From positions 62,001-126,000 of the forward strand of contig JAJYAT010000002.1 of assembly GCA_021779375.1 (NCBI GenBank): DNA of 64,000 nucleotides, given 5' to 3'. The notes beneath the pieces were generated by a model. That model made no database searches. It saw only the letters and a program-made list of their open reading frames with translations, and was not told the origin of the DNA. The translations under genes and the position numbers were made by a program. Positions 1 to 64,000 of this stretch are shown in pieces (the stretch's first letter is position 1; each line of letters opens with the position of its first letter). Origin of the DNA: a bacterium (GTDB lineage Bacteria; Patescibacteriota; Gracilibacteria; JAHISY01).

Positions 1-4
1 ACAA

Positions 5-631
5 ATGCTAACCACCCGCCAAAATCGCTTCCTCGAGTTGCTGCGCAACTTCATCGCGCTGCACGGCGACTCCCCGACGCTCGCCGAGATGAAAGTTTGG
101 ATGGAAGAAAACGACTGGGGCGAAGTCTCGAGCCTGAATAGCGTGAAACAATATCTCGACGCTTTGGTGAGCAAAGGCTTCATCGCACGCGAAAGCAAAA
201 AGCGCGGCATCACACTCGTCGACGATAAACTCAGTACACAAAAAATCCCACTCATTGATTCGCGCGTTTCTTGTGGCAGCGCGACCAATTTGCTCGAAGA
301 CGATGCCTGTGACTTTCTCGAAGTTTCGAAAAAATTGATTCGTAGTTTTGAAAAAGTTTTTGCCTTCCGCTGCGAAGGCGACTCGATGAATCAGGCCGGC
401 ATCGACGACGGCGATTATGTCCTAGTCCGACCTGAGACACATGACGTACGCGATGGTGATTTGGTTTTGGCAAGTGTGAATGACTGCGGCGTAGTCAAGA
501 AATTCAAACGTGCTGGCGAGACAATCTCACTCCTGCCCCAGAGCTCGAACCCAATTCATAAACCAATCTATCTGCACGCGAGTGACAATGGCGCGATTGT
601 CGGCAAAGTGCTGAGCATTTTGAAGAACTAA
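5..631 (+). CDS. lexA: LexA-type SOS repressor (N-terminal winged helix, S24 peptidase domain)
   Basis: N-term MLTTRQNRFLELLRNFIALHGDSPTLAEM; catalytic Ser in CEGDSMNQAGIDDGDYVLV; Lys in GVVKKFKR; followed by recA. Confidence 0.9.
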   Translation: MLTTRQNRFLELLRNFIALHGDSPTLAEMKVWMEENDWGEVSSLNSVKQYLDALVSKGFIARESKKRGITLVDDKLSTQKIPLIDSRVSCGSATNLLEDDACDFLEVSKKLIRSFEKVFAFRCEGDSMNQAGIDDGDYVLVRPETHDVRDGDLVLASVNDCGVVKKFKRAGETISLLPQSSNPIHKPIYLHASDNGAIVGKVLSILKN

Positions 632-673
632 GAACTAAGAACTAAGGATTAAGGATTAAGTTAACTAATTTAA

Positions 674-1030
674 ATGCAAACATTCAAAGACTTAAAAGTC
701 TGGGCAAAAGCACATAATTTGGTTTTAAGCATCTACGGAATTACAGGAAAATTTCCAAGCGAAGAAAAATTCGGGTTAACTTCACAAATTCGCAGAGCTG
801 CCGTCTCGATTCCCTCAAACATTGTGGAAGGTTTCAAAAGAAAAACTAAAAATGATTCTCTGCACTTTTACACTATTTCTGAAGGAAGTCTGGAAGAAAT
901 CAAGTATCAAACTTTGCTAGCAAAAGATTTGAAATACATCTCGACAACAGCCTATGAAGAAATTATTTCGCAAGCCGAAGAAGTTGGAAAAATGCTAAAT
1001 GGATTTAAAAAGGCAATCTTAAAAAATTAA
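674..1030 (+). CDS. four-helix bundle protein (23S rRNA-IVS / S23 family)
   Basis: FKDLKVWAKAHNLVLSIYGITGKFP..EKFGLTSQIRRAAVSIPSNIVEG.. is the family signature. Confidence 0.9.
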   Translation: MQTFKDLKVWAKAHNLVLSIYGITGKFPSEEKFGLTSQIRRAAVSIPSNIVEGFKRKTKNDSLHFYTISEGSLEEIKYQTLLAKDLKYISTTAYEEIISQAEEVGKMLNGFKKAILKN

Positions 1031-1077
1031 TCCTTACAAACTTATTTCTTAATCCTTACCAACTTAATCCTCGTCCC

Positions 1078-1218
1078 ATGCAAACCGAATTCACCTTCAA
1101 ATCAAGCGAAATCAAGCAACCCAGCGACTTTTTTTCAATTCAGAAAGCGCAACTAATCCTGACTTTACTCTCGCTCGCAGTCGCCTTTTTCGCCATTTTG
1201 GAATTGTCGATTTCCTAA
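1078..1218 (+). CDS. small single-pass membrane protein (46 aa), below the ORF-track length cutoff
   Basis: ATG at 1078: MQTEFTFKSSEIKQPSDFFSIQKAQLILTLLSLAVAFFAILELSIS*, C-terminal hydrophobic helix, just upstream of recA. Confidence 0.5.
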   Translation: MQTEFTFKSSEIKQPSDFFSIQKAQLILTLLSLAVAFFAILELSIS

Positions 1219-1254
1219 TTTTTTATTTAAACTAAAACCACTAATCCCCTCACC

Positions 1255-2274
1255 ATGGACGACAACAAAAGAAAAGCGCTCGAAGCCGCACTCGGACAAA
1301 TCTCGAAAAATTTTGGCGAGGGTGCAATCATGCGACTCGGCGAAGCAAAACGCATCAATGTCGCGACTATTCCGACTGGTTCAATTTCACTCGACCTCGC
1401 GCTCGGCGGTGGCTTGCCGAAAGGTCGCGTGATTGAAATTTATGGTCCGGAGAGCTCTGGCAAAACGACACTCTCGCTGCACGTCATTTCAGAATTCCAG
1501 AAAGCCGGCGGTCAAGCCGCTTTCGTCGATGCCGAACACGCGCTCGACCCAGAATACGCTGCGCACATCGGCGTCGATGTCGACAACCTGCTGATTTCCC
1601 AACCAGACACCGGTGAGCAAGCACTCGAAATCGTGGAAACTTTGGTGCGCTCCAGCGCGGTCGACGTAATCGTAATCGACTCAGTCGCGGCGCTCACGCC
1701 ACGCGCAGAGATAGAAGGCGAAATGGGCGGATCGTTGCCTGGACTACAAGCGCGCCTGATGAGCCAAGCCTTGCGCAAGCTGACTGCCATCGTCGCGAAA
1801 TCTGGGACGACTTTGATTTTCTTGAATCAGCTTCGTATGAAAATCGGCGTGATGTTCGGTAATCCCGAGACCACAAGCGGCGGTAATGCGCTGAAATTTT
1901 ATGCTTCAGTGCGCCTCGACATCCGCCGCACAGGTAAGATCGATACCGGCACCGGCGATGCGAAACAAACCATCGGCAACTCGACGCGCGTGAAAGTCGT
2001 GAAAAATAAAGTCGCCCCACCTTTCCGCCAAGCGGAATTCGAGATTCGCTACAATGTCGGAATTGATAAAGCCTCTGATCTAATCTTGACTGGCGTGCGA
2101 CTCGGCGTCATCGGCAAGTCCGGCGCATTCATCGAAATCGAAGGCACTAAATATCAGGGTATGGAAAAAGCGCGTGCTGCCCTACTCGCCGACAAAAAAC
2201 TCTTCGCCACCATCGACAAAAAAGTTCGCGTCGCTGCCAAAGGCGTTGATCTCACGACCGGCGAAGTGAAATGA
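1255..2274 (+). CDS. recA: recombinase RecA
   Basis: [10 protein letters not shown] Walker [40 protein letters not shown]. Confidence 0.98.
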
Positions 2275-2570
2275 CATGAAACATAGAACTCACAACATGA
2301 AACATGGAGTACGAGGAGAATTTTCAAATTTACGAATTTACAAATTTTCAAATAAAATTCAAAACTCACCGGTGAAATTCCAACACTGCAGAATTGAAGC
2401 TTGAAAATTATTTCGTAAATTACGAGAATTGAGAATTCGAAAATTTTCTCAACTCAAACCTGAAATTAGTTTCGAGATTAGGGCAGCATTAAGACTAATG
2501 CTCCATGCTATGTTCCATGTTTTGTCTTGTAAAACAAGCTTTTTTCTGCTAAAATGGCGAGAATACAAAA

Positions 2571-3398
2571 TTGCAAAACCAAAACCACAAATCGGAATTA
2601 AGCGCTGCAGAAGTCGAGCAACTGCGCCGTGAACTCATGCGCGCCGAGGCTCGCTTCCGCCGCAGAATCTCCCGCGCGCGCCAAGCCAAACCACTCGCCG
2701 AATTCGGAAAGTTCGGACTCACTGCTGTGATTATTTTTGTCATTGTTTTCGTCGGCATGAACTTCGGCGCTTTCGAAAAACAAGCAGTCTTTTTGCTGGC
2801 GAAAGTCGAGTCAAGTGAACCAGTCGCTGCACCGAATTCCGTCACGAAAAAAGTTGAATTTCAGAAACCCAAGCTTGTCGTCGCCAAAGACTCAAAAAAT
2901 AATCGACTCGCCTTACCACCACTCTTGACCGAAGTCGCGCCACCCGATAATCGACTAATCATTCCCTCGCTCTCGATCCAGGCGCCAATCCAAACTCCGG
3001 CGAATGTTGATCTGACCGCGGCGAATTGGGAAACTATCGAATCACAAGTCCAGGATGCTTTGCAAAATGGCGTCGTGAGCTTCCCAGGAACTGCCAAACC
3101 GGGCGAACGCGGAAATGCTTTTATTACAGGTCATTCGAGCTATTACCCGCTTCTGCCGGGGCGATACAAAGATGTTTTCGCGCTGCTGCCGCAAATCAAA
3201 ATTGGCGATGAAATCGAAGTCTGGCAAAACGAACGCAAATTTACTTACCGCGTGAGCGACAAAAAAGAAGTCTCACCGCGCGATGTCGGCGTTTTGGAAA
3301 ATACACAAGACTACCGACTGACCTTGATGACTTGCACGCCGGTAGGTACCGCACTTCACCGCTTAATCGTGACGGCTGAACTAGTCAAAAGTGCGTGA
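2571..3398 (+). CDS. sortase family protein, N-terminal TM anchor
   Basis: ITGHSSYY (His), TLMTCTP (Cys), LHRLIV (Arg); hydrophobic segment near N-terminus. Confidence 0.85.
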   Translation: MQNQNHKSELSAAEVEQLRRELMRAEARFRRRISRARQAKPLAEFGKFGLTAVIIFVIVFVGMNFGAFEKQAVFLLAKVESSEPVAAPNSVTKKVEFQKPKLVVAKDSKNNRLALPPLLTEVAPPDNRLIIPSLSIQAPIQTPANVDLTAANWETIESQVQDALQNGVVSFPGTAKPGERGNAFITGHSSYYPLLPGRYKDVFALLPQIKIGDEIEVWQNERKFTYRVSDKKEVSPRDVGVLENTQDYRLTLMTCTPVGTALHRLIVTAELVKSA

Positions 3399-3413
3399 TA
3401 AAATTGGGAAGAT

Positions 3414-3497
3414 GCTGGGGTGGTGAAATGGTAGACACGCTGGTTTTAGGAACCAGTGCCGCAAGGCATGGAGGTTCAAGTCCTCTCCCCAGCACCA
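3414..3497 (+). tRNA. tRNA-Leu (anticodon TAG), encoded CCA
   Basis: GCTGGGG...CCCCAGC acceptor, CTGGT-TTTAGGA-ACCAG anticodon arm, GGAGGTTCAAGTCCTC T-arm, long variable arm, ACCA 3' end. Confidence 0.95.
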
Positions 3498-3525
3498 ATC
3501 TAGCAATTTCTATAAAATCAAAATC

Positions 3526-3942
3526 ATGAAATTCAAGGAAAATAACCCTTGGTATTGTCCCAGAAATTTAGTCCCATTCTTGATGACGATTGTCATGATT
3601 CCCTTCTTCGTCACAGCAGATTTCATCATGGAAATTTTTCACCGGGTTTGCTTTCCCTTTTACAAATTCAAATACGTCGAGCGCAAAAAATACATCCGCA
3701 TCGACCGACACCGCCTGAGCTATCTTAGCTGGATGGAAAAATTCGGCTGCGCTTATTGTGGCTATGCCAATGGTCTCGCGGCGTATTGGGTCGCTATTCT
3801 TGGCGAGACTGAAAGATATTGGTGCGGAATCCGCCACAAAAAAATCGATGGCTTCGTTCCACCGCAGCATCATAAAAATTTTATGCAATACGGAGATGAA
3901 AAGACTTTCAGAGAGCACGCTGAAAAATGTAAGAAGCTTTGA
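3526..3942 (+). CDS. hypothetical protein (138 aa) with hydrophobic segment and Cys pair (CAYC)
   Basis: ORF follows tRNA-Leu, plausible composition; no family recognised. Confidence 0.6.
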   Translation: MKFKENNPWYCPRNLVPFLMTIVMIPFFVTADFIMEIFHRVCFPFYKFKYVERKKYIRIDRHRLSYLSWMEKFGCAYCGYANGLAAYWVAILGETERYWCGIRHKKIDGFVPPQHHKNFMQYGDEKTFREHAEKCKKL

Positions 3943-4095
3943 GTTCCATGCTATGTGTTCCAAGTTTCTGAGCTTCGAGTATTGAACCATTGAACTATTC
4001 GATCATTGAATCATTAAATTATTTACTCATTCGACAAAAAAGCCCACCTCATCCAAGCGAGCTTTTTTGCATTTCCAAACTTTTAACCTCAAAAA

Positions 4096-4575
4096 TTAGC
4101 GTATTCTACGTACGCGGAACTTAACTTTGCCGGGAGAAAAAACATTGTGCTCGTGATGCAGGTAAAACAAAGCCGCGACGACGAGCAGTGCACCAATGAC
4201 ATTCAGAATTTTCGAAAGAGCAGTCGCGGCCGCCGCGGCGTGGAGCTTCTCAGTAATTACCGTCATGTCAGCTGCGCCATGCAAAGTTTCAACCGGCACG
4301 CCAGCGTAGAAATTTTGCTGCGCGACATAATCCGTCGCATTCGTCGCGACAAACTCCGACGGTCCGACCTGCGCTGAGATGACGAGATGTACCGCCGCCG
4401 CAATCACGACCAATCCAGCGAAAGTAAAAATCAACGGAGAAATAAACCTCGAAAAATCCGGCAGCGTCTCACGAATCAAGAGATGCGGACGCGCCGCAAG
4501 ATGCGCACGCGAATGCGCAATGATGAGATCCGCCGTCGAACCACGTACCTTTAGTTTGTTGTTTGTTTTGGTCAT
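4096..4575 (-). CDS. hypothetical membrane protein, two TM segments
   Basis: ORF with PLIFTFAGLVVIAAAVHLVIS and ALSKILNVIGALLVVAALFYL. Confidence 0.6.
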   Translation of the reverse strand: MTKTNNKLKVRGSTADLIIAHSRAHLAARPHLLIRETLPDFSRFISPLIFTFAGLVVIAAAVHLVISAQVGPSEFVATNATDYVAQQNFYAGVPVETLHGAADMTVITEKLHAAAAATALSKILNVIGALLVVAALFYLHHEHNVFSPGKVKFRVRRIR

Positions 4576-4853
4576 TGTTAGTTTTTAAATCTGGCTATTC
4601 TAGCATTTTTAAAGCCTATAAACAATCACACTCGATTGACTAAATCAAAACTTTATTTCGAAAAAAGCTTGAGAAAATCGCCCAAGATTACGAGCTCGCT
4701 CGCGTTTTTGTCGACAGATCGGAGATGAAAATTACATTTTTAAATTTTTGCTCTCTCATCGTTTCAATAAAAAAAACCGCTCTTTTCAGGTCTTTTCAAG
4801 TTTTTGCAATCATGCTGACTTTTCCGTAAAATCCGCGGGCTTTAATCTCTAAA

Positions 4854-5135
4854 ATGGCTCATAAGAAAGCTGGTGGCTCCACCCAAAATACGCGTGATTC
4901 GCAGCCGAAATATCTCGGCGTGAAAAAATTCGGCGGTGAGAAAGTCGTCGCCGGAAATATCATCCTGCGGCAAAAAGGCATGAAATATGAGCCGGGAACA
5001 AATGTCTACGCTGGCAAAGATTTTTCACTACACGCGACGATTGCCGGCCAGGTGAAGTTTTCTGAGAAGCGCATTCTGAAATTCAACGGACAGAAAAAAC
5101 GCAAAACCATCGTCGCAGTAGAGGCGGTGAAATAA
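4854..5135 (+). CDS. rpmA: 50S ribosomal protein L27
   Basis: [42 protein letters not shown]. Confidence 0.97.
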
Positions 5136-5178
5136 GTTTCACAGAGAATTTGCTACAATCGAATAAATAATTTTTGTA

Positions 5179-5790
5179 ATGGCTCTCCTCGTTCTCGTCC
5201 GTCACGGTCAATCGGAGTGGAATTTGAAAAATATTTTCACGGGTTGGCACGATGTCGATCTCACCGAAAAAGGTGCCATCGAAGCCCGCTCAGCTGGAGA
5301 GAAATTGAAAAAACTCGGCGTGAAATTCGACACGGCTTTCACGAGTAACTTAGTGCGCGCGCAAAAAACGCTCGCAATCATTTTAGGAGAACTCTGTATA
5401 CCGAATTTGCCGACAGAAAAAAACCTCGCATTGAATGAGCGCGATTACGGCGACCTAACCGGACAAAACAAGGCTGAGGCCGCAGCTAAATTTGGCGCGG
5501 AACAAGTTCAGATTTGGAGACGCAGCTTCGATGTCGCACCCCCTGGCGGCGAAAGCCTGAAAGATACAGCCGCACGCACGCTGCCCTATTTCGATGCGAA
5601 AATCATGCCAGTGGTCAGGATCGGTAAAAACGTCTTGGTTTCAGCGCATGGCAATTCACTGCGCTCAATCGTAATGCAACTCGACCAACTTTCGGCTGAG
5701 GAAATCGTCAAGCTCGAAATCCCAACCGGCGTGCCAATCGTCTATGAAGTCGATACGAACGGAAAAGTGATTTCGAAGAAGATTCTGTAA
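5179..5790 (+). CDS. gpmA: 2,3-bisphosphoglycerate-dependent phosphoglycerate mutase
   Basis: [58 protein letters not shown]. Confidence 0.95.
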
Positions 5791-5816
5791 GTAAAACCGA
5801 AATACCTACGAATCAC

Positions 5817-7274
5817 CTAAAGCTTCTTTATGACTTTAATACCAGAAGCGGTTTTCATTCTTACCGATGAAGCTTTTGGATCAGCGATATCAACTAAAAC
5901 AATTCCACGCACGACACCATTTTTACCAATCCGCAAGGGTGAAGTGGTCGATCCGGTCGGCTGGCAAGCAGCTTTGACGATAGCCGTGCCGTCGAATATT
6001 CTCAGTCCACAGTCTTCTTCTGCTGTAGATACTGGAGTGTACTCACATTTAGTCGACGCTGTACAAGCTGCGACTAATTTTTTTGGTGTGTCAGCAGTAA
6101 GTCCAGTATCATCACCAGCACATAAAACTGCGTTTGCAGGAGTAGCGCCAGTACAGCTGTAAGCATTAAGAGTACATACGCCACCAGAAAGCGTGTAACC
6201 GCTGCTGCAAGTATATTCACATTTAGGCGTTCCGCAGGTCGCCACTACTGTGTTGGCAGTATCAGCAGAAAGACTGGTATCGTCGCTAGTACATAAAGTT
6301 GCGTTTGATGGTGTGACGCCAGTGCAACTGTAAGAACCAGCAACGCATTTATGACTACTGGAGCAAGTCTGGCCAGGTGGACAAGATTTCGGACCATCCC
6401 AGCTTCCCTCTGAACACAGCCAGCCAGTATGACACTCCCAGCTTGAGATGTCCCCTATACTGTTGGCGAATCCATCACAATTTGCGCATTGGTCAGGTCT
6501 GGCACACGCTTTGTATGATGGTACACTGCAAGGACACTGCCCTGTCGGACATGCGTATGTATTGAGAGTGTATTTTATTTTCTCATCGGTATCGTTACCG
6601 CAACAATTCGCTGAAGTACCGCCGAAATATTTGGAAGAGCTAAACCAAGTACCTCCAGCTGAGGTACACGCTGTCTGAGAACAATCAGGATCTGTGCTGA
6701 GATTGAATCCGCAAACATGATTAATGCAGGTCTTGGTCGTAGTACAAGGATTTGAGTCATCTGGACAATCCGTATTCACATTGGCTGGGATGCATTGGTA
6801 TGTGTCACACTTATGGTCGTTGCAATAACCATAACCATCTGAGGTCGCACAACTTTTATTGGTAGATTTAACGGCACTAACACCATCGCAACTCCACTCC
6901 ATCAAATTAGTGGTACTGGTGCAACCCGTATAAGATTGAACACCCTTGAAATAAGCACCTGGAGGACTACTCGTATCTCTACACGCCGGCCAAACTGCAC
7001 AATGATTACCAGTGCAATAAGCAAGTCCTACCGTGCCCGGACAGGTCTGTAAATTAGAAGTAACTGCATCCTGACCCACACAGCTCCACACCCTCAAAGT
7101 CGTAGAATCACTACAACCGGTGAAAGACTGAACACCATTAAGAAGCGCCCCTGGAGGAGTAGTTGTGTTCTGACAAGCCGCCCACACTTGATTCACTGAC
7201 AAAAATAAAGTGAACAAGAAAACGCAGGAAATCAGAATTCTTTTAAGCATAAATTTGTTTTTTAGAGTGCTCAT
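5817..7274 (-). CDS. secreted Cys-rich repeat protein; N-terminal signal peptide; conserved C-terminal module shared with 8024-9829
   Basis: Likely start at 7274 or 7250 (MLKRILISCVFLFTLFLSVNQVWA); repeats CTGATPANAVLC..DDTGLTADT..KCEY; C-term EEDCGLRIFDG..SPLRIGKNGVVRGIVLVDIAD. Confidence 0.7.
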   Translation of the reverse strand: MSTLKNKFMLKRILISCVFLFTLFLSVNQVWAACQNTTTPPGALLNGVQSFTGCSDSTTLRVWSCVGQDAVTSNLQTCPGTVGLAYCTGNHCAVWPACRDTSSPPGAYFKGVQSYTGCTSTTNLMEWSCDGVSAVKSTNKSCATSDGYGYCNDHKCDTYQCIPANVNTDCPDDSNPCTTTKTCINHVCGFNLSTDPDCSQTACTSAGGTWFSSSKYFGGTSANCCGNDTDEKIKYTLNTYACPTGQCPCSVPSYKACARPDQCANCDGFANSIGDISSWECHTGWLCSEGSWDGPKSCPPGQTCSSSHKCVAGSYSCTGVTPSNATLCTSDDTSLSADTANTVVATCGTPKCEYTCSSGYTLSGGVCTLNAYSCTGATPANAVLCAGDDTGLTADTPKKLVAACTASTKCEYTPVSTAEEDCGLRIFDGTAIVKAACQPTGSTTSPLRIGKNGVVRGIVLVDIADPKASSVRMKTASGIKVIKKL

Positions 7275-7917
7275 TTTTCTAATTAAATAAATTAAATATC
7301 CGTCCTCAACCAAATCTGACCAGTGACTGGACTCGTCGGGTCACTGGTTCTGGTTTCGATGATGAGTCCTCCGGTTGTCTTGGTGAGACCTCCGACTATC
7401 TCCAGCTTGGTGCTCGGAGTGGTAGTCCCAATGCCGACATTGCCACCAGCCTTAATCGTAATCCGGTCTTGAGTGTCCCAAATCCTCAAATCAGAGCCTT
7501 CTGAATATATTTGCCAAGAGCCAGTGTTCGACTTCAACATTAGGTCGCCGCCTTCTGTACCGGTGCCTTCGATAAGAATTGTTGGATAACTGGCACTCTT
7601 GATACTGAGGAGTTCAGCAGGAGTGTTTGTACCAATACCGACATTGCCACCGTTATAAAAAGCATTGGTTGCATTGGCTTGCCAAAGTCCAGCGGTCAAA
7701 ACCACATTGCCACTACCAGGTGCCGCCACTGGTGCATTCCCAGAAGGCCAAGTAGTAGCTGCTAGAGCAATCGCCGCCAGCACAAAGATTACGACAAACA
7801 GCGACCCGAGATTACGAGCGATGCGCTCGAGGAAGGGGGTGGATTTTTTAGGCATCGGTAGTGGGTTATTTTGATTGCGAGAATTCTAACAATTAAGTTT
7901 TTAAAAACAAAGTCTAA
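7271..7917. repeat. 647-bp direct repeat, copy 1
   Basis: Appears identical by eye to 9826-10472 (constant offset 2555); identity stops at 7918 (t vs a at 10473). Confidence 0.95.
7292..7855 (-). CDS. membrane-anchored surface protein with NVGIGTTTP-type repeats (copy 1, 187 aa)
   Basis: N-term TM helix FVVIFVLAAIALAA; GNVGIGTNTPAELLSI, GNVGIGTTTPSTKLEIVGG; identical to 9847-10410. Confidence 0.75.
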   Translation of the reverse strand: MPKKSTPFLERIARNLGSLFVVIFVLAAIALAATTWPSGNAPVAAPGSGNVVLTAGLWQANATNAFYNGGNVGIGTNTPAELLSIKSASYPTILIEGTGTEGGDLMLKSNTGSWQIYSEGSDLRIWDTQDRITIKAGGNVGIGTTTPSTKLEIVGGLTKTTGGLIIETRTSDPTSPVTGQIWLRTDI

Positions 7918-8023
7918 TCTCCCCAGCCCAATCGCTCTGGCAAATAATATCGAAATTATCTCGGGAAAACACTACAAAACCCAATCAAAATTCGCGCCAA
8001 ACAAAACCTAAGCGCAAATTACC

Positions 8024-9829
8024 TTAGAGTTTTTTGAGTGCTTTCGTCCCAGAGGCAGTTTTAATTCTGGTCTTAGTTGCAGCTGTGTCTGCCAAGTCGA
8101 CCAAAGCAACTCCGCGCACAGCGCCATTTTTGTAAATTCGCAGCGGTGATGTTGCAGAGCCTACTGGCTCACAAGCAATTCTCTGCACACTCACACCATC
8201 AAACACTCTCAGCCCACAATCTTCCTCTGTAGAAGCTGTTGGCACATACTCACACTTGGTCGAGACTGTACAAGCCAGCACCGATTTTTTTGGTGTATCT
8301 GCAGTAAGTCCGGTATCATCGCCAGCACACAGTGTAGAGTTCGCGGGCGTAGCGCCAGTACAAACAAAAGGAACACCACAAGAAACTGTGGTAAGCGTCG
8401 GTGGATCACTCCATAGACCACCCTGCACCGCATGCACCCAAACGTTATACGCTGTTCCCATTACTCCACCATTCCATGTGTAGCTTGTGCCTGTCAAATT
8501 ATCTACAGCTAAAAGATGAGGCGGATTTGTGTCAGTATCAATTCTCAAAGCATAAGTTATACCACTCCCACTTACAGCCGACCAACTAGTTGAAACTTGC
8601 CCACTGGCATTACAAGAAGCGCTGAGAGATGCCGGAGGTGGAGGAGGGGTAACAGAGCATCCATCCGTTGTTAAATTTGTAGTGTTGGTTGCTAAGGTGC
8701 TTCCGTCAGAATTTTTAATTAAAAAAAACTTCATTCCATTTGTGACTGAATTGTAAGTTTTCGAACCAGTTGCTGGTCCAGCGACGACAAGATCGCCGAC
8801 TGCTGAACCAACACGAATACTGACAGTGGCAATTCCTGGAGCGTTCCATGTGAGAGTAGTTGTCCCTATTCCAGATCCATCGCAAACTTGGATCGGATTA
8901 GGATTGGACACGAGAGTATTGGGGTTAACTTTCGAAGCTGAACAACTAGCAGTAACACCCCCATCGAGCCCAACACAAGTCCAAAAAGTTGTAGCCCCGG
9001 CAGCAGGAAAAACTGGTGAAACCGGATTGGAAGTTCCTGCAGCACAAGAAGTATCAGCTACCGGCCAACTAACATAATTTGAAGCATAAACCTTATTGTT
9101 TCTTGTCCCACAAACACCATCAACCAGAAATGGGTTAACTACAACATCAACTGTTTTTTCGACTGTACCGTATGGATTAGCGCAAGATAGTTTATAGGTT
9201 TTCGTACCCGCACTTGTCGGCGTAGTAGCAGGACTGACTGTATGTGTTCCATTGGTGTGGTCTTTATCACCAATCCATGTCCCTGCTCCAGCTGGAGTTC
9301 TACTGGCAGTACAAGAAGTTGCTCTCTTAACGGTGTATGAAAAGACTATAGACTCTCCACGATTGATTGTGGTTTTATCGACAGAAAAATCAAGCGTGGG
9401 AGGCAAAGGATTAACACGATACCATAAAGGATTTATCTCGTAAGCACTTGAGCCTGTTATATTTACCTGAAACGGGATGTCTGTAGTATTTCCATACCAA
9501 TAAGAAGAAGTTTCGCCTGCCATATTTCTAACCAAGACTTTAGGTGTAAAGTAAGAATCTACATACTTAGTACCATTAAAGGTTAGTGTTGAGCTACACT
9601 CTCCAGTGTTTTTGAAATAAACATACACATAAATGTCATCACCATAGTCATATACTACCGGGTTACCGACTATGGTCTTGCCACTACTATCGACAAATTT
9701 AGCAAAAAAATCATAGCTAGAGCATATACCTAAGTCAGCATTGGCCTGTTTTAAATTACTAAAAAGAAAAACTGAAGAAAGCAGAAAAAAAATGAATATC
9801 GTGAAGTATTTTCTATAATTTTTATTCAT
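8024..9829 (-). CDS. secreted modular protein with Ig-like and FN3-like domains and conserved C-terminal module
   Basis: Likely start 9829 (MNKNYRKYFTIFIFFLLSSVFLFSNLKQANA); DFSVDKTTINRGESIVFSY..SCANPYGTVEKTVDVVV; C-term EEDCGLRVFDG..SPLRIYKNGAVRGVALVDLAD. Confidence 0.7.
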   Translation of the reverse strand: MNKNYRKYFTIFIFFLLSSVFLFSNLKQANADLGICSSYDFFAKFVDSSGKTIVGNPVVYDYGDDIYVYVYFKNTGECSSTLTFNGTKYVDSYFTPKVLVRNMAGETSSYWYGNTTDIPFQVNITGSSAYEINPLWYRVNPLPPTLDFSVDKTTINRGESIVFSYTVKRATSCTASRTPAGAGTWIGDKDHTNGTHTVSPATTPTSAGTKTYKLSCANPYGTVEKTVDVVVNPFLVDGVCGTRNNKVYASNYVSWPVADTSCAAGTSNPVSPVFPAAGATTFWTCVGLDGGVTASCSASKVNPNTLVSNPNPIQVCDGSGIGTTTLTWNAPGIATVSIRVGSAVGDLVVAGPATGSKTYNSVTNGMKFFLIKNSDGSTLATNTTNLTTDGCSVTPPPPPASLSASCNASGQVSTSWSAVSGSGITYALRIDTDTNPPHLLAVDNLTGTSYTWNGGVMGTAYNVWVHAVQGGLWSDPPTLTTVSCGVPFVCTGATPANSTLCAGDDTGLTADTPKKSVLACTVSTKCEYVPTASTEEDCGLRVFDGVSVQRIACEPVGSATSPLRIYKNGAVRGVALVDLADTAATKTRIKTASGTKALKKL

Positions 9830-10472
9830 TTTTCTAATTAAATAAATTAAATATCCGTCCTCAACCAAATCTGACCAGTGACTGGACTCGTCGGGTCACT
9901 GGTTCTGGTTTCGATGATGAGTCCTCCGGTTGTCTTGGTGAGACCTCCGACTATCTCCAGCTTGGTGCTCGGAGTGGTAGTCCCAATGCCGACATTGCCA
10001 CCAGCCTTAATCGTAATCCGGTCTTGAGTGTCCCAAATCCTCAAATCAGAGCCTTCTGAATATATTTGCCAAGAGCCAGTGTTCGACTTCAACATTAGGT
10101 CGCCGCCTTCTGTACCGGTGCCTTCGATAAGAATTGTTGGATAACTGGCACTCTTGATACTGAGGAGTTCAGCAGGAGTGTTTGTACCAATACCGACATT
10201 GCCACCGTTATAAAAAGCATTGGTTGCATTGGCTTGCCAAAGTCCAGCGGTCAAAACCACATTGCCACTACCAGGTGCCGCCACTGGTGCATTCCCAGAA
10301 GGCCAAGTAGTAGCTGCTAGAGCAATCGCCGCCAGCACAAAGATTACGACAAACAGCGACCCGAGATTACGAGCGATGCGCTCGAGGAAGGGGGTGGATT
10401 TTTTAGGCATCGGTAGTGGGTTATTTTGATTGCGAGAATTCTAACAATTAAGTTTTTAAAAACAAAGTCTAA
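9826..10472. repeat. 647-bp direct repeat, copy 2
   Basis: See copy 1. Confidence 0.95.
9847..10410 (-). CDS. membrane-anchored surface protein with NVGIGTTTP-type repeats (copy 2, identical)
   Basis: Same 187-aa translation as 7292-7855. Confidence 0.75.
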   Translation of the reverse strand: MPKKSTPFLERIARNLGSLFVVIFVLAAIALAATTWPSGNAPVAAPGSGNVVLTAGLWQANATNAFYNGGNVGIGTNTPAELLSIKSASYPTILIEGTGTEGGDLMLKSNTGSWQIYSEGSDLRIWDTQDRITIKAGGNVGIGTTTPSTKLEIVGGLTKTTGGLIIETRTSDPTSPVTGQIWLRTDI

Positions 10473-10473
10473 A

Positions 10474-11199
10474 TTAAAGCAACGGTGTGAGCTCAGTTTT
10501 GTGACGGTTAGCAACCACGCGTGCGAGAATTTTTTGTTCCAACTCAGTCGCACGCTCCGGCAAAGTAAAATCATTTTTCTCGAGTCGCTGCAAAATTTCA
10601 TCCAGCACGCAGTAATTCGCACCCAGCTCGGCTTCGTCAGTCTGACCGGGATGCAGCTCGGCGGTCGGCGCGCGGGAAATTATTTCAAGCGGAACTTCAA
10701 GCTCGTGCGCGAGCGCAAAAACCTCTGTTTTAAAGAGATTTCCGAGCACTTCGACGTCAGCTGCGAAGTCGCCGAATTTCGTGCCATAACCAAGCAAAAT
10801 CTCCGAGCGATTGGAAGTGCCGAGCACCAAAGCGTTTTGGGAATTCGCGAAATTGTAAAGCGCAGTCATACGAATCCGCGGTGCGAGATTGATCGCAGCG
10901 AGAGAATTTTGTGACCACGGCGGAGTAAATTTTTCGATAATCTCGCCAATTTCAAATTCGAAAGTTTGCACGCCGAATTGCGCCGCCAATTTTTCGGCGA
11001 GCATTTTTGACTCGTCCGAGCTGATATTTTGGCGCGGCAGGATCAAGCCGAAAACATTTTCGGAACCGAGCGCGTGCACCGCGAGCGCGAGCGTGACAGC
11101 CGAATCGACTCCGCCCGACAGCCCGACGACAGCGCGCGTGAATCCCCTGGCGGCAAAAAATTTCTGTAATTTCGAGATTAAAATCTTGGAATTGGACAT
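10474..11199 (-). CDS. nadE: NAD+ synthase (ammonia-dependent)
   Basis: VVGLSGGVDSAVTLALAVHALG; LGTSNRSEILLGYGTKFGDFAADVEVLGNLFKTEV. Confidence 0.95.
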   Translation of the reverse strand: MSNSKILISKLQKFFAARGFTRAVVGLSGGVDSAVTLALAVHALGSENVFGLILPRQNISSDESKMLAEKLAAQFGVQTFEFEIGEIIEKFTPPWSQNSLAAINLAPRIRMTALYNFANSQNALVLGTSNRSEILLGYGTKFGDFAADVEVLGNLFKTEVFALAHELEVPLEIISRAPTAELHPGQTDEAELGANYCVLDEILQRLEKNDFTLPERATELEQKILARVVANRHKTELTPLL

Positions 11200-11200
11200 T

Positions 11201-11665
11201 TTAATAAGGAGTTTTAGACTTTAAATTAAGCCATTTTTGAAAAGGAACGAGACAAACTTTGCGCCCAAGTTGTTTTTTGATGGGCGAATTTTTTTTGATT
11301 TTACCGGAAATGAAATCGTAAATTTTCGCATCAGCGAAGCCAATCGCCGCAGCGTCGTCCCGCGTCGCGCCGAAATAAATACGCGGAATTCGCGCCCAGC
11401 AAATCGCCGCGAGACACATCGGGCACGGCTCGCAGCTAGAATAAATCTCGCAGTCGGAAAGATCGAAGCGTTTCAATTTTTTGGCAGCCGCGCGAATCGC
11501 CTGCATCTCAGCATGGCAAGTCGGGTCGGAATTTTTGAGCACTTCATTGTGTGCCTTAGCTACAATTTTGCCATTGCGAATAATCACCGCGCCAAACGGT
11601 CCGCCGTCTTTGCGGCGCAAACCTTTTTCCGCCTCGGCAACCGCGACTGTCATAAAATCTTTCAC
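11201..11665 (-). CDS. nucleoside/guanine deaminase (CDA fold)
   Basis: HAEMQAIRAA and SSCEPCPMCLAAICWARI zinc motifs; GPFGAVIIRNGKIVAKAHNEV. Confidence 0.9.
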   Translation of the reverse strand: MKDFMTVAVAEAEKGLRRKDGGPFGAVIIRNGKIVAKAHNEVLKNSDPTCHAEMQAIRAAAKKLKRFDLSDCEIYSSCEPCPMCLAAICWARIPRIYFGATRDDAAAIGFADAKIYDFISGKIKKNSPIKKQLGRKVCLVPFQKWLNLKSKTPY

Positions 11666-11738
11666 GGAAAATATTCTAGCCTGGTTTGACTTTTAATGTT
11701 TTCGTTCTAAAATACCACGAATCATTCTCCTCAGAACT

Positions 11739-12146
11739 ATGAAATTAGAAACAATCCCCTTGCTTGACCGACTTAGGAGAACTTTCACCGCAATGCGAGC
11801 GAGACTTGATTTTGTTTTGACCGAAAAACGAGAATTTGTCGGCATGAAACCGCTTCCTCACAAATTCATTCTCGAGAAAAAACTAGACGGTGATTTCAAT
11901 CTAAGTTTATATTTCGATTCAGAACAAGAAAAAATAAGGGGGGCGTTGATTACGATTAGCCGTGGTGGAAAAATCGGCTGCGTATCAAATGAATCAAGTG
12001 CTATTCAGTCTGGAAAAAGCATCTCACTCCGCGCACAAACTAATCTAGGTGAGATTACGGGCATCAGAATCGAAAAAATAATCGAAGCAGAAACCACCCC
12101 CGTTGATTTATTTGCACCGTTTTTGTCGCAAAAAACAGCTGATTAA
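11739..12146 (+). CDS. hypothetical protein (135 aa)
   Basis: ORF in otherwise unassigned interval; no family recognised. Confidence 0.55.
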   Translation: MKLETIPLLDRLRRTFTAMRARLDFVLTEKREFVGMKPLPHKFILEKKLDGDFNLSLYFDSEQEKIRGALITISRGGKIGCVSNESSAIQSGKSISLRAQTNLGEITGIRIEKIIEAETTPVDLFAPFLSQKTAD

Positions 12147-12297
12147 ACTGGGCCTCAATATTTTTCGGGATGAAATCGCACAAGAGTCGTCGTTAACCCA
12201 CCACTTTCTTTTCTTCACCCCCACCTAGCCTCCCCCAAAAGGGGAGGGATTTAGTTGTTTAAATTCTGCTTCATGTTCCATGTTCCATGCTATATGA

Positions 12298-14649
12298 CTA
12301 GCGCTCCCCTCTCCCGCGATCCATCTCATCTAATTGACGAGCGACCTCGGCTTTTGCCGCTGCTTCCGGATCGTTCGCGCCCGCTTCCATCTCGTCTAGT
12401 TTCTCAGCCGTGACATAAATCGCACGCGGTTTCGCACCGTCCGCCGGTCCGACGAATCCGCGTTCTTCGAGCAAATCAATCATGCGCGCGGCACGAGCGT
12501 AACCGAGCGAAAGTCGGCGCTGCAAAAGTGAAGCTGAGGCACGACCGGTCTCGACGACGACACGCGCCGCCTGACGAATAATGTCTTCATCGCTGCCGCC
12601 CGGCTTCTGATCAGCCGAAGAATTTTTGACGCCCGGCAAAACGACGCTCGCATTTTTTTGTGAATCCGTGATTTCGTCGTTGTACTCTGGCTCTTCTTCG
12701 AGATTGAGTTTGATGGCGTTCGTCACTTTGCGCACTTCGTCTGTCGAGATAAATGAGCCCTGAATACGCACCGGCTTCGATTCTCCCGGCGGGATGAAAA
12801 GCATGTCACCCTGTCCGAGCAAATCCTCCGCGCCAACTCCATCGAGAATTGTTTTGGAGTCCACGCCCGAAGTGACAGCGAAAGAAAGCCGCGTTGGAAT
12901 GTTCGCCTTGATGACACCAGTGATGACATTCACCGACGGTCGCTGCGTCGCGAGAATGAGATGGATGCCGACAGCGCGCGCCATTTGCGCGAGTCGCATG
13001 ATTGCGCCTTCGACCTCCTTCTGTGCGACCATCATGAGATCCGCCAACTCATCAATCACAATCACGATGTAAGGCATTTTTTCTGGTGGTTTGGTCGCGT
13101 TGTATTCTTTGATGTTGCGGACTTTCGCCTTGGAGAGCTCGATATAGCGGCGCGTCATTTCACCGACCGCCCACTTCAGTGCGGAGATTGTTTTCTCTGG
13201 ATCATTGATTACCGGCGTCAGCAAATGCGGAATGCCGTTGTAAGGAACCAACTCAACACGTTTCGGATCGACGAGAATCAGGCGCAAATCATTCGGCGAA
13301 TTTTGGTAAATCAGCGAAAGCAGGAAAGTATTAATTCCGACAGATTTACCGGAACCGGTCGCACCAGCGACGAGCAAATGTGGCATCTCAGCGAGATCAG
13401 CAATCCGCGCATTGCCGGAAACATCGCGACCAAGCACGACGCGCAAATTGGATTTGACCTTGGAAAATTGATCGGACAGCAAAAGCTCCTTGAGACGAAC
13501 CAAGGTGCGTTTGTCGTTTGGAATCTCGATGCCGACTAAACTCTTGCCTGGAATCGGCGCTTCAATACGCAAACTTTTGGCCGCCAAAGCCAAAGCCAAA
13601 TCGTGTTTCAATCCAACAATCTTGGAAAGTTTGACTCCTTCGGACGGCTTCAAAGTGTATTGCATCACAGTCGGTCCGACATTCACGTCGAACATCTCAA
13701 CCTCGATGCCAAACTGCGATAATTTTTGGCGAATGACTTCCGCCTGACGACGCAATAAAACTTCGTCAACCGAAGCTGATTTCGCCGCTTCGTCGAGCAA
13801 ATCGAGTGACGGTGGCGTCCATTCCGCATCGGAAATTTTGGACTTCTCGGGTTTAAATTCGGCCGCCAGCTTGACCGCACCCGGACGATTGATGCGAAAT
13901 TCAGCCGTCTTCGAATCTTTTTTACTTTCCTCGGTTTTTTGCTTCATGTTCCGTGCTTCATGTTCCGTGTTCTCTGCCGCTTCTTTCTGGAAATCGCGCA
14001 CTTTTAAATTACCATTTTCGACTGGTTTTGCCGCCTCATGCCCGTAAATTAAATTACGGACGAACATAAAAATATCGCGGAATGATACGCCGAAAGCGAG
14101 CAAAATCGAAATCAGGAAAAGGGCGAAGAGAATGATTTTGGCGCCGATGTCCGCGAAAGTCGCGCGCAAAAAAACAGACATGACGAAGCCGACGATTCCG
14201 CCGTATTCCGGCGCAGCCGAAAGCATTTCGTTCGGCAAAGTCGAAAGATGGACGATGCCGAGACTCGTCGCGACGAGCAACACGATACCGAAGATACGGG
14301 TGAAATTGAATTGAATCGTCTTCGAGGCGACGAGCGCGCCGCTGACTACGAAAAAAATGATTGGCACAAAATTGATCCCAATCCCAAAAAGCCCCCGAAA
14401 ACTCATGACCCACCATTTTCCAAATTGACCGATACCACCACCGAGCGAAAAATAAGTCAGGACTCCAAGTACAAAATAAATTATCGCCCAAATGTCGCGC
14501 GCGATACGCGAATCAACCTCGAGCTTGAGTGAAGTTTTGGAAGCGGAAGAAAAGATTTTTTTGAAAATGGAAGAGCGCGAACGGCGGACTGGCGCTGCGG
14601 CATAGGAGCGACGACGGGCTGAACGACGGCGAGAGCGGCGAATAACCAC
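12298..14649 (-). CDS. ftsK: DNA translocase FtsK/SpoIIIE
   Basis: LLVAGATGSGKSVGINTFLLSL; VIDELADLMM; LATQRPSVNVITGVIKANIPTRLSFAV; C-terminal gamma domain. Confidence 0.97.
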   Translation of the reverse strand: MVIRRSRRRSARRRSYAAAPVRRSRSSIFKKIFSSASKTSLKLEVDSRIARDIWAIIYFVLGVLTYFSLGGGIGQFGKWWVMSFRGLFGIGINFVPIIFFVVSGALVASKTIQFNFTRIFGIVLLVATSLGIVHLSTLPNEMLSAAPEYGGIVGFVMSVFLRATFADIGAKIILFALFLISILLAFGVSFRDIFMFVRNLIYGHEAAKPVENGNLKVRDFQKEAAENTEHEARNMKQKTEESKKDSKTAEFRINRPGAVKLAAEFKPEKSKISDAEWTPPSLDLLDEAAKSASVDEVLLRRQAEVIRQKLSQFGIEVEMFDVNVGPTVMQYTLKPSEGVKLSKIVGLKHDLALALAAKSLRIEAPIPGKSLVGIEIPNDKRTLVRLKELLLSDQFSKVKSNLRVVLGRDVSGNARIADLAEMPHLLVAGATGSGKSVGINTFLLSLIYQNSPNDLRLILVDPKRVELVPYNGIPHLLTPVINDPEKTISALKWAVGEMTRRYIELSKAKVRNIKEYNATKPPEKMPYIVIVIDELADLMMVAQKEVEGAIMRLAQMARAVGIHLILATQRPSVNVITGVIKANIPTRLSFAVTSGVDSKTILDGVGAEDLLGQGDMLFIPPGESKPVRIQGSFISTDEVRKVTNAIKLNLEEEPEYNDEITDSQKNASVVLPGVKNSSADQKPGGSDEDIIRQAARVVVETGRASASLLQRRLSLGYARAARMIDLLEERGFVGPADGAKPRAIYVTAEKLDEMEAGANDPEAAAKAEVARQLDEMDRGRGER

Positions 14650-14818
14650 AAACGGATTTTAAATTTAAAATTTAGAATTTAAAAATAAGCTCCAAATTTC
14701 TCGAATTTTAACATAAAAATCATCACCAATCGCTCCATGTTCCATACTCCATGTTCCATGTTTATTGCTTTTTCCGCTTATTTTTGCTAAAATGCCCTGA
14801 TTTAAAAATAAAAAACCA

Positions 14819-17674
14819 ATGGGTTTCTTCATCCGCTTCATCGCGCGCTTCTGGGAACTTTTTGTGATTGCCGGCGTCGCGCTTTTTGAATTCGCGCGCG
14901 GCTGGCTAACTTGGGAAAGAGTCCAAGGTTGGTGGAGCTGGTATGTCAGCGCGCCCGGTTGGTGGAATCACACCATCACGATTTTTGTTTTCGTGACGGC
15001 AGCTTGGTTCGTCTGGGATATCGTGAAATATTCCGTGCGCCTCGCCTACCAGCTAAAATGGGCGCGCGGTTTGGTCTGCCTGAAAGTGACGCAACCGCGG
15101 CAAGAAACCCACAAAGACCGTGAGGAAGCGACCGAAAAAGATTTCCGCGAAAAAATCGGCGTGATGGAACAACTCTACCGCGCCATTCACGAAATCAGCG
15201 AAATGAATCTTGGCAACATTATTCGCTCGGCAGTCTTCGGGACCGACCTCGTGAGCTTCGAGTTTTTTTACGAAAAAGACAAAATTAATTTTTACGTCGT
15301 CACGAATAAATACTATGCCGGCGTCGTCGAAAAACAGATTACGAGCTTCTATCCCGACGCCTACGTCGAGCCAATGAAAGAGTTGCCGGAGCCGGCACCG
15401 AAGAAGTCCCACGCGAAGTGCTTTTTCTTCTACCAGAAAATGCCAGACTGGCGACCGTTCAAAACTTACAAAGTCATTGAAAATGATCCACTCAATTCGC
15501 TGACCAATGTTTTGTCGAAATTAAAAACGGAAGATCGCGCGAGTGTTCAGCTCGTCATCCGTCCACGCAAGGGCAGCCACCTTATCGGCGGCTGGCAGAA
15601 ATCCGCGCGCAAAGCCCTAAACCGCGAGCTGCTCAAGAAGAAAAAAAGTATCGGCATCCCTGGTCTCGGCTGGCTGGTTTCACTGATCAAAGTATTTGTC
15701 CTCGGCAATGACGCCGCCATCAGTGAGCTCGGTACGAATCAGCCCGGTGCGAATGGCGGTGATCCATTCACTGTCCGCGATCAAGCCACTGACGAAAGCT
15801 TGAAACAAGCCGGTGAAAAAATCGCGCAGCCGGCCTTCGACACGCTCATTCGCATCGTCGGAGCGAGCGACAGCGAGGCCGCCGCCGAGCAAATCACAAA
15901 CGGGATTGCGACTGCTTTCGGCATGTACAAAAATGAGTATCTGAATTGGCTCCAGAACCGCCGCATGATTTTCCTGGATTTTCTGAATGACACTTGGATG
16001 TTGTTTAATTTCCGCAACAGATTGCCAGCGCAAGGCGTCTGGCCAGTGACAGAAAAAGAATGTCTGCTCGTCCCGACCGAACTCGCGAGCATTTTTCACT
16101 TCCCGACGAGCCGCTACAATTTCACGCCACTGATCGAATGGCTGAAATACAAAATCCTCCCACCACCGGTGAATTTGCCGAAGAAAGAGGATGCACCGCT
16201 CCTGATTGGTCTGAATAAATATCGCGGCGAAACGAAAGAAGTGCGTATCAAGCCGGACGACCGGACGCGCCACTTTTACATGATTGGAAAATCCGGCTCC
16301 GGTAAATCCGCCTTGATTTCTTACATGGCGCGCCAGGACATCGCGAATGGCGATGGCGTCGGCGTCGTCGATCCGCACGGCGATTTGATTGAAGACATTT
16401 TGAAATATATTCCGAAAGAACGCGCGAAGGATGTCATCGTCTTCAATCCCGCCGATCTCGAACGACCGATGGGACTCAATCTGCTCGAAGCCAAGACGCC
16501 GGAAGAAAAAGATTTTGCTTCGCTCTCAGCGATGGAAATTTTTATCAAGCTTTTCGGCAGCGAGATTTTTGGACCGCGCATTCAGCACTATTTCAGAAAT
16601 GGTTGCCTAACTTTGATGGATGACGAAGAAGAGGGCGCGACTCTAATCGATCTCCCCCGCCTCTTCACCGACGAAGAATTCAGTCAGTACAAAATTTCCA
16701 AAATCAAAAATCCGGTCGTCCGCAGCTTCTGGGATCGGGAAATGGCGAAGACCGGCGCACGCGAAAAAGAAGAAATGATTCCGTATTTCTCGGCGAAATT
16801 CGGACCTTTCATCACAAACACGATGATGCGCAATATCATCGGTCAGAAACATTCGGCTTTCGATTTTCGCAAAATCATGGACGAGAAAAAAATTATTCTC
16901 GTGAACTTGTCAAAAGGTGCAGTCGGCGACATCAACGCGCAGCTGCTCGGACTCATCATCGTGAATAAATTGCAGATGGCAGCGATGAGCCGCGTCGATG
17001 TACCGGAGGACCAGCGTCCGAATTTCTGGCTCTATGTCGATGAATTTCAAAATTTCGCCACCGACGCTTTTGCGACGATTCTCTCCGAAGCGCGTAAATA
17101 TCACCTCGGTCTAATCATCGCGCACCAATACATCGGTCAGCTCACACAACAGTCGAATCCCGAAGGCGCGGCGCACGAAGACCCACGCATCCGCGATGCC
17201 GTCTTCGGTAACGTCGGTACGATGATGAACTTCAAAATCGGCGCCGCTGATGCAGAATACATGGCGAAAGAATACGCGCCGCTGCTTTCCGACCAAGACG
17301 TGATCAATATCGCGAATTACTCGGCGTACATCAAATTGAATATCGACAACACGACTTCGCGGCCATTTTCGATTTCGACTGTCTGGGACGAAACCGGTAA
17401 AAATGAAAAAGTCGCCGGACTAATCAAAGAATATTCGCGGCTGAAATATGGGCGCAAACGCGAATTCGTCGATCAAGAAATTTCGGCGCGCATCGGCATC
17501 GATCTCGAAGCCCAGCTCGCGGATGTCAAAGACAAAGCTTTCGCAAAATTACCGGATGAGCTCGAGCAACCACCACTCGCGGGGGCACCAGTCGAAAAAA
17601 TTGACGGACAAAAAGTCGCGACGATGGAGCAAGCGCACATTGCAAAAGCAGCGGAAGAAAATTCAAGTAAGTAA
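14819..17674 (+). CDS. VirD4/TraG-like type IV secretion coupling-family ATPase with N-terminal TM region
   Basis: MIGKSGSGKSALISYMARQDIANGDGVGVVDPHGDL; LYVDEFQNFATDAFATILSEARKYHLGLIIAHQYIGQL. Confidence 0.85.
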   Translation: MGFFIRFIARFWELFVIAGVALFEFARGWLTWERVQGWWSWYVSAPGWWNHTITIFVFVTAAWFVWDIVKYSVRLAYQLKWARGLVCLKVTQPRQETHKDREEATEKDFREKIGVMEQLYRAIHEISEMNLGNIIRSAVFGTDLVSFEFFYEKDKINFYVVTNKYYAGVVEKQITSFYPDAYVEPMKELPEPAPKKSHAKCFFFYQKMPDWRPFKTYKVIENDPLNSLTNVLSKLKTEDRASVQLVIRPRKGSHLIGGWQKSARKALNRELLKKKKSIGIPGLGWLVSLIKVFVLGNDAAISELGTNQPGANGGDPFTVRDQATDESLKQAGEKIAQPAFDTLIRIVGASDSEAAAEQITNGIATAFGMYKNEYLNWLQNRRMIFLDFLNDTWMLFNFRNRLPAQGVWPVTEKECLLVPTELASIFHFPTSRYNFTPLIEWLKYKILPPPVNLPKKEDAPLLIGLNKYRGETKEVRIKPDDRTRHFYMIGKSGSGKSALISYMARQDIANGDGVGVVDPHGDLIEDILKYIPKERAKDVIVFNPADLERPMGLNLLEAKTPEEKDFASLSAMEIFIKLFGSEIFGPRIQHYFRNGCLTLMDDEEEGATLIDLPRLFTDEEFSQYKISKIKNPVVRSFWDREMAKTGAREKEEMIPYFSAKFGPFITNTMMRNIIGQKHSAFDFRKIMDEKKIILVNLSKGAVGDINAQLLGLIIVNKLQMAAMSRVDVPEDQRPNFWLYVDEFQNFATDAFATILSEARKYHLGLIIAHQYIGQLTQQSNPEGAAHEDPRIRDAVFGNVGTMMNFKIGAADAEYMAKEYAPLLSDQDVINIANYSAYIKLNIDNTTSRPFSISTVWDETGKNEKVAGLIKEYSRLKYGRKREFVDQEISARIGIDLEAQLADVKDKAFAKLPDELEQPPLAGAPVEKIDGQKVATMEQAHIAKAAEENSSK

Positions 17675-17678
17675 AATA

Positions 17679-18482
17679 ATGATTGAATTTCATAGAAACA
17701 ACCGCGACAATCTCAGTCACAGTCAAATTCGCAGTGCAATCACAGCTTGTCTGACCTTGCCGAGGCAAAGAAAATCAAATAATCCAAACCAAAACTTACC
17801 GCAAAAATTAGGCTTATTTTTAGCCGAAAAAAACTGCATTCAAAAAATTGATGTGTGGAGAAATTCTTGGGGCTGCAAATATGGAAACAACAAAATTTCC
17901 ATAAATGAGCTCCCAATGCCAACCGAACAGTACAATTATTATATTTTTCGCTTAGGAAAAAACAGCGCAACTGGGGAAAATTTATTTCCAAAACCAGGAG
18001 ATGAAACTGACCAATATAGATTTCTGCATGAAACCAGCCATGCCTACCAAAAATATTTGATGCAAGAAGAATCTCCTGCAGAACCAACAAAATGGTATGA
18101 AAAAGTATTGAGCGGGAAAATTGTTTCAGAGCTCGGAATTTTGTTTGAATTCTGTTATCAAAAAAGAACCCAAGATCCGGAAAGAGGCTTATCGACTTGG
18201 GGCAATGTCCCAGATTACAACGCTGTCAAACATGCTGCTTCACGAAATGCCGTGCGTGCGATAGAAGACGCGAACGAGCTAATTACGATGGCTCTATGGC
18301 ATCCGGAGTATTTGAAAACATTTCTGGACTATGTTGCTGGAAAAATCCCGGGATATAGAGAACAAAATTTAGAACAGGATGGATTGATAAGAATTACGGA
18401 TTCCGAAAACAACGCACTCCAAATACTGATTAATCAATATATTAAAAAAATGCACGACAACATCGAATCACATTCGAGCTAA
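17679..18482 (+). CDS. hypothetical protein, putative HExxH metallopeptidase
   Basis: Likely start 17679 (ORF-track start 17448 overlaps the previous CDS); RFLHETSHAYQKY contains HETSH. Confidence 0.55.
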   Translation: MIEFHRNNRDNLSHSQIRSAITACLTLPRQRKSNNPNQNLPQKLGLFLAEKNCIQKIDVWRNSWGCKYGNNKISINELPMPTEQYNYYIFRLGKNSATGENLFPKPGDETDQYRFLHETSHAYQKYLMQEESPAEPTKWYEKVLSGKIVSELGILFEFCYQKRTQDPERGLSTWGNVPDYNAVKHAASRNAVRAIEDANELITMALWHPEYLKTFLDYVAGKIPGYREQNLEQDGLIRITDSENNALQILINQYIKKMHDNIESHSS

Positions 18483-18500
18483 TTCCGGTAAAATCCCCGC

Positions 18501-18764
18501 GTGAAAAACTTTTTAATTTTCATCTGGCAACTCCCTCGCAATCTTTTGCGCGGGCTGATTTGGCTTTACCAGAAAACGCTCTCACCCGATCACTCCTGGC
18601 TGCACGTTTTTTTTCCGCACGGTTACTGCCGCTTTCAGCCAAGCTGCTCTGAGTACGGAAAAATTGCGCTGAAAAAATACGGCGTGCTGCGCGCCCTACC
18701 GAAAATCGTTTGGCGAATTTTGCGCTGCAATCCATGGAATCCTGGCGGACACGATGAACCGTAG
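18501..18764 (+). CDS. yidD: membrane protein insertion efficiency factor YidD
   Basis: GLIWLYQKTLSPDHSW..HGYCRFQPSCSEYGKIALKKYG..RCNPWNPGGHD. Confidence 0.95.
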   Translation: MKNFLIFIWQLPRNLLRGLIWLYQKTLSPDHSWLHVFFPHGYCRFQPSCSEYGKIALKKYGVLRALPKIVWRILRCNPWNPGGHDEP

Positions 18765-18936
18765 GAGAAAGCACCAAACTCAAATATCCAAATACCAAAT
18801 AAATTCCAAGCACCAAACTACAGGCTTTTTTGGAATTTGAAATTTGATTTTTGGAATTTTTATTTAACAGGCAAAATTAAATTAGAGCCTGAGTGGTACT
18901 CGCAAGCAAAATTCGTTTCCGCTAAAATTCCCTACG

Positions 18937-19506
18937 ATGCAAATTCTACCGACCTGGGATCTGTTTATCATCGTTTTCTTCGCCATCGTAGTGGCATATT
19001 CTTTCATCGTCGGTCGGAATTCCACGCTCAAAATCATCATCGCGACCTACATCGCAACACTCACCGCTGACGGTTTCGGCAATTTACTGGACACCTTCGT
19101 ACTTTCCGATCCGAATTTTGTGTTGAATGTCGGCAGCTTCGGTCCAAGTGTTTTGGTCGTTTCCAAAATTTTGCTTTTCGTACTTGTGATTCTACTCATC
19201 ACAGTCCGCGGCAGCTTCTTCGTCGCGATGGATTACGAGCGCTCGGTAATTCTGAATCTCGCGACGACCGGCGCATTTGGTTTTCTCTCGGCTGGTTTAA
19301 TCGTTTCGACTATTTTGGTTTATATTTCCGGCGGAGTTTTCGTCGGCAGCTCCGCCACTACGTTCGGCGTAGATATCACGACCGGCTCAACCTTGGCGAA
19401 ATTAATGACGGAAAACTACAACATTTGGTTTTCATTACCAGCAATCGCCTTCGTCATCATGAGTTTCGTCGGCGGGGATAAAGACGAAGTCGAAGTCATC
19501 GAATAA
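18937..19506 (+). CDS. multi-pass membrane protein, unknown
   Basis: Several hydrophobic helices; ORF extends cleanly across the interval. Confidence 0.65.
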   Translation: MQILPTWDLFIIVFFAIVVAYSFIVGRNSTLKIIIATYIATLTADGFGNLLDTFVLSDPNFVLNVGSFGPSVLVVSKILLFVLVILLITVRGSFFVAMDYERSVILNLATTGAFGFLSAGLIVSTILVYISGGVFVGSSATTFGVDITTGSTLAKLMTENYNIWFSLPAIAFVIMSFVGGDKDEVEVIE

Positions 19507-19552
19507 TTGATTAATTTAGGATTGCCGATTTTTGATTTGAGATTTTTGGATA

Positions 19553-19912
19553 ATGCAATTTAGCAGCAAGATAATTACCGGCAGAGGTATCGGTCGAAAA
19601 CTTGGTTTTCCGACTTTGAATTTGGAAGTGCCGGAGAATTTTCTAAGCGAGTCGGGTGTCTTCGCCGCCCGCCTTTTTTTGGACGAAAAGGTTTGGCCCG
19701 CGATTTTATTTTTCGGCAAGCGCGCAACTTTTGACAACGAAAAGACACTCGAAATTCATGTTCTGACGAAGTTCGCCGATTCGCCGACAAAAGTCGCATT
19801 CGAGATTTTGACGAAGATTCGCGCAGGGAAAAAATTCACTTCGGCAGACGAGCTGAAAAAACAGATTGAAAAAGACTGTGCGGCTGCGCGCGAAATTTTG
19901 GAGCTGCGCTAA
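19553..19912 (+). CDS. stand-alone riboflavin kinase domain (RibF C-terminal half)
   Basis: GRGIGRKLGFPTLNLEVPENFLSESGVFAAR matches the flavokinase GxGxxxGFPTxN signature; no FAD synthetase domain. Confidence 0.85.
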   Translation: MQFSSKIITGRGIGRKLGFPTLNLEVPENFLSESGVFAARLFLDEKVWPAILFFGKRATFDNEKTLEIHVLTKFADSPTKVAFEILTKIRAGKKFTSADELKKQIEKDCAAAREILELR

Positions 19913-19921
19913 AATAGCAGC

Positions 19922-21238
19922 GTGATTTCCAAAATTAAAAAAATCATCTCGCCGACTAATCCAGTTCGACTTTTTTGGCATCTAATCTGGGGCGTCGGCG
20001 CGACGATTTTTTACGGTTTTCCTTCGAAGAAAATCACAGTCATCGGCATCACGGGCACGAATGGCAAAACCACCACAGCGAATTTCGTCGCGCGAATTCT
20101 CGAGGCGAATGGCGAGCGCGTCGCGCTCGCGACGACGATTAATTTTTGGCTCGGCGACAAGAAGTGGGACAACCTGACCAAAATGACTTCGCTCGGTCGC
20201 GGCGGCGTGCAGAAATTTCTGCGCCAGGCAGTCGACGCGAATTGCAGCTACGCCGTAATTGAAGTTTCGAGTCATGCGCTAACGCAAAATCGCGTTTGGG
20301 GTGTGCATTTCAGTGCCGCGATTTTGACCAACATCACCCACGATCACCTCGACTTCCACGGCAATTTTGAAAACTACGCCGCGGCCAAAGAACAACTTTT
20401 TTGGCGACTGGCGCAAAATCAAACGAGCGGCGAAAAAATTGCCATCCTGCCAGCGGAAGATCCGAACGTCGAACGATTTTTGCGCATTCCGGAAATCGGC
20501 ATCGTCACCTTCGGGCTGAAAAAAGGTGATTTGCGCGCCGAAAATCTCACTGTGCGCGAAAATTCCCAGACTTTCGACGTCGTCGGCATGGAAGAAAAAT
20601 TCGCAATCAAGACGAAACTTTTGGGCAATTTCAATGTCGCAAATATTCTCGCGGCGAGCGCACTCGCCCTCGCCTTGAAAATTCGACCGGCAATTATCCG
20701 CAAAGTTTTTCGCAATCTGAAACCACTACCGGGACGACTCGAGACGGTCGAAGCAGGACAAAATTTTCGCGTCGTGGTCGACTTCGCCCATACGCCCGAC
20801 GCGCTGGAGAAATTGCTGCGAACATTTCGCGCCGTCACGCCTGGGAAATTGTGGCTCGTCTTCGGCGCGACCGGCGATCGCGACCGGACGAAGCGCCCAG
20901 TGATGGGCGCACTCGCGAGCAAATTTGCGGATGAAATTGTTTTGACGAGCGACGATCCCTTCACTGAGAATCCCGAGAAAATTATTTTCGAAGTCCGCGA
21001 GGGCGTGACACGTGAAGAAGGCGCGGGCTTCACGATCGAAGTCGACCGAAAAAAAGCGCTGAATTTCGCCCTGACGAACGCGGAGAAAGGCGACACCGTG
21101 CTGCTCGCTGGCAAAGGCTGTGAACAATTTCAGGTCGTCGGCACGCAGAAAATTCCCTGGGACGATCGCGAGATTGCGCGCAAAATTTTGGAGAAACGCT
21201 TCGCGAAGTCGCCGAAATCAGCGAACAAAAAACGGTAA
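19922..21238 (+). CDS. murE: Mur ligase, MurE-type UDP-MurNAc-tripeptide synthetase (GTG start)
   Basis: GITGTNGKTTTANFVARIL; SSHALTQNRVWGVHFSAAILTNITHDHLDFHGNFENY; TSDDPFTENPEKI. Confidence 0.92.
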   Translation: MISKIKKIISPTNPVRLFWHLIWGVGATIFYGFPSKKITVIGITGTNGKTTTANFVARILEANGERVALATTINFWLGDKKWDNLTKMTSLGRGGVQKFLRQAVDANCSYAVIEVSSHALTQNRVWGVHFSAAILTNITHDHLDFHGNFENYAAAKEQLFWRLAQNQTSGEKIAILPAEDPNVERFLRIPEIGIVTFGLKKGDLRAENLTVRENSQTFDVVGMEEKFAIKTKLLGNFNVANILAASALALALKIRPAIIRKVFRNLKPLPGRLETVEAGQNFRVVVDFAHTPDALEKLLRTFRAVTPGKLWLVFGATGDRDRTKRPVMGALASKFADEIVLTSDDPFTENPEKIIFEVREGVTREEGAGFTIEVDRKKALNFALTNAEKGDTVLLAGKGCEQFQVVGTQKIPWDDREIARKILEKRFAKSPKSANKKR

Positions 21239-21307
21239 AATCGCGCTCGCCAAAAGAATGATGGCCATGAACGCGACGAAGATTTTGTGAGCGGTCTGTT
21301 TTTTCAT
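21218..21307 (-). CDS. possible small membrane protein (29 aa)
   Basis: Reverse-strand ATG to TGA: MKKQTAHKIFVAFMAIILLASAILPFFVR; overlaps the murE 3' end by 21 nt. Confidence 0.35.
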   Translation of the reverse strand: MKKQTAHKIFVAFMAIILLASAILPFFVR

Positions 21308-21408
21308 GGGATTTATTTTAAAACACTTTTTAGGATTACCAAAGATAAATTTTTCAGAAAGGTAAATTCATCCTATAATAAGGGTCTCATTTTTTAACCC
21401 CTTAAAAA

Positions 21409-21627
21409 ATGAAAACCACCCCTCTCACGTGGGCGGCCTTGGTCCTCGTCATCATTGGCGGGTTGAACTGGGGTTTGGTCGGCCTTTTCGGCTTCGACCT
21501 CGTCGCCTATCTTTTTGGTGCGAGCGGAATCATCGCCGTGCCAATCATCGCGCAAATCGTTTACATCCTGGTTGGGTTGTCGGCGATTTACATGATCTAC
21601 GAGGCAGCGGCTATGAAAAAAATGTAG
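21409..21627 (+). CDS. DUF378 family membrane protein
   Basis: ALVLVIIGGLNWGLVGLFGFDLVAYLFG..VGLSAIYMIYE; promoter-like TTTTCA-17-TATAAT upstream. Confidence 0.9.
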   Translation: MKTTPLTWAALVLVIIGGLNWGLVGLFGFDLVAYLFGASGIIAVPIIAQIVYILVGLSAIYMIYEAAAMKKM

Positions 21628-21628
21628 C

Positions 21629-22717
21629 CTAGTTTTCTAGAATCGCAGCAGCGATCGCATCGCCCATTTCTTTGGTGGAAACTTTTTGCTCGCCGAGAGC
21701 GCCGGTGAAAATATCGCCTGTACGCAGACCTGATTCCAAGGTCGCGAGGATTGCTTGCTTAATCGCTTTTACTGCAGCCAATTCGCCGAAAGAAATATCG
21801 AGCATCATCGCCGCTGAGCCGATTTGTGCGATTGGATTGGCAATCCCTTGCCCTGCGATATCCGGCGCACTCCCGCCCATCGGCTCGAAGAGGCCGAATT
21901 TTTTGGAATTGATCGAAGCCGAAGCCTGCAAACCAATCGAGCCTGAAATTTGCGCCGCCTCGTCAGAAAGAATGTCACCGAATAAATTGCCTGCCAGAAC
22001 AATGTCGAATCGCTGCGGCTTCACCAAGATCTGCATTGTCGCATTGTCGATGTACAGATGCTCGAGCTCAATCTCAGGAAATTCCTGCGCGTGCACTTCT
22101 TCGACAATCTTGCGCCAAAACTGCGAGGTCGCGAGCACATTTGCCTTGTCGATGTTCGTCACTTTTTGACGGGAATTCTTGGCTAATTCGAAAGCGACGC
22201 GCGCAATTCTGACAACTTCATCTTTGCGGTAAATCATCAAGTCCGAAGCGAAATCTTCGCCGCGCTCTTTCGCGCCGAAGTAAACATCGCCGGTCAATTC
22301 ACGAATCACGGTGAAACTAAAACCGTCACCGATAATTTCCGGCTTGAGTGGTGAAGAATTTTTCAACATCGACAGCACGCCGGCCGGACGAATATTCGCG
22401 AAGAGATCGAAGTGTTTGCGCAGCGGCAGCAGAGCGCCAACCTCGGGGCGTTTTTCCGGCGGCAAAGAGTTCCATTTTTCTCCGCCAACCGAGCCGAAGA
22501 GAATCGCGTCGGAATTTTCACAGACCGCCAAAGTCGCCGCAGGCAAAGCCTCCCCGACCGCGTCAATCGCCGCGCCGCCGACCAGCTGCTCGTCGAATTC
22601 GAAACCAATCGAGAATTTCGTGCCGACCGCCTCGAGAACTTTCTTCGCTTCGACTATGACTTCGGGACCGATTCCGTCCCCTGGCAAAACTGCGATTTTG
22701 TAAGATTTTTGATTCAT
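21629..22717 (-). CDS. leuB: 3-isopropylmalate dehydrogenase-like
   Basis: Likely start at 22717 (MNQKSYKIAVLPGDGIGPEVIVEAKKVL); GSVGGEKW; YFGAKERGEDFASDLMIY; GSAPDIAGQGIANPIAQIGSAAMML. Confidence 0.9.
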   Translation of the reverse strand: MNQKSYKIAVLPGDGIGPEVIVEAKKVLEAVGTKFSIGFEFDEQLVGGAAIDAVGEALPAATLAVCENSDAILFGSVGGEKWNSLPPEKRPEVGALLPLRKHFDLFANIRPAGVLSMLKNSSPLKPEIIGDGFSFTVIRELTGDVYFGAKERGEDFASDLMIYRKDEVVRIARVAFELAKNSRQKVTNIDKANVLATSQFWRKIVEEVHAQEFPEIELEHLYIDNATMQILVKPQRFDIVLAGNLFGDILSDEAAQISGSIGLQASASINSKKFGLFEPMGGSAPDIAGQGIANPIAQIGSAAMMLDISFGELAAVKAIKQAILATLESGLRTGDIFTGALGEQKVSTKEMGDAIAAAILEN

Positions 22718-22780
22718 CACGCTAGATTTTAGCTTTTTTAGGTACTTTTGGCGAGATGGGAAAAATCGACCAACCTCCGC

Positions 22781-22809
22781 TTGACAAAACAAATTTAATT
22801 ATTTACAAT
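22781..22809 (+). promoter_or_regulatory. sigma70-type promoter TTGACA-17-TACAAT
   Basis: TTGACA 22781-22786, 17-nt spacer, TACAAT 22804-22809. Confidence 0.6.
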
Positions 22810-22815
22810 ATCCTC

Positions 22816-22910
22816 CTTTTTCAATTTCCCATGCACTCATAGCTCGCGAAAAACTAATCCTGCGTGGAAAGCTGCCTCTGAGTGCGGGGCAGCTTCCTGC
22901 TCAGGATTCT
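22816..22910 (+). ncRNA. candidate structured small RNA (long hairpin with loop/5'-tail pseudoknot)
   Basis: AATCCTG..AAGCTGCC[TCTGAGTGCGG]GGCAGCTT..CAGGATT; loop TGAGTGC (22879-22885) complementary to GCACTCA (22833-22839); no + strand CDS downstream. Confidence 0.45.
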
Positions 22911-22937
22911 TGATTTTCTGAGGACATTTTGATTTGA

Positions 22938-25382
22938 TTACATTTCACCATTATTCGGCCAAGTGTTCCATTTATACCACTTAGGCGATTTTACTTCTGA
23001 TTGAGTTTTCTCTTTCGCCTGCTGAATATATTTATCGTAATCTTTATTCTGAGGGTCGAGCTCTTTGGCCCGAGCGTAACTACGAATTGCCGGGATCAAT
23101 TTACCCATCATCTCATAAGAAAACCCCAGATTAATATGATATGGTGCAACATTGGGATATAGCTCGACGAGACCTTTAAATTTAGTAATGGCCTCAGCAT
23201 ATTTACCCTCTTGGTATAAAGCGACTCCTGCACTATTTTCAGCATCCTTCGATAATTCCAATCTCTGCTTTAGCTCGTCCTGATAAGCTTCCATTTTTGG
23301 AATGCCCCAGTCAATCAATCCTGGCAGCTCCTTATTTCTGCGCCAGCAAAACTTTTTGACCGGCGACCAGCCCTCTCGGGCTGTGTCTTCGGTGCCATCG
23401 GCGTTCAGGAAATAATCTTTATCTGAATCGTGAGAATCATCTTTAATTCTGCCAGTTTTAGCTTCCAGATCTTCCTTCGTAAATTCTTTCAAAATAATGG
23501 TTAATTCTTTCACGCTAGCGAGAGCATTTTCTATGCCTTTGGGTGTCTGTAAATCGTCTTTCTTTTCCAATACTTCTTTGTGCTGATTCCAAAGCTTCTC
23601 TCCATCCTCTGCCAAAAATTTCTCGGGACCTTTGAGCTTGATAGCCAATACGGTCGCCCAGTGGTCGGGGCTCAGGAAGCTAGAACTAAAATTCAAATTA
23701 GGAAAATATTGATAATTTTCAGGAAAATTTTCCGGTTTAAATTTATCCTCGATGTAGCCTGTTGCTTTGTCTTTGAAATCGCCCGTGATTGCTTCCGCCG
23801 GAGCCAACCTTGCCAGTAGTCCAAGAGCTTTATTTCGAATCTCTGCGTTTTCAGAAATCATACCTTGATTTATGATTGCCTTAGCCTGTTCGAATGTAGG
23901 ATTGATCGTGGAAAGCTTATCCAGTGTAATTACCTTAACTCTGTCATCTGAATCAGCAATACCCGTATTCAAAATCGCCTCAGCCTGGTCGAAAGTAGCG
24001 CCGATATAAGCAAGCTCAGCAACTGCGTAATATCTAACATCGCTATCTGGGTCATCAATTCCTTTATCGAGGAAGAATTTGGATTGATCAAAATTAGCAT
24101 GGATTTCCGAAAGTACTTTTATTGTGGAGCTTCGTACGTCAGCGTCTGGGTGATTAATTCCCCTTTCTAGGATGGCTTCGGACTGGTCGAAATTCGCTTT
24201 AATGTTTCCAAGACTATCGATGACTACTTCAGTTAGGTCTGAATCTTTAGAAATAGCATCAAATCGTTGTGCCATCCTATCGGTGGCAGCCTCTCGCTTA
24301 TCCTCGGGAATTTTTTCTAATAAATTGTCAAAGCTAAAGACTGAAGCTCTGCGCAAGTCAAGATTTTTTTCACCTTTGGCTGTCTTGGCATTGAGCGCGA
24401 TATATTCAAGCGCTTTCTCTATGGGCTCGATATGATCAAGATTTAGATTTTGTAAATCTTCGAACGGAATTTCTTCCCAATAACTAAAATTATAGCTCTC
24501 AAGAGTGTCCCAGTCGGTGATCTCCTTGAATCTTAATTTCACCGCATCGAGAAAAGCTTTTCCGGCATCTGATTTTTTGAACGCTTCGAAATCAGCCTGC
24601 GTGAAAGATTCGATTTTTTGTCTCTCGACTTCGGACTGAGCCCCCATGAAAGTCTCAAAAGTGGGATCTATTTTAGTAAGCCCTTCAATCAAGCCTGCTT
24701 TGGCTTGAGCTTCGGGTGTTGGATAAGTTTCATCGAGTTGAGCTTCAGCAGACTGCGGAGGAATAATGATAGGTATTTGCGGAGTTTCTTGATTTTTGCT
24801 ATCTGAAGCAGGCACTGGTTTTTCCGCAGGCACTGGTTTTTCCGCAGGCACTGGTTTTTCCGCAGGCACTGGTTTTTCCGCAGGCACTGGTTTTTCCGCA
24901 GGCACTGGTTTTTCCGCAGGCACTGGTTTTTCCGCAGGCACTGGTTTTTCTGTTCCCGCAATTTTTGGCATTTCATCCGCAACAATAATCTTATTATTCG
25001 TCGCATCGACCCACACTCTCTGATTCTGGTAGATATTCGGCAAATCCGTTGCAAACATATTTTTGAAAGTGCCTTTTTCTTTTTTAGTCTGAAACTCAAC
25101 CTTCAAATTATTAATGTTTGCGACATCCTCAAGCGCACCTGCCTGCTTCATAGCAGCGACGACAGTCAGCACGGTATCGCCACGCTGCACTTCGCGAAAT
25201 GGAATCTGCTTTTGCAAATCCAAAGTTTTGTTTTTAATGTCCTGCTGAATACTATCTTTCATTACATCTCGCAATTTGTTTTGCGAGCCAGTCTCGAAAG
25301 CCTTTTTATCTTTGGGCGTGATCTTAGCTGCTGAGTAAACATCGACATCAGGAGCAATGGAGTGATTTTGTTTTGGAGACAT
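22938..25382 (-). CDS. large protein with LysM-like N-terminal segment, PVPAEK hexapeptide repeats, HEAT-like repeats and C-terminal TPR
   Basis: REVQRGDTVLTVVAAM; (PVPAEK)n; DPDSDVRYYAVAELAYIGATFDQAEAIL repeats; ALYQEGKYAEAITKFKGLVELYPN. Confidence 0.75.
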   Translation of the reverse strand: MSPKQNHSIAPDVDVYSAAKITPKDKKAFETGSQNKLRDVMKDSIQQDIKNKTLDLQKQIPFREVQRGDTVLTVVAAMKQAGALEDVANINNLKVEFQTKKEKGTFKNMFATDLPNIYQNQRVWVDATNNKIIVADEMPKIAGTEKPVPAEKPVPAEKPVPAEKPVPAEKPVPAEKPVPAEKPVPAEKPVPASDSKNQETPQIPIIIPPQSAEAQLDETYPTPEAQAKAGLIEGLTKIDPTFETFMGAQSEVERQKIESFTQADFEAFKKSDAGKAFLDAVKLRFKEITDWDTLESYNFSYWEEIPFEDLQNLNLDHIEPIEKALEYIALNAKTAKGEKNLDLRRASVFSFDNLLEKIPEDKREAATDRMAQRFDAISKDSDLTEVVIDSLGNIKANFDQSEAILERGINHPDADVRSSTIKVLSEIHANFDQSKFFLDKGIDDPDSDVRYYAVAELAYIGATFDQAEAILNTGIADSDDRVKVITLDKLSTINPTFEQAKAIINQGMISENAEIRNKALGLLARLAPAEAITGDFKDKATGYIEDKFKPENFPENYQYFPNLNFSSSFLSPDHWATVLAIKLKGPEKFLAEDGEKLWNQHKEVLEKKDDLQTPKGIENALASVKELTIILKEFTKEDLEAKTGRIKDDSHDSDKDYFLNADGTEDTAREGWSPVKKFCWRRNKELPGLIDWGIPKMEAYQDELKQRLELSKDAENSAGVALYQEGKYAEAITKFKGLVELYPNVAPYHINLGFSYEMMGKLIPAIRSYARAKELDPQNKDYDKYIQQAKEKTQSEVKSPKWYKWNTWPNNGEM
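24808..24951. repeat. VNTR: 18-bp unit gcaggcactggtttttcc x 8
   Basis: Eight consecutive units read directly, in frame with PVPAEK. Confidence 0.97.
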
Positions 25383-25417
25383 TTTTTAGAAATTAAATTT
25401 ATTTTTATTTTTTAAAT

Positions 25418-25825
25418 CTAAGCAGCAACTGAATTTTTCTCGATTTCTGCAGACGTCGGCTGAGCTACCACTGGTGCGACAGCCGCCTTCGCCAAAGCAG
25501 AAGCTTCTTGACCAGCCTGAAGCGTCTGACTAACTGGGACAACCTGATCCACTTTGGCAGTCAAGCCTTGGGCGACTGAACCGAGCTTCGCGCCAGATTG
25601 AACAACCTGCGGCGGCAACTTGGCCGCCACTTGGTCTAATTTTTCTTGCGCGGCAGCAGAAATTTTTTGAGCAACCTCGTCTTTTTTTTCCGCAATTTGC
25701 TGCACGGCCTGATCTTTCGCAGCCATGCCACGCTCTTTGGATTTATTAAGCATTTCGTTCCATTCGCGCTGACTCACAGTTTTGACAGTCTGCGCGATTT
25801 CAGCGAAAGCAGATTTGAGAGACAT
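25418..25825 (-). CDS. Ala-rich hypothetical protein (135 aa)
   Basis: ORF in a same-strand series with 22938-25382. Confidence 0.55.
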   Translation of the reverse strand: MSLKSAFAEIAQTVKTVSQREWNEMLNKSKERGMAAKDQAVQQIAEKKDEVAQKISAAAQEKLDQVAAKLPPQVVQSGAKLGSVAQGLTAKVDQVVPVSQTLQAGQEASALAKAAVAPVVAQPTSAEIEKNSVAA

Positions 25826-25848
25826 TTTATTGGGGTTAATTTTTATTT

Positions 25849-26196
25849 TTAAATTTCTCCAGCTTGTTTGAGCGCTTCCAAAATTGCGTTCTCGTCGTAA
25901 TCATCTTCGTCTTCATCTCCCGCCGAAGCTTTCAGCTTGTTGGCTTTCGCGACTGCTTGGAGCTGCGCGACACACTTCGTGTCAATCTCGGCGACACGCG
26001 CGGAGTGCGCATCGCGTTCCTGGCGCAATTCGCGTTCGCCGTTTTTCAGAATCGAAGCGAGATCGTTTTTCGCCTGCTCGGAAAGCCGGTCGAAATTTGT
26101 GAGCCAAAACATTCGCTCGCCGTCCGAGATTACCTCGGCGTCAGAGAGCAAGTTATAAAGTTTTTTGGTGTCGGACTTTTTGGTTTTGGTTTGCAT
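25849..26196 (-). CDS. hypothetical protein (115 aa)
   Basis: Charged helical ORF in the same series. Confidence 0.55.
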   Translation of the reverse strand: MQTKTKKSDTKKLYNLLSDAEVISDGERMFWLTNFDRLSEQAKNDLASILKNGERELRQERDAHSARVAEIDTKCVAQLQAVAKANKLKASAGDEDEDDYDENAILEALKQAGEI

Positions 26197-26234
26197 TTTT
26201 AGTAAAGTTATCTCGTCATTTTACCATTTTTAGC

Positions 26235-26852
26235 TTGAAATTTCAATTACTGCTCGCGACCGCCAATCCATCGAAAGCGCGTGAACTCAGTGCCGCACTC
26301 GCTGACTTGAACTGTGAAATCCTGACTTTGGCTGATTTTCCAAAAATAAAATTACCGCCAGAGGATGGCGCGACTTTCGAGGAAAACGCGCGGATCAAAG
26401 CAGAGTTCTGCTGCGCACAAACCGGACTCCCCGCGCTCGCCGACGATTCGGGCATCCTGGTCGAGGCACTGCCGGGTGAACTCGGCGTACAGACTGTCCG
26501 TTTCGGCGCAGGCGAAAACGCTAGCGACGCTGACTGGCTCGCGCATTTTTTGGCGAGAATGGAAAATGCGGAAAATCGCCGCGCGCGCTTCATCGCAGTC
26601 TTGGCTTTGGCACGACCTGATCTGCCAACGGAATTTTTTCGCGGCGAAGTCACGGGCGAGATTTTGGAAAAAATCGGCGCGCCAATTTTGCCGCGCATTC
26701 CACTCTCGTCCGTCTTCCGCGCCGACGGCACCGAGAAAGTTTTTGCCGCCATGAATGAAAGTGAAAAAGCGCAGTTCAGCCATCGCGGAAAAGCGGTGGA
26801 GAAACTCAAGAAATTCTTGAAGAGAAAAACACGACCTTTGTCGTTCTCGTGA
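26235..26852 (+). CDS. rdgB: XTP/dITP diphosphatase (RdgB/HAM1), TTG start
   Basis: LLLATANPSKARELSAAL; LPALADDSGILVEALPGELGVQTVRF. Confidence 0.9.
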   Translation: MKFQLLLATANPSKARELSAALADLNCEILTLADFPKIKLPPEDGATFEENARIKAEFCCAQTGLPALADDSGILVEALPGELGVQTVRFGAGENASDADWLAHFLARMENAENRRARFIAVLALARPDLPTEFFRGEVTGEILEKIGAPILPRIPLSSVFRADGTEKVFAAMNESEKAQFSHRGKAVEKLKKFLKRKTRPLSFS

Positions 26853-26884
26853 ATCACCACCTAAGTCCCCCAAAAAAAGGAGGC

Positions 26885-26914
26885 GTTAACCCACCACCTA
26901 GGTGGTGGGTTAAC
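26885..26914. repeat. 30-bp perfect palindrome GTTAACCCACCACCTAGGTGGTGGGTTAAC
   Basis: Read directly; family member 1. Confidence 0.97.
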
Positions 26915-27017
26915 TTTAATCTCCTCCTCCCTCTGGGAGAACTTTATTTCCATCTCCCTCCCTCTGGGAGGGGTGAGAGGAGGGAGCGAAAATTCCAGCA
27001 GTGTTAAAATTACCGCA

Positions 27018-27608
27018 ATGGACACAGCAACAAAATCCGTTGAACTCGCGAAAATCGCTGCGGAAATAGCGGTTTGTCGCAATTGCAAACTTTGCGAAAA
27101 ACGCAGTAAGACTGTCCCCGGAATCGGCAGTCCGAGCGCGGAAATTCTTTTCATCGGCGAAGGTCCAGGTAAATCGGAAGACCTGCAGGGCGAACCATTC
27201 GTCGGCGCGGCAGGGAAATTTTTGAATGAAATGCTCGCCTCAATCGGACTCTCCCGCGCGGATATTTTCATCGCGAATGTCGTGAAGTGTCGTCCGCCGG
27301 AGAATCGCGATCCCGAGCCAATCGAAGTCGAAACTTGTTGGCCTTTCCTCGCTCGGCAAATTGCAATTATCCAGCCAAAATTAATCGCGACGCTCGGTCG
27401 ACATTCGATGAATCGTTTCTTGCCGGGTCTCAAAATCTCAGCCGCACACGGTCAGCCAAAACGCCGCAAAGACGGACAAGTTTTTTTGCCGCTTTACCAT
27501 CCTGCCGCCGCGCTGTACTCGCCGAGTCAAAGAATCGTGCATCTCGCCGATTTTGCTAAAATTCCGGCGATTCTAAAAAAATTGGAGAGTCAGTCGACTA
27601 ATTTTTAA
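27018..27608 (+). CDS. type-4 (Fe-S) uracil-DNA glycosylase
   Basis: Start 27018; CRNCKLCEKRSKTVPGIGSPSAEILFIGEGPGKSEDLQGEPFVGAAGKFLNEML. Confidence 0.93.
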   Translation: MDTATKSVELAKIAAEIAVCRNCKLCEKRSKTVPGIGSPSAEILFIGEGPGKSEDLQGEPFVGAAGKFLNEMLASIGLSRADIFIANVVKCRPPENRDPEPIEVETCWPFLARQIAIIQPKLIATLGRHSMNRFLPGLKISAAHGQPKRRKDGQVFLPLYHPAAALYSPSQRIVHLADFAKIPAILKKLESQSTNF

Positions 27609-27628
27609 AAAATAAAAAGTTTTGTTCC

Positions 27629-28012
27629 ATGTTTCAAGCTCCAAGTTCCAAGTCGTATCTTCTCGGACTCACCCTCCTCGCCGTACTCGGCTGGAGTGCG
27701 CTCGCGATTGTGATTTTGCGGCTCGACCCATTCACTTCGACGGCGCTCGCTGTGCCATTTTTCCTCGCCGCGCTTTTCCTCGCGCTCGTCGGCACGCTGA
27801 CGCTCACCGGCTTTTATTTTCGCGTCTGGTTTCGGCGGGGTGAAATTTACCTGCAACACATTTCAATCGCGCTCCGACAGTCAATTTTTCTAACAATCGC
27901 CATCGAAGTCGCGCTTGTTTTCCAAATCCTGCGAATCCTGACTTGGTGGGACGGCATACTAATTGCAGCGGCAGTCGGGCTTGTCGAAATTTATTTTTCC
28001 GCGAAAGACTGA
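27629..28012 (+). CDS. hypothetical membrane protein (127 aa)
   Basis: Three or more hydrophobic helices; N-terminus lies in a dispersed repeat. Confidence 0.6.
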   Translation: MFQAPSSKSYLLGLTLLAVLGWSALAIVILRLDPFTSTALAVPFFLAALFLALVGTLTLTGFYFRVWFRRGEIYLQHISIALRQSIFLTIAIEVALVFQILRILTWWDGILIAAAVGLVEIYFSAKD

Positions 28013-28128
28013 AGGCATGAAACACGCAGCATGGAACACATAACACGAAGCATGTAGCGTGGAACACATAGCAAAAACGAGGTATCATTCATTTGTTCCA
28101 TGTTTCATGTTCTAAGTTCCATGTTCTT

Positions 28129-29154
28129 ATGATTGAAAAATTGAAAACACTCTCGACCGAAGCCCTCGCGAAAGTCGCCGCTTCGACGGACACCGAAAGC
28201 CTGCGCGCCGTCGAGCTGGAATTTCTCGGTCGCAAAGGTCGGCTGACGGAAATTTTGCGCGGACTGAAAGATCTGTCGGGCGAGGAAAAAGGTCAAGTCG
28301 GCAAACTTTCGAATGAAGTCAAAATCGAAATCGAGGCGGCCATCGCCGCGAAATTCGGTGAACTCGAACACGCGAAATTCGCGAAGCTCGCCGAGACGGA
28401 ATGGATTGATCCGACTCAGCCTGGCGAAAAAGCGGAACGCGGCACGCTCCATCCGCTCACGCAATTCATTCGCGAAGCGGAAAAAGTCTTTGAAAAAATG
28501 GGTTTCGCCGTCGCGACCGGCCCGCAGATCGAGGACGATTTTCACACTTTCACCGCGCTCAATATTCCGGCTGATCATCCCGCCCGCGATGCGCAAGACA
28601 CTTTATTTATCGAGAATTCAGACGGGAAGCTTTTGCGACCACAGACTTCGAGTGTCCAAATTCGCTGGATGCAAGAACACAAACCGCCATTTCGCATCAT
28701 CGCTCCGGGCCGCGTTTTTCGCAAAGATGACGTCGATGCCAGCCATTCGCCGATGTTTCACCAGCTCGAAGGCTTGGTCGTCGACAGAGACATTTCGCTC
28801 GCAAATATGAAAGCCGTGATGGAAGAAGCCGTGCGACAACTAATCAATCCCGACGCGAAATTTCGTTTTCGCACGAGTTATTTTCCCTTCGTCGAACCCG
28901 GACTCGAGATGGACATGAGCTGCACGATTTGCAGCGGTCGCGGCTGCCCGGCTTGCAAAAAAACTGGCTGGATTGAAATCGTCGGTTGCGGTCTCGTCCA
29001 CCCGAATGTTTTGAAAAATGTCGGCGTCGATGCGACGCAGTGGAGCGGCTTCGCCTTCGGCTTCGGACTCGATCGCATGGTCATGCTCCGCCACGAGATC
29101 AAAGATCTGCGACTGGTCTTCGAGAATGATTTGAGATTTCTAGAACAATTTTAA
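28129..29154 (+). CDS. pheS: phenylalanine-tRNA ligase alpha subunit
   Basis: MIEKLKTLSTEALAKV; HPLTQFIREAEKVFEKMGF; GLEMDMSCTICSGRGCPACKKTGWIEIVGCGLVHPNVL. Confidence 0.96.
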   Translation: MIEKLKTLSTEALAKVAASTDTESLRAVELEFLGRKGRLTEILRGLKDLSGEEKGQVGKLSNEVKIEIEAAIAAKFGELEHAKFAKLAETEWIDPTQPGEKAERGTLHPLTQFIREAEKVFEKMGFAVATGPQIEDDFHTFTALNIPADHPARDAQDTLFIENSDGKLLRPQTSSVQIRWMQEHKPPFRIIAPGRVFRKDDVDASHSPMFHQLEGLVVDRDISLANMKAVMEEAVRQLINPDAKFRFRTSYFPFVEPGLEMDMSCTICSGRGCPACKKTGWIEIVGCGLVHPNVLKNVGVDATQWSGFAFGFGLDRMVMLRHEIKDLRLVFENDLRFLEQF

Positions 29155-29156
29155 AA

Positions 29157-29396
29157 TCACAATCTCTTCCTTCTAAAAGCAATACCAGAAGCAGTTTTGA
29201 GGTATTTTTCAAAATCGCGCGCTCTCGATTCTTCATCAAAAGCTAAATATGTCTCGAGTTTCCACGGTTTAAATTTTTTGGTATGCAGAGATTTTCCGGA
29301 ATTGTGATCTTCAATTCGCTGTTTCAAATTTTTAGAAAAACCAACATAAACCTGTTCCGAGCTCGACAAACTTTTTAGAATATAAACGTAAAACAC
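29157..29396 (-). CDS. GIY-YIG nuclease family protein
   Basis: FYVYILKSLSSSEQVYVGFSKNLKQRIEDHNSGKS. Confidence 0.92.
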   Translation of the reverse strand: MFYVYILKSLSSSEQVYVGFSKNLKQRIEDHNSGKSLHTKKFKPWKLETYLAFDEESRARDFEKYLKTASGIAFRRKRL

Positions 29397-29521
29397 AAGT
29401 GAATTTTACCCTTCTTCGCTGAAGCTACGAAGGGCATTCTTCGCCACAAAACTAAATAAACTGTAGACACCAAAAGAATTAAGAAACTGGCGAAGCCATT
29501 CGAAGCCCGAAGGGCGAAGAA

Positions 29522-29598
29522 TGGTGGAGCTGAGGGGATTTGAACCCCTGACCCCTTCCATGCCATGGAAGTGCTCTAGCCAACTGAGCTACAGCCCC
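29522..29598 (-). tRNA. tRNA-Ala (anticodon GGC), encoded CCA
   Basis: GGGGCTG...CAGCTCC acceptor with G3-U70; CTTCC-ATGGCAT-GGAAG; GGGGTTCAAATCCCC. Confidence 0.96.
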
Positions 29599-29620
29599 AG
29601 ATTTTCGTGATATTAAACCG

Positions 29621-29680
29621 CTTGAACCCCGACCCTCCCGATGACCGTCGGGATGCTCTAGCCAACTGAGCTACAGCCCC
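29621..29680 (-). pseudogene. partial/degenerate tRNA-Ala copy
   Basis: GGGGCTGTAGCTCAGTTGGCTAGAGCA identical to the real tRNA 5' 27 nt, then TCCCGACGGTCATCGGGA and GGGTCGGGGTTCAA; no 3' acceptor strand. Confidence 0.75.
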
Positions 29681-29813
29681 AAACAGTTTTTAGTTTATAG
29701 TTTTTAGTTACTAGTTTCGTTAGAAAAAGTGGATGGATTTTAAATTTTGTAGACACATCGCGCAACTGCTTTCTTGAGAATGCTTTCGGACGCTAATTTG
29801 CTAAAATCCCGGC

Positions 29814-31097
29814 ATGATTGATTTCCAAAAACTTCGCTCCAATCCGCAAGATTTTGCCGCGGCAGTCACCCGCAAAGGCGGAAAAATAGATGTGGACGAA
29901 TTACTCGAGCTCGACGACGAGCGGCGGGAATTGCTGCAAAGAGTTGAAAATTTGCGGCGCACGCAAAACGAGGCGAACCAAAAAATCGCCGGCGCGAAAG
30001 ATCCTGCCCTGCGCTCAAAATTAATCGAAGAGATGAAAGGTGTCGCGAGTGACCTGAAAAATTACGAAGAGCAGCTCGCCCGCGCGCAAAAATCCTTCGA
30101 CAAAAAATTACTCGACATCCCGAATCCGCCGGACAAGTCCGCTCCCGACGGTGGCGAAGACGATGCTGTCACACTGCGCCAGGTCGGTGCGATTCGCAAT
30201 TTCGAATTTGTGCCGCGCGATCATGCTGAACTCGGCGAAATCTGTGACCTGATTGATACGCGTCGCGGAGTGAAAGTTTCGGGCTCACGTTTTTATTATT
30301 TGAAAAATGAAGCCGTCATGCTCGAATTCGCGCTCGCGCAGTTCGCGCTGGAAATCCTACAGAACAAGGGTTTTACTCCGATGATTACACCGACGCTCGT
30401 TCATGAAAAAGCGATGGTCGCGACCGGCTTCTTCCCGAATGAGAAGATGAACATTTACGAAGTGAATCCGTCGAGCGAGACGAATGCTGAGGGCGACGAT
30501 TTGTTTTTGACTGGCACGAGCGAAGTACCACTCACGATGTTTCACGCCGATGAAATTTTGGAAGGCGATTTGCCAAAAAGATATGTAGGCTGGTCGACCT
30601 GCTATCGCCGCGAGGCGGGCGCGTACGGCAAAGACACGAAGGGTATTTTCCGCGTCCACCAATTCGACAAGCTCGAGATGTTTTCGTTTTGCGATCCGGA
30701 GAAATCCTGGGACGAACACGCTTTTCTCGTCAGTGTGCAGGAAGAAATTTTGCAGCAACTCGGACTACCCTACCGCGCAGTCAATATCGCCGCGGGCGAT
30801 CTCGGCGCACCGGCAGCAAAGAAAATCGATCTCGAAGTTTGGATTCCGACTGAGAAAAGATTTCGTGAATTGACGAGCTGCTCGAATTGCACTGATTTCC
30901 AGGCACGCCGTGCGAAGATTCGTTTTCGCGGTGACAGCGGCACGGAATTCGTCCACACACTGAATGGCACAGCAATCGCGATGACTAGAATGTTGGTCGC
31001 GATTTTCGAGAATTATCAGCTCGCGAATGGCGGCATCGAGATTCCCGAAGCGCTGCGCAAGTGGGTCGGCAAAAATGTGATTGCTGCGAAAAAGTAA
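29814..31097 (+). CDS. serS: serine-tRNA ligase
   Basis: MIDFQKLRSNPQDFAAAVTRKG; TGTSEVPL; CYRREAGAYGKDTKGIFRVHQFDKLEMF; FVHTLNGTAIAMTRMLVAIFENYQ. Confidence 0.97.
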   Translation: MIDFQKLRSNPQDFAAAVTRKGGKIDVDELLELDDERRELLQRVENLRRTQNEANQKIAGAKDPALRSKLIEEMKGVASDLKNYEEQLARAQKSFDKKLLDIPNPPDKSAPDGGEDDAVTLRQVGAIRNFEFVPRDHAELGEICDLIDTRRGVKVSGSRFYYLKNEAVMLEFALAQFALEILQNKGFTPMITPTLVHEKAMVATGFFPNEKMNIYEVNPSSETNAEGDDLFLTGTSEVPLTMFHADEILEGDLPKRYVGWSTCYRREAGAYGKDTKGIFRVHQFDKLEMFSFCDPEKSWDEHAFLVSVQEEILQQLGLPYRAVNIAAGDLGAPAAKKIDLEVWIPTEKRFRELTSCSNCTDFQARRAKIRFRGDSGTEFVHTLNGTAIAMTRMLVAIFENYQLANGGIEIPEALRKWVGKNVIAAKK

Positions 31098-31100
31098 AAG

Positions 31101-31343
31101 ATGGAAAATCTTTCATCTGAACGACCAAAGCTGAAATGGTATTTCCAGAGCTCTTTTCTGATAATCACTTTTCTCTTTGTCGGTCCATTCGTACTGCCGC
31201 TGATCTGGCTACACCCGACTTTCAGCCTGAATAAGAAAATCATCCTGAGTGCACTCACTCTTACCGTGAGTTATTTGTTGGGACTTGCGCTCGTAAAATC
31301 ACTCGAATCGATTGACGCCTATTACTCCTTGGTGTTTTCGTAA
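31101..31343 (+). CDS. small membrane protein, unknown
   Basis: 80 aa with two TM segments directly after serS. Confidence 0.55.
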   Translation: MENLSSERPKLKWYFQSSFLIITFLFVGPFVLPLIWLHPTFSLNKKIILSALTLTVSYLLGLALVKSLESIDAYYSLVFS

Positions 31344-31573
31344 AACCATCCGGAAGTAAATTACCGTCAGGCTCGAAAATTTGTGTAAACGTAAATTGGT
31401 TCGGATAGTCAACAGTGCCTCGAATTTACAAATTTGGATCCCCGCCTACGCGGGGACGACAAATAGGTTTATTTTCTAAATTGGCGGTTTATGTCCCGAA
31501 AATTTACCTCTATTACAACAAACCAAAAACCTGTTTCAAAATTCGCATCAGCAAAATAGCCGCCACGAGAAAA

Positions 31574-33364
31574 TTAATTGAGTGCAGTCAGTGACTCACT
31601 CGCAGTCTCAAGCACATCGAGATAATTCAAATCTGAAATAGCGAAACGCAAACTCTTGGTCGCAGTCAGTGCTTTGTAAATCACAGTCTCAGTTTTTTCA
31701 GTTGTTTTGACACCGAAGTCGAAAGCATTGCCGCTCATAATCTGGACAGTCAAGACCGCGATCCCCGCCGGAAAAGGCTCATCGGAAAATTCAAACTTGG
31801 TCATGTTCGCTTTTTGCCAGTACCAGTCCTTCGGATATTGGAAAGAAAAACCATTCGAGTAGTCCGTGAAAAGACGGAAGCCTTCGGAGACATTGGTGAC
31901 GATTTCGCCGCGCGTATTCACAATCATCTGCGCCTTGCCAGCCGCCGTATCGGCGCCTTCGACGACGAGCCAGTCCTGCTCGACGCCCACTTTGAAAAAA
32001 GCCTGCATCTCAGCCGCGACTTTGCCATCTTTAATCGTGTAGGTGAAAAGTAAGCGTCGCGTTTGCTGCTGACCTTGCCCGGCAGAAAAAATCGCGTAGA
32101 CAAAATTCGGATCAACGAAAGCCAGCTGCACGAGCGACCATCTGCCGCTAGTGGCTGCTTCAGGTGAGAGCGCATTGATATTCGCGGAAAGATAATCAAA
32201 AACTTTTTGCTCCTCATTCGAAAGCTGACTCGCTGTCGCGGTCGCCTCGGGCAGCGTGATTGTCGGCTCGACCGTGGTATCGACTCGCCGCCACATCGCG
32301 GCACGCGTACCAGCATCGACGAGAATCCAAGTATCAGGCGTACCAGGCTTCTTGGCATCACGGTCGCCATAATACCAGCCGCGTTGTAGCTCGCCTGCGG
32401 AAATCGAAGTTAAGCTATTGTTCGCAGCAATCTGATCGGAAGTCACGGCAGTCGTCGTGACCGTCGTGGTCGCCGCGACGCAGATGCCACCCGCATCGGG
32501 ATAATTACCCGAAAGTCGGCAAGTGAGTCCGGTCGCACAACCGATTGCCGCGATACCACCACAAAATTCGCCTTTGGCGGCAGCGCCTGCGACCGCTGTC
32601 GGCGCGACATTGGTGCCGGTCGTGTCGACGCCGGCGACGACCAAACTCTGCACAATCTCGAGGTAGTAATTGCGATTCCGCGCGCGATTCTCTTCGGAAT
32701 TGTCATACCACGCGAGCGTGAAAATCTGCGCTCCGTCACCAAGATAAATCACCGAGCCGGTCGTATTTTGAAATTGGTAGCCCATGAGTCCAGCGACCGA
32801 AACACGGCGCAGCGCATCCGCAGTGTAATTGTAATTATCAATCAGCCACTCGGAAAGCTCTTGTTTCGTAGAGTTTTCCAGCACGACAATTTCGATAACC
32901 TTTTCATCGGAATCGTAAAACGCGACTCCGCGCCGCGTCTGAGTCGGTGTGAGCTCGGTCGGATATTTCACTGAGAAGCCGAATTGCTCGTCGGAAAATT
33001 TTTCGTATTGAGCGGTCGTCCCAGCCGACGCAGCAGCGAGTGGCGTGACTGTCACCACTTTCATGATTTGCAAATTGCCTTCGGTCGTCGGCGAGACAAT
33101 CCCTTCGACCTCGACACTTTCACCGACGAAATCATTGAGGTCAATCTGCGGACTAGCCGCCTCCAGCAATGCAACGAGCGCACCGTCTTTTTCGAGACGA
33201 TGAGTCCCCTGCTGGTAAATCGAGGTACCCAACTTTTGGACGACACCTTGCATGGTTTGAAAAGCGACTCCGTCGGTGGCAGTCGTATTAGTAGAATCAC
33301 CGCCGCAGCCGAAAAGCGCGAGCGGAGCGAGCGCGATTAAAATCGCGAGCAGAAACTTTTTCAT
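31574..33364 (-). CDS. lipoprotein, unknown
   Basis: Likely start 33364: MKKFLLAILIALAPLALFGCGG lipobox; repeated SDEQFGFSVKYP / SNGFSFQYPKDW segments. Confidence 0.7.
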   Translation of the reverse strand: MKKFLLAILIALAPLALFGCGGDSTNTTATDGVAFQTMQGVVQKLGTSIYQQGTHRLEKDGALVALLEAASPQIDLNDFVGESVEVEGIVSPTTEGNLQIMKVVTVTPLAAASAGTTAQYEKFSDEQFGFSVKYPTELTPTQTRRGVAFYDSDEKVIEIVVLENSTKQELSEWLIDNYNYTADALRRVSVAGLMGYQFQNTTGSVIYLGDGAQIFTLAWYDNSEENRARNRNYYLEIVQSLVVAGVDTTGTNVAPTAVAGAAAKGEFCGGIAAIGCATGLTCRLSGNYPDAGGICVAATTTVTTTAVTSDQIAANNSLTSISAGELQRGWYYGDRDAKKPGTPDTWILVDAGTRAAMWRRVDTTVEPTITLPEATATASQLSNEEQKVFDYLSANINALSPEAATSGRWSLVQLAFVDPNFVYAIFSAGQGQQQTRRLLFTYTIKDGKVAAEMQAFFKVGVEQDWLVVEGADTAAGKAQMIVNTRGEIVTNVSEGFRLFTDYSNGFSFQYPKDWYWQKANMTKFEFSDEPFPAGIAVLTVQIMSGNAFDFGVKTTEKTETVIYKALTATKSLRFAISDLNYLDVLETASESLTALN

Positions 33365-33451
33365 TTTGGGGGAAATTATGCGAGCAAATTTTAACGTGTT
33401 GCGACCATTTCTCAAATTTCAACTAAAAAAACTTAGTTCTTGCTCCTTTCC

Positions 33452-33481
33452 GTTAACCAACCACCTAGGTGGTTGGTTAAC
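33452..33481. repeat. 30-bp perfect palindrome GTTAACCAACCACCTAGGTGGTTGGTTAAC
   Basis: Read directly; family member 2. Confidence 0.97.
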
Positions 33482-33499
33482 TCACCTCCTTATTTCTTA

Positions 33500-34483
33500 T
33501 TACTTATTACTTAATCTCGCTGCTTTCGTCGCCGCGACCATCTCGGCAAGGCCTTTTTCGGATTCTTCGAAAGTCCGTGTCTTGAGGCCGCAATCCGGAT
33601 CGACCCAGATTTGCTCCGGTCGGAAAAAGGTCAAAGCCTTGGCAATGTATTCTTCGATCTTCGCTTGCGGCGTGATCTTGTGCGTATGCACATCGTAGAC
33701 GCCGAGTCCGACATCCTGCGGAAATTCATGACCGCGCAATTGCTCGAGCAATTCGAAGTCACGACCGGCGAATTCGAGGTCAATCTGATCGACCGGCAGC
33801 AAGTGAATTTTGGGAGCGAGAAATTCGAAGGCCCCGTAGCAAATGTGCGTAATCGAATACATTTCGAGACCGTCCAAAACCAAGCGCAAACCTTCCGCCG
33901 CGAGCTCGATCTCATCCGAGCGAACTGAAAGCGCCGGCTCGTCGACCTGGATAATTTTGCAGCCCGCTTTCATGAGCTCGATCGCCTCCTCGCGCAGTAC
34001 CTTGGCGAAAGCGCGCACGACTTCTTCACGACTACCGTAAAATTCATTGAAGCTCCAATCCATCATCGTGTACGGTCCGGTCAGCATGCCTTTCACCGGT
34101 TTGGAAGTTAATTTTTGGGCGTACTCGAAAAAGTGTTTTGTCATCGGCTCACGAAATTCAATCGCACTGACGATGCGCGGTTTTTTGTAATAACGATTGC
34201 CGTACGAGCGCACCGGCTCAGAAATTTTGAAACCGTTCATTTTTTCGGCGAAGAAAGTCGCCATGTCGCCGCGCTCCGCTTCGCCGTCGACTAGGACGTC
34301 GAGTCCGACGCGTTCCTGGAGCAAAATGAATTCGCGCGTCGCCTGCTCCTCCAATGCGAGTAAAGCTTCGCGGGAAATTTCGTTTCTGTAAAATTGTGCG
34401 CGCGCAGTCGCGAGATACTCCGGCTTCGGAAACGAGCCAACCGAGGTCGTCGGAAAAAGCGGCAAATTCAGGTCAATTTTCAT
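33500..34483 (-). CDS. MetE C-terminal-type (core-MetE-like) methyltransferase with Zn ligands
   Basis: FPTTSVGSFPKPEYLATAR; ITHICYG (HxC); IWVDPDCGLKTR. Confidence 0.88.
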   Translation of the reverse strand: MKIDLNLPLFPTTSVGSFPKPEYLATARAQFYRNEISREALLALEEQATREFILLQERVGLDVLVDGEAERGDMATFFAEKMNGFKISEPVRSYGNRYYKKPRIVSAIEFREPMTKHFFEYAQKLTSKPVKGMLTGPYTMMDWSFNEFYGSREEVVRAFAKVLREEAIELMKAGCKIIQVDEPALSVRSDEIELAAEGLRLVLDGLEMYSITHICYGAFEFLAPKIHLLPVDQIDLEFAGRDFELLEQLRGHEFPQDVGLGVYDVHTHKITPQAKIEEYIAKALTFFRPEQIWVDPDCGLKTRTFEESEKGLAEMVAATKAARLSNK

Positions 34484-35421
34484 TTCAAATTTTTAACATT
34501 TTGTAAAAGCGCAATCTTCGCCAACGCGATTTCGTGCGGCAAATATTCGACATGACTCGTCGTCGCGAAAATAATTTCGGCGGCAGGAAATTTTTGCAGC
34601 GCCTCGGCGCGGCGTGTCGCGAGAACTTCCGCGCTCTCTAATTTGGTTTCGCGCGAATCGACGATGCCGACCTGCAGAAGTGGAGTTGCGAGATTCGCGA
34701 TTACGCAAGGCTTGGAGAAATCAATTCCAATCCCGACTTTAGCTGCGAGCAAACTGTCCGCCGTCGCCTGGGAAAAATTGCGGAAATAAGTCGTGACCAG
34801 AATCTTGGTTTTGAGCTCGCCGAACTTGGAATAAATTGCTGTGATTTCAGCTACATCAATTTGATTCCAGCCCAACTCCGGCTCGTGAATTTCGATAATT
34901 TCCGCTCCCGCCTCGACTAATTTCTGCGCTTCGAGCAGTAAATTCGCCGCTAAGACCGAGCGTAATTTTTTCGCGTCGTGATAAAAATTATCGACACAAG
35001 CTGCCGCGAAAGTGAAGACTCCCGGCAAGGTCGCTTTTTTCGCGCCAAATTCTTTGGCGATTGCGAAATCCGCCGCCGCATGCGACGCGGTGAAAACGAG
35101 CTCACCTTCGACGACCGGCTCGCCGTACAGAGTGTTCGTGTCGTAAAAACGGTGAATGCCGCGCCTAGTCAGTCCTTGCCAGCTTTTGACGAAAGGTGAA
35201 AAAAGGTCGGTCCAGCGAATCAGTCCGTCTGTCGGCAAATCGATACCCGCAGCAATTTGCTCGGCGACCGCACGCTCGATGTTTTTTTGGATGATGGTTT
35301 CGATTGCCGCGATGTCGATTTCGTCACGGTCAAATTTGTGTAAATTCGCGCGCAACGACGGCGCATCTCCGCCGATTTTCGGGAAAATTCCGACCGTACT
35401 TGTGGAAATTTTAGTCATCAA
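34480..35421 (-). CDS. MetE-like paralogue lacking HxC and DPDCG Zn ligands
   Basis: STVGIFPKIGGDAPSLRANL; EIIEIHEPEL; 4-nt overlap with 33500-34483. Confidence 0.75.
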   Translation of the reverse strand: MMTKISTSTVGIFPKIGGDAPSLRANLHKFDRDEIDIAAIETIIQKNIERAVAEQIAAGIDLPTDGLIRWTDLFSPFVKSWQGLTRRGIHRFYDTNTLYGEPVVEGELVFTASHAAADFAIAKEFGAKKATLPGVFTFAAACVDNFYHDAKKLRSVLAANLLLEAQKLVEAGAEIIEIHEPELGWNQIDVAEITAIYSKFGELKTKILVTTYFRNFSQATADSLLAAKVGIGIDFSKPCVIANLATPLLQVGIVDSRETKLESAEVLATRRAEALQKFPAAEIIFATTSHVEYLPHEIALAKIALLQNVKNLK

Positions 35422-35467
35422 AAAATTAACAGCCGTGTGATTTTAACGGAATCTTGGGAAAACTCAA

Positions 35468-36394
35468 TCAGCGAATTGGTTTCACGTTGACGTTCGGATA
35501 ATCTTTCTGATTGCCAGAAAGACTGACTGCGAAGCAAGCCTGACCAGCCGCATGCTGCCAAGCCGGATCGAGATAACTATAATCTCCACCTTCCGGCGTC
35601 GCTAATTCGAAATTCGCGCACAGCTTATAATTCGAAGAATCGATAATCGTGAATTCGTATTTCTGCCCAGAAACCGGATCGAGTAAAACATCTTCATTTA
35701 GCTTGCCGTCAGCAGTAAGCGCATCTAGATTTTGCGGCAGTGCAGAATTCAAATTATAAAGTTCAGTGACTGCCCAGGAAATCTGCTGCAATTCGCCAAT
35801 CCTATCTGCATCCTCACGCAAAGCGCGCGCTCGCGCCGGTGAATCAAGCAAGGAAAAAGCGACCGCCAGACAAGCAAACACGACCACCAGAAAACCAATA
35901 CCGAAAGTGCGAATCGTCAGATCACGCGTGAAGTTTTTTCTTTTTAAGTCGAAGAAATAATAGACTCCGAAGCTACCGACAATCGCGAAAATCGTCGCAG
36001 CTTTGAGCGAAAATTTGAGTGTGATTTCTCCGGAAAGGAAAGAATTCAAAGTCGTAATGAGATCGCCGATCGCGACAGCGACCGCGATGAAAATCGCGAT
36101 GTAGGTCAGCCATTTGCGAATTGCCGAGTCTGGATCAAGCTGACCTTTCGCCAGGTCGGAATTGATTTTGCGCGTCGCGAGATAATAAATCGGCGCAGAA
36201 ATGATAAGTGCCGAGATTGCGAAACGCAGAATCGATTGGATGTAATCGCCGGGATAGCTCGAAGTCGTTTCGACGAAAGTATGATTGATGAGCTGGAAAA
36301 TAACCTGACCGATCGCGGTCGCGACGAAGCCCAGCGCGAAAAAAGCAATCAGGTAAAAAAACGCGTGTTTCGCGTGGTCTGAATTATTAGCCAT
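35468..36394 (-). CDS. multi-pass membrane protein (DUF5671-like)
   Basis: Likely start 36394 (MANNSDHAKHAFFYLIAFFALGFVATAIGQVIFQLIN). Confidence 0.65.
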   Translation of the reverse strand: MANNSDHAKHAFFYLIAFFALGFVATAIGQVIFQLINHTFVETTSSYPGDYIQSILRFAISALIISAPIYYLATRKINSDLAKGQLDPDSAIRKWLTYIAIFIAVAVAIGDLITTLNSFLSGEITLKFSLKAATIFAIVGSFGVYYFFDLKRKNFTRDLTIRTFGIGFLVVVFACLAVAFSLLDSPARARALREDADRIGELQQISWAVTELYNLNSALPQNLDALTADGKLNEDVLLDPVSGQKYEFTIIDSSNYKLCANFELATPEGGDYSYLDPAWQHAAGQACFAVSLSGNQKDYPNVNVKPIR

Positions 36395-36459
36395 TTTGAT
36401 GGGGGTTAATTCGTAAACTATTTTAGCAAAAACAAAAAACGCAAACGACAAAAATACCC

Positions 36460-36487
36460 GTAGGCGACATTCGCGAATGTCGCCTAC
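36460..36487. repeat. 28-bp perfect palindrome GTAGGCGACATTCGCGAATGTCGCCTAC
   Basis: Read directly. Confidence 0.97.
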
Positions 36488-36504
36488 TCACGATTCGCAA
36501 ATTT

Positions 36505-36978
36505 TTAATATTTGGCGAAATGCGCAAAGGCTTTGTTGGAAGCCGCCATGCGATGTGAGTCTTCTTTCTTTTTCACAGCCGGACCCTCACCTTTCGCCGT
36601 CTCGAGGATGACGGAAGCAAGCTTGAGATGCATCGGACGACCTTTGGCTCCGCGTGCCGCGTCGAGAATCCAGCGCATCGCGAGAATACGTTGGCGGTTG
36701 GCATTGACCTCGATTGGCACTTGATAGACGGCGCCACCGACACGTTTCGGGCGGACTTCCATCGCCGGCGAAGCATTTTCAATCGCGAGGACGAAAATTT
36801 CCTCTGGCTTGCCTTCGCCTTTCTTTTTTACTTCTTCCAGCATTTCACGAAAAATCTCACGGGCAATGGATTTCTTGCCGTGCAACATGAGGCAGTTGAT
36901 GAATTTTTCTTGGAGCGGATCGGCACCCGGAAGCAGGTCGCCTTTGAACGGAATACCGTTCACGAGTTTGCGTTTCAT
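36505..36978 (-). CDS. rpsG: 30S ribosomal protein S7
   Basis: KFINCLMLHGKKSIAREIF; VRPKRVGGAVYQVPIEV; RMAASNKAFAHFAKY. Confidence 0.97.
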   Translation of the reverse strand: MKRKLVNGIPFKGDLLPGADPLQEKFINCLMLHGKKSIAREIFREMLEEVKKKGEGKPEEIFVLAIENASPAMEVRPKRVGGAVYQVPIEVNANRQRILAMRWILDAARGAKGRPMHLKLASVILETAKGEGPAVKKKEDSHRMAASNKAFAHFAKY

Positions 36979-37042
36979 GGAGAGAGAGATTAAAGATTAC
37001 TAATTAATTCACCTTTAACTGGGAAATAATTGTTGGCAGATT

Positions 37043-37375
37043 TTAGTGGAATCCCGTAAGAATGCAAACCTTTTCCTTAATTAATGCGGAAATTCTCTGA
37101 CAAATACCTATTTCTTCTACCATTCGCCAATCCTGTACACTCACGCCGCGCACTGCCAATCTGACCATTATTTTTTCTGGAATATGATCTTCCGATAAAT
37201 CCTGAATTATCTGAACACGTAATCCACGCCCAGTTACTTTCGGCTCACCGACGAGCGGCACACCCATGACACTAAGAAGTTTTTTAATTCTGTCATGCGC
37301 CAGTTGGCGTTGCGATTTTTCCTTGATAACAAGATTTATTGTGTTCGGCGCTACTAATCGTTGATTGGTCATCAA
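37043..37375 (-). CDS. hypothetical protein between rpsL and rpsG (110 aa)
   Basis: ORF with plausible composition; no family recognised. Confidence 0.5.
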   Translation of the reverse strand: MMTNQRLVAPNTINLVIKEKSQRQLAHDRIKKLLSVMGVPLVGEPKVTGRGLRVQIIQDLSEDHIPEKIMVRLAVRGVSVQDWRMVEEIGICQRISALIKEKVCILTGFH

Positions 37376-37464
37376 AAATCAATTTACTAAGATGAGAATC
37401 TAATCGATGCATAGTCACAAAGTCAAACTTCAATTGCGCACCGAAAGTTAAAAGAAACCTAAAA

Positions 37465-37494
37465 GTTAACTCACCACCTAGGTGGTGAGTTAAC
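37465..37494. repeat. 30-bp perfect palindrome GTTAACTCACCACCTAGGTGGTGAGTTAAC
   Basis: Read directly; family member 3. Confidence 0.97.
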
Positions 37495-37536
37495 GACAGG
37501 CATAGTGAAAAAAAGAATCAGGAGAAATTCAAAAAA

Positions 37537-37564
37537 ATAGAGACGAGGCATGCCCCGTCTCTAT
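37537..37564. repeat. 28-bp near-perfect palindrome ATAGAGACGAGGCATGCCCCGTCTCTAT
   Basis: One mismatched pair. Confidence 0.9.
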
Positions 37565-37607
37565 CGCTTATTGCTTAATCCTTACTTCTTACTAACTTAT
37601 AACTTGA

Positions 37608-38036
<429 letters not shown>

Positions 38037-38119
38037 AATAATTTTAAATTGAAAATTTAAGATTTAGTTGCGGGATTCTAATCAATTTTGACGATTTCAA
38101 CAATCGAATTATTGAATCA

Positions 38120-41100
38120 TTATTGAAGCGTAAGTGCTTCAGGATGCATTTTTTGATAGGTTTTACCGGCTGGAATAAGTTTACCGATGATGACGTTTTC
38201 TTTCAGACCGTGCAGAATATCAATCTTCTTCGTAGTCGAGGCTTCGACCAAGACGCGAATTGTTTCTTGAAAGGACGCCGCTGAGAGCCACGAATCCGTG
38301 TGGAGCGAGACACGCGTGAGTCCGAGCAAAAGATTTTCGGCAGAAGCCGGCTTCTTACCAGCTTCGACGAGCGCGGCATTTGTATTCTTCAGCTTGACTG
38401 CGTCGGTGACCTCGCCCGGAAGGAAAGTCGTGTCGCCCGAATCAATCACGCGCACCTTCGAGAACATTTGGCGGACAATCACCTCGACGTGTTTGTCGTT
38501 GATGGATTGACCCTGCGCGGTATAGATGGATTGAACTTCTTTAACGATGTAATTTTGGACGGTCTTGATATCAGTCAGCTCCATCATCTTGCGAAGATTG
38601 AGATGACCGATGGTGAGCGGCGCACCCGCACCGACGAGATCACCTGTCCGCACCGCGAGACCCACGCGCGGAGGAATTTCGTATTCACGCTCATTGCCCT
38701 TCGTGTGGGAAATGACAATTTCTTTGTCGGTGATTTTTTCAATTACGCCCGCATTCTGCGTCTTGATCGTGAGGCGATTGCCGATGCCGCGTGCGATGAT
38801 TTGTTTCGCTTTGACCTTTTCGCCAATCTTGATGTCCGGCGTGAATCCAGCGAGTAAATAGCGGTCGAAACTTTCACCACTCGCAGTAATCGTGACGAGC
38901 GTTTGATTGTCTTTTTTGTGAACTTTGACCTTGCCGGAGACTTCGGAAATAACCGCTTCGGCTTTAGGCGCGCGCGCTTCGAATAATTCTTCGACGCGAT
39001 TCAAACCCTGTGTGATATCTTCTTCACCGGCGACACCACCCATGTGGAAAGTACGCATGGTGAGCTGTGTGCCCGGTTCGCCGATGGATTGCGCCGCGAT
39101 GATTCCGACAGCTGTACCGACTTCGACCGTCGTGTCGCGACCGAGGTCACGACCGTAGCATCTTTGGCAGACGCCGTTTTCTGTCTGACAAGTGAGAATC
39201 GAACGAATCGCCACGTCATCAATCTTGAGCTCTTCGATCTTCTGCATCAGCGGACGATCGATCTCCGTCCCCGCATCGGCGAGCAATTCGCCTGTCTTCG
39301 GATGCGCGAGCGGTCCGGCAAGCGTGCGACCGAAAAGTGATTCGGCGAAATTCTCACCAATCTTTTCAATCTCAGCGCGACGCTGAATAACGAAATCTTT
39401 GGAGCCACAATCAGCTTCGCGACAGATAATGTCTTGGACTGCATCGACGAGACGGCGAGTGAGGTAACCAGCTTCCGCAGTTTTCAAAGCGGTGTCGGAT
39501 TTGCCTTTGCGTCCTCCGTGTGTCGCGATGAAGTATTCGAGAATCGTGAAGCCTTCTTTGAGTGAGGATTTCACCGGCAGTTCAATGGTTTTACCAGCCG
39601 GATTGGCGACCAAGCCTTTCATACCGGCGAGCTGCGTCACCTGTCCCCAGTTACCACGCGCACCGGAATCAATCATCGCGAAGATGTCGTTATCCTCAGG
39701 CGTCGCCTTTTGAATTTCTTTGGAAATTTTCTGCTTCGTCTCCGCCCAGACTTTGATCGTGTGATGGTAGCGTTCGTCGTCAGTGATGAAACCTTTCCAG
39801 TATTGGTTGTTGATTTCTTTCACGACTTCGTCTGATGCCTCGACCAAAGCATGCTTCGCTTCCGGCACGATGACATCGTGCATGGAAATCGAAAGTCCAG
39901 ATTTGGTTGCGAACTTGAAGCCGATGCGTTTGAGATCGTCAGAGAAGCGCACCGCCTTGTCTTGACCGGAAAATTGGACGGCATCGCCGATGACTTTTTT
40001 CAAAGCCTTTTTGTTCATCACAGTATTGCGGAAACCCAATTCTTTGGGAACGAAGGAATTGAAAATCAAGCGTCCAACCGTCGTCTCGTGGATCTCTTCG
40101 CCCGCCGCCAAACGACCTTTGACCTTGGCATGCAAATGGACGACACCCAGACGGTAAGCATTGACTGCCTCGGAAATATCGGTGAAAACCATGCCTTCAC
40201 CAGTCATCCCGTCACGCACGAGAGTCAAATAGTAGCAGCCGAGCACCATGTCCTGCGTAGGTGCCGTCGTCGGCTCGCCCGTCGAAGGCTTGAGCATGTT
40301 CTGCGTCGCAGCGATTAATTCGGAAGCCTCCTTCTGTCCGGCAGTGGAAAGCGGAAGATGGACTGCCATTTGGTCGCCATCGAAGTCGGCGTTGAAAGCC
40401 GGACAAACGAGCGGATGAATTTGAATCGCTTTGCCTTCGATCAATACCGGCTGAAAAGCCTGAATACCGAGGCGGTGCAAAGTCGGCGCACGATTGAGGA
40501 GCACTTTTTTGCCTTCAATCACTTCTTCAAGTGAATCCCAAACTTCACGGCGATTTTGTTCGATTAATTTTTCGGCGGACTTCACATTGTAAGCCAAATC
40601 CTTGCGAATGAGCGCACCGATGACAAATGGTTTGAAAAGTTTGAGCGCCATTTCTTTCGGCAGACCACACTCTGTCAAATGCAATTTCGGACCGACGACG
40701 ATGACCGAACGACCGGAATAGTCGGTGCGTTTGCCAAGTAAGTTTTGGCGGAAACGTCCTTGTTTGCCTTTGAGCATGTCTGAGAGCGAGCGCAATTTGC
40801 GTTTGTCGCCGACGGAGAAAACCGCCTTCGCACTGCGCGCGGAATTGTGCAGCATCGTGTCGACCGCTTCCTGGAGCATACGCTTTTCATTGCGTTGAAT
40901 GACTTCCGGCGCGCCAATCTCAATCAAGCGTTTGAGACGATTGTTGCGATTGATGACGCGGCGATACAGGTCGTTCAAATCGGAAGCCGCGAAACGGCCG
41001 CCGTCCAAGTGCACCATCGGACGCAAATCCGGTGGAATGACTGGCAAGACAGTGAGAATCATCCACTCGGGCTTGAGTCCCGCCTGCTTGAGCGATCCCG

Positions 41101-41986
41101 CGAGCTTCAGCCGTTTAATGGTTTTTTTGTACTTTTGACCCGTCGCCTTTTTGAGCTCGGCGGTACGCAGCTTGATGAATTCGTCGAGATCAATCTCGGC
41201 GATGATTTCACGAATCGCTTCCGCGCCGATACCAGCCGCGAAAACATGACCGAATTTCATCGAGAGATCGCGGTAATTTAATTCGGAAATGACTTTACCG
41301 ACCGCGAGATTCTGGAGCTGTTCTTTCGAGACATGGTACTGCTCGCTGATTTCTTCGACTGCGCTGACTGCCTCGTCTTCGAGCGCGGTGATTTCCTGCG
41401 CCGCAATTTCTTTGGCAGTCGCCGCGGATTTGTGGAGCAATTTCATTTCGTTCATTTTGTCTTTGAACTCTTCACGCGCGAGCTTCTGCTGATTCTTGAA
41501 TTCCTCTTCGAGATCGGCGAGCGCTTTTTCGCGTCCGGCTTCGTCGACAGATTTGACGATATACGCTGCGAAATAAACCACTTGCTCGAGCGTCTTGACT
41601 GGCAAGTCTAAAAGCAAACCGACACGACTCGGCGTCGAGCGCAGATACCAGATGTGCGTGACCGGGACAGCAAGCTTGATGTGACCCATGCGCTCACGGC
41701 GCACAACAGAACGCGTCACTTCGACGCCGCACTTTTCGCAAACGACGCCGCGGTAGCGCACGCGCTTGTATTTGCCGCAGTAGCACTCCCAGTTCTTCGA
41801 CGGACCAAAAATCTTTTCGCAGAAAAGTCCGTCACGCTCCGGTTTTTGCGTACGGTAATTGATGGTCTCCGGCTTCGTGACCTCGCCGTAACTCCACGAG
41901 TAAATTTGCTCGGGTGAGGCAATCGACACGGAAATCGCATCAAAAGCTTGGAGTTTGTCGCGGTCGAGGGTTGGATCGTTTGGCAT
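38120..41986 (-). CDS. rpoC: DNA-directed RNA polymerase beta' subunit
   Basis: [53 protein letters not shown]. Confidence 0.98.
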
Positions 41987-42020
41987 GTAGACAGTTATTA
42001 TTAGTTGATAATTTTAGTAG

Positions 42021-42040
42021 GCGCGAATTGCAATTCGCGC
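42021..42040. repeat. 20-bp perfect palindrome GCGCGAATTGCAATTCGCGC
   Basis: Between rpoB and rpoC. Confidence 0.95.
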
Positions 42041-42049
42041 TTTCGCTTG

Positions 42050-45000
42050 TTAAGAATTGCCTTCTTCGAGTTCATCTAAGTCGTCTTTCATTTCTTTGAT
42101 GGAGCTTTCGCCGACCGCGTCGAGCGAGGCCTCCTCGTCCAGCTCCTCATCAGAGAAATCTTCGAGCTCGGAAATTTGCTCGTCTTCTGGAATGAAGACG
42201 CCAGCGTCAGCCTCACCTTTGGTGACTGTGACTGAGAGCCCTTCGTCTTCATCGACCGTCAGCATTTCGTCTTCTTCCAATTCATTGACCGGGTTGAGAT
42301 CGAGCAGCTCGACATTGAGACAGAGCGCTTGCAGCTCTTTCACGAGAACATTGAATGATTCTGGCGTACGCGGGCGACGGATTTCTTCGCCTTTGACAAT
42401 CGCTTCGTAAGCTTTGGAACGACCGTAAACATCATCGGACTTGATTGTAAGAATTTCTTGGAGAACGTGCGCTGCGCCGTAGGCTTCGAGTGCCCAGACT
42501 TCCATTTCTCCGAAGCGTTGTCCGCCGTGTTGCGCTTTGCCGCCGAGCGGTTGCTGCGTGACGAGCGAGTATGGACCGACCGAGCGGGCGTGAATCTTGT
42601 CTTCCGCAAGGTGATTTAGCTTGAGCATGTAAGTGATACCGACTGTGGTTTTGCGGTTGAATGGTTCGCCCGTTTGACCGTCGAAAAGCTGAACTTTGCC
42701 GTCTTCCGGCAGTCCGGCCTCTTTCATGAGTTCGGTAATTTTTTCAGTTGAAATACCGTCGAGTACCGGCGTCGCGAATTTGCAGCCGAGCTTTTGTCCC
42801 GCCCAGCCGAGATGCGTCTCGAGAATTTGACCGATATTCATACGAGATGTGACACCGAGCGGATTCAAGATAATGTCGACGGGCGTACCATCCGGCAGGA
42901 ACGGCATGTTCTCTTCCGGCACGACGATCGAGACGACACCTTTGTTGCCATGGCGACCAGCCATCTTGTCACCGACTTGGAGTTGGCGGCGTTGTGCGAC
43001 GTGCACGTGAATTTGGCGGACGACACCGATGGGAAGCTCTACACCGTCATCACGTGTGAAAATTTTGACGTCGATGACTTTGCCACCTGTGCCACCCGGC
43101 ATGCGCAGCGAAGTATCTTTCATGTCACGCGCTTTTTCACCGAAGATGGCGCGGAGCAAACGCTCTTCTGCCGTCAGTTCGGTCTCACCTTTCGGCGTGA
43201 TTTTGCCGACCAAGATGTCGCCCTCGGAAACATAGGAGCCGACCTGGATGATTCCGTCCGCGTCGAGATTTTTTAAACGCTCTTCGGCGACATTCGGAAT
43301 GTCGCGCGTCACTTCCTCCATACCGAGCTTAGTTTCGCGAACACCGAGGACGTAATCCTCGATGTGCACGGAATCGTAGCGATTCGTGCGCGCGATGCGC
43401 TCAGAAATGATGACCGCGTCTTCGAAGTTGTAGCCACCCCAGGACATGTACGCGACGAGCAAATTTTGACCGAGAGAAAGCTCGCCCTCATGGACAGCCG
43501 CACCTTCGGCGATGATGTCGCCGCGTTTTAATTTTTGGCCAAGGTTGACGACCGGACGCTGCGTGATGCAAGTACCCTGATTCGAACGTTGGTAATTCGC
43601 GATTTTGTAAGTCTGCTTTTTGCCGCTGCGGTAGACGACTGTCGCCTGCGAAGCGTCGATACTCGTCACTTCACCATCGTCCTCCGCAATCACGATCTGG
43701 TCGGAATTTTGCGCGACGATTGCCTCAGCACCAGTGCCGACGAGCGGCGACTGCGGCTTGAGCAAGTTGACGGCTTGGCGTTGCATGTTCGAGCCCATCG
43801 AGGCGCGCGTGTTGTCGTCGTGTTCGAGGAATGGAATGAGCGCAGTCGTGACAGAGAAAATTTGCTGCGGCACGATATCGATATGCGTGAGATCGTTGAC
43901 ATGCGCGAGTAATGGATCGCCGCCTTCACGCGAGGAAATACGCGTCTTGAGGAAGTTGTTGTTTTCATCCAATTCCGAGTTGGCTTGCGCGACTTTGAGT
44001 TTTTCTTCTTCGTCTGCGTCGTAGTATTCGAAGTCCGTCGTGATATACGCTCGGGTCGGCGCGCGCTCGGATTTTTCTTTCTTGGCGATTTCAATTAATT
44101 TCTTCGCCGCTTCTTTCGTGATTGGCTCGCCTTCTTTCGCGAGAATTTTGTTGCCGTCTTTGATGTCAGCTTTCGCACGGCGCAAGACTAATTCTTCGAC
44201 TTTGAGTGGCGCGTCTTGGGCAATCTTGTAATAAGGAGTTTCGATAAAGCCGAATTCATTGATGCGCGCGTAGGCGGCGAGATGGACGACCAAGCCAATG
44301 TTCGGACCTTCTGGTGTGGCGACCGGACAGATGCGACCGTAGTGCGAAGTGTGCACGTCGCGCACATCGAAGCCGGCACGTTCGCGGCTAAGTCCACCCG
44401 GACCCATCGCGGAGAGACGGCGTTTGTGTTCGAGCTCAGCGAGCGGATTCGTCTGATCCATGAATTGCGAGAGCTGCGAACTCGCGAAAAATTCGCGCAA
44501 CGAAGCTGTAATCGGACGCGCGTTAATTAATTGCTGTGGCGCTGCCGTCTCGAGATCCATGACTGTCATACGATCTCGCACGATGCGATCGACACGCAGC
44601 AAACCGACGCGGAATTTATTTTGGACCAATTCTCCGACCGCACGAATGCGGCGATTGGAGAGATGGTCGATGTCGTCCGACGCGCCGATGCCGTTATTGA
44701 GATTGATGAGGTGCTTGATGATGAGAATCAAATCGTCAACCTGAAAAATGCGGTGTTTTTTGTCCGCCGGCGTTTTGAGCTCGAAACGTTTATTCAGCTT
44801 ATAACGTCCGACCGGACCCATGTCGTAGCGGCGGTAATCGAAGAAAAGCTGGTCAATCAAAGCCTTCGCATTGCTCGGCGTCGCGAGATCGCCCGGACGA
44901 ATTTTTTGGTAAATGAGCTGCGCCGCTTCATCGACTGACTCGGCCGGATCTTTTTCGAGTGTCGTCGCGATGAAAGGCAAACGCCCCTCAGCCGTGTCGA

Positions 45001-45766
45001 CATCGGCGAATTCTTTGAGAATCTTCGCATCGTCCCAGCCGGTGAAAGCGCGAATCAAAGCCGTGACTGGAATCTTGCGCTTGCGATCAATTTTGACGGA
45101 AATGATTCCACGTTTGTCCGTCTCGAGCTCGAGCCACGCGCCACGTTTCGGAATAATTTTGGCAGCGTGAAAATATGGGACGAGCGGATTCGGCGAGAAA
45201 AACACACCTGGCGAACGCACGAGCTGTGAGACGACGACACGTTCGATACCATTGACGATGAAAGTCGCCTTGTCAGTCATGAGCGGAATACCGCCGAAGA
45301 AAACTTCTTGCTCTTTGATTTCACCCGTCACTTTATTGACGAGGCGAACTTGAATTTTGAGCGTACCTTCATAAGTGCCGCTTTTTTCCTTCGCTTCGGT
45401 CGGACTGAGCTTCGGTGCCTCGATGGAATGCTTGAGAATATGTAGTTCCAATTTTTTTCCGGAGGAATCTTGAATCGGCGAAATTTCGTCAAACAGCTCA
45501 TGCAGGCCTTCTTCGAGAAACCAGTTGTAGCTCTTGAGATGTGTCTCGACGAGATTCGGCAAAGGCACGTGAACTTTTTTCTTGTCGAGGAAGCGACGCG
45601 GATTTTTCGGACGCGCAGTCTGCGCATTCGGCAAAACCGCCGGAATGCGATAAGGCTTCGCTTTCACAGTCGATTCAAGCACCAGCTTTTTGCGTCCCGC
45701 GGAAGTCGCTTTGGCGCGAGCTGGCGTTTTCGCTTCTTTTTTAGAAGCTTTTTTTGGGGTAGCCAT
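42050..45766 (-). CDS. rpoB: DNA-directed RNA polymerase beta subunit
   Basis: Likely start 45766 (MATPKKASKKEAK); SQFMDQTNPLAELEHKRRLSAMGPGGLSRERAGFDVRDVHTSHYGRICPVATPEGPNIGL. Confidence 0.98.
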   Translation of the reverse strand: MATPKKASKKEAKTPARAKATSAGRKKLVLESTVKAKPYRIPAVLPNAQTARPKNPRRFLDKKKVHVPLPNLVETHLKSYNWFLEEGLHELFDEISPIQDSSGKKLELHILKHSIEAPKLSPTEAKEKSGTYEGTLKIQVRLVNKVTGEIKEQEVFFGGIPLMTDKATFIVNGIERVVVSQLVRSPGVFFSPNPLVPYFHAAKIIPKRGAWLELETDKRGIISVKIDRKRKIPVTALIRAFTGWDDAKILKEFADVDTAEGRLPFIATTLEKDPAESVDEAAQLIYQKIRPGDLATPSNAKALIDQLFFDYRRYDMGPVGRYKLNKRFELKTPADKKHRIFQVDDLILIIKHLINLNNGIGASDDIDHLSNRRIRAVGELVQNKFRVGLLRVDRIVRDRMTVMDLETAAPQQLINARPITASLREFFASSQLSQFMDQTNPLAELEHKRRLSAMGPGGLSRERAGFDVRDVHTSHYGRICPVATPEGPNIGLVVHLAAYARINEFGFIETPYYKIAQDAPLKVEELVLRRAKADIKDGNKILAKEGEPITKEAAKKLIEIAKKEKSERAPTRAYITTDFEYYDADEEEKLKVAQANSELDENNNFLKTRISSREGGDPLLAHVNDLTHIDIVPQQIFSVTTALIPFLEHDDNTRASMGSNMQRQAVNLLKPQSPLVGTGAEAIVAQNSDQIVIAEDDGEVTSIDASQATVVYRSGKKQTYKIANYQRSNQGTCITQRPVVNLGQKLKRGDIIAEGAAVHEGELSLGQNLLVAYMSWGGYNFEDAVIISERIARTNRYDSVHIEDYVLGVRETKLGMEEVTRDIPNVAEERLKNLDADGIIQVGSYVSEGDILVGKITPKGETELTAEERLLRAIFGEKARDMKDTSLRMPGGTGGKVIDVKIFTRDDGVELPIGVVRQIHVHVAQRRQLQVGDKMAGRHGNKGVVSIVVPEENMPFLPDGTPVDIILNPLGVTSRMNIGQILETHLGWAGQKLGCKFATPVLDGISTEKITELMKEAGLPEDGKVQLFDGQTGEPFNRKTTVGITYMLKLNHLAEDKIHARSVGPYSLVTQQPLGGKAQHGGQRFGEMEVWALEAYGAAHVLQEILTIKSDDVYGRSKAYEAIVKGEEIRRPRTPESFNVLVKELQALCLNVELLDLNPVNELEEDEMLTVDEDEGLSVTVTKGEADAGVFIPEDEQISELEDFSDEELDEEASLDAVGESSIKEMKDDLDELEEGNS

Positions 45767-45919
45767 AAATAAAATGAGGTGAGGAAAATTAGCAATTCTC
45801 ACTCACGACTCACTCACAACCTAAAAATCAGCCGGAAAATTATAGGGAAAGCTTTTCGGTTTGTAAAATCATTCTAAAAATCGCCTTGACAAATAAAAAA
45901 TGATGTTTCTTAACAAGAA

Positions 45920-46342
45920 TTAAATTAAGTTGGTGTTAACCGAAATTCCAAGATCAGCTAAATATGCTTGCGTATTGTATTTGTTCGCGAATACTCGCTC
46001 GTTAGCCTGCAGCCCACTAATTGCTTTTTGAATTGCATCGGTAATCGGCTCGACTGTTTCAGCAACATCAATCGCCTGCCCCAGCTCGACACCTAATTTC
46101 GCCAGCGCACTTTCAGCGTTTTTTTCGGGCGAACCAAGAAGTGCTCGCGACTCTTCAATTTCTCTTTGAATTGCCGAATTCAATTCATTCGTTTTACTGG
46201 CAATTTGCGCAATTTCTGGATCTGTCCAAAATTGCTTGCCATTCGTATCGAGAACAGCTTTCATTTCCTCGGCGTTTAAACCAATCTCCGCCTTCTGTAT
46301 TTTTACGAATCTGGAGCCGAGATTTTCTGCGTTGTCTGGCAT
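45920..46342 (-). CDS. hypothetical protein (140 aa)
   Basis: Charged helical ORF. Confidence 0.5.
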   Translation of the reverse strand: MPDNAENLGSRFVKIQKAEIGLNAEEMKAVLDTNGKQFWTDPEIAQIASKTNELNSAIQREIEESRALLGSPEKNAESALAKLGVELGQAIDVAETVEPITDAIQKAISGLQANERVFANKYNTQAYLADLGISVNTNLI

Positions 46343-46352
46343 TTTGTTTTTG

Positions 46353-46646
46353 TTAAATATTTTTTAACGCCGCGATGAGATTTTCTTCCGCCGCGTTTTT
46401 ATTGAGCCTTTCCTGTTCAAGCTTAATTTTGTTTTTAATCGAGCGAATTTTTTGCAAAATTGCTTTTTTACCAGCTTCGATTTCGAGCGCTTTTCTGCCG
46501 ATCATTTCGAGCGCGACTTGCTGACTCTCTTCGGGTGCTGCGTTTAATTTTTGGCAAAACTGTGCGCTCAAATCTGCCGGCACGCCTAGAGCGCGCGTCA
46601 GCAAAGCTTCAGTTTTTTGAACTGGTTCTGCGAAAGTTTGATTCAT
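46353..46646 (-). CDS. hypothetical protein (97 aa)
   Basis: ORF 11 nt upstream of 45920-46342, probable operon. Confidence 0.5.
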   Translation of the reverse strand: MNQTFAEPVQKTEALLTRALGVPADLSAQFCQKLNAAPEESQQVALEMIGRKALEIEAGKKAILQKIRSIKNKIKLEQERLNKNAAEENLIAALKNI

Positions 46647-46717
46647 GTTTGGTTTTTATTTTTTTTATTTTAACAGAAAAGAGCTTTAAATTCAAGGGCG
46701 CAGAAGTCGTAAATCAA

Positions 46718-47920
46718 TCAGGCGAACCGCAAAAGCTGTGGAGCGAAAATCAACAAGCTGCCAAGAATCAGCATCAAAATGCCACCAATGATATTCGAGA
46801 TTTTGGAATATTTGTGTGTGACACCCAGCTTCTCGATACCCGCGAGCGCGATAGCGAAGACGATGAGATCGTCGACCATGTAAAAGAAAATGTAAATCGC
46901 GAGCAAAAATTGGCGGTGCAAAAAAGATAGCGGATTGATTTGAAGAATTTTGGTGAAAGCTTGCGGAATGCCAATCGAGCAAGCGAACTCGATGATATTC
47001 ACGCTGAAAGCCAGCGCGAGTACGCCCGCCGCGACCGCCCAAGTCATCGGATTCGCGGCTAAGGCGCGAATTTGTCCAGAGAGTTTCGCGCGTTTTTCTG
47101 GACTCGTAACCTTGCAAGTTCCATCACTCGTGAAACCTTCCCAGAGGAAGAAAATCGCTCCACCAATCGAAAGTATGCCGATCAGCGGTGTGACGTAGCG
47201 ATCGAGCCCGACGAAATCCCAGGTCGTGAACCAGACATTCAAAATCGCGTAATACATCACCGCCTCAGCGAAGATGAAAAGTCCGGCGACTTGAAACATT
47301 TTGCGGCGATCGCCGATTTGCAAAAGCACAATCAGGAAAGTGACCAGCACCCACATCGCGCAGGGATTGAAGCCATCGACGAAACCGAGCACGACCGCCA
47401 TCGTCGGCAAAGAATATTTCGTGACATCGACCGTGCCGACGAAAGGCACATCGACGATTAATTTTTCTGCTGGTGCCGCACAGACTTCACCGGTGTCCTG
47501 GCAAATTCCCTCTCCGACTTTTTCGACTTTGCTGCTGCCGCCCGCCGCGATAAATTGCTCGAAATCAAGCGTTTCTTTGCCTGCAGCCGCATCGAGAATT
47601 TCGGAAATCCGAGCACCAGTTGTTTCATTTGAACCGAAACCCTGAATGATGGTGTTGCCGACGAGCGTGATTGGTGTGGCTTTCGGAAGTTTTTCGAGCG
47701 CGGTCAACGCATCGAACTGCGTGCGCTGCTCAGCCTCACCGATGTCATGGTAAAAAACTTCGAAGTCATTGCGCGTCGTCGCGAGCTCGGTGAGAAATTT
47801 TTCTTCGTCGGCGCAGTGACCGCAACCCTCGCGCACGAAAACATTGACCGGCGTCGCAGCGAATGCGAGTGGCGCGAGAATTAAAAAGGAAAGAAAAAAG
47901 AAAGTGATTTTTCGCAGCAT
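46718..47920 (-). CDS. thioredoxin/glutaredoxin-fold domain (CGHC) fused to CcdA/DsbD-like TM domain
   Basis: Signal peptide, NVFVREGCGHCADEEKFL, then multiple TM helices with GFVDGFNPCAMWVLVTFL. Confidence 0.8.
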   Translation of the reverse strand: MLRKITFFFLSFLILAPLAFAATPVNVFVREGCGHCADEEKFLTELATTRNDFEVFYHDIGEAEQRTQFDALTALEKLPKATPITLVGNTIIQGFGSNETTGARISEILDAAAGKETLDFEQFIAAGGSSKVEKVGEGICQDTGEVCAAPAEKLIVDVPFVGTVDVTKYSLPTMAVVLGFVDGFNPCAMWVLVTFLIVLLQIGDRRKMFQVAGLFIFAEAVMYYAILNVWFTTWDFVGLDRYVTPLIGILSIGGAIFFLWEGFTSDGTCKVTSPEKRAKLSGQIRALAANPMTWAVAAGVLALAFSVNIIEFACSIGIPQAFTKILQINPLSFLHRQFLLAIYIFFYMVDDLIVFAIALAGIEKLGVTHKYSKISNIIGGILMLILGSLLIFAPQLLRFA

Positions 47921-47949
47921 ATTTGGGAGAATTCAGGTGAAATTTTAGC

Positions 47950-49401
47950 ATGAAAATTTTACAACTACCTTCTGCTGTCCTCGATCGCAATTCGGAATTC
48001 CGCGGTGTGCCGACACGGAAATTAATGGAAAATGCTGGAAAACAAGCCACTCGCGTAATCCTGCGCAAATTTGGAAAGCCAGCCAAAGTCCAGATTTTTT
48101 GCGGCAGTGGCGGCAATGGCGGCGACGGTTTCGTCGTCGGACTTGAGTTGCTACGAAAAAAAATCCCAGTTGAAATAATTTTGGCGGGCGCAGTGAAAAA
48201 TAAAGACGCGCAATTTTATTTAAAAAAATTACCGAAAAAGCTCATCATCAAATATTCGAGCGCGACCAAAATCGACGGCTCACTTTTGGTCGACGCGCTT
48301 CTAGGGGTCGGACAGCGAGGCAAATTACGCGCACCGATTACCAACCTCGTCGCGAAATTAAATTTAACCCCCCACTTCAGTGGGGGGACACTGCCAAAAG
48401 TCGTGAGTCTCGACGTCCCGACTGGCAAGCTCAAGCCCGACCTCATCATCGCCTTTCACACCTCGAAGCAATCCATTTTAAATTCCCCCTTTCGCAAAGG
48501 GGGAAAGCGCGGCACTAATTTGGAAAAAACCGCGACACACAAAAAGCCAGGGGATTTTTATCGCGAAGTCGTCGTCCCAATCGGCATTCCGAAATCAGCG
48601 GAACAATTTTTCGGACCAGGCGATGTGGAATTTTATTTTCCAAGACGCGGAGAAAATTCTCACAAAGGTGAAAATGGTCGCGTCGTCATCGTCGGCGGCA
48701 GTGCGAATTATCTCGGCGCGCCGCTTTTCGCCGGACTCGGCGCACTCGCAGCCGGCGTCGATCTCGTCGACGTTTTCGTGCCAGGAGTAAATTTTGCCGC
48801 TGCGAGAAAATTCTCGCCCAATTTTTTAATTCATAAATTTAAGGGCAATGCTGAATTTCTGACAATCGAAGCCGCACGCGAAATTCTAGCTTTCGCGCGC
48901 GAAAAAAATGCGGCAGTCGTCCTCGGACCCGGACTTGGACGGAATCCGGAAACTGAGAAAGCCGTCAGCTTCTTCGCGAAAAACTGTCGCCAACCGCTCG
49001 TGCTCGACGCCGATGCACTGCTGCCAAATTTACCGAAATTCATTTCGACGCAAGTCGTCCTCACTCCCCACGCGGCAGAATTTCAGAGAATACCAAAAAA
49101 GCTGAACGCTGTGATTTTGAAAAAAGGCCGCGTCGATGCAATTATTTCAGGCGAACGCAAAAGGTGGAACGACACCGGCAACCCGATCCTGACTGTCGGC
49201 GGATCGGGCGACACCCTCGCCGGACTCGTCGGCGGTTTGCTCGCACGCCAAGTCGCAGCTTTCGAAGCGGCTGGCATCGCCGCCTTTTTACTCGGTCTCG
49301 CCGGTGAAAGAATTGCGTTAAAATCAGAAAGCACGACACCGCAAGCGCTCGCGAAAAAAATTCCCCAGATTATTCGAGAGATTCTCGACGGAAAGATTTG
49401 A
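47950..49401 (+). CDS. nnr: bifunctional NAD(P)H-hydrate epimerase / ADP-dependent dehydratase
   Basis: CGSGGNGGDGFVVGLELL; SLDVPTGK; GRVVIVGGSANYLGAPLFAGLGAL; GSGDTLAGLVGGLLA. Confidence 0.92.
   Translation: MKILQLPSAVLDRNSEFRGVPTRKLMENAGKQATRVILRKFGKPAKVQIFCGSGGNGGDGFVVGLELLRKKIPVEIILAGAVKNKDAQFYLKKLPKKLIIKYSSATKIDGSLLVDALLGVGQRGKLRAPITNLVAKLNLTPHFSGGTLPKVVSLDVPTGKLKPDLIIAFHTSKQSILNSPFRKGGKRGTNLEKTATHKKPGDFYREVVVPIGIPKSAEQFFGPGDVEFYFPRRGENSHKGENGRVVIVGGSANYLGAPLFAGLGALAAGVDLVDVFVPGVNFAAARKFSPNFLIHKFKGNAEFLTIEAAREILAFAREKNAAVVLGPGLGRNPETEKAVSFFAKNCRQPLVLDADALLPNLPKFISTQVVLTPHAAEFQRIPKKLNAVILKKGRVDAIISGERKRWNDTGNPILTVGGSGDTLAGLVGGLLARQVAAFEAAGIAAFLLGLAGERIALKSESTTPQALAKKIPQIIREILDGKI
48368..48387. 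repeat. palindromic insertion CCCCCCACTtcAGTGGGGGG inside nnr
   Basis: Inverted repeat in the codons for LTPHFSGGT. Confidence 0.85.
48483..48505. repeat. palindromic insertion TTCCCCCTTTcgcAAAGGGGGAA inside nnr
   Basis: Inverted repeat in the codons for NSPFRKGGK. Confidence 0.85.
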
Positions 49402-49421
49402 AAAATTTAAACTCGAAAATT

Positions 49422-50216
49422 ATGTCAAAAATTGCAGTCGTTGGCGCGGGCGTGATGGGCAGTGCCATCGTCGCATCACTCATTCGTGAAAAAATTTTCA
49501 CGCCAGCTGAAGTCATCGCGGTCGATGTCAACTGTCGCAAGCTCAGTGTCCTGAAAAAGAAATTTAAAATCAAAACTGAGAATTCGATCAGCGATGCGGC
49601 GACAAAAGTTGATGTGATTTTGCTCGCTGTAAAACCGCAGTCACTTGAATCTTTGTGTGAAAATTTCTCGACTGACAAGCTTGTGATTTCGATTCTCGCG
49701 GGCACGCGCGTCGCGAAGCTGAAGCAGCTGACTGGCTCAGCGAAAATCGTGCGCGTCATGCCAAATACTCCCGCCGCCGTCGGCTGCGGAATTTCCGGCT
49801 GGCACGCGAGTCGACAAGTCGCGAAAAACGAGAAAGTTTTGGTGCGCCAAATCTTGGAAAGTTTCGGCGAACAGGCCGAATTCAAAAATGAAAAAATGCT
49901 CGACGCAGTGACGGCGATTTCCGGCAGCGGTCCGGCGTATTTTTTCGCCTTCGCAGAAGCCCTGGAAAAAGCGGCTCGCAAAATGGGACTCGGTAAAAAC
50001 GCTGCTGCTTTCGTCGGTCAAACTTTTTTTGGCGCGGCGAAATTAGCCGACATCTCGGAAATTCCTTTCGCGAAGCTGCGGGAAAATGTGACTTCGAAAG
50101 GCGGTACGACCGCCGCCGCACTCGCGGTTTTTGAGAAAGCGGGACTTACGAAAATCGTCGAGCACGCGACACTCGCCGCGAAAAAACGCGCGGAAGAATT
50201 GGCGAATGGAAAGTAA
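49422..50216 (+). CDS. proC: pyrroline-5-carboxylate reductase
   Basis: MSKIAVVGAGVMGSAIVASLIREK; VRVMPNTPAAVGCGISGW; AISGSGPAYFFAFAEAL; alternative start 49398 overlaps nnr. Confidence 0.95.
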   Translation: MSKIAVVGAGVMGSAIVASLIREKIFTPAEVIAVDVNCRKLSVLKKKFKIKTENSISDAATKVDVILLAVKPQSLESLCENFSTDKLVISILAGTRVAKLKQLTGSAKIVRVMPNTPAAVGCGISGWHASRQVAKNEKVLVRQILESFGEQAEFKNEKMLDAVTAISGSGPAYFFAFAEALEKAARKMGLGKNAAAFVGQTFFGAAKLADISEIPFAKLRENVTSKGGTTAAALAVFEKAGLTKIVEHATLAAKKRAEELANGK

Positions 50217-50275
50217 AACCTGCGAACGTAGAGAATGAAAATTTTCATTCTGCTAGGAATTTTCCCTCACGGGAA

Positions 50276-50806
50276 TTATTTGTCTTCAGTATTAATTTTC
50301 TCAATTAGCCCAAGATTAACCAATGCTCTTATGCTGTAATCATCCAGCCCAGGAGACCATTCATCCTGATTGTTAAATTTTGCCAATAGCGACTCCAAAT
50401 CATCTGCGCTGAAACTTAAATTAGGATTGAGCGGTACCTCAATACTATTTCCTTTTTTAACAGCAATGGAGATAATGCCATTGAGGGGGTCTTTGTCGAA
50501 AGCGGCTATTGCCGTCAATTGATAACCCTGTTTTTTGAGTAATTTATCAAGAGCAGTTTTGTAGCGAATTACTTCCGGATCATTTTGAGATTCTACTTTT
50601 GGTTTGGTGCTATTTACATCATCTAACAATTTTATCCTTTCTTTAATTTCCTTTTTTTGTATATCGTTTCTTTCGTTGTTGGAAGATATTTCTTTCCCTT
50701 GCGATTGCTGCACTTCAGGACCACCGCCACCTCTAAACACCAACCTCCTTTCTGTTGTAAATGTTTGAGAAGCAAGCAGTGACAATTGCAAGTTTGTATT
50801 TTCCAT
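50276..50806 (-). CDS. hypothetical protein
   Basis: Likely start 50806 (MENTNLQLSLLASQTF). Confidence 0.5.
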   Translation of the reverse strand: MENTNLQLSLLASQTFTTERRLVFRGGGGPEVQQSQGKEISSNNERNDIQKKEIKERIKLLDDVNSTKPKVESQNDPEVIRYKTALDKLLKKQGYQLTAIAAFDKDPLNGIISIAVKKGNSIEVPLNPNLSFSADDLESLLAKFNNQDEWSPGLDDYSIRALVNLGLIEKINTEDK

Positions 50807-51036
50807 TTTATTTTGGTTATTTTTTGCGGTAATTAACTGTTTTGATTTTAGCATAAAACATACTTTTAAGCAAACTGCCTAAAATTTGCTGAGCTTGCTT
50901 GAATTTTGTCACCCCTGCGAAAGCAGGGGACCAAAATAAAAAAGCGCGAGACTGTTTGGATCCCCGCCTGCGCGGGGAAGACAAAGGAAATAAAACAAAA
51001 GGTGTGGCATTTTATAATTGTTTAGCTATATCAAAC

Positions 51037-51062
51037 AAAAAGCCCCCTTGCGGAGGCTTTTT
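51037..51062. terminator. intrinsic terminator hairpin aaaaagcccccttgcggaggcttttt
   Basis: 11-bp stem with one mismatch and flanking A/T runs, downstream of 51084-51626. Confidence 0.8.
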
Positions 51063-51083
51063 CCCACCCTCGAAATTAAATCT

Positions 51084-51626
51084 CTACTCTTCGTCTGTGT
51101 CATTGTTGTGGTCACCGAACATTCCACCATGCCCACCTCTGCCATGTTCGCCACCCATTTCGAATCCCATTCCCATACCGAATCCTGGTCCTTCGATTCC
51201 TAGCTCTTTCTCAATCGCCTGAGCCTGTGTTTTCAAGTTTTGTAAATCTTTCAGTTTGGAGAAATTGTCGGCTGTGATTACTTTGAGAATCGGTGCGTCG
51301 GGATTTTTAGCAGTGATTAATTTGACCCAAGCTGCGTAATCGCCATTTGTAATTGCCGTCTCGAGTGCTGTGCGATCAGCTTCCATCGTGGCTCTGTTGG
51401 TAGCCATCTTGGTGAATTGATCCTCGGTCATCTTGGTATTCCCGGTCGCAGTCTGGAAGGCTGCGAAATCTTTGTTTTCGATGGCCGTCTCAATCGCAGT
51501 CGCTTTGGCTGGATCGAAATTTTTGTCACCCGGACCGGCGAAGCCGCCGAAAGCATAAACCGAAGGAAGCACGATTGCCGAAAGGGTGAGCGCGGAAATC
51601 CCCGCGAGGATAGTCTTGTTTTTCAT
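51084..51626 (-). CDS. secreted protein with Gly/His/Met-rich C-terminal tail
   Basis: Signal peptide MKNKTILAGISALTLSAIVLPSVYA; tail GFGMGMGFEMGGEHGRGGHGGMFGDHNNDTDEE. Confidence 0.7.
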   Translation of the reverse strand: MKNKTILAGISALTLSAIVLPSVYAFGGFAGPGDKNFDPAKATAIETAIENKDFAAFQTATGNTKMTEDQFTKMATNRATMEADRTALETAITNGDYAAWVKLITAKNPDAPILKVITADNFSKLKDLQNLKTQAQAIEKELGIEGPGFGMGMGFEMGGEHGRGGHGGMFGDHNNDTDEE

Positions 51627-51670
51627 TTTTTTGGGGTTAAGAATTGAAAGTTCAAACGCGTTTTCAAAAA

Positions 51671-52396
51671 CTAATACGCGCGCATCGGCATGTTTCTTTC
51701 AAATCTCGCCCGTTCTAATTGCCTGGGATTTTCAGGCAAAATAAAGTCAGCTGTGAAATTAGTATCATCAGTCTTGGTACCGATTGCGCGGATTTTCTCA
51801 CCAACTGTAATCGTGAATTCCGGCGGAATTTTGGCAGTCGCAATATCGACATTCCAGACTGAATTATCGAGTGCATTCAGAATCAAAAGCTTTTCCTCAA
51901 TCGAAAAAACCTCGCCAAAAAGAAAACCCTCTTCGGGATCCATCCACTCGCTCTCGTCAAAATGCGGCGGAAAATTTTGGACGCGCAAAGCGTGCAACTG
52001 TGGCGGCAACGGCGTCGCTAGCAATGAAATTCCACCAGCGATACTCGCGACGAAAATCCCACCCGCGACCGCGAGCACACCGAAACGGTAACCGTGCTTA
52101 GTGTGACGAAAGAGAAAATACGCAAATGCACTGGCAGCCAAAATCGTCGCGAGCCAAAAAATCGGCAAGGTGTGAGTAATGAAATTAATTTGACCGCCCG
52201 GGAAATGTGGCAGCAACTCCCATTCAGCTTCGAATAATTCCGCAGCGAAAGTCCCGACGAAAATCGCCGCAGCCAAAAGCGCAATCAATGCCAGCACCCA
52301 AATGCCGTAGTTTTTGACGAGAAAAAGCGCACGCGAATGCGGCGCCAATTTGCGCTCTTTAATTTCAGCGAGGATTTTTTCAGAAAGTTTCTGCAT
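51671..52396 (-). CDS. three-TM membrane protein, possible anti-sigma factor
   Basis: Directly downstream of the sigma gene; cytosolic N-term then three hydrophobic helices. Confidence 0.6.
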   Translation of the reverse strand: MQKLSEKILAEIKERKLAPHSRALFLVKNYGIWVLALIALLAAAIFVGTFAAELFEAEWELLPHFPGGQINFITHTLPIFWLATILAASAFAYFLFRHTKHGYRFGVLAVAGGIFVASIAGGISLLATPLPPQLHALRVQNFPPHFDESEWMDPEEGFLFGEVFSIEEKLLILNALDNSVWNVDIATAKIPPEFTITVGEKIRAIGTKTDDTNFTADFILPENPRQLERARFERNMPMRAY

Positions 52397-52404
52397 TGCA
52401 AAAA

Positions 52405-52998
52405 TTAAATAAATTTATTGAGAGCCGCTTCTCCTGCTGTGAGCTCAAAAGCCTTTTTGGCACGATGTACGAGCGTAGCGACGCTGCCCATCGGACAATG
52501 CAGAATGTCGGAAATCTCCGCATAATCTTTGGACTCGAGGTAACGCAGAATCAAAATCTCACGATATTTTTGCGGAATTTTTGCGAGAATCGAATGAACG
52601 AAGGCGACCAGAAATTTTTCGTCGGTCGCGGCTGGAATGTCGAGTGTCGATTTCAGCAGCTGCGCAGCTTCAAATGTGTCGAGATTAACTTCTTGCGCGC
52701 GCGCTGATTTTTTGCGCCAATGGCTGATCACTTCATTGTGCGCGATGCGATAAATCCAGCTGCTGAATTTGAGACTGGAGTCGAAGTCGCGCAGATTTTG
52801 GTAAGCCTTGAGAAAAATATTCTGGAGCAGATCCTCACCTTCTTCCCGGGAAATATTGGAAATGCGCAACACATAGCGCAATAGCGGTCGCTCGTACTTC
52901 TCGACAATCTGAGCGTAATCATCGGAATCGGCAAGCGCGAGCCGCACGAGCTCGACGTCCGAATCCAAGTCCGAAATTATCTTTGGGGGTGGAGGCAA
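52405..52998 (-). CDS. ECF-type sigma-70 family RNA polymerase sigma factor
   Basis: YERPLLRYVLRISNISREEGEDLLQNIFLKAYQNLRDFDSSLKFSSWIYRIAHNEVISHWRKKS; KIPQKYREILILRYLESKDYAEISDILHCPMGSVATLVHRAKKAF. Confidence 0.93.
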   Translation of the reverse strand: MPPPPKIISDLDSDVELVRLALADSDDYAQIVEKYERPLLRYVLRISNISREEGEDLLQNIFLKAYQNLRDFDSSLKFSSWIYRIAHNEVISHWRKKSARAQEVNLDTFEAAQLLKSTLDIPAATDEKFLVAFVHSILAKIPQKYREILILRYLESKDYAEISDILHCPMGSVATLVHRAKKAFELTAGEAALNKFI

Positions 52999-53120
52999 TT
53001 TTCGATAGAGATGCTAAAAGAATTATACGCATCCGGACAAATTTTTATTTCACAAACCAAAAGAAAAATGAGTGATTGACCAACAAATAACAGACCCTAA
53101 AAAAATCAGCTAAAACCAGT

Positions 53121-53149
53121 TTGCAATTTTTATCAAATTTTGGTAGAAT
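53121..53149 (+). promoter_or_regulatory. promoter TTGCAA-17-TAGAAT (unit A)
   Basis: TTGCAA 53121-53126, TAGAAT 53144-53149. Confidence 0.65.
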
Positions 53150-53155
53150 AAACAC

Positions 53156-53305
53156 GTTCCTTTACTGAGATTGTCTGATTTGAGATTCGCTCGTCGAATC
53201 AAAAAACTCTCAATCGCACGCCTCTCGATCTCCGGGTCGACCGACGTGATCAGTATCGGAGCCAAAAACAAAAATAGCTCAGCCAAATAGGTCGAGCTAT
53301 TTTTG
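53156..53305 (+). ncRNA. candidate small RNA, paralogue A
   Basis: Own promoter, conserved 5' block, UNCG-capped hairpin, intrinsic terminator; paralogue at 54549. Confidence 0.6.
53271..53305 (+). terminator. AAAATAGCTC-AGCCAAATAGGTC-GAGCTATTTTT
   Basis: 10-bp stem with T run. Confidence 0.85.
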
Positions 53306-53351
53306 CGTAGCGATAAGTTTAAACACTGCAAAATAAGCTAAAATACTCGGG

Positions 53352-54500
53352 ATGTTTTTTGTTGTCATTCTCGGAATCTTATTCGGCATCCACTTCGCCG
53401 TCTACGATTTTTGCGTTCGCGCTTTTTCGATTGAGGACAAAATCGTCCAAGTAAAAATCGCGCTCGGTCTGCTCTTGCTCTTCGCCGGACTGGTGGGATC
53501 GATGATTTTGTCGCGCCTGACGAGTAATTTATTTACGAAAATTGTCAGTGTGAGTTTCGGTGTTTGGTTCGGATTTTTGCTGAATTTGTTTTGGCTGATT
53601 CTCGTCGCCTGGCTCGCGATTGGCGCAGCGCGAATTTTCGGGCAAAGTTTGAATCTTCAATTGTTCGCCCAAATCGTCATCGCCGCGGCGATTCTCTGGT
53701 CGCTCTTCGGCATGTGGAATGTTTTTCATCCGGTCGTGAAAAATATTGAAATCGAGCTCGCCAATTTACCAGCGGAGTGGAAAGGCAAAACAATTGTGCA
53801 GCTTTCCGACGTACATCTCGGCGGAGTTCTAGGTGAAAATTTTTTGCGAAAAATCGTGAATGATGTCAATCAACTCAAACCGGAAATCGTCGTCATCACC
53901 GGCGACCTGCTCGATGGCAGCGCGGATGGATTTGAATCCTATGTCCACCTTCTGGATGAAATTCAAAGCAAACAAGGCGTTTATTTCGTCACCGGCAATC
54001 ACGAGGGTTACCGCGGCATCGCGGATTCCTTGCGGATTTTGCACGGAACCAAAATGCATATTTTGGAGGACGAAATCGTCGACCTATCCGGTCTGCAACT
54101 AATCGGCATTGCCTATCCGCAAATTGGCGAACACAAAAATATCCGCAAAATCATCGCGGACAATCCTGTTTTTGATTCGGCTAAAACAAATATCTTACTG
54201 CTACATTCCCCGACCGGCATCGGCGCGAGCGAAACCAAACGCCAAGATTTGTACTGGAAACCGAATGTGGATTTCACGGACGCGGAAGAACTCGGGATCG
54301 ATTTGCAACTTTCAGGACACACACACGCCGGACAGCTTTTTCCTTTCACGCTTCTCACGAAGTGGATTTACGCTGGCTACGAATACGGCCTACACCGCAT
54401 CGGCAATTTCCAAATTTATATTTCGAGCGGCACAGGCGTCTGGGGACCGACTGAGCGCAACGGCAGTCGTTCTGAGATTGTCGCGATTAAGTTGAGATAG
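53352..54500 (+). CDS. membrane-anchored metallophosphoesterase (YkuE-like)
   Basis: TM helices; VQLSDVHLGG; VVITGDLLDG; VTGNHEGY; LQLSGHTHAGQLFP. Confidence 0.92.
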   Translation: MFFVVILGILFGIHFAVYDFCVRAFSIEDKIVQVKIALGLLLLFAGLVGSMILSRLTSNLFTKIVSVSFGVWFGFLLNLFWLILVAWLAIGAARIFGQSLNLQLFAQIVIAAAILWSLFGMWNVFHPVVKNIEIELANLPAEWKGKTIVQLSDVHLGGVLGENFLRKIVNDVNQLKPEIVVITGDLLDGSADGFESYVHLLDEIQSKQGVYFVTGNHEGYRGIADSLRILHGTKMHILEDEIVDLSGLQLIGIAYPQIGEHKNIRKIIADNPVFDSAKTNILLLHSPTGIGASETKRQDLYWKPNVDFTDAEELGIDLQLSGHTHAGQLFPFTLLTKWIYAGYEYGLHRIGNFQIYISSGTGVWGPTERNGSRSEIVAIKLR

Positions 54501-54513
54501 GCTAAAAACAGTT

Positions 54514-54542
54514 TTGCAATTTTGGTAAAATTTTGGTAAAAT
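54514..54542 (+). promoter_or_regulatory. promoter TTGCAA-17-TAAAAT (unit B)
   Basis: TTGCAA 54514-54519, TAAAAT 54537-54542. Confidence 0.65.
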
Positions 54543-54548
54543 ATACGC

Positions 54549-54697
54549 GTTCCTTTACTGAGATTGTCTGATTTGAAATTCGCTCGTCGAATCAAAAATC
54601 TCTCAATCACTCACTCTTCAATCCTCGGATTGCTGAATGAAATCAGGACTGGAGCCAAAAACAAAAATAGCTCAGCCAAATAGGTCGAGCTATTTTT
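54549..54697 (+). ncRNA. candidate small RNA, paralogue B
   Basis: See paralogue A; lies between convergent metallophosphoesterase and gyrB. Confidence 0.6.
54664..54697 (+). terminator. same terminator as unit A
   Basis: AAAATAGCTCAGCCAAATAGGTCGAGCTATTTTT. Confidence 0.85.
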
Positions 54698-54713
54698 GCG
54701 TAAAGTGCCTAAT

Positions 54714-56702
<1,989 letters not shown>

Positions 56703-56910
56703 TTAGGTAAGGAGTAAGTTGTAAGTCGTAAGGAATAAGTTTTAAGTAGTAAGAAAAAACTTAGTCCTTATTTCTTAATATTTAATTCTTTTCCCGCGGA
56801 TTTTAGCAGACGAGCAAGCTCGCGCCAATTTCAGCCGATTTTTGGCATAGTTTTCAATTTGACCAGCCAAAAAAAGAATTTAGAATCCTGTCAAATCTCC
56901 CAAATATCTC

Positions 56911-57363
56911 ATGAACGACTCGAACAGCCTAGCGCCAATCACAATCAAAAAACTTACAAAAGCGGAGGTCCCCGATTTTTTTGCAGTGATAAAAAAACTG
57001 CGAGCGCAGCTCAGCAAAAAAGATCTGCAAAAACGACTAACAGCAATCGAACGTATTCCTGGGCACTATTTTTGGGGTGCGATTCGCGGCAATCAAAAAG
57101 TCGGTTTTTGTCACGCCAGCATCAATGTCAATCTCTCGCCTGGTGGCAAGGATATTTATCTGAATGATTTAATCGTCGCGGAAAACGACCGCAGTGGCGG
57201 TGTCGGTAGCAAACTACTCGGTGAAGTCCAAAAAATCGCCAAGCTCAAAGGGTGCAAACGCATCCTCGTCACTGTCCGCACCGACAACCTGACCGCGTTG
57301 AATTTTTATCGTAAAAAAGGTTTTGGGGAGGGATACGGAATCAGGCTTGCCAAAGAATCATAA
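56911..57363 (+). CDS. GNAT family N-acetyltransferase
   Basis: YLNDLIVAENDRSGGVGSKLLGEVQKIAKLKGCKRILVTVRTDNLTALNFYRKKGF. Confidence 0.9.
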   Translation: MNDSNSLAPITIKKLTKAEVPDFFAVIKKLRAQLSKKDLQKRLTAIERIPGHYFWGAIRGNQKVGFCHASINVNLSPGGKDIYLNDLIVAENDRSGGVGSKLLGEVQKIAKLKGCKRILVTVRTDNLTALNFYRKKGFGEGYGIRLAKES

Positions 57364-57422
57364 AATCAGCGATTTCTTTTCGTGACAGCAATGAGTAAAA
57401 TTGCGCCGTCCTAACTTTTTCA

Positions 57423-58307
57423 ATGCAGCTCATCCTGATCAATGATGGTCACAACCCTGAATGCGAGGAACTAATCGTGGCAGCTGCAAAGAAAAGGAAA
57501 ATTCCAGTCGAAGTCACCAACTCAAAAATTCGCACTGAATCGGTCGCACCTTTTCGACCTATCAAAAAAACACTGGTCTACCGCATCGCGACTAATCCTA
57601 TTGAGGAATTACTCGAAACAATTTTGATTGGCAAGGGCGCAGTCTCGCTGCGCGAGGCAGATCAGCTTACGAATAAGTCTGATTTAAATCTCTTAATGAT
57701 GCGCAAGGGCAAGTTGCGCATGAATATGTTTTTGAGCAAAAACAAAATCGCCACGCCTGAAACAATTTTTTCTAATGCGACTGATTCTAAAAGCTTAAAA
57801 GAGATTATCAAAAAGCTCGGCCTCCCGCTGCTGATCAAGACGCTCGACAGCAGCCGCGGCAAAGGCGTGATCCTGATTGATTCTTTTTTTGGGCTGCGCT
57901 CCTCGGTCGAAGCCTGGCAAGAAAAAGAAATCCCTTTTCTCTACCAAAAATTTATTCAGGAAGCGACAGGCAGCCACATCCGCGCCATTGTTTTGGACGG
58001 TCGCCTAATCTGCGCTTACCGAAAATCAGTCCCCAAGCAATCTGATTTTCGTTCGAATGCTTCGGGCGGACTGTCGGCCAATAAACTAATCAAGCTCAGC
58101 CCGACGACTGAAAAATTGGCGATTGAGACAGTCAACGCTTCCGGTCTGGCTTTCGGCGGGGTGGATTTGATTAAATTAAATCAACAAGATTATTGCGTCG
58201 CCGAAGTGAATTTCCCTTTCAATTTCGCCCGCAGTGCCAAGCTCGGAAAATTCGATGTAGCTGGAAAAATGCTCGATTACCTCGTCGCGAAAGCGCAGCG
58301 AAGCTGA
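57423..58307 (+). CDS. RimK-like ATP-grasp ligase
   Basis: IKKLGLPLLIKTLDSSRGKGVILIDS; IRAIVLDGRLICAYRKS; GLAFGGVDLIKLNQQDYCVAEVNFPFNF. Confidence 0.9.
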   Translation: MQLILINDGHNPECEELIVAAAKKRKIPVEVTNSKIRTESVAPFRPIKKTLVYRIATNPIEELLETILIGKGAVSLREADQLTNKSDLNLLMMRKGKLRMNMFLSKNKIATPETIFSNATDSKSLKEIIKKLGLPLLIKTLDSSRGKGVILIDSFFGLRSSVEAWQEKEIPFLYQKFIQEATGSHIRAIVLDGRLICAYRKSVPKQSDFRSNASGGLSANKLIKLSPTTEKLAIETVNASGLAFGGVDLIKLNQQDYCVAEVNFPFNFARSAKLGKFDVAGKMLDYLVAKAQRS

Positions 58308-58351
58308 ATCGTTACCTTGCTTTTTCGGAGTCTTTAGGCTAAAATAACCTG

Positions 58352-59731
58352 ATGAGCGAAAAGCCGAGTAAAAATTCCGAGAGTCAAATTTTGGACGAGC
58401 GGTGGCGTAAAAAATTTGAAGCAATTGGCAACGTGGATTCACACCTTTGGCTTGAGTGTAAAAATCAAAAAGAGGAAAAACCAAAATTTTTGAGCGGCGC
58501 GATTGAAAATCCACGCCTCGCCTACAACAAACTCGACGTGCAACGCCTCACTAATCTCAAAATTGCTTTTTCAAATTTGAAGCAGGAAATTTTGGCGGAA
58601 GAAAATGACCCGACCATTCGAGAAATTTACGATTGGAAAATTAACGAGAAAATCAGCGAAGTGAAAATGCTCCTCGCAAGCGCGCATGGCGATATGCCGA
58701 AATTTTCCGAATATTCCCGCGCCGTTTTCGGGGCGCCTGATTTGCAAATTTTTGCGCATACAATTGAATCGCTAAAAAATGAACTCGCTCTCGTGCAAAA
58801 TTCTACTAATCCCAAACTCGTACAGGCCGCAGCCGAACTCGAAAAAGTTTTGCCGCGTTTCGTCGCGACTGAAAAATCAGAACTCGAGATTCCCCCGCCC
58901 ACACCCGAGACTTTCGTAAATCTGCGTAACGCTGTACGCACAAAATTCAAAAATTTACTGGAAATCGTCGATGAGGGAAAACCAAAATACAGCTCCGAAG
59001 ATTTGGCGGAAACTTTTGATAAAGCCTTACCAGAAATCAAAGCTAAAGATTGGGAGAGCGTTTTGGACCCCGATAAATTGGTCATCAGTATTGAAGACGA
59101 AAAAAATCAAGTTTCAATTCCAACGGGAAAATCCTATTTGGTCACGCGAGTAAAAAATTTACTGCTCCACGAAATCGGTTGCCACATAGGTCAAATCACG
59201 GGCGGACGCCGCTCGCGCCTGCAATTACTCGGCATCGGTCTCGATCACAACATGAAGGGTTTCGAGGGTATCGCGACATTCGCCGGCAGTCTCGCAGCTA
59301 ATCCGGAAAAATTTGAAAAATACGAAGAACTCGATCGCCATCTCGCAATCAGCCTCGGCGTCGGACTCGATGGCAAACCGCGCAATTTTCGAGAAGTTTT
59401 TGAGATTATGCAAAAGTATTATTTTTTTCAAGAAATCAAAGCGCGGAAAGATCCAGAGACCGCGATGAAAAACTCACAAAATAAAGCCTGGCTGCGCTGC
59501 GTGCGAACTTTTCGCGGGAGTGATTGCACGACACGCGGTGCGATCTTTACTAAAGACATCGTTTATTCTGAAGGCAATATCGGTGTCTGGGATGTTTTCA
59601 GTAAGAATCCAGGATTGCTTGAAAAAATCGAAATTGGCCGTTTCGACCCGACTAACCCGCGCCACCTTATCGTTCTTGCGAAACTACAGCTCGGTATCTC
59701 GAACGAAAATTTGGCTGCACTCGAGAAATAA
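58352..59731 (+). CDS. DUF1704 (QEGLA / MATCAP-type) metallopeptidase-like protein
   Basis: LLLHEIGCHIGQITGGRRSRLQLLGIGLDHNMKGFEGIATFAGS; overall DUF1704 layout. Confidence 0.8.
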   Translation: MSEKPSKNSESQILDERWRKKFEAIGNVDSHLWLECKNQKEEKPKFLSGAIENPRLAYNKLDVQRLTNLKIAFSNLKQEILAEENDPTIREIYDWKINEKISEVKMLLASAHGDMPKFSEYSRAVFGAPDLQIFAHTIESLKNELALVQNSTNPKLVQAAAELEKVLPRFVATEKSELEIPPPTPETFVNLRNAVRTKFKNLLEIVDEGKPKYSSEDLAETFDKALPEIKAKDWESVLDPDKLVISIEDEKNQVSIPTGKSYLVTRVKNLLLHEIGCHIGQITGGRRSRLQLLGIGLDHNMKGFEGIATFAGSLAANPEKFEKYEELDRHLAISLGVGLDGKPRNFREVFEIMQKYYFFQEIKARKDPETAMKNSQNKAWLRCVRTFRGSDCTTRGAIFTKDIVYSEGNIGVWDVFSKNPGLLEKIEIGRFDPTNPRHLIVLAKLQLGISNENLAALEK

Positions 59732-59935
59732 TCACTTTGGAAATTGCAGGATTCGCAGAAGAAGATTTGAGAGCGGCCGAAAAAACCGGAAATCACTTCA
59801 AACACTAAAAACAATAGGAACGGTAAGACCACTGTTTTCCTCACTCAAAACCCGGCCGAATAAAACCAGCCCTCTTCGCAAACAGCTCAATGATAAATCA
59901 TAAGATATTCACTCATTCAATCATTGGCTCATTTC

Positions 59936-60037
59936 CTCAGTGCCGCCTGCGCCGCCGCGAGTCGCGCAATCGGGACACGGAAGGGTGAGCAAGAAACATA
60001 GTTCATGCCGACGCGGTGACAAAATTCGACTGAGGCT
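59936..60037 (-). pseudogene. 102-bp remnant/duplicate of the ppdK 3' end
   Basis: Encodes [34 protein letters not shown], 7 nt differences from 61952-62053, all synonymous. Confidence 0.93.
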
Positions 60038-60057
60038 AAAAAGTTTGTATGCATCCG

Positions 60058-60095
60058 TTGACTCAATAGATACAAACATGTATACTTTGTATACA
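60058..60095 (+). promoter_or_regulatory. promoter TTGACT-17-TATACT overlapped by operator-like palindrome TGTATACTTTGTATACA (60079-60095)
   Basis: Read directly; 24 nt upstream of the Fic ATG. Confidence 0.6.
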
Positions 60096-60118
60096 ATCAT
60101 TTAAAGTTAGATACAAAA

Positions 60119-61267
60119 ATGCACCCAGTAATTATTGGCACATATCGTGAGCAAAAAGATGGGTTCAAAGCCTTTATTCCAAACTCTTTCCCGCCAAAAG
60201 AAGGTTTTGAATTTAACGCAAAAATTTTAAAGAAAAACGACCAAGCTACTCGACTCCTGGGAAAACTCGACGGCATTACTAAATTACTGCCAGATGCTGA
60301 TTTTTTTCTGCTGATGTACTTACGCAAAGATGCCGCATCTTCGAGTCAAATTGAGGGAACCCAGGCTACAATGATTGATGCAATCGAAGCCGAAGCCAAA
60401 GTAAACGCAAATATTCCGGAAGATGTTGACGATATCTTGCATTACATCCAAGCTTTGAATTATGGAATTAAACGCGTAACGACAGAAGATTTTCCAATTT
60501 CGCTGCGCTTTTTACGCGAGCTGCACCAAAAATTGATGAACCAGGCGCGCGCCACGCACTTTTCTGATCCGGGAGAATTTCGTAAAACTCAAAACTGGAT
60601 TGGGGGTACACGACCGGACAACGCTCGTTTTGTACCACCACCCGTACATGAGATGAATCTCGCGCTAACTGATTTGGAAAAATTCATACATTCCGATGAC
60701 GCAACCCTGACTCTAATCAAAGCTGCGCTGTTGCATGCCCAGTTCGAAACCATTCACCCTTTCCTCGATGGCAATGGACGCACCGGAAGGATGCTCATCA
60801 CTTTTTATTTATGGAAAGAGGGATTCCTTGAAAAACCAGTTTTGTTTTTGTCGTCGTTTTTCAAAAAACACCAAAAACTTTATTACGAAAAGCTTTTTGG
60901 CTATCACAACGGTGGAATAACGGAATGGGTCGATTTCTTTCTAGACGGAGCCATAGAGATCGCCAACGAAGCAATCGATATAGTGGGCGCAATCACAGAG
61001 CTACGAAAACAGGATAACCAAAAAATTCAAAAACTTGGAGCGCGCGCCTCGGAAAGCGCAACTATTATTTTGCCGAAACTTTATGGTCAGCCGATTGTGA
61101 ATGTCGCGACTGTGCAATCTTGGACTAAATTCACGCGAGCCGGAGCACAACGCGTAATTGATCGCTTTATCGCGATGGAAATTTTGGCACCAAAAGATCA
61201 GGATAAAAAATATGGACAGTCGTATGCTTATAAAAAATATTTGGAGATATTTAACAGTCATAATTAA
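60119..61267 (+). CDS. Fic family protein with N-terminal inhibitory motif
   Basis: HPFLDGNGRTGRMLI Fic motif; SSQIEGTQATMIDAIEAE; C-terminal winged-helix-like region. Confidence 0.93.
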   Translation: MHPVIIGTYREQKDGFKAFIPNSFPPKEGFEFNAKILKKNDQATRLLGKLDGITKLLPDADFFLLMYLRKDAASSSQIEGTQATMIDAIEAEAKVNANIPEDVDDILHYIQALNYGIKRVTTEDFPISLRFLRELHQKLMNQARATHFSDPGEFRKTQNWIGGTRPDNARFVPPPVHEMNLALTDLEKFIHSDDATLTLIKAALLHAQFETIHPFLDGNGRTGRMLITFYLWKEGFLEKPVLFLSSFFKKHQKLYYEKLFGYHNGGITEWVDFFLDGAIEIANEAIDIVGAITELRKQDNQKIQKLGARASESATIILPKLYGQPIVNVATVQSWTKFTRAGAQRVIDRFIAMEILAPKDQDKKYGQSYAYKKYLEIFNSHN

Positions 61268-61277
61268 TGAAAACATT

Positions 61278-61946
61278 ATGCAATACTCAAAAACAATATC
61301 GTTAGATTGTCCGCACTGCAACACAAAATGTCAATTCATACAAATCGATGCAAGCCATCATTTTTGTGACAGGGACAACCTGCACCACATCGCTTATGTT
61401 TGCACGAATTGTCATGGAGTAATCGCAACCAAATGGAACGCAAACACAAAAGACTCATCTAATTTCCAAAGAAACCCGTCTGGCTATAATCAGCAATTGA
61501 AAATTTATTATCCTGCCGTTGGAGATTGGAAACCGCGAGTTAAGTTGAACTCAATCCAAAATGAAGATGTTAAAAATGATTTTCAAGAAGCAATCGACGC
61601 CTACAATAATGGGCTTTTCAATTCCTGCATGATGATGGCTCGGCGAGCAATTCAACAAGAAATGATTGCGAAAAAAGCAAAGGGTTCGAATTTATATCAG
61701 CAAATTGAGTCAACTGGAATTTCAGCAAAATTAAAAGCACTGCTCCACAAAATCAAAAACTTTGGGAACAATGGCGCTCATCCCGATTTTTGTTTGTTCG
61801 ACGAGAACGGCGATAAAATTGATGACAAAAAAGGATTCTCAAAACTAAGTTTGGAATTTTTGGACAGATATTTTGCAAACGAGTACGAAATAGATTCTTT
61901 GGTGGCAAGCGCACCAAGAAGCGAGAAGGAAAAAGAAGGCGAATAA
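61278..61946 (+). CDS. DUF4145-like protein with N-terminal Cys zinc-ribbon-like segment
   Basis: Start 61278; CPHCNTKC...CTNCHGV; YNNGLFNSCMMMARRAIQQEMIAKKAKGSNLYQQI. Confidence 0.75.
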   Translation: MQYSKTISLDCPHCNTKCQFIQIDASHHFCDRDNLHHIAYVCTNCHGVIATKWNANTKDSSNFQRNPSGYNQQLKIYYPAVGDWKPRVKLNSIQNEDVKNDFQEAIDAYNNGLFNSCMMMARRAIQQEMIAKKAKGSNLYQQIESTGISAKLKALLHKIKNFGNNGAHPDFCLFDENGDKIDDKKGFSKLSLEFLDRYFANEYEIDSLVASAPRSEKEKEGE

Positions 61947-61947
61947 T

Positions 61948-64000
61948 CTATCTCAGTGCCGCCTGCGCCGCCGCGAGCCGCGCAATCGGGACGCGGAAGG
62001 GCGAGCAAGAAACATAGTTCATACCGACGCGGTGGCAAAATTCAACCGAGGCTGGATCTCCGCCGTGTTCACCGCAGATGCCGCATTTCAAGTCTTTTTT
62101 GTCAGTGCGTCCGCGCTCAATACCCATCTGCACCAATTCTCCGACGCCGCGCTGATCGAGCGAAGCGAAAGGATCATTGTCGAGAATTCCCTCTTCGATG
62201 TATTTCGGCACGAATTTCGGAGCGTCGTCGCGAGAGAAGCCGAAGGTGAGTTGCGTGAGGTCATTCGTCCCGAAGCTGAAGAACTCCGCCTGCCGCGCGA
62301 TTTTGCGGGCGCGGATGCAGGCGCGCGGAATCTCAATCATCGTGCCGACCGCGTATTTCAGCTGAACGCCGGATTTTTGAATGATGGCGTTGCCGGTCGA
62401 GCGCACGATCTTCGCCAGTAAATAAAATTCCTCCATCATGCCAATGAGCGGAATCATGACCTCGGGAATCACGTCGATCTTTTCTTTTTTCAATCTGACT
62501 GCCGCCTCGAAAATCGCCTGCGCCTGCATCTCGACAATCTCGGGATAGACGACCATCAGGCGCGCTCCGCGCAAACCCATCATCGGATTGACTTCGTGCA
62601 ACGCCGCCATCCGTTCGCGCAATTTTTGCTCGGAAATCTGGAGTGTCTTGGCGAGTCCGCGGATTTCTTTTTCTTCGTTTGGAAGGAATTCGTGGAGCGG
62701 CGGATCGAGCAAGCGCACCGTCACCGGCAAGCCTTTCATCGCTTTGAAAATGCGGTAAAAATCTTCACGTTGAAAGGGCAGCAATTTCGCGAGCGCCTTT
62801 TTGCGTGCCTCGACTGAATCGGCGACGATCATTTCACGCACCGCGAGAATGCGTTCCGGCTCGAAAAACATGTGCTCCGTGCGGCAGAGACCAATTCCCT
62901 CCGCACCCATTTCGCGCGCGAAAGCGGCGTCGTGCGGCGTGTCCGCATTGGTGCGAATTTTGAGTTCGCGGAATTTGTCCGCGAAAGTCATGAGCTTCTT
63001 GAAATTCGCATCAAGCTGCGGCTCGACCGTAGCGATTTCGCCGAGCATCACCTCACCCGTCGAACCGTCGAGCGTAATTGTTTCGCCGGCACTCACGATT
63101 TTCGTCCCGACGCGGAACTGCTTTTTGGTGTAATCAACTTCGATTTTTTCCGCACCCGCGACGCAGCAACGACCCATACCGCGAGCGACAACCGCCGCGT
63201 GCGAGGTCATGCCACCACGCGCCGTGAGGATGCCCCGCGCCGCGTGCATGCCGTGAATATCCTCGGGTGAAGTTTCTTTGCGGACGAGAATCACGTTCTC
63301 GCCGAGATTGCCGAAGTGTTCCGCTTCGTCCGCCGTGAAGACGACTTTGCCACTGGCTGCGCCCGGACTCGCGGGCAAACCTTTGGTCAGCACAATTTTC
63401 TTCGCCTTGGGATCAAGTGACGGATGCAGTAATTGATCGAGAGAATAAGGATCGACGCGCAGCACCGCTTCTTTTTCGGTGATCATTTTTTCGCGAACTA
63501 ATTCGACCGCGATGCGCACCGCCGCTCGCGCCGTGCGTTTGCCGTTGCGCGTCTGCAGCAGGAAAAGTTTGCCGCGCTCGATGGTGAATTCGAGATCCTG
63601 CATGTCGCGGTAATGCTTTTCCAATTTTTGGTAAATCTTCGTCAGCTCGGCGTACACTTTCGGATTCGATTTTTGCAAATGGGAAATCGGCTGCGGCGTA
63701 CGAATCCCCGCGACGACGTCCTCGCCCTGGGCATTCATCAGATACTCGCCGAAAAATTTCTTCTCGCCCGTCGACGGATCGCGCGTGAAGGCAACGCCCG
63801 TACCCGAAGTTTCACCGAGATTACCGAAAACCATTGCCTGAACATTCACCGCTGTCCCAATCAGACCTTTGATGTTGTTCATCTTGCGATAATAAATCGC
63901 GCGTGGATTGTCCCAGCTGCCGAAGACCGCCTGAATCGCAAGCTTGAGTTGCTCGAGCGGATCTTGCGGAAAGTCTTTGCCGATTGCGTCTTTCACGACT
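61948..64000 (-). CDS. ppdK: pyruvate, phosphate dikinase, 5' end beyond the window
   Basis: GGMTSHAAVVARGMGRCCVAGAEKIEVDY; GAEGIGLCRTEHMFF; FSFGTNDLTQLTFGFSRDDAPKFVPKYIEEGIL; frame open to window end. Confidence 0.97.
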   Translation of the reverse strand, partial: VVKDAIGKDFPQDPLEQLKLAIQAVFGSWDNPRAIYYRKMNNIKGLIGTAVNVQAMVFGNLGETSGTGVAFTRDPSTGEKKFFGEYLMNAQGEDVVAGIRTPQPISHLQKSNPKVYAELTKIYQKLEKHYRDMQDLEFTIERGKLFLLQTRNGKRTARAAVRIAVELVREKMITEKEAVLRVDPYSLDQLLHPSLDPKAKKIVLTKGLPASPGAASGKVVFTADEAEHFGNLGENVILVRKETSPEDIHGMHAARGILTARGGMTSHAAVVARGMGRCCVAGAEKIEVDYTKKQFRVGTKIVSAGETITLDGSTGEVMLGEIATVEPQLDANFKKLMTFADKFRELKIRTNADTPHDAAFAREMGAEGIGLCRTEHMFFEPERILAVREMIVADSVEARKKALAKLLPFQREDFYRIFKAMKGLPVTVRLLDPPLHEFLPNEEKEIRGLAKTLQISEQKLRERMAALHEVNPMMGLRGARLMVVYPEIVEMQAQAIFEAAVRLKKEKIDVIPEVMIPLIGMMEEFYLLAKIVRSTGNAIIQKSGVQLKYAVGTMIEIPRACIRARKIARQAEFFSFGTNDLTQLTFGFSRDDAPKFVPKYIEEGILDNDPFASLDQRGVGELVQMGIERGRTDKKDLKCGICGEHGGDPASVEFCHRVGMNYVSCSPFRVPIARLAAAQAALR

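Follow-up and report, generated by a model that had tools for sequence, protein, structure and literature searches.

What do two similar promoter-to-terminator units, standing on either side of a single metallophosphoesterase gene, encode, and does their position next to this gene have a meaning? The units, A and B, belong to a Peribacteria-like CPR bacterium, for which a metagenome-assembled genome of Candidatus Peribacteraceae was the closest named relative detected. The window, i.e. the whole stretch of 64,000 nt that was analysed, corresponds to G000:C14:62001-126000 within a 1.07-Mb genome. The first-pass annotation had taken A and B for an undescribed small RNA family with a variable targeting region between constant ends.

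Layout of units A and B

Both units were found where they had been placed, with the following features:

53121-53149, plus strand: promoter of unit A (−35 TTGCAA at 53121-53126, 17-nt spacer, extended −10 TGG-TAGAAT, 53144-53149)
53156-53305, plus strand: small RNA unit A, from the start G 7 nt after the −10 box through the terminator
53156-53168, plus strand: 5' strand of the basal stem of A (P1 GUUCC, UU, P2 UACUGA)
53169-53215, plus strand: arm P3 of A (P3a GAUUG/CAAUC, a pyrimidine internal loop and the variable hairpin P3b)
53217-53248, plus strand: arm P4 of A, a variable covarying hairpin
53250-53262, plus strand: 3' strand of the basal stem of A (UCAGUA, UC, GGAGC)
53269-53305, plus strand: intrinsic terminator of A, a bidirectional hairpin with A and U tracts
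54514-54542, plus strand: promoter of unit B (TTGCAA at 54514-54519, 17 nt, TGG-TAAAAT, 54537-54542)
54549-54698, plus strand: small RNA unit B, convergent with gyrB
54562-54608, plus strand: arm P3 of B
54610-54641, plus strand: arm P4 of B
54662-54698, plus strand: terminator hairpin of B, bidirectional
54714-56702, minus strand: gyrB

The promoters TTGCAA-17-TA(G/A)AAT are present in both units, and both −10 boxes are preceded by TG, i.e. the promoters are of the extended −10, sigma-70 type by their consensus. The bodies of A and B both start at a G 7 nt after the −10 box, are each 108 nt long and end with GAGCC, which is followed by an A-rich linker and the terminator hairpin, the arms of which carry A and U tracts in both units. 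The covariance model R2 matched A at 53156-53263 (109.8 bits) and B at 54549-54656 (111.5 bits). The 28-nt block shared by the 5' ends occurs twice in the window, as against zero occurrences expected from 100 shuffles, and the hairpins CGATC-TCCG-GGTCG (A) and CAATC-CTCG-GATTG (B) proposed for the diverged middle were both recovered. The length of 43 nt ascribed to this middle is correct only if the shared CTCTCAATC is excluded; the full stretch between AAAAA and GAGCC has 53 nt. Its equal length holds for A versus B but not for all other copies, the long bodies ranging from 97 to 114 nt.

The gene between the units, 46 nt downstream of A, encodes a calcineurin-like phosphoesterase (PF00149, E 6.7e-16), in agreement with the original assignment, and B does end before the convergent gyrB. 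The flanking of the phosphoesterase gene by two units is nevertheless incidental, since three further copies are present elsewhere in the genome. In the interval corresponding to window positions 52405-54714, the related genome G002 lacks the phosphoesterase gene and has just one RNA between a sigma factor gene and gyrB. A short intergenic stretch at 50817-51222 of the window, the translation of which yields repeat-like peptides from either strand (SSPRRRGSK and TPAKAGDQ..CLDPRLRGED), is similar to dispersed intergenic repeats of many bacteria.

Fold of the long and short forms

Eight long bodies (A to E, that of G002 and those at the gyrB sites of G001 and G003) fold independently into the same Y shape, in which the closing stem P1, a small internal loop and P2 lead to a three-way junction with P3 and P4, followed by the terminator; P3 is again composed of P3a (GAUUG/CAAUC), a pyrimidine internal loop and a variable P3b. 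The z-scores of the cores were −3.3 (A), −3.5 (B), −7.1 (C), −5.1 (D), −1.3 (E), −3.9 (G002), −4.2 (G001) and −2.05 (G003), which means that E and the G003 sequence, taken alone, fold little better than shuffled sequences. In the alignment of the eight long sequences (A6), 86.9% of cells are paired and 11 pairs show changes on both sides. Its covariation score of 0.294 was matched by none of 500 shuffles, and pairing fell to 23-49% when the partner was slid by 1-3 columns, in controls which cover eight to thirteen related sequences and are not corrected for phylogeny.

This fold decides against the idea that constant ends enclose a variable targeting region. Most of the diverged middle is made up of the helices P3b and P4, i.e. 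of junction arms (chiefly P4 together with the 3' side of P3), and compensatory changes preserve their pairs; the constant 5' end itself supplies a strand of the closing stem. What varies in the middle is structural drift and not a guide or target-matching region. Moreover, the arm loops are mostly of tetraloop size (4-5 nt), and so they leave little unpaired sequence for a target.

The family also includes a short form, the bodies of which are single interrupted hairpins of 40-59 nt, as opposed to the three-way junction of the 97-114-nt long bodies. Unit E of the host genome (long) and the copies on C61 of G001 and C14 of G003 (both short) lie in the same interval between tRNA-Leu(caa) and the fumarase gene (identified by Pfam in G000 only, and by similarity of the protein start in G001 and G003), and owing to this orthologous position the two forms represent the same gene. 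The basal stem is common to both forms in a single 13-position register, in which three pairs have changed in a compensatory manner: position 4 from C-G to U-A, position 5 from C-G to A-U and position 6 from G-C to A-U. Positions 7-10 read UUAC in each of the 13 distinct sequences, even though some of the strand opposite is free or unpaired, and a pyrimidine internal loop accompanies the basal stem in most copies. That one gene kept its closing stem and lost a whole arm between sister species points to where the function lies.

Copies, relatives and genomic context

The host genome carries five copies in total, A and B being joined by:

G000:C5:104842, minus strand: unit C
G000:C14:170997, minus strand: unit D
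G000:C14:50002, minus strand: unit E

All five share the identical 21-nt 5' end GUUCCUUUACUGAGAUUGUCU, and with it the 5' strand of the basal stem, while their arms diverge. C and D are nearly identical from the −35 box to the terminator and have unrelated flanks; similarly, the copies on C14 and C35 of G003 are near-identical from promoter to terminator within unrelated flanks. Two other candidates of the host genome were rejected: a possible sixth copy at G000:C6:65097-65311 is not a unit, and G000:C1:2748-2882 has a promoter-like start without the basal stem.

Further members were sought with the 5'-end pattern GTTCNNTTACNGAGAT, which gave three matches in G001 (C17, C61 and C114) and two in G003 (C14 and C35), all with the same promoter. 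The model R3, built from the members found by the pattern, added one in G004 (C161), which appears to sit close downstream of 5S rRNA. Covariance and pattern searches taken together yielded 13 distinct sequences at 14 loci, with one to five dispersed copies in each of the five genomes of the genus, and the promoter architecture of A and B recurs in nearly all other copies. The same searches detected no member in the sister genus, the single other genus of the family, and none was found in the 347 other genomes among 353 genomes of the class scanned with R2, R3 and the promoter pattern, where the stricter filters applied in scoring mean that divergent relatives could be missed. The exact 21-mer had one match in 84,980 species genomes, which was the sister genome.

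Outside the genus, the scans of the class gave weak matches only. Promoter-pattern matches occurred across the class at about 0.3 per genome, and the six checked had no RNA body. R2 gave one weak match (G284, E 0.046), and R3 gave matches with E values of 0.003-0.05, two of which were inspected and found to be unrelated sequence. In viral contigs, two 18-mer matches were checked and had neither the RNA body nor an R2 match; twelve 16-mer matches were also recorded there. The plasmids and phages searched contained no family match. A covariance search of positions 50000-58000 against Rfam 15 gave no match up to E=1, and at eight other loci only tRNAs and sub-threshold matches were detected, none of them on the RNA units. 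The literature searched on small and non-coding RNAs of Peregrinibacteria, Patescibacteria and CPR, in which subscription papers were partially covered, contained nothing on this family. The proposal of an undescribed small RNA family is supported by the lack of an Rfam match, by the promoters and terminators of the units and by their homologues in relatives.

As to the context, the RNA converges on gyrB in G000 (unit B), G001, G002 and G003. The phosphoesterase gene is absent from the gyrB locus of G002 and present at those of G001 and G003, which have one RNA only, on the gyrB side; G002 could have lost the gene by recombination between flanking direct repeats of the RNA, of the kind that A and B represent. 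Unit E and its orthologues lie just upstream of the fumarase gene, a short-form copy of G003 lies upstream of what appears to be a hisB-like gene, and the remaining copies have a lipoprotein-like gene downstream or point towards unrelated genes or the region of the 5S rRNA. Each copy has a promoter and an intrinsic terminator of its own, predicted from consensus and fold, and the convergent and unrelated contexts indicate independence from the downstream gene.

About nine distinct RNA sites can be distinguished; at four of them a tRNA gene is no more than ~400 nt away, and another is close to 5S rRNA, which may reflect a hotspot. Downstream of tRNA-Val(cac), G003 and G001 carry apparent partial copies of the tRNA 3' end, and G000 and G002 have other sequence; this site is a variable spot adjoining a tRNA.

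Possible mode of action and comparison with known RNAs

Judged from sequence, the family is most likely a new small RNA, structured, standalone and restricted to one lineage, that acts in trans, as suggested by the promoter, the terminator, the preserved fold, the dispersed copies and the lack of any coding capacity seen. With somewhat less than even confidence, we propose more specifically that A and B are paralogues within a genus-restricted family which acts in trans through a protein-bound basal stem. The RNA would be transcribed constitutively and stay folded, presenting the basal stem (GUUYNNUUAC, facing the pyrimidine internal loop in most copies) to a putative protein partner, which would be titrated by the RNA or for which the RNA would serve as a scaffold. 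The arms P3b and P4 would mainly stabilise or space the stem and could for this reason be lost, as in the short form; dosage would be set by the copy number.

The main rival is pairing with mRNAs, since the 5' strand is identical within the host genome. Freed from the basal stem, this strand would be the seed of a trans-acting antisense RNA, perhaps acting near ribosome-binding sites. The 21 nt kept in five copies with diverged arms would fit a seed, multicopy small RNAs with shared seeds are a known theme, and the first 8 nt include CCUUU, complementary to the Shine-Dalgarno sequence AAAGG. However, almost every minimum-energy fold has most of the 5' strand in pairs, and the genus as a whole keeps only UUAC unchanged, so that no conserved contiguous seed of at least 6 nt is evident. 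Sister species have CAGU, CAAU or UAGU in place of CCUU, and the anti-Shine-Dalgarno reading was set aside for this reason. We thus consider antisense action possible but rather doubtful, and favour recognition of the basal stem by a protein in view of the short loops and the pairing of the 5' strand. Conservation of this strand could also reflect base-pairing targets or a DNA-level constraint near the start site. A cis-acting leader (riboswitch or attenuator), the terminator of which would control the downstream gene, might be suspected from the position of A before the phosphoesterase gene, of E and its orthologues before the fumarase gene and of the G003 short form before the putative hisB. 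Yet unit B, like its orthologues in G001, G002 and G003, runs towards the convergent gyrB, and further copies point at other genes or at the region of the 5S rRNA. There was no sign of a conserved anti-terminator alternative to the fold, and the downstream genes have no common member or function, so that a leader role is unsupported and very unlikely.

The near-identity of C with D and of the two G003 copies, which extends exactly from promoter to terminator within unrelated flanks, together with the several sites adjoining tRNA or 5S rRNA genes, would also fit a mobile or selfish RNA cassette of ~150-200 bp, copied without benefit to the host. Such an element is improbable: neither a transposase nor a terminal inverted repeat nor a target duplication came to light, both the gyrB-end site and the fumarase site are kept between species, and the compensatory changes that maintain the structure imply selection on the RNA; in the one empty-site comparison tried, the sequences were too diverged to read. 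A combined reading, in which the cassette multiplies and relocates in a minimal CPR genome and its basal stem binds a conserved protein, is only a little less improbable. If it were true, this would be a lineage-specific RNA regulator that switches between three-way junction and hairpin with only the closing stem kept. A divergent 6S RNA or other housekeeping RNA would share the strong promoter, the paired 5' and 3' ends and the size range. It is the most remote of these readings, since a 6S-like RNA distinct from the units occurs in each of the family's six genomes and the units have a three-way junction, several copies, no large central bubble and no Rfam match; RF00013 in particular did not match them, its weak match in the genus being another locus.

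In its general organization, the family proposed here as a protein-binding RNA resembles several known systems. Qrr, LhrC and OmrA/B are multicopy trans-acting bacterial small RNAs, and the new family likewise consists of a number of near-identical intergenic genes that carry a promoter and an intrinsic terminator of their own and have a conserved block in common. In contrast to them, it shows no conserved unpaired seed, its 5' block is locked in a stem, its body varies from a junction to a simple hairpin, and it is confined to one CPR genus. CsrB/RsmY and 6S RNA, the latter as an RNA polymerase decoy, are decoy or sponge RNAs that titrate a protein. Like these, the new RNA is standalone and structured with a recurring motif and no coding capacity seen, but this motif is the basal stem with UUAC and the pyrimidine loop, and neither GGA-loop repeats nor an open-promoter-like bubble are present. 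The likeness to 6S RNA (RF00013) is limited to the paired ends and the strong housekeeping-type promoter; the junction or short hairpin with small internal loops is unlike the long 6S hairpin with its central bubble, and the 6S-like gene is separate in the same genomes.

In the literature searched, the coverage of which was incomplete, we came across no account of a small regulatory RNA of CPR bacteria (Patescibacteria). For the present family there are now covariance models, a structure that can be tested and coordinates within five genomes. The 6S-like gene, conserved in all six genomes of the family (e.g. G000:C12:140347-140602 and G001:C66:2723-2880), scored 29.3 bits (G001) and 27.1 bits (G004) with RF00013, below the cut-off of 46.4; the G000 copy has an extra insertion of ~30 nt and was not scored as 6S. 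This gene is a candidate diverged 6S RNA of CPR bacteria.
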